Positions 1-49,977 of a stretch of DNA of 49,977 nucleotides are shown here, piece by piece (position 1 is the stretch's first letter; the number at the start of each line of letters is the position of its first letter). The notes under the pieces are model-generated. The model saw only the letters and a program-made list of their open reading frames with translations. It was not told the DNA's origin and ran no database searches. The translations under genes were made by a program, and so were the position numbers. This stretch comes from Vulcanimicrobiota bacterium (GTDB taxonomy: Bacteria; Vulcanimicrobiota; Vulcanimicrobiia; Vulcanimicrobiales; Vulcanimicrobiaceae), in contig JAFAXS010000123.1 of the NCBI GenBank assembly GCA_019240755.1, forward strand, positions 1 to 49,977. Reading direction: 5' to 3'.

Positions 1-260
1 CGTGTCGGAAAACGGGTCAGCAAGATCGGCACGTCGTGATTGTCACCCGAAAGTCCGACGAGCGTCTGCGCGAACAACGTGTCCAGAGCGAGAATCTCCT
101 GATCGATGGCGACGAAGGGAACCAACGACGCCGGGTCGGCGTCATAGGCGATTCGCAAGACGTGCGAGGGTCCCAATCGGATCGCCGCCGGCCGCGTGCA
201 GCCGCTCCCGGTCGCCAACAGCAAGCAGATGCACGCGCCGGCGGCCGATCGTAGGCTCAT
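1..260 (-). CDS. Peptide/nickel ABC transporter substrate-binding lipoprotein (SBP family 5), N-terminal part
   Basis: Reading the minus strand from an ATG at 258-260 gives 86 residues with no stop before the window edge. It opens with a hydrophobic signal (ACICLLLATGSGC) whose Cys is a plausible lipid-anchor residue. The mature part then reads LRIAYDADPASLVPF and ILALDTLFAQTLVGLS, the typical opening of extracellular solute-binding proteins of the OppA/DppA family. These proteins capture peptides or similar solutes outside the membrane and pass them to an Opp/Dpp permease. An OppB/OppC pair lies at 38.6-40.6 kb, but nothing in the sequence ties the two together. Only the N-terminus is visible, so the substrate cannot be judged. 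Confidence 0.7.
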   Translation of the reverse strand, partial: MSLRSAAGACICLLLATGSGCTRPAAIRLGPSHVLRIAYDADPASLVPFVAIDQEILALDTLFAQTLVGLSGDNHDVPILLTRFPT

Positions 261-405
261 GCGGCCGGTTTCGTTGGCCGGCGACGCAGGGCTTGCTACC
301 ATACAGTTTATGGTACAGCCCGTCGAGCGTGACGTTTGGGTTGTACTAGTTGATTTTTCGGCGCAGGGAGGCTGCAGTGGGTGACAAAATTACCATGCCC
401 TACTC

Positions 406-424
406 GGCTAGGCGCCCCCTAGCC
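406..424 (+). promoter_or_regulatory. Small hairpin in the leader of the first EXO-like lipoprotein gene
   Basis: GGCTAGG and CCTAGCC pair perfectly across a 5-base loop, 27 bases before the ATG at 451. The Shine-Dalgarno-like GAGGTGA lies between the hairpin and the start. A second 7-bp hairpin (TACCATA/TATGGTA, 297-315) lies further upstream in the same divergent intergenic region. Either could shape the leader RNA; no function is known. Confidence 0.3.
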
Positions 425-450
425 TGCTGAAGATGAGGTGACGCGACTGT

Positions 451-1392
451 ATGTTTAGCCATTCACGTCTCGCCGGGATCCTCGGATGTGCGCTCGTTCT
501 CGCGCTGGCGGGTTGCTCCGCCAACAGCGGCATCGCGCCCACGGTGGGATCCACGACTCAAGCTCAAAGCCACGGCGTTCCCTTCGGCATCGGATGGGTG
601 CAGAAGGACGGCATCACGTATCACGTTCCGCACTACATGGTCACGCGCGATCATGCCGCGCGCATCTCTCCCGCTCTGTACTTGACCTATGGCGGCGGCC
701 CGGTCCAGGTCACGCCGACCGTCTACCTGATATTCTGGCACTACAACGTAGGGGACGCGCACGGCGTCAAGCCGCTACTCGAAACTTACATCGGCAACAT
801 GGGAGGCAGCCACCACAACGGCATCTACGACCAGTACTATGAAGTCTCGGGGAGCAGCACGATCTACATCACGAACCCGTCGAACCAGTACGGCGGTGCG
901 TGGGAAGACGACAGCGGCACCATCCCGCGTCACCCGACCGACGCGCAAGTCGCCGCCGAGGCCCTGCGCGCCGTATCGCACTTCGGCTACAACGCCAACG
1001 CGTCTTACGTGATCGCGACGCCGCACGGTCACAGCACGTCGGGCTTTGGAACGCAGTGGTGCGCTTACCACAGCGCGACGTACTCGAGCGGCAAACTCGT
1101 CTCGTACACGGACCTTCCGTACATGCCCGACGCCGGCGCGAACTGCGGCTCCAATATCATCAGTCCGCCCTCGGACGAGAGCGGAACGGATGAAGGCGTC
1201 ACGATCGTGGGCGGACACGAGCAAGGCGAATCGGTGACCGATCCCAATCCGCCCAGCGGCTGGTACAACAGCAGCTACGGCGAGATCGGCGACATCTGCG
1301 CGTGGACCAACATTCAGAACGATCCGTTCAACTCGAAGTCGTACACGATGCAGCCGATGTGGAGCAACTCCGCGCAAGCCTGCGTTCACTAG
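451..1392 (+). CDS. EXORDIUM/PHI-1-like secreted lipoprotein (copy 1)
   Basis: A 313-residue protein with a lipoprotein signal (LALAGC) and a mature part beginning SANSGIAP. The segment GGGPVQVTPTVYLIFW and the late motif HEQGESVTDP (from about residue 256), followed by GW and GEIGDIC, recall the plant EXORDIUM / phosphate-induced protein 1 family. The HExxE triad plus a downstream Glu looks like a possible metal site, but this is inference. Two relatives lie in the window, on the minus strand at 4918-5898 and 11012-11971; the latter shares the SRLAGILGC signal and the same type of terminator. A GAGGTGA ribosome site precedes the ATG. Function in bacteria is unknown; a cell-surface or hydrolytic role is a guess. 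Confidence 0.75.
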   Translation: MFSHSRLAGILGCALVLALAGCSANSGIAPTVGSTTQAQSHGVPFGIGWVQKDGITYHVPHYMVTRDHAARISPALYLTYGGGPVQVTPTVYLIFWHYNVGDAHGVKPLLETYIGNMGGSHHNGIYDQYYEVSGSSTIYITNPSNQYGGAWEDDSGTIPRHPTDAQVAAEALRAVSHFGYNANASYVIATPHGHSTSGFGTQWCAYHSATYSSGKLVSYTDLPYMPDAGANCGSNIISPPSDESGTDEGVTIVGGHEQGESVTDPNPPSGWYNSSYGEIGDICAWTNIQNDPFNSKSYTMQPMWSNSAQACVH

Positions 1393-1431
1393 ACTCCGGA
1401 TCGCGAGGCCCGACGAGGGCGTCCGGAAATA

Positions 1432-1464
1432 GAAAGGGCCGCTAGCGAACCTAGCGGCCCTTTC
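1432..1464 (+). terminator. Rho-independent-like terminator after EXO-like copy 1
   Basis: A perfect 14-bp stem, GAAAGGGCCGCTAG / CTAGCGGCCCTTTC, closes a 5-base loop 39 bases after the stop codon. There is no long T run after it, only CCGCTCCG, so termination efficiency is uncertain. The core arms (GAAAGGGCCGCT) recur at 10942-10975 behind EXO-like copy 3. Confidence 0.65.
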
Positions 1465-1881
1465 CCGCTCCGTCCCCCGCAAGCGAAACCCTTTCACCTG
1501 CGAAGGTGGTACGTTCGTACCATGTCTACCTCAGGAACCCTGCTAGTTCGGCAGAAAAATCTTGGGGTGAGCCCGCTTTTGGGCTGGCGGTCGTTCTTTT
1601 ACTTGGGGGATGGGCCCGCGCCGGCGGAGTGACCCCGCCGGAACGCTCGGCACCCTCATCGACCAGTAGGCAACGAAAATCAGAGCGCGTTTCCGTGCTA
1701 CGACCGCAGCTCGATCATCCAGCTAATCGACGTTGCACGCGCGGTACTTCTTCCGTCAGCCGCCCTCGGACCGCAGCCCCGATAACGACTTCTAGCGGCG
1801 TTTCGCGCTTCAGACTTTCTTAATCAGTCTGAGGCCACAATTGCCTCGCACAAGGCTACGTCGATTCAAGGAGTACGCGTC
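1465..1881 (+). other. Gene-poor stretch with several small hairpins
   Basis: No convincing gene was found here. A 105-codon GTG-initiated frame (1506-1823) exists, but it resembles no family and is rich in Arg/Ser/Pro, like a non-coding frame. The stretch holds short inverted repeats: TGGTAC/GTACCA at 1507-1522, AGCCC/GGGCT near 1574, CCGGCGG/CCGCCGG near 1620, and CAGACT/AGTCTG near 1812. The AAGGAG at 1869-1874 serves the next gene. It could be a structured leader or a small RNA, with no proof. Confidence 0.35.
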
Positions 1882-2991
1882 ATGGCGAAACTACTGGGCT
1901 GCTCCCTTTTCGTTATTGCCCTGCTGGCCGGCTGCTCGGCCGGCGCCAACCGTGGGCCCATGCTTCCTGCCGCCGGCTCACAGCCCGCCGGCGCAGCGAA
2001 GACGATGCCCAACGGTGCATCCCCGGCCCGGTCCGACGCGGCGAATCACATGATGATCGCCGATCAGTTCAATAACCGAGTGATCGAGATCAATAGAGAC
2101 CACCAGATCGTCTGGAGCTTCGGCGACGGCTCCAGCGTGGCCGGTCCTCACTCCGTCGTCGCTCCCAATGACGAGGAGCGGTACGGCGCGTTCACGCTCA
2201 TCGCCGGAACCGGCGCGCCCCAGGGCTCCGAGCCGGGCTGTCAGAGCGCTCCCTGTCAAGACAATCGCGTGATCATCGTGAATCATGCCGGCGAGATCGT
2301 ATGGCAGTACGGCAAAACGGGCATGCCGGGCTCGGGTCCGGACGAGCTCAACACGCCGGTCTGCGCGGTGCGCCTCCCCAACGGCGACATCCTCATCACG
2401 GATCAGGTCAACGAACGCGTGATTCAGGTCACCGAAGACAAGCGCGTCGTGTGGCAATACGGTATGACCGGAGTCTCCGGAGCCGGCCACGACCAGCTCA
2501 ACAATCCCAACTCCGCCGAGCTCTTGCCGAACGGCCACATCCTGATCGCGGACGAGAACAACAATCGCGTGATCGAGGTCACGCGCGATAAGCGGATCGT
2601 TTGGCGATACGGTAGTCCGAGCGATACGAAGCGGCTCAGTGGCGCGGCCTTCGCCAGCCGCCTGAGCAACGGTGATACGCTGATCACCGATTCGCTGAAC
2701 AACCGGATCGTCGAAGTGAGCCACGACAAGAAAGTCGTTTGGCGGTACGTGACCAACCGGCGCAAGGGCAGCGTCGCGAATCCGAATCCCACGCGCGCCG
2801 TGCGCCTGCGCAACGGCGACACCCTGATCAGCGATCAGTTCAACATGCAAGTCATCCAGGTGAACCACGACGGCAAGATCGTCTTCAAGCAAGGCCGGAT
2901 CGGCGTGGCCGGCACCGGGCCCGACCAGCTCAATGCGCCCTACGATGCGAAGGTCGTCGGCGACTTTACCGGCTTAACCCCTCCGCACTGA
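1882..2991 (+). CDS. Beta-propeller lipoprotein (NHL/PQQ-like repeats)
   Basis: A 369-residue protein. Signal LLAGCSAG gives a lipid-anchored N-terminus. The rest is a tandem repeat of about 45-55 residues whose units read like NGDILITDQVNERVIQV followed by VVWQYG, seen about six times. This is a beta-propeller of the NHL/PQQ-like type, resembling the N-terminal part of arylsulfotransferases, but no catalytic His is obvious. The start is supported by AAGGAG about 10 bases upstream. Three other propeller lipoproteins lie in the window (3997, 12152, 40592), with different repeat wording. Role unknown; surface binding or scaffolding is likely for this fold. Confidence 0.8.
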   Translation: MAKLLGCSLFVIALLAGCSAGANRGPMLPAAGSQPAGAAKTMPNGASPARSDAANHMMIADQFNNRVIEINRDHQIVWSFGDGSSVAGPHSVVAPNDEERYGAFTLIAGTGAPQGSEPGCQSAPCQDNRVIIVNHAGEIVWQYGKTGMPGSGPDELNTPVCAVRLPNGDILITDQVNERVIQVTEDKRVVWQYGMTGVSGAGHDQLNNPNSAELLPNGHILIADENNNRVIEVTRDKRIVWRYGSPSDTKRLSGAAFASRLSNGDTLITDSLNNRIVEVSHDKKVVWRYVTNRRKGSVANPNPTRAVRLRNGDTLISDQFNMQVIQVNHDGKIVFKQGRIGVAGTGPDQLNAPYDAKVVGDFTGLTPPH

Positions 2992-3009
2992 GCCGGTAAC
3001 GCCGAGCTC

Positions 3010-3041
3010 GGCGGCGCGAAGGACGTGAGGAACGCGCCGCC
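3010..3041 (+). promoter_or_regulatory. GC-rich hairpin before the nickel/cobalt permease
   Basis: GGCGGCGCG and CGCGCCGCC pair over 9 bp across a 14-base loop containing GTGAGG. It lies between the stop of the propeller lipoprotein and the ATG at 3054. No T run follows, so it is more likely a leader structure or weak terminator than a strong terminator. It does not look like a known metal riboswitch. Confidence 0.25.
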
Positions 3042-3053
3042 GCACTCGGCGAC

Positions 3054-4070
3054 ATGCTTCGGGAGAACCCTGCAGCCCGACGAGCGCGCACGCTTTTGTG
3101 CGCGCTCGCTGTTTTCAACGCCGCGATCTGGGCGCTGACGGCCGGCGCCTTTCATGCGCGCCCCGAACTGCTCGGGATGGCGCTGCTGGCCTACACCTTC
3201 GGGCTGCGCCACGCGCTCGATGCCGACCATATCTCGGCGATCGACAACGTCGTTCGCAAACTGGTGCACGAGCGCCGCGAGCCGGTCGACGCCGGCTTAT
3301 TCTTTTCGCTGGGGCACTCGACGGTCGTCATTGCGCTGACTCTCGCGATCGCACTCGCGGCCGGCGCGGTCGAGGCGCACCTGCACGCGCTCAGCGCGCT
3401 CGGGGGCGTGCTCGGCACCTCGTTCTCGGTAGCGTTCCTGCTAACGATCGCCGCGGTGAACGTTTTCGTGTTGACCGACATCGTGCGCGCCATGCGCGCC
3501 GACGGCGGCGCGCATGAGGCCGCGCCTCGCGGCCTGATGGCGCGTCTGCTCGGGCCACTGCTGAAGATCGTCACGGACAGCCGGCGCATGTATCCGATCG
3601 GCCTGCTCTTCGGATTGGGATTCGACACGGCGACCGAGGTGGGACTGTTGGGCATCGCGGCCGTCGGGGCGGGCAAGGGGCTTCCGATATACGAGATCCT
3701 GATCTTCCCGCTGCTGTTCACGGCGGGCATGACGCTCCTCGATACGGCCGACGGCGTCTTGATGTGCGCGGCGTACGGTTGGGCGCTGGTCGAGCCCCAG
3801 CGCAAACTCCTCTACAACTTCGTGGTCACCGCCGTTTCGGTTGCCGCGGCGCTCTTCGTGGTCTCGATCGAAGCCGCCGGCGCGCTGGGGAAGGGCGTCG
3901 CGTTTTTCAACGACAAGCTTATGTTCGTCGGAATCGCGATCGTCGGTCTGTTTGCCGCGATCGTGCTGATACAAATCGGTGTCGTGGAGGGTGGCCGTGC
4001 GTTCCTTCAATCTCGCGCTTCCGGTCGTGGCTGGTTGGATGCTCGCAACCCTGGCGGGCTGCTCGAGTAG
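3054..4070 (+). CDS. Nickel/cobalt permease, NiCoT family
   Basis: A 338-residue inner-membrane protein with about eight hydrophobic segments. Residues 52-65 read RHALDADHISAIDN, the signature helix of HoxN/NixA/NicT permeases that carry Ni2+ or Co2+ inward. Further family motifs are FFSLGHSTVV, LGFDTATEVGLL and LFTAGMTLLDTADG. Length fits the family. Which metal is carried cannot be told from sequence; no urease, hydrogenase or cobalamin genes are in the window. The end overlaps the next gene, so the two are probably co-transcribed. The Shine-Dalgarno site before the ATG is weak. Confidence 0.92.
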   Translation: MLRENPAARRARTLLCALAVFNAAIWALTAGAFHARPELLGMALLAYTFGLRHALDADHISAIDNVVRKLVHERREPVDAGLFFSLGHSTVVIALTLAIALAAGAVEAHLHALSALGGVLGTSFSVAFLLTIAAVNVFVLTDIVRAMRADGGAHEAAPRGLMARLLGPLLKIVTDSRRMYPIGLLFGLGFDTATEVGLLGIAAVGAGKGLPIYEILIFPLLFTAGMTLLDTADGVLMCAAYGWALVEPQRKLLYNFVVTAVSVAAALFVVSIEAAGALGKGVAFFNDKLMFVGIAIVGLFAAIVLIQIGVVEGGRAFLQSRASGRGWLDARNPGGLLE

Positions 4071-4908
4071 CAGCGGGCCGGCCTTTCTCGCGGGCGCGCG
4101 CGCTTCGCAGCTCGCCGCGAATCGCAGCGTTCGTCCGGCGGCCGCGATGCCGTTCGCGTACGTCGGCGATAATCGCGACAGCTTTATCGCCGTATTCGAC
4201 GGCGCGGGAAGGCTCATCGGCAAGATCACGGACGGGCTGAAGTATCCGGCGGGCATCTTCGTGGATCGCAAGCACAACGTTTGGGTGGCGAACGAGGGAC
4301 GATCGAACGTCCTCGAGTTCGCCCGCGGATCCAACGAGCCAACGGTGACGCTTCGCGACGGCGCAAGCAACGCTCCCGAAGACGTCGCGGTCTGCCGCGA
4401 CGGCGCGATCTTCGTGGCCAACATCGTTGGCGGCCTCGCCAAATACGTAGGACGCAAGCACCGTGCGGCGGGGGCGTTGGAGTACGGCGGCGCGGCCTTC
4501 ACCAACGTGATGTGCGACGCAAGCGGGAACGTTTTCGCGACGGCCGTGGTCGGCACGTCGGGCAACGTGATCGTCTTTCCGCACGGGCAGCAGTATGGCG
4601 CGCATTCGCTGCCGATCTTTAGCGCGGGCAATCTCGGCGGGATCAAGCCCGACAAGGCCGGCAACATCCTCGTGAGCGACATCGCCGGTCACGTGACCGA
4701 GTATACGGAACAGGGGTATCCGACCGGAGTCCGGATCAACACGCCGGACCGGTGGGTCGACATCGCCCTCGACGGCACCGGCAAGTCATTGCTCGCCGGC
4801 GACCAGACGAACGAGGACGGCGTCGTCGTGACGTTCCCGGGCGGAAAAGTGCGCGCCGCCTACAAGGCCCGGTTCTCCGACGTGCTGGGAGTCGCGTTTG
4901 ACTCCTGA
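3997..4908 (+). CDS. Beta-propeller lipoprotein (NHL/SMP-30-like)
   Basis: A 303-residue protein with signal MLATLAGCSSSSG, so lipid-anchored, then repeats such as IFVDRKHNVWVANEGRSNV and DVAVCRDGAIFVANI typical of NHL/SMP-30 propellers. I chose the GTG at 3997 because GGAGG (3986-3990) lies six bases before it; an in-frame GTG at 3979 would put that site inside the gene. The gene overlaps the end of the nickel/cobalt permease by 74 bases in another frame, which suggests translational coupling. Function unknown. Confidence 0.8.
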   Translation: MRSFNLALPVVAGWMLATLAGCSSSSGPAFLAGARASQLAANRSVRPAAAMPFAYVGDNRDSFIAVFDGAGRLIGKITDGLKYPAGIFVDRKHNVWVANEGRSNVLEFARGSNEPTVTLRDGASNAPEDVAVCRDGAIFVANIVGGLAKYVGRKHRAAGALEYGGAAFTNVMCDASGNVFATAVVGTSGNVIVFPHGQQYGAHSLPIFSAGNLGGIKPDKAGNILVSDIAGHVTEYTEQGYPTGVRINTPDRWVDIALDGTGKSLLAGDQTNEDGVVVTFPGGKVRAAYKARFSDVLGVAFDS

Positions 4909-4917
4909 CGCCCGCCC

Positions 4918-5898
4918 CTACGGACCATTGGCGCACGCATGATAGTGATTGGAGTACATCGGCTGGATGCTGTAGACCGTGCCGTTGACGCCAAACTTCC
5001 ACTGCAAGGTTTGGCAAAGGTCGCCGATCTCCGATCCGAACGTGAAGTTAAACCAGCCAAATGCCGGCCCCGGATCGGTGATTGACTCAAACATCTCGTG
5101 CGCGAGCGTGGAAGCGGTCGAGTTCGTCAAGGCGCTAGCGCCGGACGAAGCCCGCGATGCGCAAAAGCCGACCTTTTGGTATGGTTCGACGGACGCGATC
5201 ACGGGTTGCGGCACGTCCTTGAACGACACGCTTTCGTGGTACGCGCAAAAGACGTTCGTGCGCGGGTGATCGGGCGAATAGCAGGCGCGCGTACGATCGA
5301 AGCACGTGTCGGTGCCTTTCGGCAAAAAGATATGGTACATGTTTGTATAGCCGGCCTTCTTGCCGTTCTTGACGAGCGCAGCGTGGAGAACGACCAGCAG
5401 ATCGTTTTGATAAAAGAGCCTGGTGTACGTGTGGTATTTTGCGGAGAAGCTGCCACCGAGCGTATAGTCTCGCGGCGGCGATTTCGTGTATTGCGTCAGC
5501 AGCGCCGCAAAATTGCTGCCGGTGAGATTCTTCTGGAAGCCTTCAGGGTCGCCCCAGCAGCTTTCGCCGTGGCTCGGACAGTTGACGTAGATGTTGAACG
5601 AGGCCGCCACCTTCATGACGGGCCCCTTCTTATAAACTAGGTCCGCGGGATATTTTACTCTTGTTTCGCCCTGCTTGACCATCCGCGAAAAGTCGGTTCT
5701 CGGACGCATAAGGTGGTACGAAAGGATCTCGGCCGTCGCGGCCATCGCGACGTCATGGTCGCTGACGGTAAGACTGCCGCCGTCCGCGAACGACGGCACT
5801 TGTGTCGCCGGAACGAAGGCTTGCCGGTTCTCGGCGCAGGCAGTGACGGCGACGCAAACCATCAGAATGGGGAAGACGCGAACGAAGAAGCGTTTCAT
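4918..5898 (-). CDS. EXORDIUM/PHI-1-like secreted lipoprotein (copy 2, divergent)
   Basis: A 326-residue protein with signal ILMVCVAVTAC. The C-terminal part has AHEMFESITDPGPAFGWF then SEIGDLC, matching the HExxESxTDP...GW...EIGDLC pattern of copies 1 and 3. The N-terminal half differs from theirs and carries several Cys (for example CPSHGESCWGD) that may form disulfides. A GGAGGAAA ribosome site sits just upstream of the ATG at 5896-5898. It is convergent with the propeller gene, leaving 9 bases between, and divergent from the serine hydrolase. Same uncertain function as the other copies. Confidence 0.75.
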   Translation of the reverse strand: MKRFFVRVFPILMVCVAVTACAENRQAFVPATQVPSFADGGSLTVSDHDVAMAATAEILSYHLMRPRTDFSRMVKQGETRVKYPADLVYKKGPVMKVAASFNIYVNCPSHGESCWGDPEGFQKNLTGSNFAALLTQYTKSPPRDYTLGGSFSAKYHTYTRLFYQNDLLVVLHAALVKNGKKAGYTNMYHIFLPKGTDTCFDRTRACYSPDHPRTNVFCAYHESVSFKDVPQPVIASVEPYQKVGFCASRASSGASALTNSTASTLAHEMFESITDPGPAFGWFNFTFGSEIGDLCQTLQWKFGVNGTVYSIQPMYSNHYHACANGP

Positions 5899-5951
5899 AG
5901 GGTTTCCTCCTTAAGCGGGAATTGCGGCGGACAGCTGAAAAACGCTTTCTG

Positions 5952-7130
5952 ATGCGGTTGGCAGCCTTTCCCATCGCGGCGTTTGCGCTGTTCGTCGCCT
6001 GCGCGTCGCCGGTGCAGCGCGGCTCGCTGTTGATTCCGCGAGCCTACGACGATAACGGCATGCCGGTGAGGTCGCCGATCGCAATTACCGGTATCGGCAA
6101 CGACACGGAGCTCGACCATCTCGTCGTGCGCTTCATGGTATCGCAGCGCGTACCGAACGCGCAGCTCGCCGTGTCGGTCAAAGGCGCGACGACGTTCTCG
6201 CATGCGTACACGTACCGCGGCCTGGCGGCCTCAATGACGGCGCGTTCGACGATCATGCGGCTCGCCAGCAACACAAAGGCGTGGACGTCGGGCGCCCTCT
6301 ACAACCTGATCGAGGCCCGCAAGCTCGACCCCAACGCCAAAGTCTTTCAGTATCTCGGAATCACGAAGCCGCTGCTGCGCGGCGCGAAGGTTGACAAGCG
6401 AGTCTACCAGATCACGATCGAAGACATGATCCTGCACGAATCCGGCTGGGACGATTCGAAGCCCCCATACTACGATCCAACCTTCCACATGCGCGACATC
6501 GCGTTGGCGCTGCATCTTCAGCACGAGGTCGATCCCGTGTCGTACGTGCGATACCAGCTGCACGAGCCGCTGCAGGAGGCGCCAGGCACCACGTATGCCT
6601 ACTGCAACTTCTGCTATACGGTTCTCGGGATGGTCGTCGCGAAGGCGTCGGGCGAGAGCTACACCGATTACGTCGCGCACAGCGTGGCGGCACCGATGGG
6701 CGTGAAGAACGTCGAGGGGTCGCCGACGATGGGCGAGCGCCTTCCGCACGAAGTTGCCGCGTACTACTCCGCATACAAGGGACTGTCCGCGGTCTACGTA
6801 TTGTCGAAGCGGCGTTTCGGCTACCCGTACGGCGGCGACGACATGGCGCTGGAGGTTGCGGGCGGCGCGGCGCAACTAGCGACGACCGCCGATTCGATGC
6901 TGGCCTTCATGCAGCGCTACCTGATTTGGGGCGTCGGCACGCCGCAGCCCGGCGCCGACTGGGCGCGCGAGGGCTCGATGCCGGGTACCAATACGTGGGC
7001 CGAACAGTTACCGAACGGTACGAACTACGCGTTCTTGGTCAACACGAGGCAGTACGTCTACGGCAAAGATCCGCACGCCTTCGAGAATCTGCAACGATCC
7101 TTCGAAGGCGTGCTGCAACAGCGTCGCTAG
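5952..7130 (+). CDS. Serine hydrolase, beta-lactamase / class C fold
   Basis: A 392-residue exported protein. It has the SxxK nucleophile motif (SNTK, Ser106 and Lys109) and a YxN motif (YCN, Tyr217), as in class C beta-lactamases, DD-peptidases and EstB-like esterases. The N-terminal signal (AFALFVACAS) may be lipoprotein-type. The segment CNFCYTVLGMVVAKASGESY is typical of the family. I took ATG 5952 because it leaves a clean signal; an in-frame TTG at 5922 is the alternative. Substrate is unknown: such proteins are often esterases or peptidases, not antibiotic-resistance enzymes. Confidence 0.87.
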   Translation: MRLAAFPIAAFALFVACASPVQRGSLLIPRAYDDNGMPVRSPIAITGIGNDTELDHLVVRFMVSQRVPNAQLAVSVKGATTFSHAYTYRGLAASMTARSTIMRLASNTKAWTSGALYNLIEARKLDPNAKVFQYLGITKPLLRGAKVDKRVYQITIEDMILHESGWDDSKPPYYDPTFHMRDIALALHLQHEVDPVSYVRYQLHEPLQEAPGTTYAYCNFCYTVLGMVVAKASGESYTDYVAHSVAAPMGVKNVEGSPTMGERLPHEVAAYYSAYKGLSAVYVLSKRRFGYPYGGDDMALEVAGGAAQLATTADSMLAFMQRYLIWGVGTPQPGADWAREGSMPGTNTWAEQLPNGTNYAFLVNTRQYVYGKDPHAFENLQRSFEGVLQQRR

Positions 7131-7142
7131 GAGATCTGCCGC

Positions 7143-8534
7143 TTAGTAATCGTCGGGCTCGTCGTTCGTGGCCGGTTGATTCAGGAAATACCGTTCGCCG
7201 AGCGGCGAGGGAATGGGCACGAACTTGTGTGGCGGGCCCGAGAAGTTGAAGCAATCGGCGAGATCGTCGGCGCGAACGTCCGTCGTTCCGAGTGACGGAA
7301 GTCCGAACGTCTTCTCGGTGAACTTGAGGATGCTGCCGAACTCATGCGCCTTGCTCGAGATGTAGTGGAGCTTGGCGTACGGCGATATGACGATCAGCGG
7401 CACGCGGAAGCCCAGTTCGTACGAGTTGTAGACCGTTGGGATCATCGGATCGTACCAGCCGCCCCAGTCGTCCCAGGTGACGAAGATCGCCGTCGTATCC
7501 CAGAACTTGCTCTCACCGATCTTGTTGACGACCGATGCGACCCATGCGGGTCCCGTGCCGTTGGTGGAGTTGGGGTGATCCGACGCTTTGCCCGTGGGCG
7601 TGACCCACGTGACGTTGGCGAGATATCCCTTTCCGATGTCTTTGAGGATTTGCGAGGGCGGAGCGACGACGTCGGTTGCGAAGTACTTGCTCTGGTAGAT
7701 CGGCAAAACGGCGGCGGGCGCCATCCACAGTCCGGGCCCAAGGTGGTTTTGATAGTAGTGCCACGACAGATCGGGTTGATTGTCGATCAGCGCCATCAGC
7801 GAGTTGCGATCGAAGCAGGGCGGTGCGGTCTGCGTTTCGTTGCCTTGCGGATCGATCAACACCACCGTCGAGCCGCTCGGCGAATCGCAACCGCCGGTGC
7901 TGTGGTGCGTCGGAGTGAGGGGGTTCTCCGAGGCACGCAGCGGCGAGCCGTCCGCGATCGTCGAGGTCCCGCTCACCAGGTACTGATGGGCCGGGAAGCT
8001 CGGACCCTGATTCGTCTGGAACATGTGGTTGGCGAACGTGTAGCGGCCGGCCATGACGTAGTACGGCAGCACCTCGGCTTTGGGCACGTAGCCGTACGCG
8101 CGAAGCCCTTTCGGCGGACAGTGGGCGCCCTTTCTGCAGCCGGACTGCACTAGATTGAACCCGTCGCCTTTTCCGTTGTCGAACTCGGTCGTAAAGGCGT
8201 CGTGACGGTGGCTGATGTCATAGGGTGCAGTCAACGGTATCGGCCGTAGCTGCACGGTCTGGCCGAACGAGTTCTTTGCCGTGCGCACCGTCATCGCGCC
8301 GGGAAAGGCGTTGAAGAGGTCGTTCACCGTGCGGTTTTCTTGCACTATGATCACTACATGGTCGATCTTGGACGATAAGGCGCTGGATAATCTGCGCGAC
8401 ACCTCGGGTCGAACACCCTGCGTCCCCGTAACGTTTGGAAGGGTCTGATTGGGCGGCGGCGCCGGGGCGAGACTCTGCGCGCATCCGCAAAGCGACGCGG
8501 CCGCGACGATAACGAAAAGCCCTCTGCAATTCAT
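7143..8534 (-). CDS. Phosphoesterase family lipoprotein (phospholipase C / acid phosphatase type), copy 1
   Basis: A 463-residue protein. Signal SLCGCAQ makes it a lipoprotein, followed by IDHVVIIVQENRTVNDLF, the metal-binding opening of the phosphoesterase family that holds bacterial phospholipase C and AcpA acid phosphatase. Later motifs include TQHGHDAF-like SHRHDAFTTEF, FATDVV, WDDWGGWYDP and VPLIVISPYAK, all typical. The ATG at 8532-8534 is preceded by GGAGGAGC; a longer frame upstream adds 39 unlikely residues. Its paralog runs divergently from 8754. Probably cleaves extracellular phosphate esters; exact substrate unknown. Confidence 0.88.
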   Translation of the reverse strand: MNCRGLFVIVAAASLCGCAQSLAPAPPPNQTLPNVTGTQGVRPEVSRRLSSALSSKIDHVVIIVQENRTVNDLFNAFPGAMTVRTAKNSFGQTVQLRPIPLTAPYDISHRHDAFTTEFDNGKGDGFNLVQSGCRKGAHCPPKGLRAYGYVPKAEVLPYYVMAGRYTFANHMFQTNQGPSFPAHQYLVSGTSTIADGSPLRASENPLTPTHHSTGGCDSPSGSTVVLIDPQGNETQTAPPCFDRNSLMALIDNQPDLSWHYYQNHLGPGLWMAPAAVLPIYQSKYFATDVVAPPSQILKDIGKGYLANVTWVTPTGKASDHPNSTNGTGPAWVASVVNKIGESKFWDTTAIFVTWDDWGGWYDPMIPTVYNSYELGFRVPLIVISPYAKLHYISSKAHEFGSILKFTEKTFGLPSLGTTDVRADDLADCFNFSGPPHKFVPIPSPLGERYFLNQPATNDEPDDY

Positions 8535-8578
8535 GTTCGCGCTCCTCCGAAGTGGACTCCAGATGCTATGTACGTCTG

Positions 8579-8608
8579 AGTCTAGGGCGCTCGCTTTGCT
8601 TGAGTCAA
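8579..8608 (-). promoter_or_regulatory. Sigma-70-like promoter for phosphoesterase copy 1
   Basis: On the minus strand, TTGACT (8608-8603) and TAGACT (8584-8579) are spaced by 18 bases and lie 45 bases before the ATG at 8534. The -35 matches five of six consensus bases, the -10 four of six. Predicted by eye only. Confidence 0.4.
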
Positions 8609-8753
8609 TTAGCTCGGCGCAGCATTTTCTGCAAAAGTTGATGCGGTGCAATGACAGCGGTTAACGAAACGCCATGAAGTTGCGTAGCATCAATTTACGC
8701 CCGCTGAGGAGTCGCGAATCTTTCTGTTGAAAAGAGTGACGTGGAGGGACTAA

Positions 8754-10118
8754 GTGACCGCTAAGCTTCTTCGTATATCGCTGGCTCTTGGCGCGTTGGC
8801 GCTGACGGCGTGCTCCTCTGCACGTTCGCTGCCGGCTGCGCCGGCGTTTGGGTCGTGGCCGGCGCGCGCCGACGCGGACGCCTCAGTCCACATCGGCAAG
8901 TACATCAAGCACGTCATCGTCATCATTCAGGAGAACCGGAGCTTCGAAAACTTTTTTGCCGGCTATCCCCGCGCCGACGCCCCGCTCTATGGATACGCGC
9001 TCAAAGGGCGCACGCGCATCCAGGTGCCCCTCCACGGCATCAGCTTCCGTGGCCCCGATTTGCGTCACGATTGGTATTCGGCGACCCACGACTGGGACAG
9101 CGGCAAGATGGACGGCTTCGACGAGTTCGGCAAGAACCCGCACAACGGGCCGCACCCGGCATATGCGTTCGTCCAACACGATCTGGTCGCGCCGTACTGG
9201 ACGATGGCCCAACAGTACGTCTTGGCCGATCGCATGTTCCCGACGGAGTTCGGCGGCAGCTTTACGGGACATCTGACGCTGATCGCCGGGACCGACAACC
9301 TCACTCCGGTGAAGGCCGAAGTGGATTTCCCCTCGGCGCTTCCCGACGACTGCGACTCGCCGCCCGGCACCATCAGCGGCGTGGTCGGCCTATCGCGCAA
9401 GCCGGTGTATGACGGGCCGTTTCCGTGTTTCGACCAGTTTAATACGATCGCAACGACGCTGGACGCGGCCAAAGTGCCGTGGAAAATTTACGCGACGCAC
9501 AAGCTCGATGCGGGGATGTGGGAGCCGTTCGAGGCGATCGAAGGCGTTCGTTACGGCCCGGACTGGAAGCACAGCATCATCGCGCCGCAGACGCGCATCC
9601 TGAGCGATCCCGCGGCCGGTAAGCTCGCGTCGGTGACCTGGGTGACGCCCAGCACGAAGGACTCGGATCATCCGGCATATTTTAGCGATCGCGGGCCTTC
9701 ATGGGTGGCATCGGTCGTCAACGCGATCGGCGAGAGCAAGTACTGGAAGAGCAGCGCCATCGTCGTCGTCTGGGACGACTGGGGCGGCTGGTACGACAAC
9801 GCTCCGCCCAAACAGCTCGACTTTCGCGGCCTGGGAATCCGTGTGCCCTGCCTCGTCATTTCGCCGTATGCTCGCAAGGGATACGTCTCGCATTACCGCT
9901 ATGAGTTTGGAACGATCCTGAATCTCATCGAGCAGGCGTTCAACCTGCCGCCGCTCGGCCCGGAGAAGGACGGCTATACCGACGTGCGCGCCGGCGGAAT
10001 GGACAAGGTCTTCGATTTCACAAAAGGTCCGCGGCCCTTCGTGCCGATTAAGGCGAAGTATCCCACGTCGGCGTTTCTGCACGAGCCGCCCTCGAACGAG
10101 CCCGTCGACACCCAATAG
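8754..10118 (+). CDS. Phosphoesterase family lipoprotein, copy 2
   Basis: A 454-residue paralog of the divergent neighbour. Signal GALALTACSS gives a lipid anchor. The family opening IKHVIVIIQENRSFENFF is followed by DSGKMDGFDEF, FPTEFGGSFTGHLTLIAG, WDDWGGWYDN and VPCLVISPYARKGYV. The GTG start at 8754 is preceded by GGAGGGA. Predicted to hydrolyse phosphate mono- or diesters at the cell surface. Its 3' end overlaps the convergent minus-strand gene by 145 bases. Confidence 0.88.
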   Translation: MTAKLLRISLALGALALTACSSARSLPAAPAFGSWPARADADASVHIGKYIKHVIVIIQENRSFENFFAGYPRADAPLYGYALKGRTRIQVPLHGISFRGPDLRHDWYSATHDWDSGKMDGFDEFGKNPHNGPHPAYAFVQHDLVAPYWTMAQQYVLADRMFPTEFGGSFTGHLTLIAGTDNLTPVKAEVDFPSALPDDCDSPPGTISGVVGLSRKPVYDGPFPCFDQFNTIATTLDAAKVPWKIYATHKLDAGMWEPFEAIEGVRYGPDWKHSIIAPQTRILSDPAAGKLASVTWVTPSTKDSDHPAYFSDRGPSWVASVVNAIGESKYWKSSAIVVVWDDWGGWYDNAPPKQLDFRGLGIRVPCLVISPYARKGYVSHYRYEFGTILNLIEQAFNLPPLGPEKDGYTDVRAGGMDKVFDFTKGPRPFVPIKAKYPTSAFLHEPPSNEPVDTQ

Positions 10119-10612
10119 GGCGAAGGCGACGGCGACGGCACGACAGGCACGGGTGAGGCCGGCGCCGGCGACGACGCTTGTGGGCTCGGGTGCGCCCAGG
10201 CGGGATTGGGTTTGACGGCAACGCCGCGATGCAGTTGATCGCGACTCCGCGCGGCGTACGGCGTTCTCGGGAAGTGCGACGTCACGTAGATCAGTATCGT
10301 TACCGCGCGGTCGCGGGCTTGGCTGCCCGGCAGCTCTTCGTAGAGGTGCGCCAAGGCATATCCGGTCGACGGCAGCCACGCATCTTTCGGATACTGTTGC
10401 GCCCATTGCCGAAACGCGTCGTCGGTGAGCAGCACCAGGTGCATCGTCTGATCCGGCAGCAGTTCGTGATTCTCGTAGCGCTTTTTTAGCTGCATCGTTT
10501 CATAACGAATGCGCAGCGCGCTCATCTTCAGCTTGCCGAAATAGCGGTCGCCCGGCGCGCTGGTCATCGCGGCCTGCGCCAACGTCAGGCCGAGCGCGAT
10601 GAGCGACCGCAT
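9974..10612 (-). CDS. Exported protein of unknown function with Pro/Ser-rich tail
   Basis: A 212-residue frame with an N-terminal signal (IALGLTLAQAAMTSA), then a charged helical region holding AHLYEELPGSQARDRAVTIL and SHFPRTPYAARSRD, which recalls tetratricopeptide or outer-membrane-assembly (BamD-like) helices. A Pro/Ser/Ala-rich tail follows. The last 48 codons run antisense through the 3' end of phosphoesterase copy 2, so the true end may be as shown or the gene may be altered there. It is 13 bases downstream of the small membrane protein gene, so probably one operon. Function unknown. Confidence 0.6.
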   Translation of the reverse strand: MRSLIALGLTLAQAAMTSAPGDRYFGKLKMSALRIRYETMQLKKRYENHELLPDQTMHLVLLTDDAFRQWAQQYPKDAWLPSTGYALAHLYEELPGSQARDRAVTILIYVTSHFPRTPYAARSRDQLHRGVAVKPNPAWAHPSPQASSPAPASPVPVVPSPSPSPYWVSTGSFEGGSCRNADVGYFALIGTKGRGPFVKSKTLSIPPARTSV

Positions 10613-10625
10613 CCGAGAGGGGGCC

Positions 10626-10880
10626 TTAGTGCGGCTGCGTGTTCGTCGTGGAGTTTGAGTTGGTCGTGCTGGATCCGCCGCTACTTGTGCCGCCGTTTCC
10701 GCTTCCCGACCCGGGCTGCGTAATCGTGGTCGTGCTGTTCGTCGTGGACGTCGTGTTCCACGGGTGCCAGTAGAAGAGCACGAACAGAATCGCCGCCACG
10801 ACGATGACGAGCCCTACGATCCACGCAACGGGGCTGGCCGCGCTGTCTTTATCTACGATGACGGTACGATCGTCTTGCAT
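10626..10880 (-). CDS. Small single-span membrane protein with Thr/Ser/Asn/Gly-rich tail
   Basis: An 84-residue protein: 18 charged residues, one strong membrane span (AWIVGLVIVVAAILFVLFYW), then a low-complexity tail of Thr, Ser, Asn and Gly. GGAGG lies 11 bases before the ATG at 10878-10880. The basic and acidic N-terminus would sit in the cytoplasm with the tail outside. No family recognised. Codon use matches the neighbours. Confidence 0.7.
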   Translation of the reverse strand: MQDDRTVIVDKDSAASPVAWIVGLVIVVAAILFVLFYWHPWNTTSTTNSTTTITQPGSGSGNGGTSSGGSSTTNSNSTTNTQPH

Positions 10881-10941
10881 GCGATGGGTTACCTCCGAGC
10901 CGATTCTTACCCAATCTGTGCGCCACGAATCGTCCAGGGAG

Positions 10942-10975
10942 GCGAAAGGGCCGCTCGGACGAGCGGCCCTTTCGC
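10942..10975 (-). terminator. Terminator hairpin after EXO-like copy 3
   Basis: A perfect 15-bp stem, GCGAAAGGGCCGCTC / GAGCGGCCCTTTCGC, with a 4-base loop, 37 bases downstream of the stop of the minus-strand gene ending at 11012. It shares 12-base arms with the hairpin at 1432-1464 behind copy 1. Confidence 0.65.
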
Positions 10976-10981
10976 TGATTT

Positions 10982-11002
10982 CCCCCTATATTGGGGGTTT
11001 TT
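10982..11002 (+). terminator. Second hairpin with T run between the two minus-strand genes
   Basis: CCCCC TATATT GGGGG is followed by TTTTT on the plus strand, and CTGATT/AATCAG flank it as an outer pair. On the plus strand it has the form of an intrinsic terminator, so it may block transcripts reading into the end of EXO-like copy 3. Confidence 0.5.
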
Positions 11003-11011
11003 AATCAGCCT

Positions 11012-11971
11012 TTAGGGATATGAGTGGACGCATGAGGAGCTGGCGTTGCTCCACATCGGCTGCGATGTGTACGATTTCGCTCCGAACGGATCGTTCTGAA
11101 TGTTGTACCACGCGCAGAGGTCGCCGATCTCGCCGTAGCTGCTGTTCCAGCCGCTGAACGGCACCGGATCGGTGATGGACTCGCCGAGCTCGTGACCCTC
11201 AACGATCGTCACGCCCTCATCCGTGCCCGTCTCGTCGCTCGGCGGTGCGATGATGTTCGAGCCGCAGTTTCCGGCGGCGTCGGGCATGTACGGCAGGTTC
11301 GTGTACGAGACGTACTTGCCGTTGTACGTCGTGGCGCTGTGATACGCGCACCATACGGATCCGAAGCCCGAGCTGCTGTGCTGTGTCGGCGTCGCGACGA
11401 CGTACGAGCCGCTGGGATCGTAGCCGAAGTGCGCCACGCCGTTCAGCGCTTCTTGCGCGACCTGCGAATCGGTCGGATGCGAGGGAACCGGGGTCGTATT
11501 GTCGGCCCATTCGCCGCCGTCTTGATTCGCCGGGTTCGTGATATTGATCGTGCTACCGCCCGACTTCATGTAATACTGGGTGTAGATATTGTCGTGGCCG
11601 CTGCCGCCGATGAAGCGGTCGTAGCGACGGAGCAATCTCTTTACTTTATCGGGATCGCCGCCGTTGGATCGCCATCCCCAAATGATCAGATAGACCTTCG
11701 GTGCTACGAGCACCGGGCCACCGCCGTACGACAGCGCTACCGCCTGTCGAACCTTGCTGGCGTTCTGGCGGGTCGGCATGTAGTGCGGTGTGTGATAGAG
11801 CACGCCGCCCGAGTAGACCCATTCTTTGCCGGCCGGCACCATGGCGCCGGCTTGTTGCTGCGTTGTGGCCGTTGCACCGAGCGGTGCTACGCCGCTGTTG
11901 GCCGCGCAGCCAACCATTGCGAGCGTCGCCGCACATCCTAAGATGCCGGCAAGGCGCGAGCGCTTATACAT
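11012..11971 (-). CDS. EXORDIUM/PHI-1-like secreted lipoprotein (copy 3)
   Basis: A 319-residue protein with signal RLAGILGCAATLAMVGC, mature SGVAPLG, then YGGGPVLVAPKVYLIIWG, and the late motif EGHELGESITDP, GW and GEIGDLCAW. It is the closest match to copy 1: same signal wording, same internal order (NITNPANQDGGEW versus TNPSNQYGGAW) and the same type of terminator. ATG 11971 is taken as the start; an in-frame TTG at 11977 lies closer to the GAGAGG ribosome site and is a real alternative. Function unknown. Confidence 0.75.
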   Translation of the reverse strand: MYKRSRLAGILGCAATLAMVGCAANSGVAPLGATATTQQQAGAMVPAGKEWVYSGGVLYHTPHYMPTRQNASKVRQAVALSYGGGPVLVAPKVYLIIWGWRSNGGDPDKVKRLLRRYDRFIGGSGHDNIYTQYYMKSGGSTINITNPANQDGGEWADNTTPVPSHPTDSQVAQEALNGVAHFGYDPSGSYVVATPTQHSSSGFGSVWCAYHSATTYNGKYVSYTNLPYMPDAAGNCGSNIIAPPSDETGTDEGVTIVEGHELGESITDPVPFSGWNSSYGEIGDLCAWYNIQNDPFGAKSYTSQPMWSNASSSCVHSYP

Positions 11972-12151
11972 ACGCAAGTAAACCTCTCGTAAAGGGAGTA
12001 GCTAGAGAGTACCTAGCAGGGAAAGTGCGAGCGTTCCGCGGCTTTGGGGCACTCCCCTGCCCCCTCAAAAACTGGGTGTGCCGAGCTGCCAGGGAGCAGC
12101 ACAAGCGAGCCGAGAAGCATCCGGCCTTCCCCTTTCTTCGGAGGCTCTGTT

Positions 12152-13141
12152 ATGGACACACGTATCTGGAGCCGAATACTCTCCGCCGGCGTGACGCTTG
12201 CTTTCATCGCCGGCTGTTCCGGGAATTCCGGCTCTTTGAATCCAAGCCAAGCCGCGGCACCCGCCGGAGGGTTCCGCATTCTCCCCGGGCCGCTCGTCAG
12301 CGGCCCCATACTCGTGCCGCTGGTCGCTCCTCGGCGCGCAGCGATTCGCCCGGCGCACACGCGGCGTCACGAGACCCTCTTCGTCGCCGACCTGTTCAAC
12401 AGCATCGTCGACATGTACGATCCGCGGACGCCCAATCCGACGCCGATCGGCTCGATCACCACGGGCATTAGCAGCCCGGCCGGCCTTGCCGTTCAAAAAG
12501 GCGGCACGCTCTACGTTTCAAACATCGGAAACAGTACGCTCACCGTTTATCCGAAGGGACAGACGTCGCCGAGCGTGACCATCACCAACGGCGTCAGCGG
12601 TCCCTATGGAATGGCGCTCGATTCCAAAGGCGACGTCTTCATCAGCAATCTGAACAACAACACCGTTGTCGGATATATGGCTGGGCAAACGTCGCCGTTT
12701 GAGTCAATCGACTTCAGTTCTCTGGGGCAGCCCGTCGGCGTCGCGGTCGACGCCAGCGATAACGTCTGGGTTGCCTGCGACTCGTCCAACGCGGTCTTCG
12801 AGATTCCCGCCGGCACGTCCACGCCGCAGAACGCCAACCTTACCGGACTGGCCGGCCCGATCGGGATCTCGTTCGGAAAGCAGGACGAGATGTATGTATC
12901 GAACTTCTCCGGTAACGTCGTCAACGTGTATGCCTATGGGACGACGACGCCCGCCCAAACGATTACCAGCGGAATGAATGGTCCGACGCTGAACGCAATC
13001 ACGTTCACCGGCGCATTCTTTCAATCGAATCAGTCCGTCAACGCCGAAGGCTACCACAGGAATCAAACTTCGCCGTTTTCGACGATCACCGGACTTGGCG
13101 ATCCGCTGGGTATCGCGGAAGCGCCCCCCGTTCGAAAGTAG
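12152..13141 (+). CDS. Beta-propeller lipoprotein (NHL-like)
   Basis: A 329-residue protein with signal TLAFIAGCSG and about six propeller repeats such as GTLYVSNIGNSTLTVYPKG and GDVFISNLNNNTVVGYMAG. The ATG at 12152 is preceded by GGAGG at seven bases; longer frames upstream lack a signal. Repeats resemble those of the protein at 40592 (GNLYVAN and the T-V-Y pattern) more than those at 1882. Lipid-anchored and probably surface-exposed; role unknown. Confidence 0.8.
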   Translation: MDTRIWSRILSAGVTLAFIAGCSGNSGSLNPSQAAAPAGGFRILPGPLVSGPILVPLVAPRRAAIRPAHTRRHETLFVADLFNSIVDMYDPRTPNPTPIGSITTGISSPAGLAVQKGGTLYVSNIGNSTLTVYPKGQTSPSVTITNGVSGPYGMALDSKGDVFISNLNNNTVVGYMAGQTSPFESIDFSSLGQPVGVAVDASDNVWVACDSSNAVFEIPAGTSTPQNANLTGLAGPIGISFGKQDEMYVSNFSGNVVNVYAYGTTTPAQTITSGMNGPTLNAITFTGAFFQSNQSVNAEGYHRNQTSPFSTITGLGDPLGIAEAPPVRK

Positions 13142-13161
13142 TCTCGAGTTAGAAGCAAACA

Positions 13162-13191
13162 AGAGCGCGCGGCGAGCACGCCGTGCGCTCT
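13162..13191 (+). terminator. Hairpin between the convergent propeller and vWD-like genes
   Basis: AGAGCGC-G-CGGC pairs with GCCG-T-GCGCTCT around a 6-base loop, 21 bases after the propeller stop and 14 bases before the minus-strand stop at 13205. It could serve both convergent genes. There is one internal mismatch. Confidence 0.5.
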
Positions 13192-13204
13192 CGTCTTGCG
13201 CGTT

Positions 13205-14107
13205 TCAAAGGCCTGGATACGATCCGATTGGTTTCGGTTCGAGCGGCGGCGTGCCGATCGGGACGCCGATCGGATTGCTTATCGGATTGTACGCGACGGG
13301 CGGGTCCACCGGGATCGGCTCGCCGCTGCCGTCGCGGCGACGCTCGTAGCCGTTGACCAGCGCGCCGCCGAGGTCAACGTTGTGCGCGCTCACGTCCACG
13401 TTAACGCCTCGCCCGTTCGCGGAAAGCGTCGTCTCGATAGAGCCGCCATCGCAGTTCCTCGCGAGAATCTGCAGCGAGCCGTTCTCTTCGCGCGTGACCG
13501 ATTCGCCGTCGCCGAGCTGTACCGTTTGCCCGCGCGCGATCGAGATGTCGCGCCCATAACTCGTGATCTGCGGCTGTCCTTGTCGGTCCAGACCGACGGT
13601 CGTCGCGCCGTCGTTCAGCGTTACGGTGGCGGTGCGATTCCACGTGACGCCCTTATCGTTCGGCGTCGTCGCTTGCGTGGAAATGCGAAAGCCGCCCTGG
13701 ATCGAGTTCGAGTTCAATAAATTCGGCTGCGAACCCATGTTGTTCCAGTGCGCACCTGAGAACGAAAGGTGAGGATCGCCTTCGCTGGAGCCCGTCGCGT
13801 TTTGAAAGTATTGTTGGCCTCCATAGGGTTGGCAGCCGAGGCCGTTTCCGGTCGAGCCGTTGCAGCCGTAGCCGACCAGCGACGACAGCATTTGCATCAG
13901 CTGTTGCAGCATGCCGAGCAGCGGCGCGAACATGGATTGCGACGGCGCGCCCGAGCCTTCGTTGAGCCATGGGGGGACGAAGCGCGTGACGTTGTCGCCG
14001 GCCGCCGGCGCCGGCCCGGCGGCATAGAGGCTGCCGTTGCCTCCGGCGTTCCCCACCGCGGGCGAAAGGCCCCCGGCGCCGGGCGTGTCGAGCGGTTGTA
14101 CGTACAT
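13205..14107 (-). CDS. von Willebrand factor D-like / DUF1521-like repeat protein
   Basis: A 300-residue protein. The N-terminal third is rich in Gly, Ala, Met and Gln (LLGMLQQLMQMLSSLVGYGC). The middle has SEGDPHLSFSGAHWNNMGSQ, the GDPHxxxF hallmark of the vWF type D fold, and then a run of beta-strand-like segments (GRDISIARGQTVQLGDGESV). The tail is rich in Pro and Ile (NPIGVPIGTPPLEP). No signal peptide is visible, so the export route, if any, is unclear. GAGGAGG precedes the ATG at 14105-14107. It is divergent from prfB. Relation to DUF1521 proteins, some of which are secreted rhizobial effectors, is a guess. Confidence 0.6.
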   Translation of the reverse strand: MYVQPLDTPGAGGLSPAVGNAGGNGSLYAAGPAPAAGDNVTRFVPPWLNEGSGAPSQSMFAPLLGMLQQLMQMLSSLVGYGCNGSTGNGLGCQPYGGQQYFQNATGSSEGDPHLSFSGAHWNNMGSQPNLLNSNSIQGGFRISTQATTPNDKGVTWNRTATVTLNDGATTVGLDRQGQPQITSYGRDISIARGQTVQLGDGESVTREENGSLQILARNCDGGSIETTLSANGRGVNVDVSAHNVDLGGALVNGYERRRDGSGEPIPVDPPVAYNPISNPIGVPIGTPPLEPKPIGSYPGL

Positions 14108-14204
14108 CACTGAAACCTCCTCTAGAAAAAGTTGTCCTTCGTTCACGACGCGCGTATCACGCGACAAGGGGAGAGCGCCGCGCGCAGACAACGAGGTGCC
14201 GAAC

Positions 14205-15309
14205 ATGAGCGACACGCAACTCACCAACATCGCGCGCCTCGAACAACGACTTGAGGCGCTCAAGGAGCGTCTTTGACGACGCTGCAAAACGCCGCAGAAT
14301 AGCGGAGCTCGACGAACGCTCGCGTTCGCAAGAGTTTTGGAGCGACGCGGAATCGGCCCAACGAGTCATGAAGGAGCTCGCCGAGCTGCGCGAAGAGAGC
14401 TCGGCCGTCGACCGCATTGCGGAACGACTGCGAGAGTCGCGCGAACTGCTCGGTCTCTTCGAGAACGATGCCGCCGCGGAATGGGAAGCGCAGCAGAACG
14501 TGGACGCGGCAGCCGGGGAGCTGGAGCGGCTCGAGATGGCCGCGAGCTTCAGCGGGGAGTTCGACAGTCACAACGCGATTCTCAGCGTCTTCGCGGGGGC
14601 CGGCGGCGTGGATGCGGCCGACTGGACCGGGATGCTGGCGCGCATGTACTTGCGCTGGGCCGAATCCAACGGGTTCGCGACGCAGATCGTGGACGAATCG
14701 CCCGCCGAAGAGGCCGGCCTGAAGTCGATCACGTTTTTCGTCCGGGGACGTAATGTGTACGGGATGCTCGAGAGCGAACGGGGCGTGCACCGCCTCGTGC
14801 GCCTGTCGCCCTTCGACGCGGCGCATCGCCGCCACACGTCGTTCGCCGCCGTGGATGTAATTCCGGAGGTTGATGCGCTCGAAAGCACCGAGGTCAACGT
14901 CAATCCCGACGACCTGCGGATCGAGACGTTCAAATCGGGTGGCGCGGGCGGTCAGTACGTGAACAAGACCGAGTCCGCAGTGCGCGTGATCCACGTGCCG
15001 ACCGGTATCGTCGTGGCGTCGCAACAGGAGCGTTCGCAGGCACAGAACCGCGAGGTGGCGCTCGGGATTTTGCGCGCGCGCCTCGTCGCTCGCGCGGCCG
15101 AAGAACGCGACCGCAAGTTGGCCGGACTTCGCGGGGAGCGCCAAGCGAACGAGTGGGGATCGCAGATACGGTCGTATGTCTTGCAACCGTACCAGCTGGT
15201 GAAAGATCACCGCACCGGGGTTGAAACCGGCAACGTCGAGGGCGTTCTCGACGGGGGAATCGATACGTTCATTTGGCCCTACCTGCAGCAGCGCCGCGCG
15301 CCCGCATAG
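14205..15309 (+). CDS. prfB: Peptide chain release factor 2 with programmed +1 frameshift
   Basis: RF2 ends translation at UGA and UAA. The first 23 codons (14205-14273) end in CTT, then an in-frame TGA (14274-14276) followed by C. Shifting by +1 gives GAC GAC GCT and an uninterrupted RF2 frame to 15309, total 367 residues. The slip site CTTTGAC is preceded three bases upstream by AAGGAG, as in the well-known autoregulatory prfB frameshift: when RF2 is scarce the ribosome pauses at UGA and slips. SPF (201-203) recognises the stop codon and GGQ (248-250) catalyses peptide release, both at the usual positions. The next gene starts three bases after the stop. Confidence 0.97.
14265..14277 (+). 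promoter_or_regulatory. prfB recoding site: internal Shine-Dalgarno, CUU UGA C slip
   Basis: AAGGAG, three bases, CTT, TGA, C: all elements of the bacterial RF2 frameshift cassette in the correct spacing. tRNA-Leu slips from CUU to UUU and reading continues at GAC. Confidence 0.95.
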
Positions 15310-15312
15310 CTA

Positions 15313-16656
15313 GTGCGCGATAGGGCGCTGTGGATCGGGTGCATCGCGTATGCCGCGCTCTTTACGGCGCTTGGAGCGCACAAGTATGCGGTGCACCGCA
15401 ACCTACTCGACTTCGGCATCTTCGCGCAGACGACGGCGAGCGCGTTCGGGTGCTTCTGCAACTCGATCGAAGGGAGTCACTGGGCGGTCCACTTCTCGCC
15501 GATTCTCTACGTTGTAGGAGCCGCCGCAGCGGTGGCGCACTCCCCCGTGACGTTGATCGCGGCACAAGCGGTCGCGGGCGCGCTGGTGGCGCCGCCGTTG
15601 TACGGCCTCGCGTTTCGCCGCAGCAATAGCGTTACGGTCGCTCGCGGAACCGCGCTCGTCGCATGGCTCTACCCGCCCCTCGCGGGACTAATCTTCGGCG
15701 ACTTTCACGAGAACGGGTTCGCGCCGGCCGCCGTCGCCTGGACGCTCTATGCGTTCGATGCCGGCCTCGCGGTCTGGACCCTGCTCGGGGCGCTCCTGAC
15801 GCTCTCTATTAAGGAAGATCAGGCGCTGTTCTTAACGGCCGGCGGGGCGCTCGGCGCGTGGGCGTGCCGCGGCACGCTGCGAGGACGCACGGCGGGCATC
15901 GTCGCGATCCTGAGCGCAGCGGTCGCGGTCATCTTCTTCGGGGTCGTGCAGCCGCACATGGCGGCCTCCGCGCACGTGGGGTGGCAGCCCGAACGCTTTT
16001 ATGCGTGGCAGGCGGCCGACGCGCGCGGCATCGTGGGCGACATCGCGGCGCGTCTGGGGTTCCTGCTGCTGATATTCGTCCCGCTCGTCTTCTTGCCGCT
16101 GCGATCCGGCTTCTTCATGTTGGCGCTGCTGCCGCTAAGCGAAGTGCTCCTATCGCGCATGCCGACCACTTACACGCTCGGCACGCACTACGCCGGCGCA
16201 TGGATCGGATACGTGCTCGTTGCCTACGCCGCCGCTGTTGGGCGCTTACAGCTGCCCAGCGCTCGACGTGTGCTTCTGTCGTGCATTGCCCTGTGCGCTC
16301 TCGAGTTCGCGGTAGCCGATCCGCTACATCCGCATCTGAATTTGCGCCCGACGCAACCGCGGGACACCGCGCTCGACCGTTTTCTGGCGCGACTCCCAGC
16401 CGGCGCGAGCGTCGCCGGTCAAGAAGAAGCGTACACGCATTTGGCGCTCGGCAACGCGAATGCGACGCTGCTGCCGGAGTTGCCGCAAACGCCCGTGAGC
16501 GCGTGCCTCGTCCTTGTGGACGCCGATTTTCCCGAATCGGCGCGGCTGCAAGAGTATGGCGCGACGTTAGCCGGCTTGATACGAACCGGCAGTTACGGTC
16601 TGGTCGTGCGGCAGGGACGCATCGCGCTCTATCGGGTGCGCGTGCCGTGTCGCTGA
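15313..16656 (+). CDS. DUF2079 multi-pass membrane protein
   Basis: A 447-residue protein with about nine to ten hydrophobic helices. It has HKYAVHRNLLDFGIFAQT, IEGSHWAVHFSPILYV, and a later FGDFHENGFAPAAVAW, the signature segments of DUF2079 proteins, which are distant relatives of GT-C glycosyltransferases. GTG 15313 lies three bases after the prfB stop, so it is likely co-transcribed. Function unknown; a sugar-lipid transfer role is a family-level guess. The gene is convergent with the glycosyltransferase on the minus strand. Confidence 0.85.
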   Translation: MRDRALWIGCIAYAALFTALGAHKYAVHRNLLDFGIFAQTTASAFGCFCNSIEGSHWAVHFSPILYVVGAAAAVAHSPVTLIAAQAVAGALVAPPLYGLAFRRSNSVTVARGTALVAWLYPPLAGLIFGDFHENGFAPAAVAWTLYAFDAGLAVWTLLGALLTLSIKEDQALFLTAGGALGAWACRGTLRGRTAGIVAILSAAVAVIFFGVVQPHMAASAHVGWQPERFYAWQAADARGIVGDIAARLGFLLLIFVPLVFLPLRSGFFMLALLPLSEVLLSRMPTTYTLGTHYAGAWIGYVLVAYAAAVGRLQLPSARRVLLSCIALCALEFAVADPLHPHLNLRPTQPRDTALDRFLARLPAGASVAGQEEAYTHLALGNANATLLPELPQTPVSACLVLVDADFPESARLQEYGATLAGLIRTGSYGLVVRQGRIALYRVRVPCR

Positions 16657-16659
16657 TCG

Positions 16660-17634
16660 CTAGATGGCCAGCAGTTGCGCCAGCGCGTCGGCGGCTCGCG
16701 CGGGCCAACCGGAATCGCCGCGAACGATTCGATGCGGGGCCGCCCACGGCGACCAGCGCGCCACTTGCAACGCGTAGCGTTTAGCTGGGGCAAACACCGC
16801 CACCACCGGCGTTCCGGTCATCCCCGCGACGTGCATCGCGCCCGAATCCGGCGCTACCAACGCCGTTGCGCCGGCGATTGCCGCCTTCCACGGCTGCAGC
16901 CGTTCGAAATAGGTGATTGGCTCTCCGGCCGCGGCGGCGATCCGTTGCGCATACGGCGACTCATGCGTCGCCGCGAGCAGCTCGAGCGGCGCCGTCTCCC
17001 GAAGGCGGCGCACGAGCTCGACGGCCTCTGCAAGCGCAATGCCAATGCGCTCCCATTTGTCGGTGATCTGCACGGCGATGCGCGGCGAGAGCGCGGGTAC
17101 ATCGTCGAGCAGGAGCGGGCGCAAGTGCGCCGCGTCGCGCGACGGCGTCTCGTCGCTCAGCAACGAATCGCCGAGGCGAAAGAGCACCTCGCACTCGTGC
17201 GGCGCGCGCGGATCCATACCGGCGGAGCGGTAGACCGTGCGCGTAAGCTGCGCGCGGGACCACAGCGCCTTCAGCGGCTTGCCGGTCGGATCGATAAAGC
17301 CGATCCGCACCGGCGCGCCGGTGGCGCGCGCGAGGCGATAGCCCGAAGGATCTTCGGTCGCGACGAGCACGTGGGAATAGCCCGAGGCTGCCAGCGTTTC
17401 GCCCAGCGCCCTGATCGCGGCACGGTTCGCGCGCGAGTCATCGCGGGGCGCAAAGTCCGCGACGATTGCGCGCCGAATCGCGGTGCCTGCGAACGCGTCG
17501 CGGTTTGCGCGCGAGAGCACGACGTCTACAGGAATGTCGCGGCAACGTAACGCCGCAAGCAACGGGGTGAGAGCAAGCGCATCGCCGATGGCATCGAGGC
17601 GGATGATGAGCACAGGCGGTGAACCCTGGGGCAT
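16660..17634 (-). CDS. Family 9 glycosyltransferase (heptosyltransferase type)
   Basis: A 324-residue GT-B protein. The N-terminus VLIIRLDAIGDALALTPL is the classic acceptor-domain opening of ADP-heptose-LPS heptosyltransferases. The C-terminal part has APDSGAMHVAGMTGTPVVAV, the family's sugar-nucleotide-binding segment (DSGxMHxAA type). The ATG at 17632-17634 sits eight residues before the first strand, as usual. The sugar added and acceptor cannot be told; the family usually acts on lipopolysaccharide core. It is divergent from the YbjQ-like gene with a 39-base gap, so promoters must overlap. Confidence 0.88.
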   Translation of the reverse strand: MPQGSPPVLIIRLDAIGDALALTPLLAALRCRDIPVDVVLSRANRDAFAGTAIRRAIVADFAPRDDSRANRAAIRALGETLAASGYSHVLVATEDPSGYRLARATGAPVRIGFIDPTGKPLKALWSRAQLTRTVYRSAGMDPRAPHECEVLFRLGDSLLSDETPSRDAAHLRPLLLDDVPALSPRIAVQITDKWERIGIALAEAVELVRRLRETAPLELLAATHESPYAQRIAAAAGEPITYFERLQPWKAAIAGATALVAPDSGAMHVAGMTGTPVVAVFAPAKRYALQVARWSPWAAPHRIVRGDSGWPARAADALAQLLAI

Positions 17635-17673
17635 GCCGTTCCATTCGGATGCGCCGCTGAAGGCTGCCTGCTG

Positions 17674-18015
17674 ATGCTCGCTCACGAGGATATCGTTACG
17701 CTCGATCAATTGGAAGGCTTTCGAACGCTGCAAACGTTCGGGCGCATCTCCGGAACGGCGTCTCGGCCGCGCAATCGTCTGCGCTCGACCTTTCGCAGCC
17801 TCGGCATGCTGATTGGGCTGGCCGGCACCGAAGTGTTGACCGATGCGGAACAGTTGCGCGCCGAGGCGCTGGAGGGGCTTCGCAAACGCGGCGAGTCGCT
17901 GGGCGCCAACGCCGTGATCGGCGTGCAGTTCTTCGTCTCTGAGGGCGATGACGGCGAGTGCCAAGTCGTCGCGTTTGGAGAGGCCGTGGTCGTCGGGAAG
18001 ATCGAGGACACATAG
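17674..18015 (+). CDS. YbjQ / UPF0145 family heavy-metal-binding-domain protein
   Basis: A 113-residue protein. It has the family order: an N-terminal strand (DQLEGFRTLQTFGRISG), a helix rich in Glu, Ala and Arg (LRAEALEGLRKRGESLGAN) and then AVIGVQFFVSE and a Val-rich strand ending in GEAVVVG. Members assemble into a pentamer or decamer of unknown function. The stop overlaps the next start (TAGTG at 18013-18017), so it is translationally coupled to the uracil-DNA glycosylase. Confidence 0.82.
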   Translation: MLAHEDIVTLDQLEGFRTLQTFGRISGTASRPRNRLRSTFRSLGMLIGLAGTEVLTDAEQLRAEALEGLRKRGESLGANAVIGVQFFVSEGDDGECQVVAFGEAVVVGKIEDT

Positions 18016-18677
18016 TGGACGGCGAGCGGTCGGTCCGGCGGCGGCGTCTCGACGATGCGGCGATCGCGGCGGCGGCGTGCAGAAAGTGCGCGATCGGCTA
18101 TCAGCGCCGCAACAACGTGTACGGCGAGGGCGATGCCTGCGCGCGCTTGATGGTGGTTGGCGAGGGCCCGGGCGAAACGGAGGATCAACTGGGGCGGCCG
18201 TTCGTCGGACGCGCGGGTCAACTGCTCGACCGGATGCTACAGGCCATCGGATTGCCGCGCAACGACGTCTACATCTGCAACACCGTGAAATGCCGTCCGA
18301 CGTTCGAAGGCCCGACAGGCCCGCGCAACCGCGCGCCCGACGCAGAAGAGACGGAGAACTGCCGCCGGTTCTTAGAGGAGCAGATCGAGATCGTCGCGCC
18401 CCGCGTGATTCTCGCACTGGGATCGCCGGCGGCAAAGTGGTTTCTCGGACCGACCTTCGCGATCACGCGCATGCGCGGGCGCTGGTATCTCGGCCCCCGC
18501 GACGTTCCGTTGATGGTGACCTTCCATCCCGCCTACATCTTGCGGCTCACCGGCGGGCAGATCGATGCGGTGAAGCGACTTGTTTGGGACGACTTGAAGG
18601 CCGTGCGAACGAAGCTCGATGAGCCGGAGCCGATCGTCGCGCCGGCCGAAGCCGCCCAGGTGGGCCTCTTCGAATGA
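18015..18677 (+). CDS. Type-4 (family 4) uracil-DNA glycosylase
   Basis: A 220-residue DNA repair enzyme that removes uracil from DNA. GEGPGETEDQLGRPFVGRAG is the family's catalytic and binding segment, and TFHPAYILRL is the C-terminal motif. Four Cys suited to a 4Fe-4S cluster are C22, C25, C93 and C116; the spacing C93 to C116 has 22 residues between, longer than the 14-16 I recall as usual, because of an inserted TFEGPTGPRN stretch. GTG 18015 overlaps the previous stop. The stop overlaps the rlmN start by ATGA. Confidence 0.93.
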   Translation: MDGERSVRRRRLDDAAIAAAACRKCAIGYQRRNNVYGEGDACARLMVVGEGPGETEDQLGRPFVGRAGQLLDRMLQAIGLPRNDVYICNTVKCRPTFEGPTGPRNRAPDAEETENCRRFLEEQIEIVAPRVILALGSPAAKWFLGPTFAITRMRGRWYLGPRDVPLMVTFHPAYILRLTGGQIDAVKRLVWDDLKAVRTKLDEPEPIVAPAEAAQVGLFE

Positions 18678-19771
18678 AGCGCGACGCCCTAGCGATCTGG
18701 CTCGGCGACGTGGTTTGCGCAGCGGGCTATTCCGGCGCCGACGCCTTCGCGCGCGAACACGCGCTGAAACCCTTTCGCCTTCGCCAGCTCTACCACGCGG
18801 CGACCAAAGAGCTGCGCGACGATCCGGGCGACGTTACGACGCTCCCGAAAGAACTGCGCAACGCGCTGATGCAGCGTGGTATTCGCTTTGCTTCCGTCGA
18901 GCCGGTCACGCTGCAGCGTTCACGCGACGCCCAAACGACCAAAGCAGTCTTTCGCCTGCGCGACGGTAAGGCGGTCGAAGCGGTGCTGATGGAGCACTTC
19001 GGCGAACGCACCACCGTCTGCATTTCGTCGCAGGCGGGCTGTGCCTTCGCATGCGCATTTTGCGCGACGGGCCAGGGCGGTTTTAACCGCAACTTGTCGG
19101 CGGTGGAAATCTTCGATCAAGCCCGCTTCTTTGCCGGCGAGCCGGCGCAACGCGCCAAACGCATCACGAACGTCGTCTTCATGGGAATGGGCGAGCCATT
19201 TCACAACTACGAGGCGGTGATGGGCGCGGTGGCGCTGCTCAACGATCCGCAAGGCTTCGGCCTCGGGCATCGCCACATCACGATCTCAACCGTCGGACTC
19301 GTCGACAAAATCGATGCCTTTACCAAGGAAGACGTGCAGGTGAACCTGGCGATCTCGCTGCACGCGCCGACCGACGAGCTTCGTTCGGGTCTGATGCCGG
19401 TGAACCGCCGCTACCCGCTGCAAGAGTTGATGGCGGCATGCGAACGGTACGTCGCCGCGACGCGCCGCAAGATCTTCTTCGAGTACGTGATGCTGGCGGG
19501 AATTAACGACGATTCGGCCTGCGCGAAGGCGCTGGCGAAGTTGCTGCGCGGACCGCTCTACCACGTCAACTTGATTCCGTATAACGCGACTCCGGATGGA
19601 GCGTTCGAAGCGACGAGCGACGCGCGGATTTGGAAGTTCGCAAAGATCCTCGATGACGCGCGCGTTGCCGTTACGGTTCGTCAGAACATGGGCCGCGACA
19701 TCACGGCCGCCTGCGGCCAGCTACAAGTGGAAAGCCAACCGAAGGCGCACCTTCCGATGAGTCGCGTCTAA
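18674..19771 (+). CDS. rlmN: 23S rRNA (adenine-2503-C2)-methyltransferase, radical SAM
   Basis: A 365-residue radical SAM enzyme that methylates A2503 of 23S rRNA and A37 of some tRNAs. The 4Fe-4S motif CxxxCxxC is present as C123, C127 and C130 in GCAFACAFCATGQGGF. VVFMGMGEPFHNYEAV and NLAISLHAPTDELRSGLMPV are further family motifs, and the C-terminal AACGQL segment supplies the mechanistic Cys. The ATG overlaps the glycosylase stop by four bases. It ends just before a repeat-associated hairpin. Confidence 0.97.
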   Translation: MKRDALAIWLGDVVCAAGYSGADAFAREHALKPFRLRQLYHAATKELRDDPGDVTTLPKELRNALMQRGIRFASVEPVTLQRSRDAQTTKAVFRLRDGKAVEAVLMEHFGERTTVCISSQAGCAFACAFCATGQGGFNRNLSAVEIFDQARFFAGEPAQRAKRITNVVFMGMGEPFHNYEAVMGAVALLNDPQGFGLGHRHITISTVGLVDKIDAFTKEDVQVNLAISLHAPTDELRSGLMPVNRRYPLQELMAACERYVAATRRKIFFEYVMLAGINDDSACAKALAKLLRGPLYHVNLIPYNATPDGAFEATSDARIWKFAKILDDARVAVTVRQNMGRDITAACGQLQVESQPKAHLPMSRV

Positions 19772-19773
19772 AG

Positions 19774-19820
19774 AAAAACGAGGCGCCGCATTGCTGCGGC
19801 GCCTCGCGCGTTTCGATGTG
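19774..19820 (+). repeat. 47-bp terminator-like repeat, copy A
   Basis: AAAAACG, then an 11-bp perfect stem GAGGCGCCGCA / TGCGGCGCCTC at 19780-19805 with loop TTGC, then GCGCGTTTCGATGTG. It differs from the copy at 20623-20669 in three bases. It directly follows the rlmN stop and probably terminates that operon. Confidence 0.7.
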
Positions 19821-19823
19821 CCT

Positions 19824-19890
19824 CGTCGGCCTGACACGTACCAACCGTAGCACACCTGCGACGCCTTCGCAACGGTGTGTCAGGCCGACG
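19824..19890. repeat. Long-arm inverted repeat just after copy A
   Basis: CGTCGGCCTGACAC at 19824-19837 is the exact reverse complement of GTGTCAGGCCGACG at 19877-19890. The 39 bases between them contain a smaller complementary pair (ACCGT / ACGGT). A 14-bp perfect stem can form in either DNA strand or in RNA. Confidence 0.6.
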
Positions 19891-20012
19891 GCGACACCAT
19901 CGAAGCGCCCCAGCACGGAACGTTCACGCGATTGCCGAACGACGGCAAGATGCCGCCGACCTCCGTCTTATTCGACCAACACTGTGCAGCGACGGCCGCG
20001 CATTAGCGACCG

Positions 20013-20549
20013 ATGCCTGCAATACTCGCCTCCGCTATTATGTATGCGTATGCGGCGACGCCGCAGACCGCTGCGATTCACGCGGAGAACATCGAGGCAA
20101 AGAATCGCGTCGTCGTTAGGCGCGTGAACGTCGTGGGCCGTTACGCTGCAGTCCTCACGAGCGGCGGAAGAATTGAGGGCAAGCTCAACAACGATCCAAT
20201 TCTGCTCGAGCGCTTCTCGTTCGGATGGCAGCCACGAGGGGTTCTCAATTCCCGCTGTAGTTTAAATTCGCGCAGCCTGAACTTAACGCTAGAGCGTCGT
20301 TTATTGATCGGAATGCCATGGCCCAAGGACGACCGGCCATGCCGATCGGAGTCCCGCGATTATGGACCGCCGGCCGATGTAGAAGCAGTACGCCGCGTCA
20401 TGCGCGGACCTTTCGTTCCTCATGTGATCGTTTCCGGAGACTGGGGGCTTGGCGAGTGGTATGGCGCAGGTGGAGGCGAATCGTTGTACCACAAACGCGG
20501 GACAGCGTTGGCGGCTGGTAGAGAGTGGCGGCGGAGCCCTGGGTGTTGA
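20013..20549 (+). CDS. Exported protein of unknown function, probably frameshifted near its 3' end
   Basis: A 178-codon frame with a signal peptide (MPAILASAIMYAYA) and a compact domain: VVVRRVNVVGRYAAVLTSGG, PILLERFSFGWQ, then VIVSGDWGLGEWYGAGGGES. After GGGESLYHKRG the frame runs into low-quality sequence (TALAAGREWRRSPGC). A +1 shift near 20499 instead gives QRWRLVESGGGALGVEEM and NRVPQSAWCV, which reads like a natural continuation. So the gene was probably broken by a one-base change, or the sequence has an error. The shifted frame runs into the repeat at 20623, so its own end is also unclear. Family not recognised. Confidence 0.5.
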   Translation: MPAILASAIMYAYAATPQTAAIHAENIEAKNRVVVRRVNVVGRYAAVLTSGGRIEGKLNNDPILLERFSFGWQPRGVLNSRCSLNSRSLNLTLERRLLIGMPWPKDDRPCRSESRDYGPPADVEAVRRVMRGPFVPHVIVSGDWGLGEWYGAGGGESLYHKRGTALAAGREWRRSPGC

Positions 20550-20622
20550 GGAGATGCGAAAAAACCGCGTTCCTCAATCCGCATGGTGTGTTTTCGGAAT
20601 CGTCGGCGCCAAATGCGCTCAA

Positions 20623-20669
20623 AAAAACGAGGCACCGCATTACTGCGGCGCCTCGCGCGTCTCGATGTG
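20623..20669 (+). repeat. 47-bp terminator-like repeat, copy B
   Basis: Forty-four of 47 bases match copy A at 19774-19820. The stem here (20629-20654) has one A:C mismatch. About 17 further bases after the repeat (CGACGGCCCGATACGT) also resemble the sequence after copy A. It lies just behind the frameshifted secreted-protein gene, suggesting it terminates that gene. The rest of 20550-20794 shows no other gene. Confidence 0.65.
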
Positions 20670-20794
20670 TCGACGGCCCGATACGTTGCCGACGATATCA
20701 CATCTGGACTGACTTCCCCGGTGCCGAACGAACTGCGGCCGGCAAGGCTCGCTCAGAGGATTATGCCAATCCCTACACGCAGCGGTTCGTTTGT

Positions 20795-21154
20795 ATGTTG
20801 GATGTTGTTTTAAAGAAGTTCGATTCGCCCGATGAAGTGCTGGAGTTCGAGAAAGGCCGGTTCGAACTCGTGCGATTGGGTGGCATGACGATCGGGCGCG
20901 CGACCTACCAGCCGGGATGGCGCTGGTCCGTGCACGTGGGGAAAGCGACGGGGAAATCTGTCTGTGACGTCGAGCATGTCGGCATGGTCGTCTCGGGCTG
21001 CGCGACCGCCGCCATGGCCGACGGTCGCGTGATCGAAATGCGAGCGGGTGACGTGTTCTACGTTCCACCCGGACACGACAGTTGGGTCGTCGGCGACGAA
21101 CCATACGTGTCGTTGCACTTCCTAGGCACCGACCGCTACGCGCGCAAGGAGTAG
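20795..21154 (+). CDS. Small single-domain cupin protein
   Basis: A 119-residue protein with the cupin beta-barrel pattern: GWRWSVHVG, a CDVEHVGMVVSGCATAAM segment, GRVIEMRAGDVFYVPPGHDS and VSLHFLG. The fold binds a metal or small ligand. The first motif's usual two His are partly replaced (WSVHVG, EHVG), so metal binding is uncertain. No clear ribosome site precedes ATG 20795. Its stop is four bases before the apparent start of the YjbR-like gene, with AAGGAG spanning its own last codons. Confidence 0.75.
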   Translation: MLDVVLKKFDSPDEVLEFEKGRFELVRLGGMTIGRATYQPGWRWSVHVGKATGKSVCDVEHVGMVVSGCATAAMADGRVIEMRAGDVFYVPPGHDSWVVGDEPYVSLHFLGTDRYARKE

Positions 21155-21160
21155 CGTACG
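21146..21160 (+). promoter_or_regulatory. Strong Shine-Dalgarno site pointing to an ACG start
   Basis: AAGGAG at 21146-21151, then six bases (TAGCGT), then ACG at 21158-21160. The following codons are the expected N-terminus of a YjbR/MmcQ protein. This decides the start of the next gene. Confidence 0.65.
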
Positions 21161-21565
21161 GCCACCTGGAGCGACGTCCGGCGAATAGCGATGACGCTGC
21201 CGGCAGCCGAAGAGATCGTTAGCCACGGTCGTCCGGCCTGGACGGTCAACAAGAAGTTTTTCGTGTGGGACCGACCGTTGCGCAAATCCGATTTGGCCGC
21301 GCTGGGCGATGCCGCGCCTGATGGCCCAATCTTGGGCGTCTACACGGGCGACCTCGAGTTGAAGGACGTACTGCTCGCGAGCGATTCGAGCGTTTTCTTT
21401 ACGACGCCGCACTTCGACGGCTATCCGGCGATTTTGGTATGCTTGAAAAAAGTGAACCCGAAGAAGTTGAAGGAGATCGTCGTCGAGGCATGGCTGGCTC
21501 GCGCGCCCAAGCGCGCGGCGGACCAGTACCTGAGTGGTGCTTCGGGCGCCCGAAAAAAGCGTTAG
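21158..21565 (+). CDS. YjbR/MmcQ family protein, apparently started by ACG
   Basis: A 135-residue protein if begun at ACG 21158. From there it reads TATWSDVRRIAMTLPAAEE, the normal N-terminus of the YjbR/MmcQ (double-wing DNA-binding-like) family, and continues with GRPAWTVNKKFFVWDRPLR and FDGYPAILVCLKKVNP. The first standard start, ATG 21191, would remove the conserved first helix (WSDVRRIA). A perfect AAGGAG six bases before the ACG supports the upstream start. Either ACG initiates, or an ATG was mutated or misread. Function of the family is unclear. Confidence 0.8.
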   Translation, partial: TATWSDVRRIAMTLPAAEEIVSHGRPAWTVNKKFFVWDRPLRKSDLAALGDAAPDGPILGVYTGDLELKDVLLASDSSVFFTTPHFDGYPAILVCLKKVNPKKLKEIVVEAWLARAPKRAADQYLSGASGARKKR

Positions 21566-21602
21566 CGGGGTTTCGACGCAGCGCGATAAAAACTACGCGC
21601 TG

Positions 21603-22943
21603 ATGGAAACTGCCGCATCGGCGGGGCGCGTGACTATGGAGGAGATCACAGCGCTTGCCAAGCGCCGTGGATTTATCTTTCAGTCGAGCGAGATTTACGG
21701 TGGAATCAACGGATTCTGGGATTACGGCCCGCTCGGAGCCGTCCTAAAGGCCAACGTCAAACGAGCGTGGTGGCGCGATACCGTCGACTTGCGCGACGAC
21801 GTGGTCGCCTTCGACGCGGCCATCATCATGCATCCGTCGGTCTGGCAGGCCTCCGGCCACGTTGACGCGTTTTCCGACGTGATGGTGGATTGCAAGGTCT
21901 GCAAGCATCGCTTTCGTCTCGACCACCTCGCGGACCGCTCGAAGTGCCCGGACTGCGGCAGCACCAACTCGTTCACGGAGCCGCGCAGCTTCAATTTGAT
22001 GCTGCGCACATCGGTAGGCCCAATGGAGGACACATCGTCGCAGGCCTACTTGCGTCCCGAGACCGCTCAGGGAATCTTCGTCAACTTCAAAAACATCTAT
22101 CAGACGGCGCGCAAACGGCCGCCCTTCGGCGTCGCGCAGATCGGCAAGTCGTTCCGCAACGAGATCACGCCCGGCAACTTCACCTTCCGTGTTCGCGAGT
22201 TCGAACAAGCGGAGCTTGAATATTTCGTGCCCGACGACGGCAAAGACTTGGAGGTCTTCGCGCAGTGGGTCGAGCGGCGAAAAGCCTGGTACGCCGCCTA
22301 CGGCATCGCGGCCGATCGGCTGCGCTTCTACGAGCTCACCGAGGAAGAACGGCCGCACTATGCCCGCGCCGGCGTGGATGTCGAGTATCTCTTCCCGTGG
22401 GGTTGGGGGGAACTGGAATCGATCGCACATCGTGGAACCTACGATCTCGATGCGCACATGCGGCTTTCGGGCAAGGACTTGCGGTTCTTCGACGAGGCGA
22501 CGAAAACGCATTACACCCCGTTGCTGATCGAGAGCTCGGCGGGCATCGACCGAACGATCCTGACGTTCTTGGTCGACGCCTGCGAACGCGAGCGAAGCGT
22601 CGATCCCAACGGCAAAGAGACGGAACGAACCGTGCTGCGCTTTCACCCGCAAATTGCGCCGGTACAGGTCGCCGTCTTCTCGCTGGCGCGCAACAAGCCG
22701 GAGCTCGTCGAGCGGGCCCGCACCATCGAGACGGCGCTGCGCCGCGCCTTTCGGACGAGCTACGACGAGGGGAACATCGGCCAGCTCTATCGGAGGCAGG
22801 ATGAGATCGGCACGCCGTTTTGCATTACCGTGGACTACGAAACGATTGGGGACGGCAGCGTGACCGTACGCGAGCGCGACTCGATGCGCCAAGAACGCGT
22901 CAAGGGTGATGCGCTCGAGGCGCACCTCGAGGCGCGACTGTAA
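21603..22943 (+). CDS. glyQS: Glycyl-tRNA synthetase, dimeric type
   Basis: A 446-residue class II enzyme that charges tRNA-Gly. It has ALAKRRGFIFQSSEIYGG, FWDYGPLGAVLKANVKRAWW, a Zn-binding pair (CKVCKHRF and CPDCG), RPETAQGIFVNFKNI, FRNEITPGNFTFRVREFEQA and the C-terminal anticodon-binding domain (IAPVQVAVFSL). It is the single-chain alpha2 form, not the split GlyQ+GlyS. ATG 21636 is an alternative start that begins MEEITALAK; neither start has a strong ribosome site. The stop overlaps the ppdK start (TAATG). Confidence 0.96.
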   Translation: METAASAGRVTMEEITALAKRRGFIFQSSEIYGGINGFWDYGPLGAVLKANVKRAWWRDTVDLRDDVVAFDAAIIMHPSVWQASGHVDAFSDVMVDCKVCKHRFRLDHLADRSKCPDCGSTNSFTEPRSFNLMLRTSVGPMEDTSSQAYLRPETAQGIFVNFKNIYQTARKRPPFGVAQIGKSFRNEITPGNFTFRVREFEQAELEYFVPDDGKDLEVFAQWVERRKAWYAAYGIAADRLRFYELTEEERPHYARAGVDVEYLFPWGWGELESIAHRGTYDLDAHMRLSGKDLRFFDEATKTHYTPLLIESSAGIDRTILTFLVDACERERSVDPNGKETERTVLRFHPQIAPVQVAVFSLARNKPELVERARTIETALRRAFRTSYDEGNIGQLYRRQDEIGTPFCITVDYETIGDGSVTVRERDSMRQERVKGDALEAHLEARL

Positions 22944-25624
22944 TGGTGCAGGTCGCCACCCGGTACGTGTACTTTTTCGATGAGGCGCAGCAAGCGTTGC
23001 CGCAGGGCTCGTCGATTCGCGAGCTGCTCGGCGGCAAGGGTGCGGGGCTTGCCGAGATGTCGGCGGCCGGATTGCCCGTGCCTTCCGGATTTACCATCAC
23101 GACCGAAGCGTGCTTGCGATTTTACGACGCCGGCCGCGCGTTCCCGGCTGGACTGCAAGAACAAGTCGCCGACGCGATGCGCCGCCTGGAAGAGCGGACG
23201 GGCAAAGTGTTCGGCTCGGAGGACGATCCGTTGCTCGTCTCCGTGCGCAGCGGCGCGCGCGTTTCGATGCCGGGCATGATGGATACGATTCTGAACCTGG
23301 GGCTGAACGATCGCTCCGTGGCCGGCCTCGCTCGACTCACGGGCAACGAGCGCTTCGCATGGGACGCCTACCGGCGATTCATCATGATGTTCGCCAACGT
23401 CGTCTTGGGCATCGCGAAAGAAAACTTCGAAACGCTGATTGAAGAGCTGCGCGACGCGCGCCGCCTGACGAACGACGCGCAAATAGATGCGGCGGCCTGG
23501 CGCGAACTCGTCGGACGCTTCAAGGCGATCGTCAAGGAGCGGACCGGCGAGGAGTTTCCGCAAGACGTGCATCGGCAGCTACGCGCAGCGATCGAGGCGG
23601 TCTTCGACTCGTGGAACTCAAAGCGCGCCGTGGACTACCGTCGCTTCAACCGGATCCCCGATGACTGGGGGACAGCCGTGACCGTGATGGAGATGGTCTT
23701 CGGCAACATGGGCGACGACTCCGGAACGGGCGTTGCATTCACGCGCAACCCCAATACCGGCGAGAAGGCGCTCTTCGGCGAGTATCTCAGCAACGCGCAA
23801 GGCGAGGACGTCGTGGCGGGAATTCGCACGCCCGAGAAGATCTCCGACTTGGCGCGGCGCCAACCGGCCGTCTACGCGCAGTTTCAAGAGATCGCGCAGC
23901 GGCTCGAACGCCACTACCGCGACGTGCAGGATCTCGAGTTCACAGTCGAGCGCGGCAGGCTGTTCATGCTGCAGACGCGCAGCGCCAAGCGCACCGCGGA
24001 AGCGGCCGTGAAGATCGCGCTCGATCTCGTCAACGAGGGACTCATCGATCGGCGCCGCGCGGTCGCCATGGTCAACGCCCAGTCCCTCGATCAGCTCTTT
24101 CACGCGCGCATCGATCCGTCGGTAGACGTCGGCGTCGTCTGCAAGGGCCTCAACGCGTCGCCCGGCGCCGCCACCGGGAAGATCGTCTTTTCCGCGGAGG
24201 ATGCCGTCACGTGGAAAGAGCGCGGCGAGAAGACGATTCTCGTTCGCACGGAGACGACGCCCGACGACGTGCACGGCATGATCGCCGCCGAAGGGATTCT
24301 CACCGCCAAAGGCGGCGCGACGTCGCACGCCGCGGTCGTTGCGCGCGGCATGGGCAAGCCGTGCGTCGCGGGCTGCGACGCGCTCCGCATCGATCGTGCC
24401 AACAAACGCGCGAGCTTCGACGGAACGGATCTCCGCGAGGGCGACTGGATCACCATTGACGGAACGACCGGCAACGTCGCGATCGGCGAGCTGGCGCTGA
24501 TTCGTCCGCCGAGCCGTTTGCCGGAGTGGCTCGCGACGTTTCTTTCGTGGGCCGACGAGCTGCGGCGCATGCAAGTGTGGGCAAATGCCGACACGCCGGA
24601 CGACGCCGCCAAGGCGCGTGAGCTCGGGGCGCAAGGCATCGTACTCTGCCGCACGGAGCATATGTTCATGCAGCAGGAGCGATTGCCGATCGTTCATCAG
24701 ATGATCTTAGCCGTGACCGCCGGGGAGCGCGCGAAGGCGCTGGAGCAGCTGCTGCCGTTTCAGCGCGACGACTTCGGCGGCATCCTGAAAGCCATGGAAG
24801 GGCTACCGGTCACGATCCGCTTGCTCGATCCACCACTGCACGAGTTCTTGCCGTCGCTCGAACAGCTGCTCGTGGAGACGACTGAGCTGCGCCTCACCAA
24901 AGGCACGGACGCTCCCGACTATCGCGCGAAGAGCGCGATGCTGCGACGCGTCCAGCAGTTGCACGAGCAGAATCCCATGCTCGGTCTGCGCGTCTGCCGG
25001 CTCGGCATCGTCTTTCCGGAGATTTACGAGATGCAGGTGCGCGCTATCTTCGAAGCCGCCTGCGACCTCAAGGCTCGGGGCATAGACGCGCGGCCGGAGG
25101 TCATGATACCGGGCGTCGGCACGAAAGAAGAGATGCAGGTGACGCGCGACGCGGTAACGCGCGTCGCCGACGCGGTCCTCGCGGAGCGCGGCGTAAATCT
25201 CGAGTATCACGTCGGGACGATGATCGAACTGCCGCGCGCCTGCGTCGTGGCCGACGAGTTGGCCGGCAGCGCCGAGTTCTTCTCGTTCGGCACCAACGAT
25301 CTCACGCAGACGACCTACGGCTACAGCCGCGATGACGCGGAAGGCTCGTTCATTCCCGTCTACCTCTCGAAGCGGATCCTCAAGGAAGATCCGTTCCAGG
25401 TGCTCGACCGGCGCGGGGTCGGTGGCCTGATGGAAGAGGCGGTGAAGCTCGGACGTTCCGCGCGGCAAGGATTGAAGATCGGAATCTGCGGCGAGCACGG
25501 CGGCGAGCCGAGCAGCGTCGCGTTTTGCGAGCGCCTCGGCCTCGACTACGTGTCCGCTTCGCCGTATCGCGTTCCCATCGCACGCCTGGCGGCCGCACAA
25601 GCCGCCGTTGGAACGCTAACCTAA
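22943..25624 (+). CDS. ppdK: Pyruvate, phosphate dikinase
   Basis: An 893-residue enzyme that interconverts pyruvate, ATP and phosphate with PEP, AMP and pyrophosphate. Domain order is nucleotide-binding (GGKGAGLAEMSAAGLPVPSG), phosphohistidine domain with GGATSHAAVVARGMGKPCV (catalytic His) and the PEP-binding barrel with FSFGTNDLTQTTYGYSRDD and CGEHGGEPSS (active-site Cys). Length is typical. The start overlaps the glyQS stop, so the two are coupled. The last 9 bases overlap the convergent HD gene. Confidence 0.97.
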   Translation: MVQVATRYVYFFDEAQQALPQGSSIRELLGGKGAGLAEMSAAGLPVPSGFTITTEACLRFYDAGRAFPAGLQEQVADAMRRLEERTGKVFGSEDDPLLVSVRSGARVSMPGMMDTILNLGLNDRSVAGLARLTGNERFAWDAYRRFIMMFANVVLGIAKENFETLIEELRDARRLTNDAQIDAAAWRELVGRFKAIVKERTGEEFPQDVHRQLRAAIEAVFDSWNSKRAVDYRRFNRIPDDWGTAVTVMEMVFGNMGDDSGTGVAFTRNPNTGEKALFGEYLSNAQGEDVVAGIRTPEKISDLARRQPAVYAQFQEIAQRLERHYRDVQDLEFTVERGRLFMLQTRSAKRTAEAAVKIALDLVNEGLIDRRRAVAMVNAQSLDQLFHARIDPSVDVGVVCKGLNASPGAATGKIVFSAEDAVTWKERGEKTILVRTETTPDDVHGMIAAEGILTAKGGATSHAAVVARGMGKPCVAGCDALRIDRANKRASFDGTDLREGDWITIDGTTGNVAIGELALIRPPSRLPEWLATFLSWADELRRMQVWANADTPDDAAKARELGAQGIVLCRTEHMFMQQERLPIVHQMILAVTAGERAKALEQLLPFQRDDFGGILKAMEGLPVTIRLLDPPLHEFLPSLEQLLVETTELRLTKGTDAPDYRAKSAMLRRVQQLHEQNPMLGLRVCRLGIVFPEIYEMQVRAIFEAACDLKARGIDARPEVMIPGVGTKEEMQVTRDAVTRVADAVLAERGVNLEYHVGTMIELPRACVVADELAGSAEFFSFGTNDLTQTTYGYSRDDAEGSFIPVYLSKRILKEDPFQVLDRRGVGGLMEEAVKLGRSARQGLKIGICGEHGGEPSSVAFCERLGLDYVSASPYRVPIARLAAAQAAVGTLT

Positions 25625-26818
25625 CGCATCGGCGCAGATGCGCCGAGCCTCGCGCACGTCCGCGGCCGTGCCGCGGCGAATGAAAAGCTTGCGCCAATAG
25701 GCTTTGCCGCTGAGCTTTGCGATCACGTCCGACGCTTCACGCGCGTCGACCGCTCCGCCGGGCCGATCGACCCATACGGTGCGCTCTTGGCCGAGGCCGA
25801 AGGGCAAGCGATGGAGCAACTGCGACTGCGAGTCGGCCCACACGTTCCCTTCGCCGAAGCGCGCGAGCAACGAGCGATGGCAGGCATCGAAGGCCTCGAG
25901 GTCGCGCTCTGCGTTGAACTCCGCAGCCAACGCGTATGCCCGCGCGCGGTTCCTAAGGGCATCCACGCCGTGTCCGGCCCCCTCGTCCATCCCGTCGAGC
26001 ACTCGGAAATCGTCCCAGCGCAGAAACTCATAGATCGGATCGAGCGCACGAGGATTCGGCCACAAGGCATTCAGCACGTCGTGCAGCATGTGCTCGAACA
26101 TCCGCGTCGTGTGGTGGAAGTAGACGGAAGCGAACATCATGTAGCGCGCCATCACAAAGGACTCCAACGCGACGACGCCTCGGCGATCGATGCCCACGAT
26201 GAGCTCTCCATCGCGTCGAAGGATCCGCAGTGACGCGATCAGCTGCTCCGCGTCGTAACGCCCCGTCGCGACGCCCGTGAAATAGGCGTCGCGCTGCAGA
26301 TAGTCCATGCGGTCGGCGTCGAGATTGGGGCCGCTGACGAGCTCCCGCAACGCGGGGTACGCGCACGCTGAGTCTCCGACGATGAGCGCGAGCACGTCGG
26401 CTGCGTCGACATCGGTGCCGGCAACTGCCGCCGCGACTTGCGGGAGCCCGAGTATATCGCGCGTCCGGTCTTCGTGACGAACTCCCAGAACCGGCTCGCA
26501 GGAATGGCTAAACGGACCATGCCCGATGTCGTGCATCAAGAGCGCGACGCGCAATAGTCGCCGCTGATACGCGGCATCGGCGGCGCTCGCGAAGAACTCT
26601 CCACCGTGCCCTACGATCTCGTCGAACGCGCGCGTGCCCATTGCGAGCGCTCCTAACGCGTGGCTGAAGCGGGAATGTTCCGCCGAAGGGAACGCGAGAT
26701 ATGCCAAGCCGAGCTGACGGAGACGGCGCAGGCGCTGCAGCACCGGGAGATCGAGCAACTGCGCTTCCGCTGTGGATAACTCAATGAAGTGATGGACCGG
26801 GTCGAAGATCCGCTTCAT
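25616..26818 (-). CDS. HD-domain phosphohydrolase (dGTPase/SAMHD1-like)
   Basis: A 400-residue protein with the HD metal site: HSRFSHALG (His), LLMHDIGHGPFSHS (His-Asp) and later DADRMDYLQRDAYFTGV (Asp). The opening IFDPVHHFIELS and this order match the HD superfamily branch of dGTP triphosphohydrolase / SAMHD1-like proteins. It likely cleaves phosphate from nucleotides. ATG 26816-26818 starts the conserved opening; a TTG at 26872 would overlap the dnaG start. It is divergent from dnaG. Confidence 0.88.
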   Translation of the reverse strand: MKRIFDPVHHFIELSTAEAQLLDLPVLQRLRRLRQLGLAYLAFPSAEHSRFSHALGALAMGTRAFDEIVGHGGEFFASAADAAYQRRLLRVALLMHDIGHGPFSHSCEPVLGVRHEDRTRDILGLPQVAAAVAGTDVDAADVLALIVGDSACAYPALRELVSGPNLDADRMDYLQRDAYFTGVATGRYDAEQLIASLRILRRDGELIVGIDRRGVVALESFVMARYMMFASVYFHHTTRMFEHMLHDVLNALWPNPRALDPIYEFLRWDDFRVLDGMDEGAGHGVDALRNRARAYALAAEFNAERDLEAFDACHRSLLARFGEGNVWADSQSQLLHRLPFGLGQERTVWVDRPGGAVDAREASDVIAKLSGKAYWRKLFIRRGTAADVREARRICADALG

Positions 26819-26871
26819 AGCGACGGAGAATCGCTGCAACCCGCAGAAGTCCTCCGCGTTACGCATTTGCA

Positions 26872-28659
26872 ATGAGATACGATCAGGACGCTCTTCGTGA
26901 AATCCGCGCTCGCGTCGAGATCGCGAGCCTGATCGGTCAGTACGTCCCTCTGAAAAAACGCGGCAACGACCTCGTCGGACTCTGCCCGTTTCATGCCGAG
27001 AAGACGCCGTCGTTTCACGTCCATCCCGACCGCGGCTTCTTCAAATGCTTTGGTTGCGGCGCGGGCGGCGACGCGATCACGTTCCTGCAACGGCTCGAAC
27101 AGCTGACGTTCGGAGACGCGGTGCGGGCGCTCGCGGCCAAGGCCGGAATACAACTCGAACCGGAAAATCCGGCGACGACGCGCGCGCGCAGCGAGCGCGA
27201 AGCGATCTACGAAGCCAACCGTCTCGCCGCTGGGTTCTTCGCGCGGATGCTCGTCGGCGAGCGGGGCGCGGCGGCGCGCGACTACTGCGCGAAGCGGGGC
27301 TTTTCCGCGGCCACGATCGAGCGGTTCGGGCTAGGTTACGCGCCGAACGCTTGGAACGCCCTCGCCGACGAGCTCCAGCGCGACGGCGTCGCACTGGAGA
27401 CCGCGGCACGGGCGGGACTGGTAAAAGCCGGCCAGCGCGGCTTCTACGATTTCTATCGCGATCGCCTGATGGTGCCGACCTACGCGACGACCGGCGAGGT
27501 GATCGCCTTCGGCGGACGCATCCTCGGCGACGGCGAGCCCAAGTATCTCAACACGACCACGACGCCGGTGTATACCAAGGGCCGGCATCTCTACGCGCTC
27601 AACTTGGCGCGTCGGGCCGCGGGCGACCGCAGCCTGATCGTGGTCGAGGGCTATCTCGATTGCATCGCGCTGCATCAGGCCGGCTTCGAGAACACCGTCG
27701 CATCGCTCGGAACGTCGTTCACCGCGGAGCAGGCCGCCGAGTTGAAGAAGTACGCCGACTACATCTTTCTGTGCTTCGACGGCGATGCGGCCGGCTCGGC
27801 CGCTGCAACCAAAGCGGTGGACGTGGCGTCTAACGTCGTAGAGAACGCCGGTTTGTCGGTGAAGATTGTCGCGCTGCCACCCGGAGAAGATCCCGACAGC
27901 TTCGTTCGATCGCATGGCAGCTCCGCACTCACGAGGCTCCTCGAAACGGCTCCGCCCGCCATTCAGGTGAGGATCGATCAACAGATCGAGCGGCTTCGCG
28001 CGGGATTCGATTCGCCGGCAAAGGTCGCTCCGAAGGCCGAAACGCTCATTCGCGGATTAACGCCCCGTGAAGAGTGGGACCGGTGGCGCGTGTACGTCGC
28101 CGCACGACTGCAGGTGAGCGTGGACGACCTTCGAAATAGCCGCTTCCTGTCCGACAGCGCCAACTTCGCGCCGCGCATCCGCACCGCTCCATCGGAGAGC
28201 CGCCACGTCGCGGCTTCGGTCGAGCCCCTCTCGTTCGAGCGCGAAGTAATTACCATTCTTCTGGAAGAGCCACAGCTGGCAGCAGAGTTCGGCGATCGGA
28301 TCGAAGCGAGCCGGTTTCGCAACGAGATTTACCGCCGGGTGTACGAAAAGATCATCGGTTCGGCGCGGCATCTGACCACAACGGCGGACATACTGGGGCT
28401 CTTCGCCGAAGATCAGGGCGTTCTCGAGTTGCTGTCGGAACTGAGCCGGCGCGATCGCAGCTCGACAGTTCGGTACGGCGACACGGATCAGCGCCGTGCG
28501 CACCTGGAACGAGTCGTCGACCGACTCAGGCTGCAGGACGAGCGGCAACGATACCGGGAGCTCTCGGATTTGATCGACCACCAGCTTGCCGACGGCCGGC
28601 CGGTCCCGCAAGAGCTTCGCGGAGAGTTTGAAGCGTTGGTGGCAAAGCTAAAACGGTAA
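26872..28659 (+). CDS. dnaG: DNA primase
   Basis: A 595-residue primase that makes RNA primers for replication. The N-terminal zinc ribbon has C38, H41, C59 and C62 in LCPFHAEKTPSF and FKCFGCGAGGD. The toprim core has VVEGYLDCIALHQAGF and FLCFDGDAAGSAA for metal binding. The C-terminal helical part fits the DnaB-interacting domain. It begins within the bases used by the divergent HD gene's leader and is followed by rpoD, the usual dnaG-rpoD pairing. Confidence 0.97.
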   Translation: MRYDQDALREIRARVEIASLIGQYVPLKKRGNDLVGLCPFHAEKTPSFHVHPDRGFFKCFGCGAGGDAITFLQRLEQLTFGDAVRALAAKAGIQLEPENPATTRARSEREAIYEANRLAAGFFARMLVGERGAAARDYCAKRGFSAATIERFGLGYAPNAWNALADELQRDGVALETAARAGLVKAGQRGFYDFYRDRLMVPTYATTGEVIAFGGRILGDGEPKYLNTTTTPVYTKGRHLYALNLARRAAGDRSLIVVEGYLDCIALHQAGFENTVASLGTSFTAEQAAELKKYADYIFLCFDGDAAGSAAATKAVDVASNVVENAGLSVKIVALPPGEDPDSFVRSHGSSALTRLLETAPPAIQVRIDQQIERLRAGFDSPAKVAPKAETLIRGLTPREEWDRWRVYVAARLQVSVDDLRNSRFLSDSANFAPRIRTAPSESRHVAASVEPLSFEREVITILLEEPQLAAEFGDRIEASRFRNEIYRRVYEKIIGSARHLTTTADILGLFAEDQGVLELLSELSRRDRSSTVRYGDTDQRRAHLERVVDRLRLQDERQRYRELSDLIDHQLADGRPVPQELRGEFEALVAKLKR

Positions 28660-28713
28660 TAACGAGGAAACGACGGACAAACAGGCATGCGAGGGGAGGT
28701 GAACGACAAAAGA

Positions 28714-29880
<1,167 letters not shown>

Positions 29881-29895
29881 AAAGAGTACGCTGCA

Positions 29896-30552
29896 ATGGT
29901 GCAGCTTACTCTCGCCGCCGCGCTGCTTGCGCTGCTGCCCAGCCCAGCCCCGACGGAGCGGCCACCGCTCAAGACGATCATCACCGTTGTCTCGTCACCC
30001 TATTGCAATTCGCTGGTCAATCACTTCAACGGCGCGCTGGTGCCGATGTTGGGCAATGACCGTGCCATTGAAGTAATCAGCGTTCAGCTCGACGATCTCA
30101 ACCAGCTCTTCAGCGACCCGAACTACCAGCAAGAGTTCGTGGACGTGCGCACCAAGCTGCTGCACCAAGAGTCCAAGGTGAACGAGTCGCTCGCCGCGAT
30201 CGAGCAAGAGATCAGCCTCCTGCGCGACGGCTCGAAGCTCACGACGGACCCTCAAGCTCAGGCTGACATCAAGGATGCGGCGACGCAGTTACATACCGCC
30301 TGGGCCCGCCAGCGCGAACTCGCTATCGACCTCCATCACATGTACCAAGAGATGACCCAATACCCCATCGAACAGGCCAGCAACGATCCCGGCGGATTCG
30401 CTCCGGAAGACATGCGCGAACCCGCCGAGATGAAGGACATCAAGAGCTACCTGCGCTTCAACACGCAGATCAAGATCATCGCGAACGCCGAAGATAAGGC
30501 GGTCGACATCGCCTACAACACGGCGCAAACGTACTGCGTCCCGAAGAAATAG
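29896..30552 (+). CDS. Exported helical protein of unknown function
   Basis: A 218-residue protein with a signal peptide (VQLTLAAALLALLPSPAPT). The mature part has a CNSLVNHFNGALVPML segment, then long heptad-like helices (KLLHQESKVNESLAAIEQEI and QLHTAWARQRELAIDL), so a coiled coil is likely. A C-terminal Cys (TYCVPKK) may pair with the N-terminal Cys (SPYCNS). It begins 15 bases after rpoD and may be read with it. No family recognised. Convergent with the next gene. Confidence 0.7.
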   Translation: MVQLTLAAALLALLPSPAPTERPPLKTIITVVSSPYCNSLVNHFNGALVPMLGNDRAIEVISVQLDDLNQLFSDPNYQQEFVDVRTKLLHQESKVNESLAAIEQEISLLRDGSKLTTDPQAQADIKDAATQLHTAWARQRELAIDLHHMYQEMTQYPIEQASNDPGGFAPEDMREPAEMKDIKSYLRFNTQIKIIANAEDKAVDIAYNTAQTYCVPKK

Positions 30553-30582
30553 AGATTAGCTCGACCGCGCCGCCATGCAACG

Positions 30583-31248
30583 CTACTCTTCGTCGGATTT
30601 TGCGTTGGCGCTCGGAACTACCAGCGGATTTTTGTCCGCGAACGCGCCATTCGGGTTCGGCTTGACCCAGACGATCAAATCCCAGAGGGAAGGAAATAAG
30701 AAGACGCGCGTGACCAACGAGGGATCTTTGACGACGCCCATCTTGACCAGCGTGGCCGCTTGCGGATCGTCTACGTTACCGCCGGCCTTGGCGAACTTCT
30801 CGGCGCCCGTCGCACCGTAGGTCTCTTTGCCGTTCGCGCCGGCAAGGACGTAGTGGACGTGTTCCCTGAACGAGACCCACCGCCGCGGGTCGACGCCCCA
30901 CATCTTCGGCGGCGCCGGCGAATCGCTCTGGAGCACCGAGAAATCGGCACCGAGGAGATTGCCGTGGACGTCGTACCAGAGCTGGCTGGGGTCCTTCGGC
31001 GTAGCGCTCGTCCAATGCAAGTTGGCGTAGCTTATGGCTCCGTCTTCATCCTCATTGGTGTAGCGAAAATATCCGGCCTTTTCCGCGGAGGCGGGCGTCG
31101 GGAAGCGCGCGGTCAAGTCTTTCTGAATCGCGCGAACGAACGCGACCTCGGTGCCTTGCGGCTGAGGCGGAAGAGCGGGCGCGGCGGATACAGCGGCTGG
31201 AAACGCCGCGGCAAGAACCGCCACGGCGACGATTGGGCGAAGCAACAA
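30583..31248 (-). CDS. Exported protein of unknown function
   Basis: A 221-residue protein with signal AVLAAAFPAAVSAAP. The mature part contains FRYTNEDEDGAISYANLHW, a Trp-rich beta segment, LWYDVHGNLLGADFSV and a late VFLFPSLWDLIVWVKPNP. The start is taken as a TTG at 31246-31248; another TTG follows directly. No family recognised. Minus strand, convergent with the previous gene. Confidence 0.65.
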   Translation of the reverse strand: MLLRPIVAVAVLAAAFPAAVSAAPALPPQPQGTEVAFVRAIQKDLTARFPTPASAEKAGYFRYTNEDEDGAISYANLHWTSATPKDPSQLWYDVHGNLLGADFSVLQSDSPAPPKMWGVDPRRWVSFREHVHYVLAGANGKETYGATGAEKFAKAGGNVDDPQAATLVKMGVVKDPSLVTRVFLFPSLWDLIVWVKPNPNGAFADKNPLVVPSANAKSDEE

Positions 31249-31307
31249 CGGGAGTCCCTCACTTTCTGCGGCTGCCTTCGCTGAAAAACCAGCGAAAGCA
31301 TCGCGCC

Positions 31308-32171
31308 CTACGGCGAAGGCGTTGGAGACGCGGTGGGAGACGGCGAGGGCGACGGCAACGGACGCGCCCGGCTCGGCGCTGCAGTGTCCAGCGGAGTTGC
31401 AACCGGAATTACGGGGAACGTCGCGTTCGGAACTTCGTCGCGTGGCAGCAGCGGCGCAGGCGTGACGATGGCGATCGATCCGTTCGGTGCCTTCTCGACG
31501 ATTGCCTGAGTCCGCGCCGGAATTTCGGCGCCGGGCTTCAAGACAAAGTTCTTGCCCTTGCGCAGTATTTGCCAGAACGCGTAGTACGGCACGAAGATAT
31601 CGCCCACCGTATCCTCGGCGCCCACGGTAGATTCGTGACCCGACGAGACGCGGGGCTCCAGACGCGCGAAGGGCGCGCGCAGCGGCAAAAGCCGCCCGTC
31701 GGGGAGCTTCAACGGCTCGAAGAAGATATCCACGAAGCCGTACACATCCATGATATCGGCTCCCGACGAGTCGGTGATTCGAATGAGTCCCTGCGTGCCG
31801 GCGGGCGCCACCGTGCGTCCTCCGACGACGATCGCGCTCTTCAGATGCACGTGAATCTCTTGGCCGGCCTTGGACGATCCCGACGAGATCGGATCGTCAA
31901 GAACGAATACTAGCGTGGAATCCAGGGGCAGGACGTTGCCCGACGGCGTCGGCGTGGTGCTGGGGGTAGGCGCGGGCATGGGAGTAGGAGGCGCGGGATA
32001 TGCCTGCGCCACGCCGACGCCGATCGTCGCGAGTGCGAGAGCGAAGAGGCTCAGCGAGCGCCGCAGCGCTGGCCGATCAGCTCGCGCGCTTTTTCTGAGC
32101 CGTTGCGGCGCGCTTGCCTTCTTCGATGAGCTGCTTGACTTTCTGACCACCTTTTTGTCCGATTCGTTCAT
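31308..32171 (-). CDS. Exported protein with Pro/Thr/Ser-rich linkers
   Basis: A 287-residue frame from ATG 32171. A hydrophobic signal (FALALATIGVGVAQAYP) lies 37 residues in, then a Pro/Thr/Ser linker, a domain with GQEIHVHLKSAIVVGG, PAGTQGLIRITDSSG and GDIFVPYYAFWQILRKGKNF, and a tail of Ser-Pro repeats. No standard start lies between the signal and the end of the upstream KGG gene, so either the N-terminus overlaps that gene by 95 bases, as shown, or a rare start is used; GTG 32150 is another choice. Function unknown. Confidence 0.6.
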   Translation of the reverse strand: MNESDKKVVRKSSSSSKKASAPQRLRKSARADRPALRRSLSLFALALATIGVGVAQAYPAPPTPMPAPTPSTTPTPSGNVLPLDSTLVFVLDDPISSGSSKAGQEIHVHLKSAIVVGGRTVAPAGTQGLIRITDSSGADIMDVYGFVDIFFEPLKLPDGRLLPLRAPFARLEPRVSSGHESTVGAEDTVGDIFVPYYAFWQILRKGKNFVLKPGAEIPARTQAIVEKAPNGSIAIVTPAPLLPRDEVPNATFPVIPVATPLDTAAPSRARPLPSPSPSPTASPTPSP

Positions 32172-32409
32172 AAAAGTTGGGGCCGTACCGGTCCCGCGTT
32201 GCTTCGCCGCCCTTCTTGCCGCCCTTTTTGCCGATTTGCTCGTAAAATTGCTGGCCGTGGGCTTGTTTCGTGGCAAGTCCACCTTTGCGACCGATCTCTT
32301 CGTAGAACTGCGCGCCGTACTTATGCTTGACGGTCTCCCCGCCTTTTTGGCCGGCTTCGCGAACGGACATTCCGCCGCTGCGCGTGTTCTGGTCTGTAGT
32401 GCCTGACAT
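32077..32409 (-). CDS. KGG-repeat (stress-induced type) protein
   Basis: A 110-residue basic protein with four KGG repeats: EAGQKGG, EEIGRKGG, EQIGKKGG and ERIGQKGG, each preceded by a YGxxFY-like or HGxxFY segment. It matches the stress-induced bacterial KGG family (GsiB/YciG type), small hydrophilic proteins made under stress. AGGTGA lies about nine bases before the ATG at 32407-32409. Longer upstream frames were not used because they lack a ribosome site. It overlaps the next gene in a different frame. Confidence 0.85.
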   Translation of the reverse strand: MSGTTDQNTRSGGMSVREAGQKGGETVKHKYGAQFYEEIGRKGGLATKQAHGQQFYEQIGKKGGKKGGEATRDRYGPNFYERIGQKGGQKVKQLIEEGKRAATAQKKRAS

Positions 32410-32560
32410 TCTTTTCTTCACCTGTGTTAGTTTGCCGCCGAAATAGCGGGCGGCGGCGCTCTCCAACTACTACAACGCGGCGTTGCGCCTGAAAGTTTGA
32501 CTGCAAGGTTGAGCGCGGATGAGATTAGCTTTGTGACCGGCCGAGCGGGGCCTAGGTCGC

Positions 32561-33010
32561 TCAGAACAGCCGCTTCGTGTCGATCAGTATGGTCACCGGA
32601 CCCGTATTGACCAGCGCCACGTCCATTTTGGCGCCGAAGCGCCCGTACTGGACCGACAAGCCCAACTCCTCGAGCCGCCGGCCGGTCTCTTCGAAAAGCG
32701 CCACTGCCTGCGGCTCCCTCGCGGCGGCAATGAATGAGGGACGCCGTCCCCGGCGCACGTCGCCGTGCAGCGTAAACTGAGAGACCAGGAGCACCGCGCC
32801 TTCCGCGCTCTCGATCGACTCGTTCATCAGTCCGCCAGCATTCGGGAAGATCCGCAGTCCGGCGATTTTCTCTGCCATCGCACGCGCGTCGTCGGCGCCG
32901 TCATCGAGGCCCACGCTGAGGAGGACCAGCAGCCCGGCCGCGATGTGCGCGATCGTCTCGCCGTCCACGCGGACGCGCGCCTCCGACACGCGCTGCACCA
33001 CCGCTCGCAT
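32561..33010 (-). CDS. dtd: D-aminoacyl-tRNA deacylase
   Basis: A 149-residue protein matching Dtd, which removes D-amino acids (and glycine mischarged on tRNA-Ala) from tRNA. MRAVVQRVSEARVRVDGE is the family N-terminus, LVSQFTLHGDVRRGRRPSF holds the conserved SQFTL, and the Gly-Pro-motif region NTGPVTIL ends the protein. The start overlaps the stop of the upstream proline dehydrogenase (TAATG), so it is translated with it. Confidence 0.95.
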   Translation of the reverse strand: MRAVVQRVSEARVRVDGETIAHIAAGLLVLLSVGLDDGADDARAMAEKIAGLRIFPNAGGLMNESIESAEGAVLLVSQFTLHGDVRRGRRPSFIAAAREPQAVALFEETGRRLEELGLSVQYGRFGAKMDVALVNTGPVTILIDTKRLF

Positions 33011-33867
33011 TAGCGAGAGAAGATCGAGGAGAGCGCGAACAGCGCGTTCTCGCGCCGCTCCAGCACCCGCCGGTAAAAATATCCCGCCCAATGCGTCCCG
33101 AACGGCACGTAGATCCGCAGCCTATACCCTTGCGCAACGATCTCGCGCTGCACTCGCGGGCGGCAGCCGAAGAGCATCTGAAACTCGAAGCCGTCGCTGC
33201 GGACTCCGCGCTCCGCGGCAAACGCCTTGACGGCGGCGATCAGGCGCCGATCGTGAGTGGCGATTCCCGGATAGTTGCCGGCCGACAACAGTCGCTTCGC
33301 CAACTCCAGGTACCGCCTTCGAATTTCCGGCATCCGTTTGTACGCGATCTCCTCCGGTTCGTTATAGGCGCCCTTGCAAAGCCGGACGCGCGCCCCGCGC
33401 TCGATCGCCGCCTCCACGTCGTCCGGCGTGCGTCTGAGGTAGGCCTGCAGCACGGGGCCGACGTTCTTCCTGGTCGAGTACGCGCGCCAAACGGTGCGCA
33501 GCGTCGCTTCGAGCACTGCCGAGCCTTCCATGTCGACGCGCACGAAGGGATCCGCGTTGCCGTCGGCCTTTGCCATCACGGCGAGGAGGTTTTCCAACGC
33601 GAACTCTTCATCAACCAGTAAACCCATTGCGGTGAGCTTCACGGAGACGTTGGAGTCCACGCCCGAAGCGCCGATCGCATCGAGCATCTCGAAGTACACG
33701 TCGCGAACCCGTAGCGCGGCGTCGCGCTCCAGCACGTCCTCGCCTAGAAAGTCCAACGTGGCCGACATTCCGGCTGCATTGAGCTTGCGCACCGCCTCGA
33801 TTGCGGTGTCGATCGTTTCGCCCGCGACGAATCGTCGCGCGAGAAAGTAGAAGTTCTTCTGCAGCAC
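33010..33867 (-). CDS. Proline dehydrogenase
   Basis: A 285-residue FAD enzyme oxidising proline to pyrroline-5-carboxylate. The barrel motifs are TLDFLGEDV, SVKLTAMGLLVDEE, VRVDMEGSA, QAYLRRTPDDVE, RVRLCKGAYNEPEEIAYK and FQMLFGCRPRVQREI, followed by VPFGTHWAGYFYRRVLER. This is the short monofunctional form, not PutA. GTG 33865-33867 is the start. It lies three bases after the ABC permease stop and overlaps dtd, so all three probably form one operon. Confidence 0.93.
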   Translation of the reverse strand: MLQKNFYFLARRFVAGETIDTAIEAVRKLNAAGMSATLDFLGEDVLERDAALRVRDVYFEMLDAIGASGVDSNVSVKLTAMGLLVDEEFALENLLAVMAKADGNADPFVRVDMEGSAVLEATLRTVWRAYSTRKNVGPVLQAYLRRTPDDVEAAIERGARVRLCKGAYNEPEEIAYKRMPEIRRRYLELAKRLLSAGNYPGIATHDRRLIAAVKAFAAERGVRSDGFEFQMLFGCRPRVQREIVAQGYRLRIYVPFGTHWAGYFYRRVLERRENALFALSSIFSR

Positions 33868-33870
33868 GGT

Positions 33871-34641
33871 CTAGTGTACGACGCCGCGGCGCAAAATCCA
33901 CGCGATGGCCAGCGCGACGGCGGCCAGCATCACGAAACCGTAACACAGGGCGAGCGCCTCGCGAACGCCGGACGCAGAGAGCGCGACGTCGAGCGCGACG
34001 GGCAACGAGGTCGGATGAAACGCGACGATGCTCGTCGCGCCATACTCGCCAATCGCGCGCAGCCACGCGAACGCGATGCCGGCGCCGATGCCGGTGGCCG
34101 CGCCGGGCAATGCGATGCGCGTGAATATCTGCCATTCGCCGATCCCCAGCGTGCGCGCGGCATCGGCATAGATCGGGTCGATGGCGCTGAATGCGGCCGT
34201 CGCCGCGATCACTACGAACGAACCGGAGACGAAAAATTCGGCGATCGCGACGCCCAGCAACGAGTCGGTAACGATCACGCCGTGACCGGACAGCCACCCA
34301 CCCAGCGCCGAGTTCGGCCCGAGCGCGTAGATCACCATCAAGCCCGATGCGACGGGCGGAAACGCGAGCGGTAGCGCCAGCAGGAAGAGCAACGCCGCGC
34401 GAGCCTGCGCACGAAGCCGCGAAAGATAGTATCCCGCCGGAACTCCCAGCAGCGTCGCGGCCACCGTCGCGGCGGCGGACGCCAGCAGCGAAACCCGCAA
34501 TGGTGCGGCGCCGATGTTCGCGAAGACGGCGAACGCCTCGCCGGGAGACATTGCAGCGATGACGACGGCGACCGGCCCCAGTAGAGCCACGAGCAGCAAT
34601 AGCGCCGCGACGATGAAGATGGGTGCCGGCGAGGCCTTCAT
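33871..34641 (-). CDS. ABC transporter permease, molybdate/tungstate/sulfate type
   Basis: A 256-residue inner-membrane protein with about six helices. The EAA-loop DAARTLGIGEWQIFTRIALP and following GIAFAWLRAIGEYGATSIVA are typical of ModB/CysT/WtpB permeases. No substrate-binding protein or ATPase is adjacent; it precedes proline dehydrogenase instead. ATG 34639-34641 is taken; a longer frame adds 17 weak residues. Substrate cannot be settled without partners. Confidence 0.82.
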   Translation of the reverse strand: MKASPAPIFIVAALLLLVALLGPVAVVIAAMSPGEAFAVFANIGAAPLRVSLLASAAATVAATLLGVPAGYYLSRLRAQARAALLFLLALPLAFPPVASGLMVIYALGPNSALGGWLSGHGVIVTDSLLGVAIAEFFVSGSFVVIAATAAFSAIDPIYADAARTLGIGEWQIFTRIALPGAATGIGAGIAFAWLRAIGEYGATSIVAFHPTSLPVALDVALSASGVREALALCYGFVMLAAVALAIAWILRRGVVH

Positions 34642-34679
34642 GCAGGAAGCTTCACCAAGCCATCGCGCAAAGCGTGCCC

Positions 34680-35246
34680 ATGAGCGCGGCATTCTTCAAA
34701 GTCTTCATCGTTGCGCTCGCGCTCGCGCTCGACGTCTTCGCCGTCGGCGTCGGGGTCGGCGTGCGAGGACTCTCGGCGAGAAGCAAAGTTCGCATCGGCC
34801 TCGCTTTTGCGTTTGCGGAGGTCGGGATGAACGTCGTGGGCGCCGGCCTCGGCTTGGCGGCGGGAGCGTTGATCGGCAGTTTTGCGGGCTACATCGGGTT
34901 CGCCGCGTTGTTTGCCGTCGGCGTGTATATGATCCGCGAGAGCCGAACGGAGCTCAGCGCCTCGTCACAACTGGATCTGTCGCGCGGATCCGGCCTGCTG
35001 CTCGCGTCGCTCGCCATCAGCCTCGATTCCCTGGGGATCGGTTTCTCGATTTTATACATCGGCGTGCCGATGCCGGTCTCGCTAATCATCATTGCCATAA
35101 CGAACGTTGCGGCTACGTCGCTCGGGCTCACCATCGGGCGGTGGCTCGGGCGGTATGCGGAACGCAACGCGGCCCTGGTCGGCGGCCTCCTGTTGGCGTT
35201 GACCGGAATCCTCTTCACAGTGCTCAAGGCGCTGCGGCTGGGATAG
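34680..35246 (+). CDS. Manganese efflux pump MntP-like
   Basis: A 188-residue membrane protein with six hydrophobic helices. LALALDVFAVGVGVGVRG and the second-half repeat LASLAISLDSLGIGFSIL carry the paired Asp of MntP. It probably exports Mn2+. It is divergent from the ABC permease with only 38 bases between, so there is no room for the manganese riboswitch often found before mntP. Confidence 0.85.
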   Translation: MSAAFFKVFIVALALALDVFAVGVGVGVRGLSARSKVRIGLAFAFAEVGMNVVGAGLGLAAGALIGSFAGYIGFAALFAVGVYMIRESRTELSASSQLDLSRGSGLLLASLAISLDSLGIGFSILYIGVPMPVSLIIIAITNVAATSLGLTIGRWLGRYAERNAALVGGLLLALTGILFTVLKALRLG

Positions 35247-35261
35247 GGTAAGGACGCTTTC

Positions 35262-36146
35262 GTGCGTGTCGGCGATGAGCTATTGGCGCTGGCGAAGGCC
35301 GGTGGCGACGGCACGATCTTCGTGGTCGGCATCGGGCGCGATGCCGGAAAAACCACGACGGTGCGCGCAATCTACTTCGCCGCGGTGCGGAAGAAGCTCC
35401 GCGTCGCGTTGGCGTCGGTGGGTCGCGACCGCGGAACGCTCGGCGATGGCGCCGCGAAGCCGCGGCTCTGGCTTTCGCCCGGCACCTGCTTCGTCAGCGC
35501 CGTAGGTGTGTTGCCGCAGTCGCCGGCATGCCGCGTCTTTCGCGTTTCATCGCTGCAGACGCCAAGCGGGAACATTCTCTTTGCCGGCGTCGAGACGCCC
35601 GGCCCGTACGAGGTGACCGGACCTCCGACGGCTGCCGGCATGCGCGACGTCATCGCCGAGTTGCGTGAACGCAGCGATCTCGTGATCGTGGATGGCGCCG
35701 TCGATCGGGTTGCGGCGCTCGCGGGAACGCGCGGAGCCGTCATCGTCGCCGCCGGGGCTGCGGACTCGGCGACCGTCGCCGAAACCGCGCTCGATACCGG
35801 CGCATTGGTCGCGCGATTGCGCGTGCCGGGCTTCGATGCGGAAGCGCCGGGCATTACGGTCGAAAACGCGCTGACGGAGACGCTGGTGGGCCGCTTTATT
35901 GCGGAGCGCGAGTCGCGTCAGATCGTCGTGAACGATCCAACGCAGATCGCCTTGCGGGGACGGGCGGCCGCGGAAGCGTTCGCGCGGCTGCGAATTCGCT
36001 GTCGCCGTCCGCTTCGAGTCGTTGCGGCGACCGTCGCGTCCGCTGCCGCAGAGCGGCAGTTCGAGCCGGTCGATTTCGGCACGGCTGTCGCGAACGCGAC
36101 GCAGCTTCCGACCTTCGACGTCTATCGCGGCGCGCGCGCGGCATGA
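35262..36146 (+). CDS. P-loop protein resembling KamB (lysine 5,6-aminomutase reactivase subunit)
   Basis: A 294-residue protein with a Walker A motif near the N-terminus (VVGIGRDAGKTTTVRA) and VASVGRDRG-like and DLVIVDGAVDRVA segments of the ATP-binding core. It directly precedes, and overlaps by ATGA, a MutS-like ATPase of the KamC type and a Kce-type enzyme, as in lysine fermentation clusters. Name rests on this context and general resemblance. In those systems KamB and KamC reactivate a cobalamin-dependent aminomutase. GTG 35262 is the start. Confidence 0.65.
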   Translation: MRVGDELLALAKAGGDGTIFVVGIGRDAGKTTTVRAIYFAAVRKKLRVALASVGRDRGTLGDGAAKPRLWLSPGTCFVSAVGVLPQSPACRVFRVSSLQTPSGNILFAGVETPGPYEVTGPPTAAGMRDVIAELRERSDLVIVDGAVDRVAALAGTRGAVIVAAGAADSATVAETALDTGALVARLRVPGFDAEAPGITVENALTETLVGRFIAERESRQIVVNDPTQIALRGRAAAEAFARLRIRCRRPLRVVAATVASAAAERQFEPVDFGTAVANATQLPTFDVYRGARAA

Positions 36147-37747
36147 GGCGATCGAAGTTGCTCGATCGTCCGACGGCCGAGCTCATCGGCTTTTCCTGGC
36201 TCGTTGACGCGGTTGCACCGCTCAGCGCGTACGGGGAACGCAGCTTTTCGGAGGTCACGCCGTTTCTCGCCGGCGACGAGTCCGCCGCGCGATCGCGCAC
36301 ACGACGTATCGTGGAACTCGCCGCGGCGCTGGACCCTGGGAGACTCGAGGCACTGCGAGCGCTCTTGCGCGACGTGCCCGACGTCGCCGCCGCCCTCGCC
36401 GGCGCCGCAATCGGCGACGTGCTGAGCGATCCGGCTTTCCTCGAGTTGCGGCGCTTTTGCGCGACGCTCGCTCGCGTGGACTCACTCGTTGCGGATAGCG
36501 GTCAGTTCGAGCCGCTCTGCAACGCCGCCGTTCGCGGGGTGGGCGATGCGCTCGCTACGGGCCAGCGCGACGATGCAACGTCGTTCTATCTGGCCGACGC
36601 GTTCGATGACGGGCTCGCCGTCGCCCGACAACGCCGAGCGGATGCGCACGCCGAGTTCCAGGCGTTGCGCGGCCGCGAAGAGCAGCGCATTGCCGCCGCT
36701 CTCGATCGCGAGGATCTCGGCGACGAGTTCATCGTGATGCGCGGGGAGCTTCGCGGCGATCTTCCAGCCGGCGTGCACGTCATCCGTGAGGCGCCCACCT
36801 ATTTTCTTTGCCGGGCGCAGTATGACGAAGCCACCGTAACGGCGCTGCAGCGCCGGGACGCAGCCGACCGATCCGCCGCGCAAGCCGAAGAAGAGGTTCG
36901 CGCGCGGCTCTCGGTGGTGGTGCGGGAGCGCGCAGTCGAGGTGAGCGCCGCAGGCGCGGCGTTGGGGGAGCTCGACGTGCTCGTGGCCGCCGCCGTTTAC
37001 GCGCGGCGGCACGGCTGCACGGCGCCCGACATCTCGGCAGAGCCCACCCTCGAGTTCGAGCAGGCGCGCTTCTTGCCGCTCGAAGAGCAGCTTGCACTCG
37101 CAGGCCGTGAGTTCACGGCGCTCGACGTGCGGCTCGACGGCGCGGCCGTGCTCACCGGTCCCAACATGGGCGGCAAGAGCGTGTGCCTGCAGACGTGCGG
37201 TTTCGTCGCGCTTTGCTGCGCGTATGGACTGCCCGTACCGGCGACGCGCGCGCGCGCCGGTCTTTTCGACCAAATCGCTTGGCTCGGGCTCGGCCGAGAC
37301 GAGCGAATCGGAGGATTGCTGTCGTCGTTTGCGCGGGAGGTCTTGGCGCTCAAAGAGGTCTTCGAACGCGCGGCCCCGCGTCTGTTGCTGTTGGGCGACG
37401 AGTTTGCGCGCACAACGACGCCGCACGAAGGCAGAGCGCTGCTGATCGCGTTGCTCGAGCGGCTGCGCAGCCGCAGCGCGTGCGCGATGCTCGCGACCCA
37501 CCTCGGCGGCGTTGCGGCGGCCTCCGGCGCGCGCCATTTCGCCGTTCGCGGATTGCGCTCAATACCGCAGCCGAGCGGAGACGAGCGGATCGAGCAGGTG
37601 CTCGCGACGCTCGGCGCATCGATGGATTATCGCGTCGCCGAGGTCGGCGAGGCGGAGTCGGCAACCGGCGACGCCATTGCATTGGCCGATCTGCTCGGGC
37701 TCGATCGCGACTTTATTGCCGCCGCTTACCGCGCGGTCGCGCAATGA
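36143..37747 (+). CDS. MutS-like ATPase resembling KamC (aminomutase reactivase)
   Basis: A 534-residue protein. Only the C-terminal half is MutS-like: TGPNMGGKSVCLQTCGFVAL (Walker A, about residue 338), then LLSSFAREVLALKEVF and LLLLGDEFARTTTPHEGRAL (Walker B), and ATHLGG. It lacks the mismatch-recognition domain, so it is not DNA repair MutS. This shape and its position beside KamB-like and Kce-like genes fit KamC. The N-terminal half has low similarity and a coiled-coil-like region. Its ATG overlaps the previous stop. Confidence 0.72.
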   Translation: MRRSKLLDRPTAELIGFSWLVDAVAPLSAYGERSFSEVTPFLAGDESAARSRTRRIVELAAALDPGRLEALRALLRDVPDVAAALAGAAIGDVLSDPAFLELRRFCATLARVDSLVADSGQFEPLCNAAVRGVGDALATGQRDDATSFYLADAFDDGLAVARQRRADAHAEFQALRGREEQRIAAALDREDLGDEFIVMRGELRGDLPAGVHVIREAPTYFLCRAQYDEATVTALQRRDAADRSAAQAEEEVRARLSVVVRERAVEVSAAGAALGELDVLVAAAVYARRHGCTAPDISAEPTLEFEQARFLPLEEQLALAGREFTALDVRLDGAAVLTGPNMGGKSVCLQTCGFVALCCAYGLPVPATRARAGLFDQIAWLGLGRDERIGGLLSSFAREVLALKEVFERAAPRLLLLGDEFARTTTPHEGRALLIALLERLRSRSACAMLATHLGGVAAASGARHFAVRGLRSIPQPSGDERIEQVLATLGASMDYRVAEVGEAESATGDAIALADLLGLDRDFIAAAYRAVAQ

Positions 37748-37779
37748 ACGCGCGCACAACGCTCCGAAGATAGCAGCGA

Positions 37780-38610
37780 ATGGACCCGCTCATCATCACC
37801 TGCGCGCCGGTCGGCGCCGAAGTGCGCATCGACCAGACGCCCTATCTGCCCCATACGCCGAAGCTCCTCGGCGAGACGGCGCGCGCCGTGCAGCAGGCCG
37901 GAGGCTCCATCCTGCACGTGCATTGCCGCAACGACGACGGCAGCAACACGCACAGCGTCGAGCGGTTTCGCGAAGCGTACGAGGCGATCCGAGCGTCGAG
38001 CGAACTCATCGTTCAGTTCTCGACGGGAGGCGCGATCGGCATGACGCCCGAGGAGCGCGCGGGCGTTCTCGAGCTGCGCCCCGAGATGGCTACGCTGACC
38101 TGCGGCAGCGTCAACTTCGGCGACGACATCTTCGAAAATAGCTTTCCGATCATGCGCGCGATCCTGAAGAAGATGAACGAATACGGCGTGCGTCCCGAGC
38201 TGGAGATCTTCGATAAGGGGCACATTGCTAACGCGCGGCGCCTCGCGCGCGAGCGCCTGCTGTCGTTCCCGCAACACGTGGACTTGGTGCTGGGCGTTCC
38301 GGGCGGCCTGGATGCGACCGTCGCGAATCTGTGCGACTTAGTGGACGATCTTCCCGACGGATGCACGTGGTCGGTCGCCGGCATCGGGCGCCAGCAACTA
38401 CTCATGGCCATGGCGGCCATCGCAATGGGCGGTCACGTACGTGTGGGTCTGGAAGACAACCTGTACTACGGCCGCGGCAAGCTTGCGCGCAACGAGGAGC
38501 TCGTCGCGCGCGTTGCGCGGATCGCCGCCGAGGCGGGCCGTCCCGTCGCGACCCCGGAAAAGGCGCGTTCGATTCTCGGTTTGCCCGACCGAGCCGCCGC
38601 GGCGCGCTGA
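37780..38610 (+). CDS. Beta-keto acid cleavage enzyme (BKACE; Kce type)
   Basis: A 276-residue zinc TIM-barrel enzyme. The Zn site HVHCRNDDG, the LEIFDKGH segment, and VGLEDNLYYGRGK match the 3-keto-5-aminohexanoate cleavage enzyme family. Such enzymes condense a beta-keto acid with acetyl-CoA, yielding acetoacetate and a CoA ester. The neighbouring KamB/KamC-like genes suggest the lysine fermentation substrate, but the family acts on several beta-keto acids. No ribosome site is strong. Kdd, Kal, KamD and KamE are not in the window. Confidence 0.9.
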   Translation: MDPLIITCAPVGAEVRIDQTPYLPHTPKLLGETARAVQQAGGSILHVHCRNDDGSNTHSVERFREAYEAIRASSELIVQFSTGGAIGMTPEERAGVLELRPEMATLTCGSVNFGDDIFENSFPIMRAILKKMNEYGVRPELEIFDKGHIANARRLARERLLSFPQHVDLVLGVPGGLDATVANLCDLVDDLPDGCTWSVAGIGRQQLLMAMAAIAMGGHVRVGLEDNLYYGRGKLARNEELVARVARIAAEAGRPVATPEKARSILGLPDRAAAAR

Positions 38611-38645
38611 AGGCCTTTTCCCTCACGCCTATTAACTAGCCGGAG

Positions 38646-39620
38646 GTGTTCACGTACGTCGTGCGGCGGACGCTTCAGGCTATTCCGCTGCTGCTGGCGA
38701 TCTCGGTGATCTTGTACGCAATCCTGTACAACATGCCGGGCGGCCCGCTCGCGCCGTACCTGCAGAACCCGCACATCACGCCGGCCGACATCGCGCGGCT
38801 CAAGCACAATCTCGGAATGGATCAACCCGTTCCGATCCAGTACCTCAAATGGCTCGGTCACGTGCTGGTGGGCGACATGGGCTACTCGACCAGTAACTCG
38901 GAGCCCGTCTTCCAAGCGCTGATCGAGCGCTTCGGCGCGACGCTCGAGCTCATGGGTGCGTCGCTGGTCATCGCGATTGGGATCGGCATCACGGCCGGCA
39001 TCGTGTCGGCGGTGTTTCGCTACTCGGTGCTGGACTACGCGATCACGACCTTTGCGTTCTTCGGGCAATCCATGCCGGTATTCTGGTTTGCTCTGATGAT
39101 GCAGCTCGCGTTTGCCGTGCATGGGATCCCGCTGCCGTTCGGTTATCAAATCCAACTACCGTCGGCGGGAATCTCCAGCAGCGATACGTTCGATCTGGGC
39201 GATCGGCTCTCGCACTTGATCCTTCCGGCCGTTGTGCTTTCGCTGTTGCAGATCGCGCTCTTCAGCCGGTTCATGCGGTCGTCGCTCTTGGAGGTCTTGG
39301 GAACGGATTACATGCGGACGGCCGCCGCAAAAGGGCTCGCGTTCCGGGCAATTCTGTTTCGGCACGGGCTCAAGAACGCGCTGATTCCGGTGGTGACCGT
39401 GATCGCGCTGTCGCTGCCGAGCCTGCTGGCGGGCGCGATCATCACTGAGACGATCTTTGCGTGGCCCGGTATGGGGCGCTTATTTATCAACGCGCTCTAT
39501 CAAAGCGATCTCGCCCTGCTGATGGGTTACCTGTTATTGGTCGCGTTCTTGGTGGTCTTCTCGAACTTGTTCGCCGACGTCGTGTACGCGTGGCTCGATC
39601 CGCGCGTGAAGTACGACTAG
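38646..39620 (+). CDS. Oligopeptide/dipeptide ABC transporter permease, OppB/DppB type
   Basis: A 324-residue inner-membrane protein with six helices. YVVRRTLQAIPLLLAISV, YNMPGGPLAPY, LGMDQPVPIQYLKWL and the EAA loop DYMRTAAAKGLAFRAILFRH are typical. GTG 38646 is inside the ribosome site GGAGGTG (38642-38648), so initiation there is unlikely; ACG 38652 lies at ideal spacing and GTG 38661 is the first workable standard start. Followed by OppC. Confidence 0.93.
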   Translation: MFTYVVRRTLQAIPLLLAISVILYAILYNMPGGPLAPYLQNPHITPADIARLKHNLGMDQPVPIQYLKWLGHVLVGDMGYSTSNSEPVFQALIERFGATLELMGASLVIAIGIGITAGIVSAVFRYSVLDYAITTFAFFGQSMPVFWFALMMQLAFAVHGIPLPFGYQIQLPSAGISSSDTFDLGDRLSHLILPAVVLSLLQIALFSRFMRSSLLEVLGTDYMRTAAAKGLAFRAILFRHGLKNALIPVVTVIALSLPSLLAGAIITETIFAWPGMGRLFINALYQSDLALLMGYLLLVAFLVVFSNLFADVVYAWLDPRVKYD

Positions 39621-39636
39621 GGACCCTAGAGGCATC

Positions 39637-40575
39637 ATGGCAGCACCGAGCGTTCCCATGCCGACGATCGTTGCCGACGACGACGCCGTCTTTTCAAAGG
39701 TTACGTTCTGGACTCGACTCCGGCGGCACAAGCTCGCGCTGGCGGGACTGATCGTTCTCGCCCTGATGGTGCTGGCCGCCGCGCTGGCGGGCCAGCTCGC
39801 GCCCTTCGATCCGAACGCGATCGACAACGTGCACTGGCAGGGACAGCCGCTTCCGCCGTGCTTCCAAGGCGCGGCCGATTGCGGCGGTCACGCGCTAGGC
39901 ACCGACGAAGTCGGGCGCGACCTTCTGTCGCGGCTGCTCTTCGGCGCGCGCATCTCGCTCACGGTGGGGCTCTTCGCCGTGATCATGGAGGTGTTGATCG
40001 GTGCGACACTCGGCGCGATCGCCGGCTACTACGGCCGCTGGGTGGACTACGCCCTGATGCGCGTCACCGACGTCTTTCTCTCGATTCCGCTCCTGCCGTT
40101 GCTGTTGGTGCTCACCGCGATCGTCGCTGCGAGCTCTTCGAAGGCGGCCTTGAGCTTCGGCGTCATCGTCGTGATCATCGGCGCGCTGTCGTGGCCGCCC
40201 GTCGCGCGTCTCGTGCGTGCGTCGTTCTTGAGCTTGCGCGAGCGCGAGTTCGCCGAGGCCGCCCGCGCCCTGGGGAACAACGATGGGCGGATCATCTTCC
40301 GTCATCTGTTGCCCAACGCGATCGCGCCGATCGTCGTTCAGGCAACGCTCGACGTCGCGAACGTCATTATCTTGGAGTCGACGCTCTCGTTTCTCGGGCT
40401 GGGCATCCAGCCGCCCACGGCGTCGTGGGGCAACATGCTCGCCAACGCGCAGAGTAATCTCCAGACGGCCTGGTGGGCGGCGGTCTTTCCCGGCCTCTGC
40501 ATTCTGATCACCGTTTTGGCGATCAACTACATCGGTGACGGCCTGCGCGACGCCCTGGATCCAAACATGCGGTAA
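39637..40575 (+). CDS. Oligopeptide/dipeptide ABC transporter permease, OppC/DppC type
   Basis: A 312-residue partner of the OppB gene. It has LRRHKLALAGLIVLALMV, the loop between first helices (GHALGTDEVGRDLLSRLLFG), EAARALGNNDGRIIFRHLLP and ESTLSFLGLGIQPPTASWGN, all typical of the family. With OppB it forms the membrane pore. No ATPase or substrate-binding protein follows; the next gene is a lipoprotein. Sixteen bases separate them. Confidence 0.94.
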   Translation: MAAPSVPMPTIVADDDAVFSKVTFWTRLRRHKLALAGLIVLALMVLAAALAGQLAPFDPNAIDNVHWQGQPLPPCFQGAADCGGHALGTDEVGRDLLSRLLFGARISLTVGLFAVIMEVLIGATLGAIAGYYGRWVDYALMRVTDVFLSIPLLPLLLVLTAIVAASSSKAALSFGVIVVIIGALSWPPVARLVRASFLSLREREFAEAARALGNNDGRIIFRHLLPNAIAPIVVQATLDVANVIILESTLSFLGLGIQPPTASWGNMLANAQSNLQTAWWAAVFPGLCILITVLAINYIGDGLRDALDPNMR

Positions 40576-40591
40576 CCACAAGGAGTACGCC

Positions 40592-41623
40592 ATGCAAAGC
40601 AAATCGCTCCTCGCTTTTTCGCTGGCATCGATATTGACGGGTACGCTCAGCGCGTGCGCGGGCTCGAACGACCTCTCCCAACGATCCGTCGTGCTGCCGC
40701 CCGACGGTCGAGCGCGAGCCGCCTCCTCACAGCTCGATCTCTTCGTGGAAGGCTTCAGCCAGATCACCGAATACACGCTCGACGGACAGCTGGTCAAGAC
40801 GATCACGGACGGATTCAGCACGCAAGGAACTTCGACGGGAGCCCTGGCGCTCGACGGTGCGGGCTATCTCTACGCGATTACGGGCGACTTCAGCATCGGC
40901 GTGTACGCGCCGTCGTCGAGACGCTTCGTGCGTACCATCAGCACGGGAGTGGGCTGGCCGTATGCGCTCGCCACGGACGCGCGGGGCAATCTCTATGTCG
41001 CGAACGGCGAGAGCAACACGGTGTCGGTCTACCCGTCCGGAGGCAGCTCGCCCTCGTTGACGATCGGCCAATCAATCAATGATCCGGCCTCAATCGCGCT
41101 CGACTCGCACGGCAACCTCTACGTCGCGAATCTCTTCGGAAACACGGTTACCGTGTACGGGCCCGACGGCTCGTTGCTGCGGACCATCACCGACGCAGTG
41201 GTCGGTCCCGAAGCGGTCGCCCTCGACAAGAACGACGATCTGATCGTCGGCGACGCAGACCTCGGCTACGGTAAGAGCGTGAGCGTTTATGCGCCGCCGA
41301 ACGACACGCTCGTGCGCATCCTACGTCAAGGCATCTGGGCGCCGTGGGCGGTCACTGCAAACCCGCGCCGGATCTACGTCTCCAACGCCAACAAAGGCAC
41401 CGTGACGGAATACGGGGCCAACCGTGGGAAGCTCGTGCGCAAGCTGCGTTTGGGTGCGGAACCGGGTGACGTGCTGCTCGATGCCGCGAATACTCTCTAC
41501 GTCGCCTGCTATACCGAGCCGTCGGGCCAGGTGCAGATCTACGCACCGGGCGCCACGGCGCCGAAACTGACGATCAGCAACGGCATCCTGCAGCCGCTTG
41601 CCCTGGCGCTGGGACCGCCGTGA
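40592..41623 (+). CDS. Beta-propeller lipoprotein (NHL-like)
   Basis: A 343-residue protein with lipoprotein signal SILTGTLSACAG. Repeats such as GNLYVANGESNTVSVYPSGG and GNLYVANLFGNTVTVYGPDG form a six- or seven-bladed propeller. The ATG at 40592 has AAGGAG six bases ahead, in the same leader wording (AAGGAGTACGC) as the propeller gene at 1882. The stop touches the next gene's GTG. Role unknown. Confidence 0.83.
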   Translation: MQSKSLLAFSLASILTGTLSACAGSNDLSQRSVVLPPDGRARAASSQLDLFVEGFSQITEYTLDGQLVKTITDGFSTQGTSTGALALDGAGYLYAITGDFSIGVYAPSSRRFVRTISTGVGWPYALATDARGNLYVANGESNTVSVYPSGGSSPSLTIGQSINDPASIALDSHGNLYVANLFGNTVTVYGPDGSLLRTITDAVVGPEAVALDKNDDLIVGDADLGYGKSVSVYAPPNDTLVRILRQGIWAPWAVTANPRRIYVSNANKGTVTEYGANRGKLVRKLRLGAEPGDVLLDAANTLYVACYTEPSGQVQIYAPGATAPKLTISNGILQPLALALGPP

Positions 41624-42982
41624 GTGCGGCGAACGTTCTTTCTTACCCTGTCGCTGCTCGCGGCGTGCTCTCGTAACGCATCGCTTCCGGAATATCCGCC
41701 TTCATCCGACTCCCGCGCATTCGAACGGGCGATTCGCCCGAATTTCAGCGCGCAGACGATCTACAGCTTCCAACTGAAGGCGAAGGCGAAGAGCGCCATC
41801 TTCCCCAGCAGCACGCTCTCTGTGGACGCAGTCGGCAGTTTGTACGGCGCGACGTCGGCGACGGCCGGCTTTCGAGGCGGCGCCGGGACCATCTTCAAAT
41901 CATCCGCGAACCGCAATGCGACGCTTCTCGCGCGCTTTGCCGGTCGCGACGGCGCCTATCCGTCGGCGGTCGTGGCCGATACAACCGGCGCGCTCTACGG
42001 GACCACGCATGAAGGCGGCGATCTTCAATGCTTGCCGACCCTGGGGTGTGGCGCGGTGTTCGCGTTGCGCCCGCGAGGTTCGTCGTACGTCAGGAAGATT
42101 CTCTATCGCTTCAAGGGGGGCTCGGACGGCATCGATCCCGGCCAACTCACGATGGATGCGAAGGGGACGCTCTACGGCGTGACGGCCGAAGGCGGCGCGA
42201 GCAGCGGTTGCGGTGGTTTTGGATGCGGCACGGTTTTTCGTCTGTCGCACGAGCGATTCGGCTATCGCGAAAGCATTCTGTATCGCTTCCATGGACGATC
42301 GGACGGAAGCCGGCCGCTCGGCGCCGTCGTGTTCGATTCCGCCGGAAACTTATTCGGCGTTACGGCGCAAGGCGGAGAGTGCGATCGGGCGGGCAGCGGC
42401 TGCGGCACGATCTTCGAGCTCGCGGCGAGCGGGTCCAACTACGTGGAGAAAACGCTGTACCGTTTTGGCGGTGTATCAGATGGTGACGGAGCGTTTCCAA
42501 CCTCGATCACGCCGCCGACGCCGGCTGGCACGCTCTACGGCACGACGATGGCCGGCGGAGACGATCGCTGCGCCGGCGGCTGCGGAACCGTTTTCAAGTT
42601 GCTCTGGTCGCGTGATCGGCCCGTCGAGAGCATCGTGCTGCGCTTCGATCCCGCTCCCGGCGGGGCGCCCCGGCAGCCATCGTCGCTGCTGTTGGTCGCA
42701 AATGCACTGTATGGCGCGACCGTCGTCGGCGGTGAGGAGACGAGCTACTTTTTCCCGCACGGCTACGGGACGATTTTTACCGTGGACCTCGCGACGCAAA
42801 GTCCGAGGATCGTTTACGACTTTCGAGGGCCGCCGGACGGCGCCGCGCCCGCCGGCGGACTCGTTGCAGGTCTCGACGGATCGCTCTACGGCGCGACCTC
42901 AAGCGGCGGCACCGGCGAGTGCATTGACTTCACCGGCTGCGGCACGATTTATCGCTTTTCGGCGGCGCCGGATCTATTTTAA
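41624..42982 (+). CDS. GloVer-type tandem-repeat lipoprotein
   Basis: A 452-residue protein with signal SLLAAC and seven repeats of about 50 residues. Each has a core LYGTTxxGG and a CGTVF-like end (GCGAVFALR, GCGTVFRLS, GCGTIFELA, GCGTVFKLL and so on). This is the GloVer/TIGR03803 repeat, common in environmental bacteria and expected to fold as a propeller. The internal repeats hold Cys near both ends that may form disulfides. GTG 41624 directly follows the previous stop, so both are coupled. Function unknown. Confidence 0.83.
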   Translation: MRRTFFLTLSLLAACSRNASLPEYPPSSDSRAFERAIRPNFSAQTIYSFQLKAKAKSAIFPSSTLSVDAVGSLYGATSATAGFRGGAGTIFKSSANRNATLLARFAGRDGAYPSAVVADTTGALYGTTHEGGDLQCLPTLGCGAVFALRPRGSSYVRKILYRFKGGSDGIDPGQLTMDAKGTLYGVTAEGGASSGCGGFGCGTVFRLSHERFGYRESILYRFHGRSDGSRPLGAVVFDSAGNLFGVTAQGGECDRAGSGCGTIFELAASGSNYVEKTLYRFGGVSDGDGAFPTSITPPTPAGTLYGTTMAGGDDRCAGGCGTVFKLLWSRDRPVESIVLRFDPAPGGAPRQPSSLLLVANALYGATVVGGEETSYFFPHGYGTIFTVDLATQSPRIVYDFRGPPDGAAPAGGLVAGLDGSLYGATSSGGTGECIDFTGCGTIYRFSAAPDLF

Positions 42983-43477
42983 GACGACGACGGTCGGCGC
43001 TCCGACGGGATTGGCGCTCGACATCGGATCCCAAAGCAGCCAAACTTTTCCGTAGGTCTCGGCGATTGCCGCGAGCGTCTTGGCGGCCTGCTCCGGCGTC
43101 ATGTCCGGCAGCGTAGCATTCACCTTCGGTATTTCGACCTTGTGGTAGTGCCACAGCGCCTGTTCGGTCGGGCTGAACGATTGATACGTTGCCGGAGAAA
43201 CGATCGTTTCCACCGCTACCAGACGCGCGTCGGGGGCATCGCTGTCGTAGATTTGGCACTCCGTTAGACCGCCTTGCACCGGTTTGCACCAGTGGTGCGC
43301 GATCTCGGTGGGATGCGCGTCGCCGAAATGTTTTTGCGCGTCGATGTGCAGCGTCCACCCGGTGGCGGGCGTCGTAGTCGCCGCCTGCGCGACTTGTATC
43401 GCGGGATGCGTTCGCGCGGCAAGCATTCCCCCGCCGAACGCGACGGCCAGCGCCGGGACAAAGAGATACTTCAGCAT
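42974..43477 (-). CDS. Exported OBAP-like protein (DUF1264)
   Basis: A 167-residue protein with signal LFVPALAVAFGGGMLAART. The mature part reads HIDAQKHFGDAHPTEIAHHW, CKPVQGGLTECQIYDSD, APDARLVAVETIVS and LPDMTPEQAAKTLAAIAETY, the pattern of DUF1264 (the oil-body-associated protein OBAP family). ATG 43475-43477 has GGAGG at eight bases. The last 9 bases overlap the convergent GloVer gene. Bacterial members are of unknown function. Confidence 0.85.
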   Translation of the reverse strand: MLKYLFVPALAVAFGGGMLAARTHPAIQVAQAATTTPATGWTLHIDAQKHFGDAHPTEIAHHWCKPVQGGLTECQIYDSDAPDARLVAVETIVSPATYQSFSPTEQALWHYHKVEIPKVNATLPDMTPEQAAKTLAAIAETYGKVWLLWDPMSSANPVGAPTVVVLK

Positions 43478-43600
43478 GGCCAAAACCTCCGGAGAAAAAA
43501 ATACGGCGCTGCGTCAGGGGCCCCCCTGCTTCTGACCGCCGCGCCGAAAAAGGGCGTCATGCCGCGGCGCCCCGAACGCCCCCTAGCCCGGCGAACGCGT

Positions 43601-43684
43601 GCGCAAGTGGCGGAATTGGTAGACGCACTAGCTTGAGGGGCTAGCGGGAGCAATCTCGTGGAGGTTCGAGTCCTCTCTTGCGCA
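43601..43684 (+). tRNA. tRNA-Leu (anticodon GAG)
   Basis: An 84-base class II tRNA. Acceptor GCGCAAG (43601-43607) pairs with CTTGCGC (43677-43683), discriminator A at 43684. D arm has GGCGGAATTGGTAGACGC. The anticodon stem CTAGC / GCTAG holds loop TTGAGGG with GAG at 43635-43637, which reads CUC and CUU. A long variable arm follows, then GGTTCGAGTCC as the T arm. No CCA is encoded. A short TTTT follows. Confidence 0.97.
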
Positions 43685-43844
43685 GTTTTGTACCACGAAT
43701 GAGCCTGCAAGAGGATGGTCCTTCATCATCGAAGCAGGCGCTGAAGAGTCGTGGCGCGCAGGCGGCGCCGCGGCGTAGGATTTTGAAACAGCCGCCTGGT
43801 TCGCGGCGTACTGCTTATCGAATGGACGCGACGGTAGGTTTATC

Positions 43845-46800
43845 ATGTGGTTGACGCGCTTCGCCATTAGCCGCCCTGTGATCACCGCCATGGTGTTCAT
43901 CGCGCTGGCAATTTTCGGCGCGATTGCCTTCAACAAAATCGGCCGCAGCTCGGATCCACCGGGAACGGACTTCCCGATCGTCGTGGTCTATTCGGCGTAT
44001 CCCGGCGCTTCGCCCCAAGAGATGGAACGCCTAATCGTCAAGCCGATCGAAGATCAGCTCGACGGGATCGACAATCTCGATCAGCTCAACGCGACGGCCC
44101 AGGAAGGCGTCGCGACGCTCATCGTGCAGTTCAAGCTAGGCACGAACCTCGATGTGGCGGCAATCAACGTGCAGAGCGCGGTCGACGCGGCGCGCGTCTA
44201 TTTACCCGCCGACCTTGACCCGCCGACCGTCGAGAAGAACGGCGCCTCGCAGCCGCTGATCGATCTCGCCGTCAGTTCCAATACGCTTTCGCAGACGCAG
44301 CTCGCGGATTTTGCCAATAACCGTCTGCAGCCGCTGCTCAAAGCGATTCCCAACGTCCAGACGGTCGACATCCGCGGTGCGAGCGACCGAGAGTTCCACG
44401 TCGAACCCATTCCCGAACGGCTACTTGGAGCCAACGCTACGCTCGGGGACGTGTTCAACGCGGTCTCCGTTAACAATGCCAATCTTCCGGGCGGCATTCT
44501 GCGGCAGAGAACGCAGGAGACGAGCGTCTCCGTGCACGCGGAGGTCAACACGGCGCAGGATCTGCTGGGGATTCCGCTTCCGGTTCCGGGCAGCTCCAAC
44601 AAGAATCTGAAAGTGGGCGACGTCGCGTACGCCTTCGACAGTCATATCGAACCTACGTCGATCTCGCACTACAATGGGCAGCCGCGCGTCTACATCGAGG
44701 TCGGGCGAAGCATCGCCTCCGACGAAATCAAGTCGACGCAGACCTTCCGTCAGAGCCTCAAGAAGATCGGCGCTCAGTTCCCCGAGCTGACTTTTAGCGA
44801 GATTGACGCGCCCGCCGACTACACGCAGAAATCTCTCAACGGCGTCTGGCAGTCGCTGCTCGAGGGCATAGCGCTGACGATGATCGTGATGCTGCTCTTC
44901 CTGCATTCTTTGCGCAACGCCATCGTCATCATGATCGCGATTCCGTCGTCCATTCTTGCGACGTTCGTACTGATGAATATGTTCGGGTTCCACTTCGATA
45001 CGATGTCGTTGATGGGCTTGTCGCTGATCATTGGAATCTTGGTCGACGATTCGATCGTCGTCTTGGAAAACATTACCCGCCATCGGGACATGGGTGAAAC
45101 GCCCGTCGACGCGGCCATCAAGGGGCGCAGCGAAATCGGCGGCGCCGCGGTCGCGATCACGATGGTCGACGTCGTGGTCTTCCTTCCGATCGCGTTCCTG
45201 CCGGGAATCGTGGGCGCGTATCTCCGCGAGTTCGGCACCGTCATCGTCATCGCGACGCTCTTCTCGCTGCTGGTTTCGTTTACGCTGACGCCGCTGCTCG
45301 CGGCGAAGTGGAGCGTCAAAGAGCGAACGACGGCAAAACCGCGCTGGATGGTTGTGCTCGGCGAGCGAAGGACTGAGTTGCTGCTGGTGGCGGCGGCGGT
45401 GCTCGCCATCGTTATCCCATGGCCGCTGGCCGAGTTGCGCGCGATCCTGCCGATCATGCTGATCGCGGTCGTGCTGCTCAACTCGTTCGTGCAGCGGTAC
45501 GATCGCATTTTGAACTGGTATAAATCAGTCGGCTTGCCCTATGGATTGAGCCATGGGCTATTCGTGGTCTTCGTTTGCGGCGTGCTGCTGATCAACGCTC
45601 TAACGCTGGCAATGGGAGCCGGAGGCGCGACGATCGCAGTCGACGTTTTGATCCTCGTGCTGGCCGTCATCTGGCATGGCGTCGGCGTATTGCTGCGAAA
45701 AACGACCGACGAAGGAGCGCTTGCGTATCGCTGGACGCCGCCCGCCAACGGCACGCGCAACTTCGCGTTTCTCCGGAATCGGTTCGTCGATCTCTTGATG
45801 AACTTAGTTCGTGCCGTCGGCCGCTGGTTTTATGCGACGGGGCGCAGCCGCCGTCTGACCGTAGCAACGTTTGCCCTACCGATCGTCTTGGCGATCCTCT
45901 TCCCGCTGCTTGGCCCGATCAACTTCGATTTCGTACCGCAAATCCAGACCGGCGAGATCAGCATGACGGTCACGTATCCTCCCGGTACGCCGATCCTCGT
46001 TACCGAGAAGTACGTCAGCCGGATCGAGAGCGCGATCATGAAGATCGACGGCATCAAATCGGTGAGCTCTACGGTCGGCCGTAAGCCGCAAGGGTGGGGC
46101 AATGCGATCGGGGATAACTACGCGCGGCTCGACGCGCAGACGTTGCCCGAGCGCCGGCACGAAACGTACAAGATGATCGAACAGATTCGCAAGCTCGGCT
46201 ACCTCGCGCCGGGCGGCGATTTCCAGGTGTCGGGCGATAGCGGCGGCGGTTCGGGCGCTACGATCTTCTACTCGCTCTCCGGCCCCGAAGACGAGATTGC
46301 CGCCGGGGCGGAAAAGGTGGCGCAGTTCCTCCGCAACACACCCGGCAGCGTCAACGTTCAGACCAGCAACGAAGCGGCCGCGCCGCGCTTGAACGTTAAC
46401 GTCGATGCGCAAAGGGCCGAGGTAATGGGAGTGGCGCCGGCCGACGCCGCGAGCGCCGCGCGCCTCGCGATCGACGGCGGCATCGCGACCCGCGTTCGGT
46501 CCGAGAACGGCCTCGTCAACGTGCGCGTCCAGTTCCCGCTGGCCGACCGCAGCACGGTGGATCAACTCCAAGACGTTCGCGTCCGCGCGCAAGACGGAAC
46601 GCTCGTTCCTCTGGTCGACGTCGCGAACTTCCAATGGACGAAGGCGCCGCTACAGATCAAGCGGCTCAATCGTCAGCGCGTGGTCGACGTCTACGGCGAC
46701 ACGCTGCCGGGGTACTCTCTCGGTGCGGTGACCGGACCGCTCGAGAAAAAGCTGCGCGAACCGGGATTCCTGCCCGAGGGCGTTGCGCTGACCGCACAAG

Positions 46801-47420
46801 GCGACACGCAATACATGAACGAGACGATGGCCAACATGGGCATCGCGCTGCTGACGTCGTTCATGCTGGTGTACATGCTGATGGTCATCCTGTACGGCTC
46901 CTTCCTCGAGCCGCTGATCGTCATGTTCTCGGTGCCGCTCGCCGTCATCGGCGCACTGGTGTCGCTGTCGTTCATGCACCTCGTCGAGCCGAACGCGGGG
47001 CAATCGCTCAACATCATCTCGATGATCGGCATCATCATGCTCTTCGGGCTTGTCGCCAAAAACGGCATTCTGCTTGTGGACTTTTCCAACACGCTCTGCC
47101 GGCGCGGCTTGCGCGTGCGTGACGCGGTCGTCGAAGCGGCCGGAACCCGCTTTCGACCGATTCTCATGACGACGTGCGCGATGATCTTCGGCATGCTGCC
47201 GCTTTCGCTCGGATTTGCCGAAGGCGGCGAATGGCGGCAAGCGATGGGCACGGTGATCATCGGCGGCTTGCTTAGCTCGCTGATCTTGACGCTCTTCCTC
47301 GTGCCGCTGATTTACAACACGTGGATCGGGTGGCTCGAACGCCGCTCGGATTGGCGTGCGGTTAGAGCGCGCAGCGAGCCGTTTGAGGAGCACATTGCTC
47401 GGGTAGAGGTCCGCGCATGA
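43845..47420 (+). CDS. RND-family efflux transporter (HAE1/AcrB type) with extra membrane block
   Basis: A 1191-residue proton-driven exporter, larger than the usual 1020-1060. Normal parts are RPVITAMVFIALAIFGAIAF (first helix), SAYPGASPQEMERLIVKPIE, ILVDDSIVVLENI (the essential DD, about residues 401-402), LSLIIGI and a duplicate half with MIGIIMLFGLVAKNGILLVD. Between the sixth helix (LTPLLAAKW) and the second half lies an insertion of about 130-150 residues (roughly residues 492-645) containing about four more hydrophobic helices. No membrane-fusion protein is adjacent. The stop overlaps the next start. Confidence 0.92.
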   Translation: MWLTRFAISRPVITAMVFIALAIFGAIAFNKIGRSSDPPGTDFPIVVVYSAYPGASPQEMERLIVKPIEDQLDGIDNLDQLNATAQEGVATLIVQFKLGTNLDVAAINVQSAVDAARVYLPADLDPPTVEKNGASQPLIDLAVSSNTLSQTQLADFANNRLQPLLKAIPNVQTVDIRGASDREFHVEPIPERLLGANATLGDVFNAVSVNNANLPGGILRQRTQETSVSVHAEVNTAQDLLGIPLPVPGSSNKNLKVGDVAYAFDSHIEPTSISHYNGQPRVYIEVGRSIASDEIKSTQTFRQSLKKIGAQFPELTFSEIDAPADYTQKSLNGVWQSLLEGIALTMIVMLLFLHSLRNAIVIMIAIPSSILATFVLMNMFGFHFDTMSLMGLSLIIGILVDDSIVVLENITRHRDMGETPVDAAIKGRSEIGGAAVAITMVDVVVFLPIAFLPGIVGAYLREFGTVIVIATLFSLLVSFTLTPLLAAKWSVKERTTAKPRWMVVLGERRTELLLVAAAVLAIVIPWPLAELRAILPIMLIAVVLLNSFVQRYDRILNWYKSVGLPYGLSHGLFVVFVCGVLLINALTLAMGAGGATIAVDVLILVLAVIWHGVGVLLRKTTDEGALAYRWTPPANGTRNFAFLRNRFVDLLMNLVRAVGRWFYATGRSRRLTVATFALPIVLAILFPLLGPINFDFVPQIQTGEISMTVTYPPGTPILVTEKYVSRIESAIMKIDGIKSVSSTVGRKPQGWGNAIGDNYARLDAQTLPERRHETYKMIEQIRKLGYLAPGGDFQVSGDSGGGSGATIFYSLSGPEDEIAAGAEKVAQFLRNTPGSVNVQTSNEAAAPRLNVNVDAQRAEVMGVAPADAASAARLAIDGGIATRVRSENGLVNVRVQFPLADRSTVDQLQDVRVRAQDGTLVPLVDVANFQWTKAPLQIKRLNRQRVVDVYGDTLPGYSLGAVTGPLEKKLREPGFLPEGVALTAQGDTQYMNETMANMGIALLTSFMLVYMLMVILYGSFLEPLIVMFSVPLAVIGALVSLSFMHLVEPNAGQSLNIISMIGIIMLFGLVAKNGILLVDFSNTLCRRGLRVRDAVVEAAGTRFRPILMTTCAMIFGMLPLSLGFAEGGEWRQAMGTVIIGGLLSSLILTLFLVPLIYNTWIGWLERRSDWRAVRARSEPFEEHIARVEVRA

Positions 47421-48130
47421 AGAGATCGTCATTGATTTTCGCATGCGCCGTGACGGCGGCGGCGTTGCCGCTGAGCGTACGGGCACAGTCCGTGAACGTC
47501 ATCGTCAACGGACAGCCGATGAGCTTCGCCGTTGCGCCGATGGTTCGGGCCGGGCGCGTATTCGTGCCGCTGCGTGGAATTTTCGAGCGTCTCGGCGCGA
47601 GCGTCGTCTACTCGAATGGCCAGATCAACGCGACGGCGACCGGCCGTTCGATTTCGTTGTCGATCGGGTCCACGCAGGCCACCGTTGACGGGCAGCCACA
47701 AACGATCGACGTAGCGCCGTTCATCGTCGGAGCGACGACGTTTGTTCCGTTACGGTTCATCTCGCAAGCGTTGGGTGCGTCGGTCAACTGGAACGATTCA
47801 ACGAGCACGGTAACGATTCAGGGCGGCGCACCGCCCGCGGCAGCGCCACCGCCGCACGCCGTGCGCTTCGTCAGCGTGTCGCCGACCGGCACGGTCTACA
47901 ATCCGACGCCGGTCTTGCGCTTTGCGTTCGATCGCCCCGTGCGCGTTGAAGGCTGCCGCGTCTGGATCGACGGACGAAACGTCACGCTCGGTTTGCAGCA
48001 AGTCGGACCGGCGAGCTTTACGGTGACCGCGCCCGTTCCGCTCGGCTATGGGTCGCATCGCGTTCGCGTGACCGGCATCACTGCGGGCGGAGCCTCATTC
48101 GAGCTGTTCTGGACGTTCGTTCGCGGATAA
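47417..48130 (+). CDS. Stalk-domain (copper amine oxidase N-terminal-like) exported protein
   Basis: A 237-residue protein with signal AAALPLSVRAQS. It holds the repeat of the stalk/copper amine oxidase N-terminal fold: VFVPLRGIFERLGASVVYSN and TFVPLRFISQALGASVNWND. A Pro-Ala linker then leads to a second beta domain (PVLRFAFDRPVRVEGCRVW), probably immunoglobulin-like. It is coupled to the RND exporter by ATGA. Likely surface or periplasmic; function unknown. Confidence 0.88.
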   Translation: MKRSSLIFACAVTAAALPLSVRAQSVNVIVNGQPMSFAVAPMVRAGRVFVPLRGIFERLGASVVYSNGQINATATGRSISLSIGSTQATVDGQPQTIDVAPFIVGATTFVPLRFISQALGASVNWNDSTSTVTIQGGAPPAAAPPPHAVRFVSVSPTGTVYNPTPVLRFAFDRPVRVEGCRVWIDGRNVTLGLQQVGPASFTVTAPVPLGYGSHRVRVTGITAGGASFELFWTFVRG

Positions 48131-48149
48131 TCATCCTCGTCGACCGCCG

Positions 48150-48905
48150 CTTCGCCGCGCTCTGATCACGGGCGCGGCGAGTGGCCTCGCCGCCGGCATA
48201 GCGCCGGCCCTCGCGCGCGATGGTTTTGCACGCATCGCGATTACCTATCGCAACACGTTGCCGCACGCGACGCTCGCCGCGATCGAAGCCGCGGGCGCGC
48301 AAGGCGTCGCGCAGCGGCTCGACTTCCTGGACGATGCGGCCGAGGTTGAGAAAATCCTGAACGAAATGATCCGTGCTTTCGGCCCGTTCGATACCCTCGT
48401 TCACGGCGTCGGGCCACTGGTTGCGAAGCGCTTCGCGGCCTCAACGCTCGAGGATTACCGGTTGGCATTTGAGGGCAACGTGCGCAGCGCCGTGCTCGCC
48501 GCTCGCGCGACGCTGCCGGCGATGCGGGTCGCCGGTTTCGGCCGCGTCGTCTTCTTCGCCGCCCACGGCGCGGCAAACAGTCGTTCGTTTCGCGGCCTTT
48601 CGTTCTATCAAGCCGCAAAGAGCGCGTTGATCGTCTTCGCGCGAACGCTGGCGATCGAAGAAGCGCCGAGCGGCATAACGGTCAATCTCGTAGCGCCGGG
48701 CGACATTTCCGACAAGCGCATCGACCGCGTGGAGGCCCGCAAACGTACGGCGCTCAATCCGCGGGGTCGCGCCGGAAGTTATGAAGACGTCTCGGATGCG
48801 GTGCGATTTCTCGTCGCCGAAGAGCGTGACTTCATCACGGGCGCCGTCATCGAGGTGACCGGCGGTTTGCAAACCTCCGCGGAGCGAAAGGCACAGGACA
48901 AATAA
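48150..48905 (+). CDS. Short-chain dehydrogenase/reductase lacking a standard start
   Basis: A Rossmann-fold oxidoreductase. From 48150 the frame reads LRRALITGAASGLAAGIAPA, the cofactor-binding opening (the last Gly of TGxxxGxG is Ala here), then VHGVGPL, SFYQAAKSAL (catalytic Tyr and Lys) and NLVAPGDIS. No ATG, GTG or TTG occurs in frame between the stop at 48069 and TTG 48258, which would delete the Rossmann opening. So the start is non-standard, or a frameshift or substitution removed it. Substrate unknown. It ends 30 bases before the aminopeptidase. Confidence 0.75.
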   Translation, partial: LRRALITGAASGLAAGIAPALARDGFARIAITYRNTLPHATLAAIEAAGAQGVAQRLDFLDDAAEVEKILNEMIRAFGPFDTLVHGVGPLVAKRFAASTLEDYRLAFEGNVRSAVLAARATLPAMRVAGFGRVVFFAAHGAANSRSFRGLSFYQAAKSALIVFARTLAIEEAPSGITVNLVAPGDISDKRIDRVEARKRTALNPRGRAGSYEDVSDAVRFLVAEERDFITGAVIEVTGGLQTSAERKAQDK

Positions 48906-48911
48906 AGATTC

Positions 48912-48929
48912 GGCTCGTAAGGTCGAGCC
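48912..48929 (+). other. Small hairpin between the dehydrogenase and aminopeptidase
   Basis: GGCTCG and CGAGCC pair across a 6-base loop. No T run follows, so it may be a weak terminator or leader structure. It ends seven bases before the aminopeptidase ATG. Confidence 0.3.
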
Positions 48930-48935
48930 CACACG

Positions 48936-49977
48936 ATGCGCGACGAAACATACGAACATCAGGTCTTTGCGCTGCCCGGCGCGCGTCCTCAATACGGTCC
49001 GGATAAAGTCGTTGCCGTCGAAGAGATCGACCTCCATTGCACGCCGCACATGGACGCGGAATCGCTTGACGGCATCTGCACGCTGACGCTGCGCGCACTG
49101 GACGAGCCGGTATCGCGGTTGGCGCTCGACGCGGTAGACTTAGAAGTGCTCGAAGTCAGCGCCGTTGCGAACTCGCATGCGAGGCCGCTGGCGCATGCGG
49201 TACGGCGAGGAAAACTGGAAGTTGAGTTCACGCCGCCGATCGCGCCGAACGCAGCCGAGAGGGTCCGGGTGCGCTATCGCGCGAGCAAACCGCGCCACGG
49301 GCTCTTTTTCGTGAAGCCGTCGGCCGCGCGTCCGCAGACGCCGGCGCACGTTTGGACGCAGAGCCAAGACCAGTACGCCCGATATTGGTTTCCGTGCCTG
49401 GATTATCCGCACGAAAAGCAGCGAACGACCACGACGATCGTCGTGCCGAAGGGCACGTTTGCCTTGGGCAACGGCGAGCTCGTGGAACGCCGCGATGAGG
49501 ACCAACACACGGTCTTTCGCTATCGCCAGGAGATTCCGCACAGCACCTATCTGATGACGCTGGTCGCAGGGCCTTTCGTCGAAGTTGCGTCGGGGAAGGC
49601 CGGCAAGAACGCCGTCCCCATCTATTACTACGTCCTTCCCGGGCGCGAGGCCGACGGCGAACGCGCCTTCGGCAACACGTCCAAGATGCTGGACGTCTTC
49701 GAAGAACGAACCGGCACGCCGTACCCGTACCCGCGCTACTCGCAAATCGCCGTTTCGGACTTCATCTTCGGCGGAATGGAAAACACTGCGGCCACGACCC
49801 AAACGGATCGGACGTTGCACGACGAGACGGCACACCTCGATTTTTCGAGTGACCCGCTGGTGGCACACGAACTGGCGCATCAATGGTTCGGCAATTTGCT
49901 GACGTGCCGTGACTGGGAGCACGCGTGGCTGAACGAAGGCTTCGCGACCTTCATGGAAGCCGTGTGGCGCGAAGCCG
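48936..49977 (+). CDS. M1-family zinc aminopeptidase, N-terminal part
   Basis: A 347-codon frame open to the window end. It has the GxMEN motif (FGGMENTAATTQTDRTL) that binds the peptide N-terminus, and the zinc site HELAHQW (311-315) with the third ligand Glu334 in LNEGFATF. The N-terminal part is the usual beta domain, and KVVAVEEIDLHCTP starts it. It removes N-terminal residues from peptides. The rest of the enzyme and its C-terminal domain lie outside the window. No signal peptide is seen. Confidence 0.95.
   Translation, partial: MRDETYEHQVFALPGARPQYGPDKVVAVEEIDLHCTPHMDAESLDGICTLTLRALDEPVSRLALDAVDLEVLEVSAVANSHARPLAHAVRRGKLEVEFTPPIAPNAAERVRVRYRASKPRHGLFFVKPSAARPQTPAHVWTQSQDQYARYWFPCLDYPHEKQRTTTTIVVPKGTFALGNGELVERRDEDQHTVFRYRQEIPHSTYLMTLVAGPFVEVASGKAGKNAVPIYYYVLPGREADGERAFGNTSKMLDVFEERTGTPYPYPRYSQIAVSDFIFGGMENTAATTQTDRTLHDETAHLDFSSDPLVAHELAHQWFGNLLTCRDWEHAWLNEGFATFMEAVWREA

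Follow-up and report, generated by a model that had tools for sequence, protein, structure and literature searches.

The window, a stretch of 49,977 nucleotides, belongs to the 174-contig draft metagenome assembly of a soil bacterium placed by its relatives in the Eremiobacterota, and carries in succession a cupin gene, yjbR and the gene for glycyl-tRNA synthetase, with the first two and the features at their junction all lying on the forward strand. The upstream ORF (20759-21154, or 20525-21154 in its longest form) encodes a small cupin-domain protein with a Pfam Cupin_3 match above cut-off, and ends at TAG 21152-21154. The same gene order is found in the closest relative, genome G007 (contig JAFAQW010000270.1; 82% identical), where the product of the gene upstream of yjbR is 87% identical to the cupin protein and yjbR starts with GTG. 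The yjbR/MmcQ-family gene of the window, present in a single copy in the genome, runs from 21158 to 21565 (135 codons plus stop) and has ACG (21158-21160) at the position of its ancestral start codon.

Between 21120 and 21200 the codons preceding CGT ACG read GCG CGC AAG GAG TAG, with CGT at 21155-21157, and those following ACG read GCC ACC TGG AGC GAC GTC CGG CGA ATA GCG and then ATG at 21191. The Shine-Dalgarno-like AAGGAG (21146-21151; a six-base match) can thus be read directly in the sequence six nucleotides ahead of ACG, as the sequence-only reading had reported, and the same six bases are the K-E codons that close the cupin ORF. The same reading had taken ATG 21191-21193 (residue 12) for the first standard start, and the listed ORF indeed begins there, at the first in-frame ATG, GTG or TTG. 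Missing from it was the fact that the cupin stop codon lies in the yjbR frame, so that, barring readthrough, the conserved N-terminus and its helix could be started only at CGT 21155 or at ACG 21158. Readthrough of the TAG, fusing the cupin and YjbR domains into one protein, might be imagined from the shared frame and from the mere TAG CGT that separates the two ORFs, but in G007 yjbR is one base out of frame with its cupin gene and has its own GTG, and no cupin gene was found beside yjbR in the loci of other congeners; we consider such a fusion very unlikely, close to negligible.

Identity and predicted fold of the YjbR product

The protein read from ACG onwards scores 27.9 bits against the PF04237 (YjbR) profile, slightly below the curated cut-off of 30.1 (E 3.7e-6), with the match beginning at residue 13. 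An NCBIfam profile search gave no match and phmmer found nothing among PDB sequences, whereas fold comparison did return matches. The AlphaFold model, built from 48 aligned sequences, has a mean pLDDT of 93 and places the first helix at residues 4-11; its top solved Foldseek matches are Deinococcus radiodurans DR2400 (2a1v; DUF419) and Escherichia coli YjbR (2fki), with a probability of 1.00 and a TM score of about 0.6. By the same comparison the predicted model shows the CyaY-like, double-wing fold of YjbR/MmcQ, published work having ascribed to the family a CyaY-like fold and a double-wing motif for DNA binding (PMC7641849). The window gene shares with both solved proteins their fold and length, as well as a helix at the N-terminus, where the ancestral start lies, and differs from YjbR/MmcQ members (PF04237, DUF419) in its ACG start and its sub-threshold Pfam score. 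It is an ordinary YjbR/MmcQ-family gene.

The model also bears on where translation would begin. A start at ATG 21191 would remove helix 4-11 exactly, in agreement with the earlier claim that the first helix would be lost, and would yield a 124-residue protein. That ATG is the first standard in-frame start and the Pfam match begins directly after it; on the other hand, it has no Shine-Dalgarno-like sequence ahead of it, the codons upstream are conserved at the protein level, the matching codon in G007 is CTG, and the helix that would be dropped is confidently predicted. Translation from this codon thus appears to us distinctly improbable.

The yjbR start codon among relatives

Among the relatives whose N-terminus could be aligned, 98 distinct ones in all, the codon at this site is ATG in 65 and GTG in 32, the one exception (L072) having a different, longer N-terminus; within the genus ATG is likewise the commonest (eight, against four GTG). 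The conserved start codon and the conservation of the N-terminus together mark 21158 as the ancestral start site, and since ATG or GTG occupies this very position in relatives, ACG is the derived state. By comparison of sequences the ACG looks like a single change at an ancestral start position, or like an error of the assembly, seen in one draft genome, and not like a new type of translation. The codons after ACG had been described as the family N-terminus, and both the sequence and the relatives bear this out, with the proviso that the first T of the peptide quoted at the time is ACG itself.

A conserved mechanism of starting at ACG was considered and rejected: ACG occurs at the yjbR start in none of the 98 relatives. 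The sequence-only reading had left the choice between a start at ACG that is real if non-canonical, a recent mutation and a wrong base call, and had itself named relatives with ATG at this codon as refuting evidence. The canonical codons of the relatives favour the latter two options and leave a lasting ACG start without support; the strain itself may still initiate at ACG to a low degree.

Finer comparison with G007 shows a one-base length difference exactly at the start, its start region reading TAGCGCAGTGGCG against TAGCGTA-CGGCC in the window. We infer as one economical history an ancestral TAGCGYATGGC, in which T was replaced by C in the window while G007 gained a G. The same difference invites another reading, in which ACG stems from a wrong consensus or base call, or from a minority variant picked in the assembly, and the true start is either ATG, its T read as C, or GTG accompanied by a one-base indel. 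In its favour, no relative has ACG, a single transition separates it from ATG, the codon found most often here within the genus, and the assembly is a draft of many contigs. Consensus error rates are typically low, however, the surrounding ORF and the neighbouring genes are intact, and the prior chance that an error should strike just this start codon is small, even if the site was chosen for its oddness. We regard this explanation as a serious possibility, if not the one we would choose. A tally of split genes, tried as a gauge of how good the assembly is, was dominated by shadow frames and was set aside.

Downstream of the start the gene shows the marks of constraint. The ten codons after it differ between the window and G007 by five synonymous changes and by no amino acid, and omega over the whole gene is about 0.05, a value obtained with near-saturated synonymous sites and averaged over the entire divergence, which says nothing on expression since the change. 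Where the two proteins do differ, congeners agree with each of them equally (10 vs. 10), so that the window branch carries no surplus of amino-acid changes, a result that speaks against decay of long standing. Real loss of the start codon, with yjbR silenced and beginning to decay, would fit the poor quality of ACG as a start and the dispensability of the family, matched in only 35 of 99 family-level genomes; with the frame intact, omega low and the branch changes balanced we hold it to be unlikely, while noting that a very recent loss would look alike.

In a separate observation, several actinobacterial yjbR genes (L046-L110, from Micromonospora and others) carry a -10-like TANNNT about six bases before the start, a placement that suggests leaderless transcripts.

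Possible initiation at ACG and near-cognate starts in the genus

The placement of AAGGAG is not typical of chance: in 304 kb of the genome a match of at least six bases to AAGGAGGTGA, within the spacing window used, precedes only 0.5% of ACG trinucleotides. Even so, AAGGAG with exactly six spacer bases stands before four of 16,892 ACGs. Of 52 conserved gene starts, a rough set, just 15% are preceded by a match of at least five bases. In G007 the sequence ahead of the yjbR GTG is the weaker AAAGG, and the pairing of the stronger motif with ACG fits the reported trend for stronger Shine-Dalgarno sequences to accompany weaker start codons (PMC5622118).

Among the 30 loci scanned of 46 tRNA matches in this incomplete draft, every tRNA-Met gene has the anticodon CAT and the tRNA with anticodon CGT is classed as Thr; no unusual initiator tRNA was seen in these 30 loci, with coverage complete only above the 16 lowest-scoring matches. 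Rare non-canonical starts in bacteria include the AUU codons of infC and pcnB, and Hecht et al. in 2017 reportedly measured all 64 codons as starts. In E. coli, initiation at ACG reached 0.1-1.5% of that at ATG in one reporter and varied in other contexts (PMC6925171). The window gene resembles the AUU genes and the experimental E. coli ACG starts (PMC6925171) in combining a near-cognate codon with a Shine-Dalgarno-like sequence, and differs from them in being known from the sequence of one uncultured assembly and in being shared by no relative. On these grounds weak initiation at ACG 21158 is plausible.

We therefore tentatively prefer, at somewhat short of even confidence, a reading in which an ancestral ATG or GTG start of yjbR changed to ACG in this lineage only and weak but real initiation persists there. 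Ribosomes that finish the cupin ORF at TAG 21152, or that bind AAGGAG, would start at ACG 21158 with the initiator tRNA at low efficiency, and full-length YjbR would still be made, at a reduced level. This reading draws on the canonical start in 97 of the 98 relatives, conserved synteny and the GTG of G007; on the purely synonymous changes in the first ten codons, the low omega and the balanced branch changes; on a six-base Shine-Dalgarno-like match at suitable spacing and the weak ACG starts of E. coli (PMC6925171); and on the loss of helix 1 should translation begin at ATG 21191. Against it count the occurrence of ACG in one assembly only, where the transition may have arisen in the consensus or from a minority variant, the K-E codons as a further explanation of AAGGAG, and the normal CAT anticodon of all identified tRNA-Met genes. 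Weak real initiation and a consensus error or minority variant are the two leading readings.

A survey of start codons compared about 207 genes from 304 kb of the genome with 2.0 Mb of congener G006; the gene set contained shadow-frame ORFs, and the 41 candidates it first gave were judged by eye. yjbR was the only ACG case, and several genes lacked ATG, GTG and TTG at their conserved start. For recO (L293, G000:C164:17709-18452; L294-L310) the start is CTG in 15 of 16 genus genomes, this one included, and CGG in G015; in most genomes a GGAGG- or GAGGA-type sequence precedes CTG, and in this genome no ATG, GTG or TTG could supply the conserved N-terminus, all of which points to a conserved CTG start. 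In an SDR-family gene of the window (48135-48905) the first 61 codons of the open frame include no ATG, GTG or TTG; at the corresponding start position six congeners (at least 6 of 16 genomes) carry CTG and two carry TTG or GTG, and the window has CCG. A nucleotidyltransferase-like gene (L311, G000:C162:418-1149) starts with CTG where congeners have ATG or GTG.

Taken as sequence patterns, these cases suggest that near-cognate CTG starts are used in the genus, and they would make tolerance of ACG a little more likely, a comparison limited by the mismatch of ACG lying at the second position, unlike that of CTG. A broader relaxation of start-codon selection in the genus, with CTG conserved in recO and the SDR gene and the yjbR ACG as a real, tolerated extreme, seems to us improbable.

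Automatic annotation would place the start of yjbR 11 codons too far downstream, and a conserved helix would be missed. The yjbR ACG alone is a small finding, and the CTG starts of the genus, that of recO in particular, may be of wider interest. If reads confirm the codon, it would represent a natural ACG at a bacterial start site shown by relatives to be ancestral, and would offer a simple test case for the Shine-Dalgarno strength and translational coupling that a near-cognate start needs.
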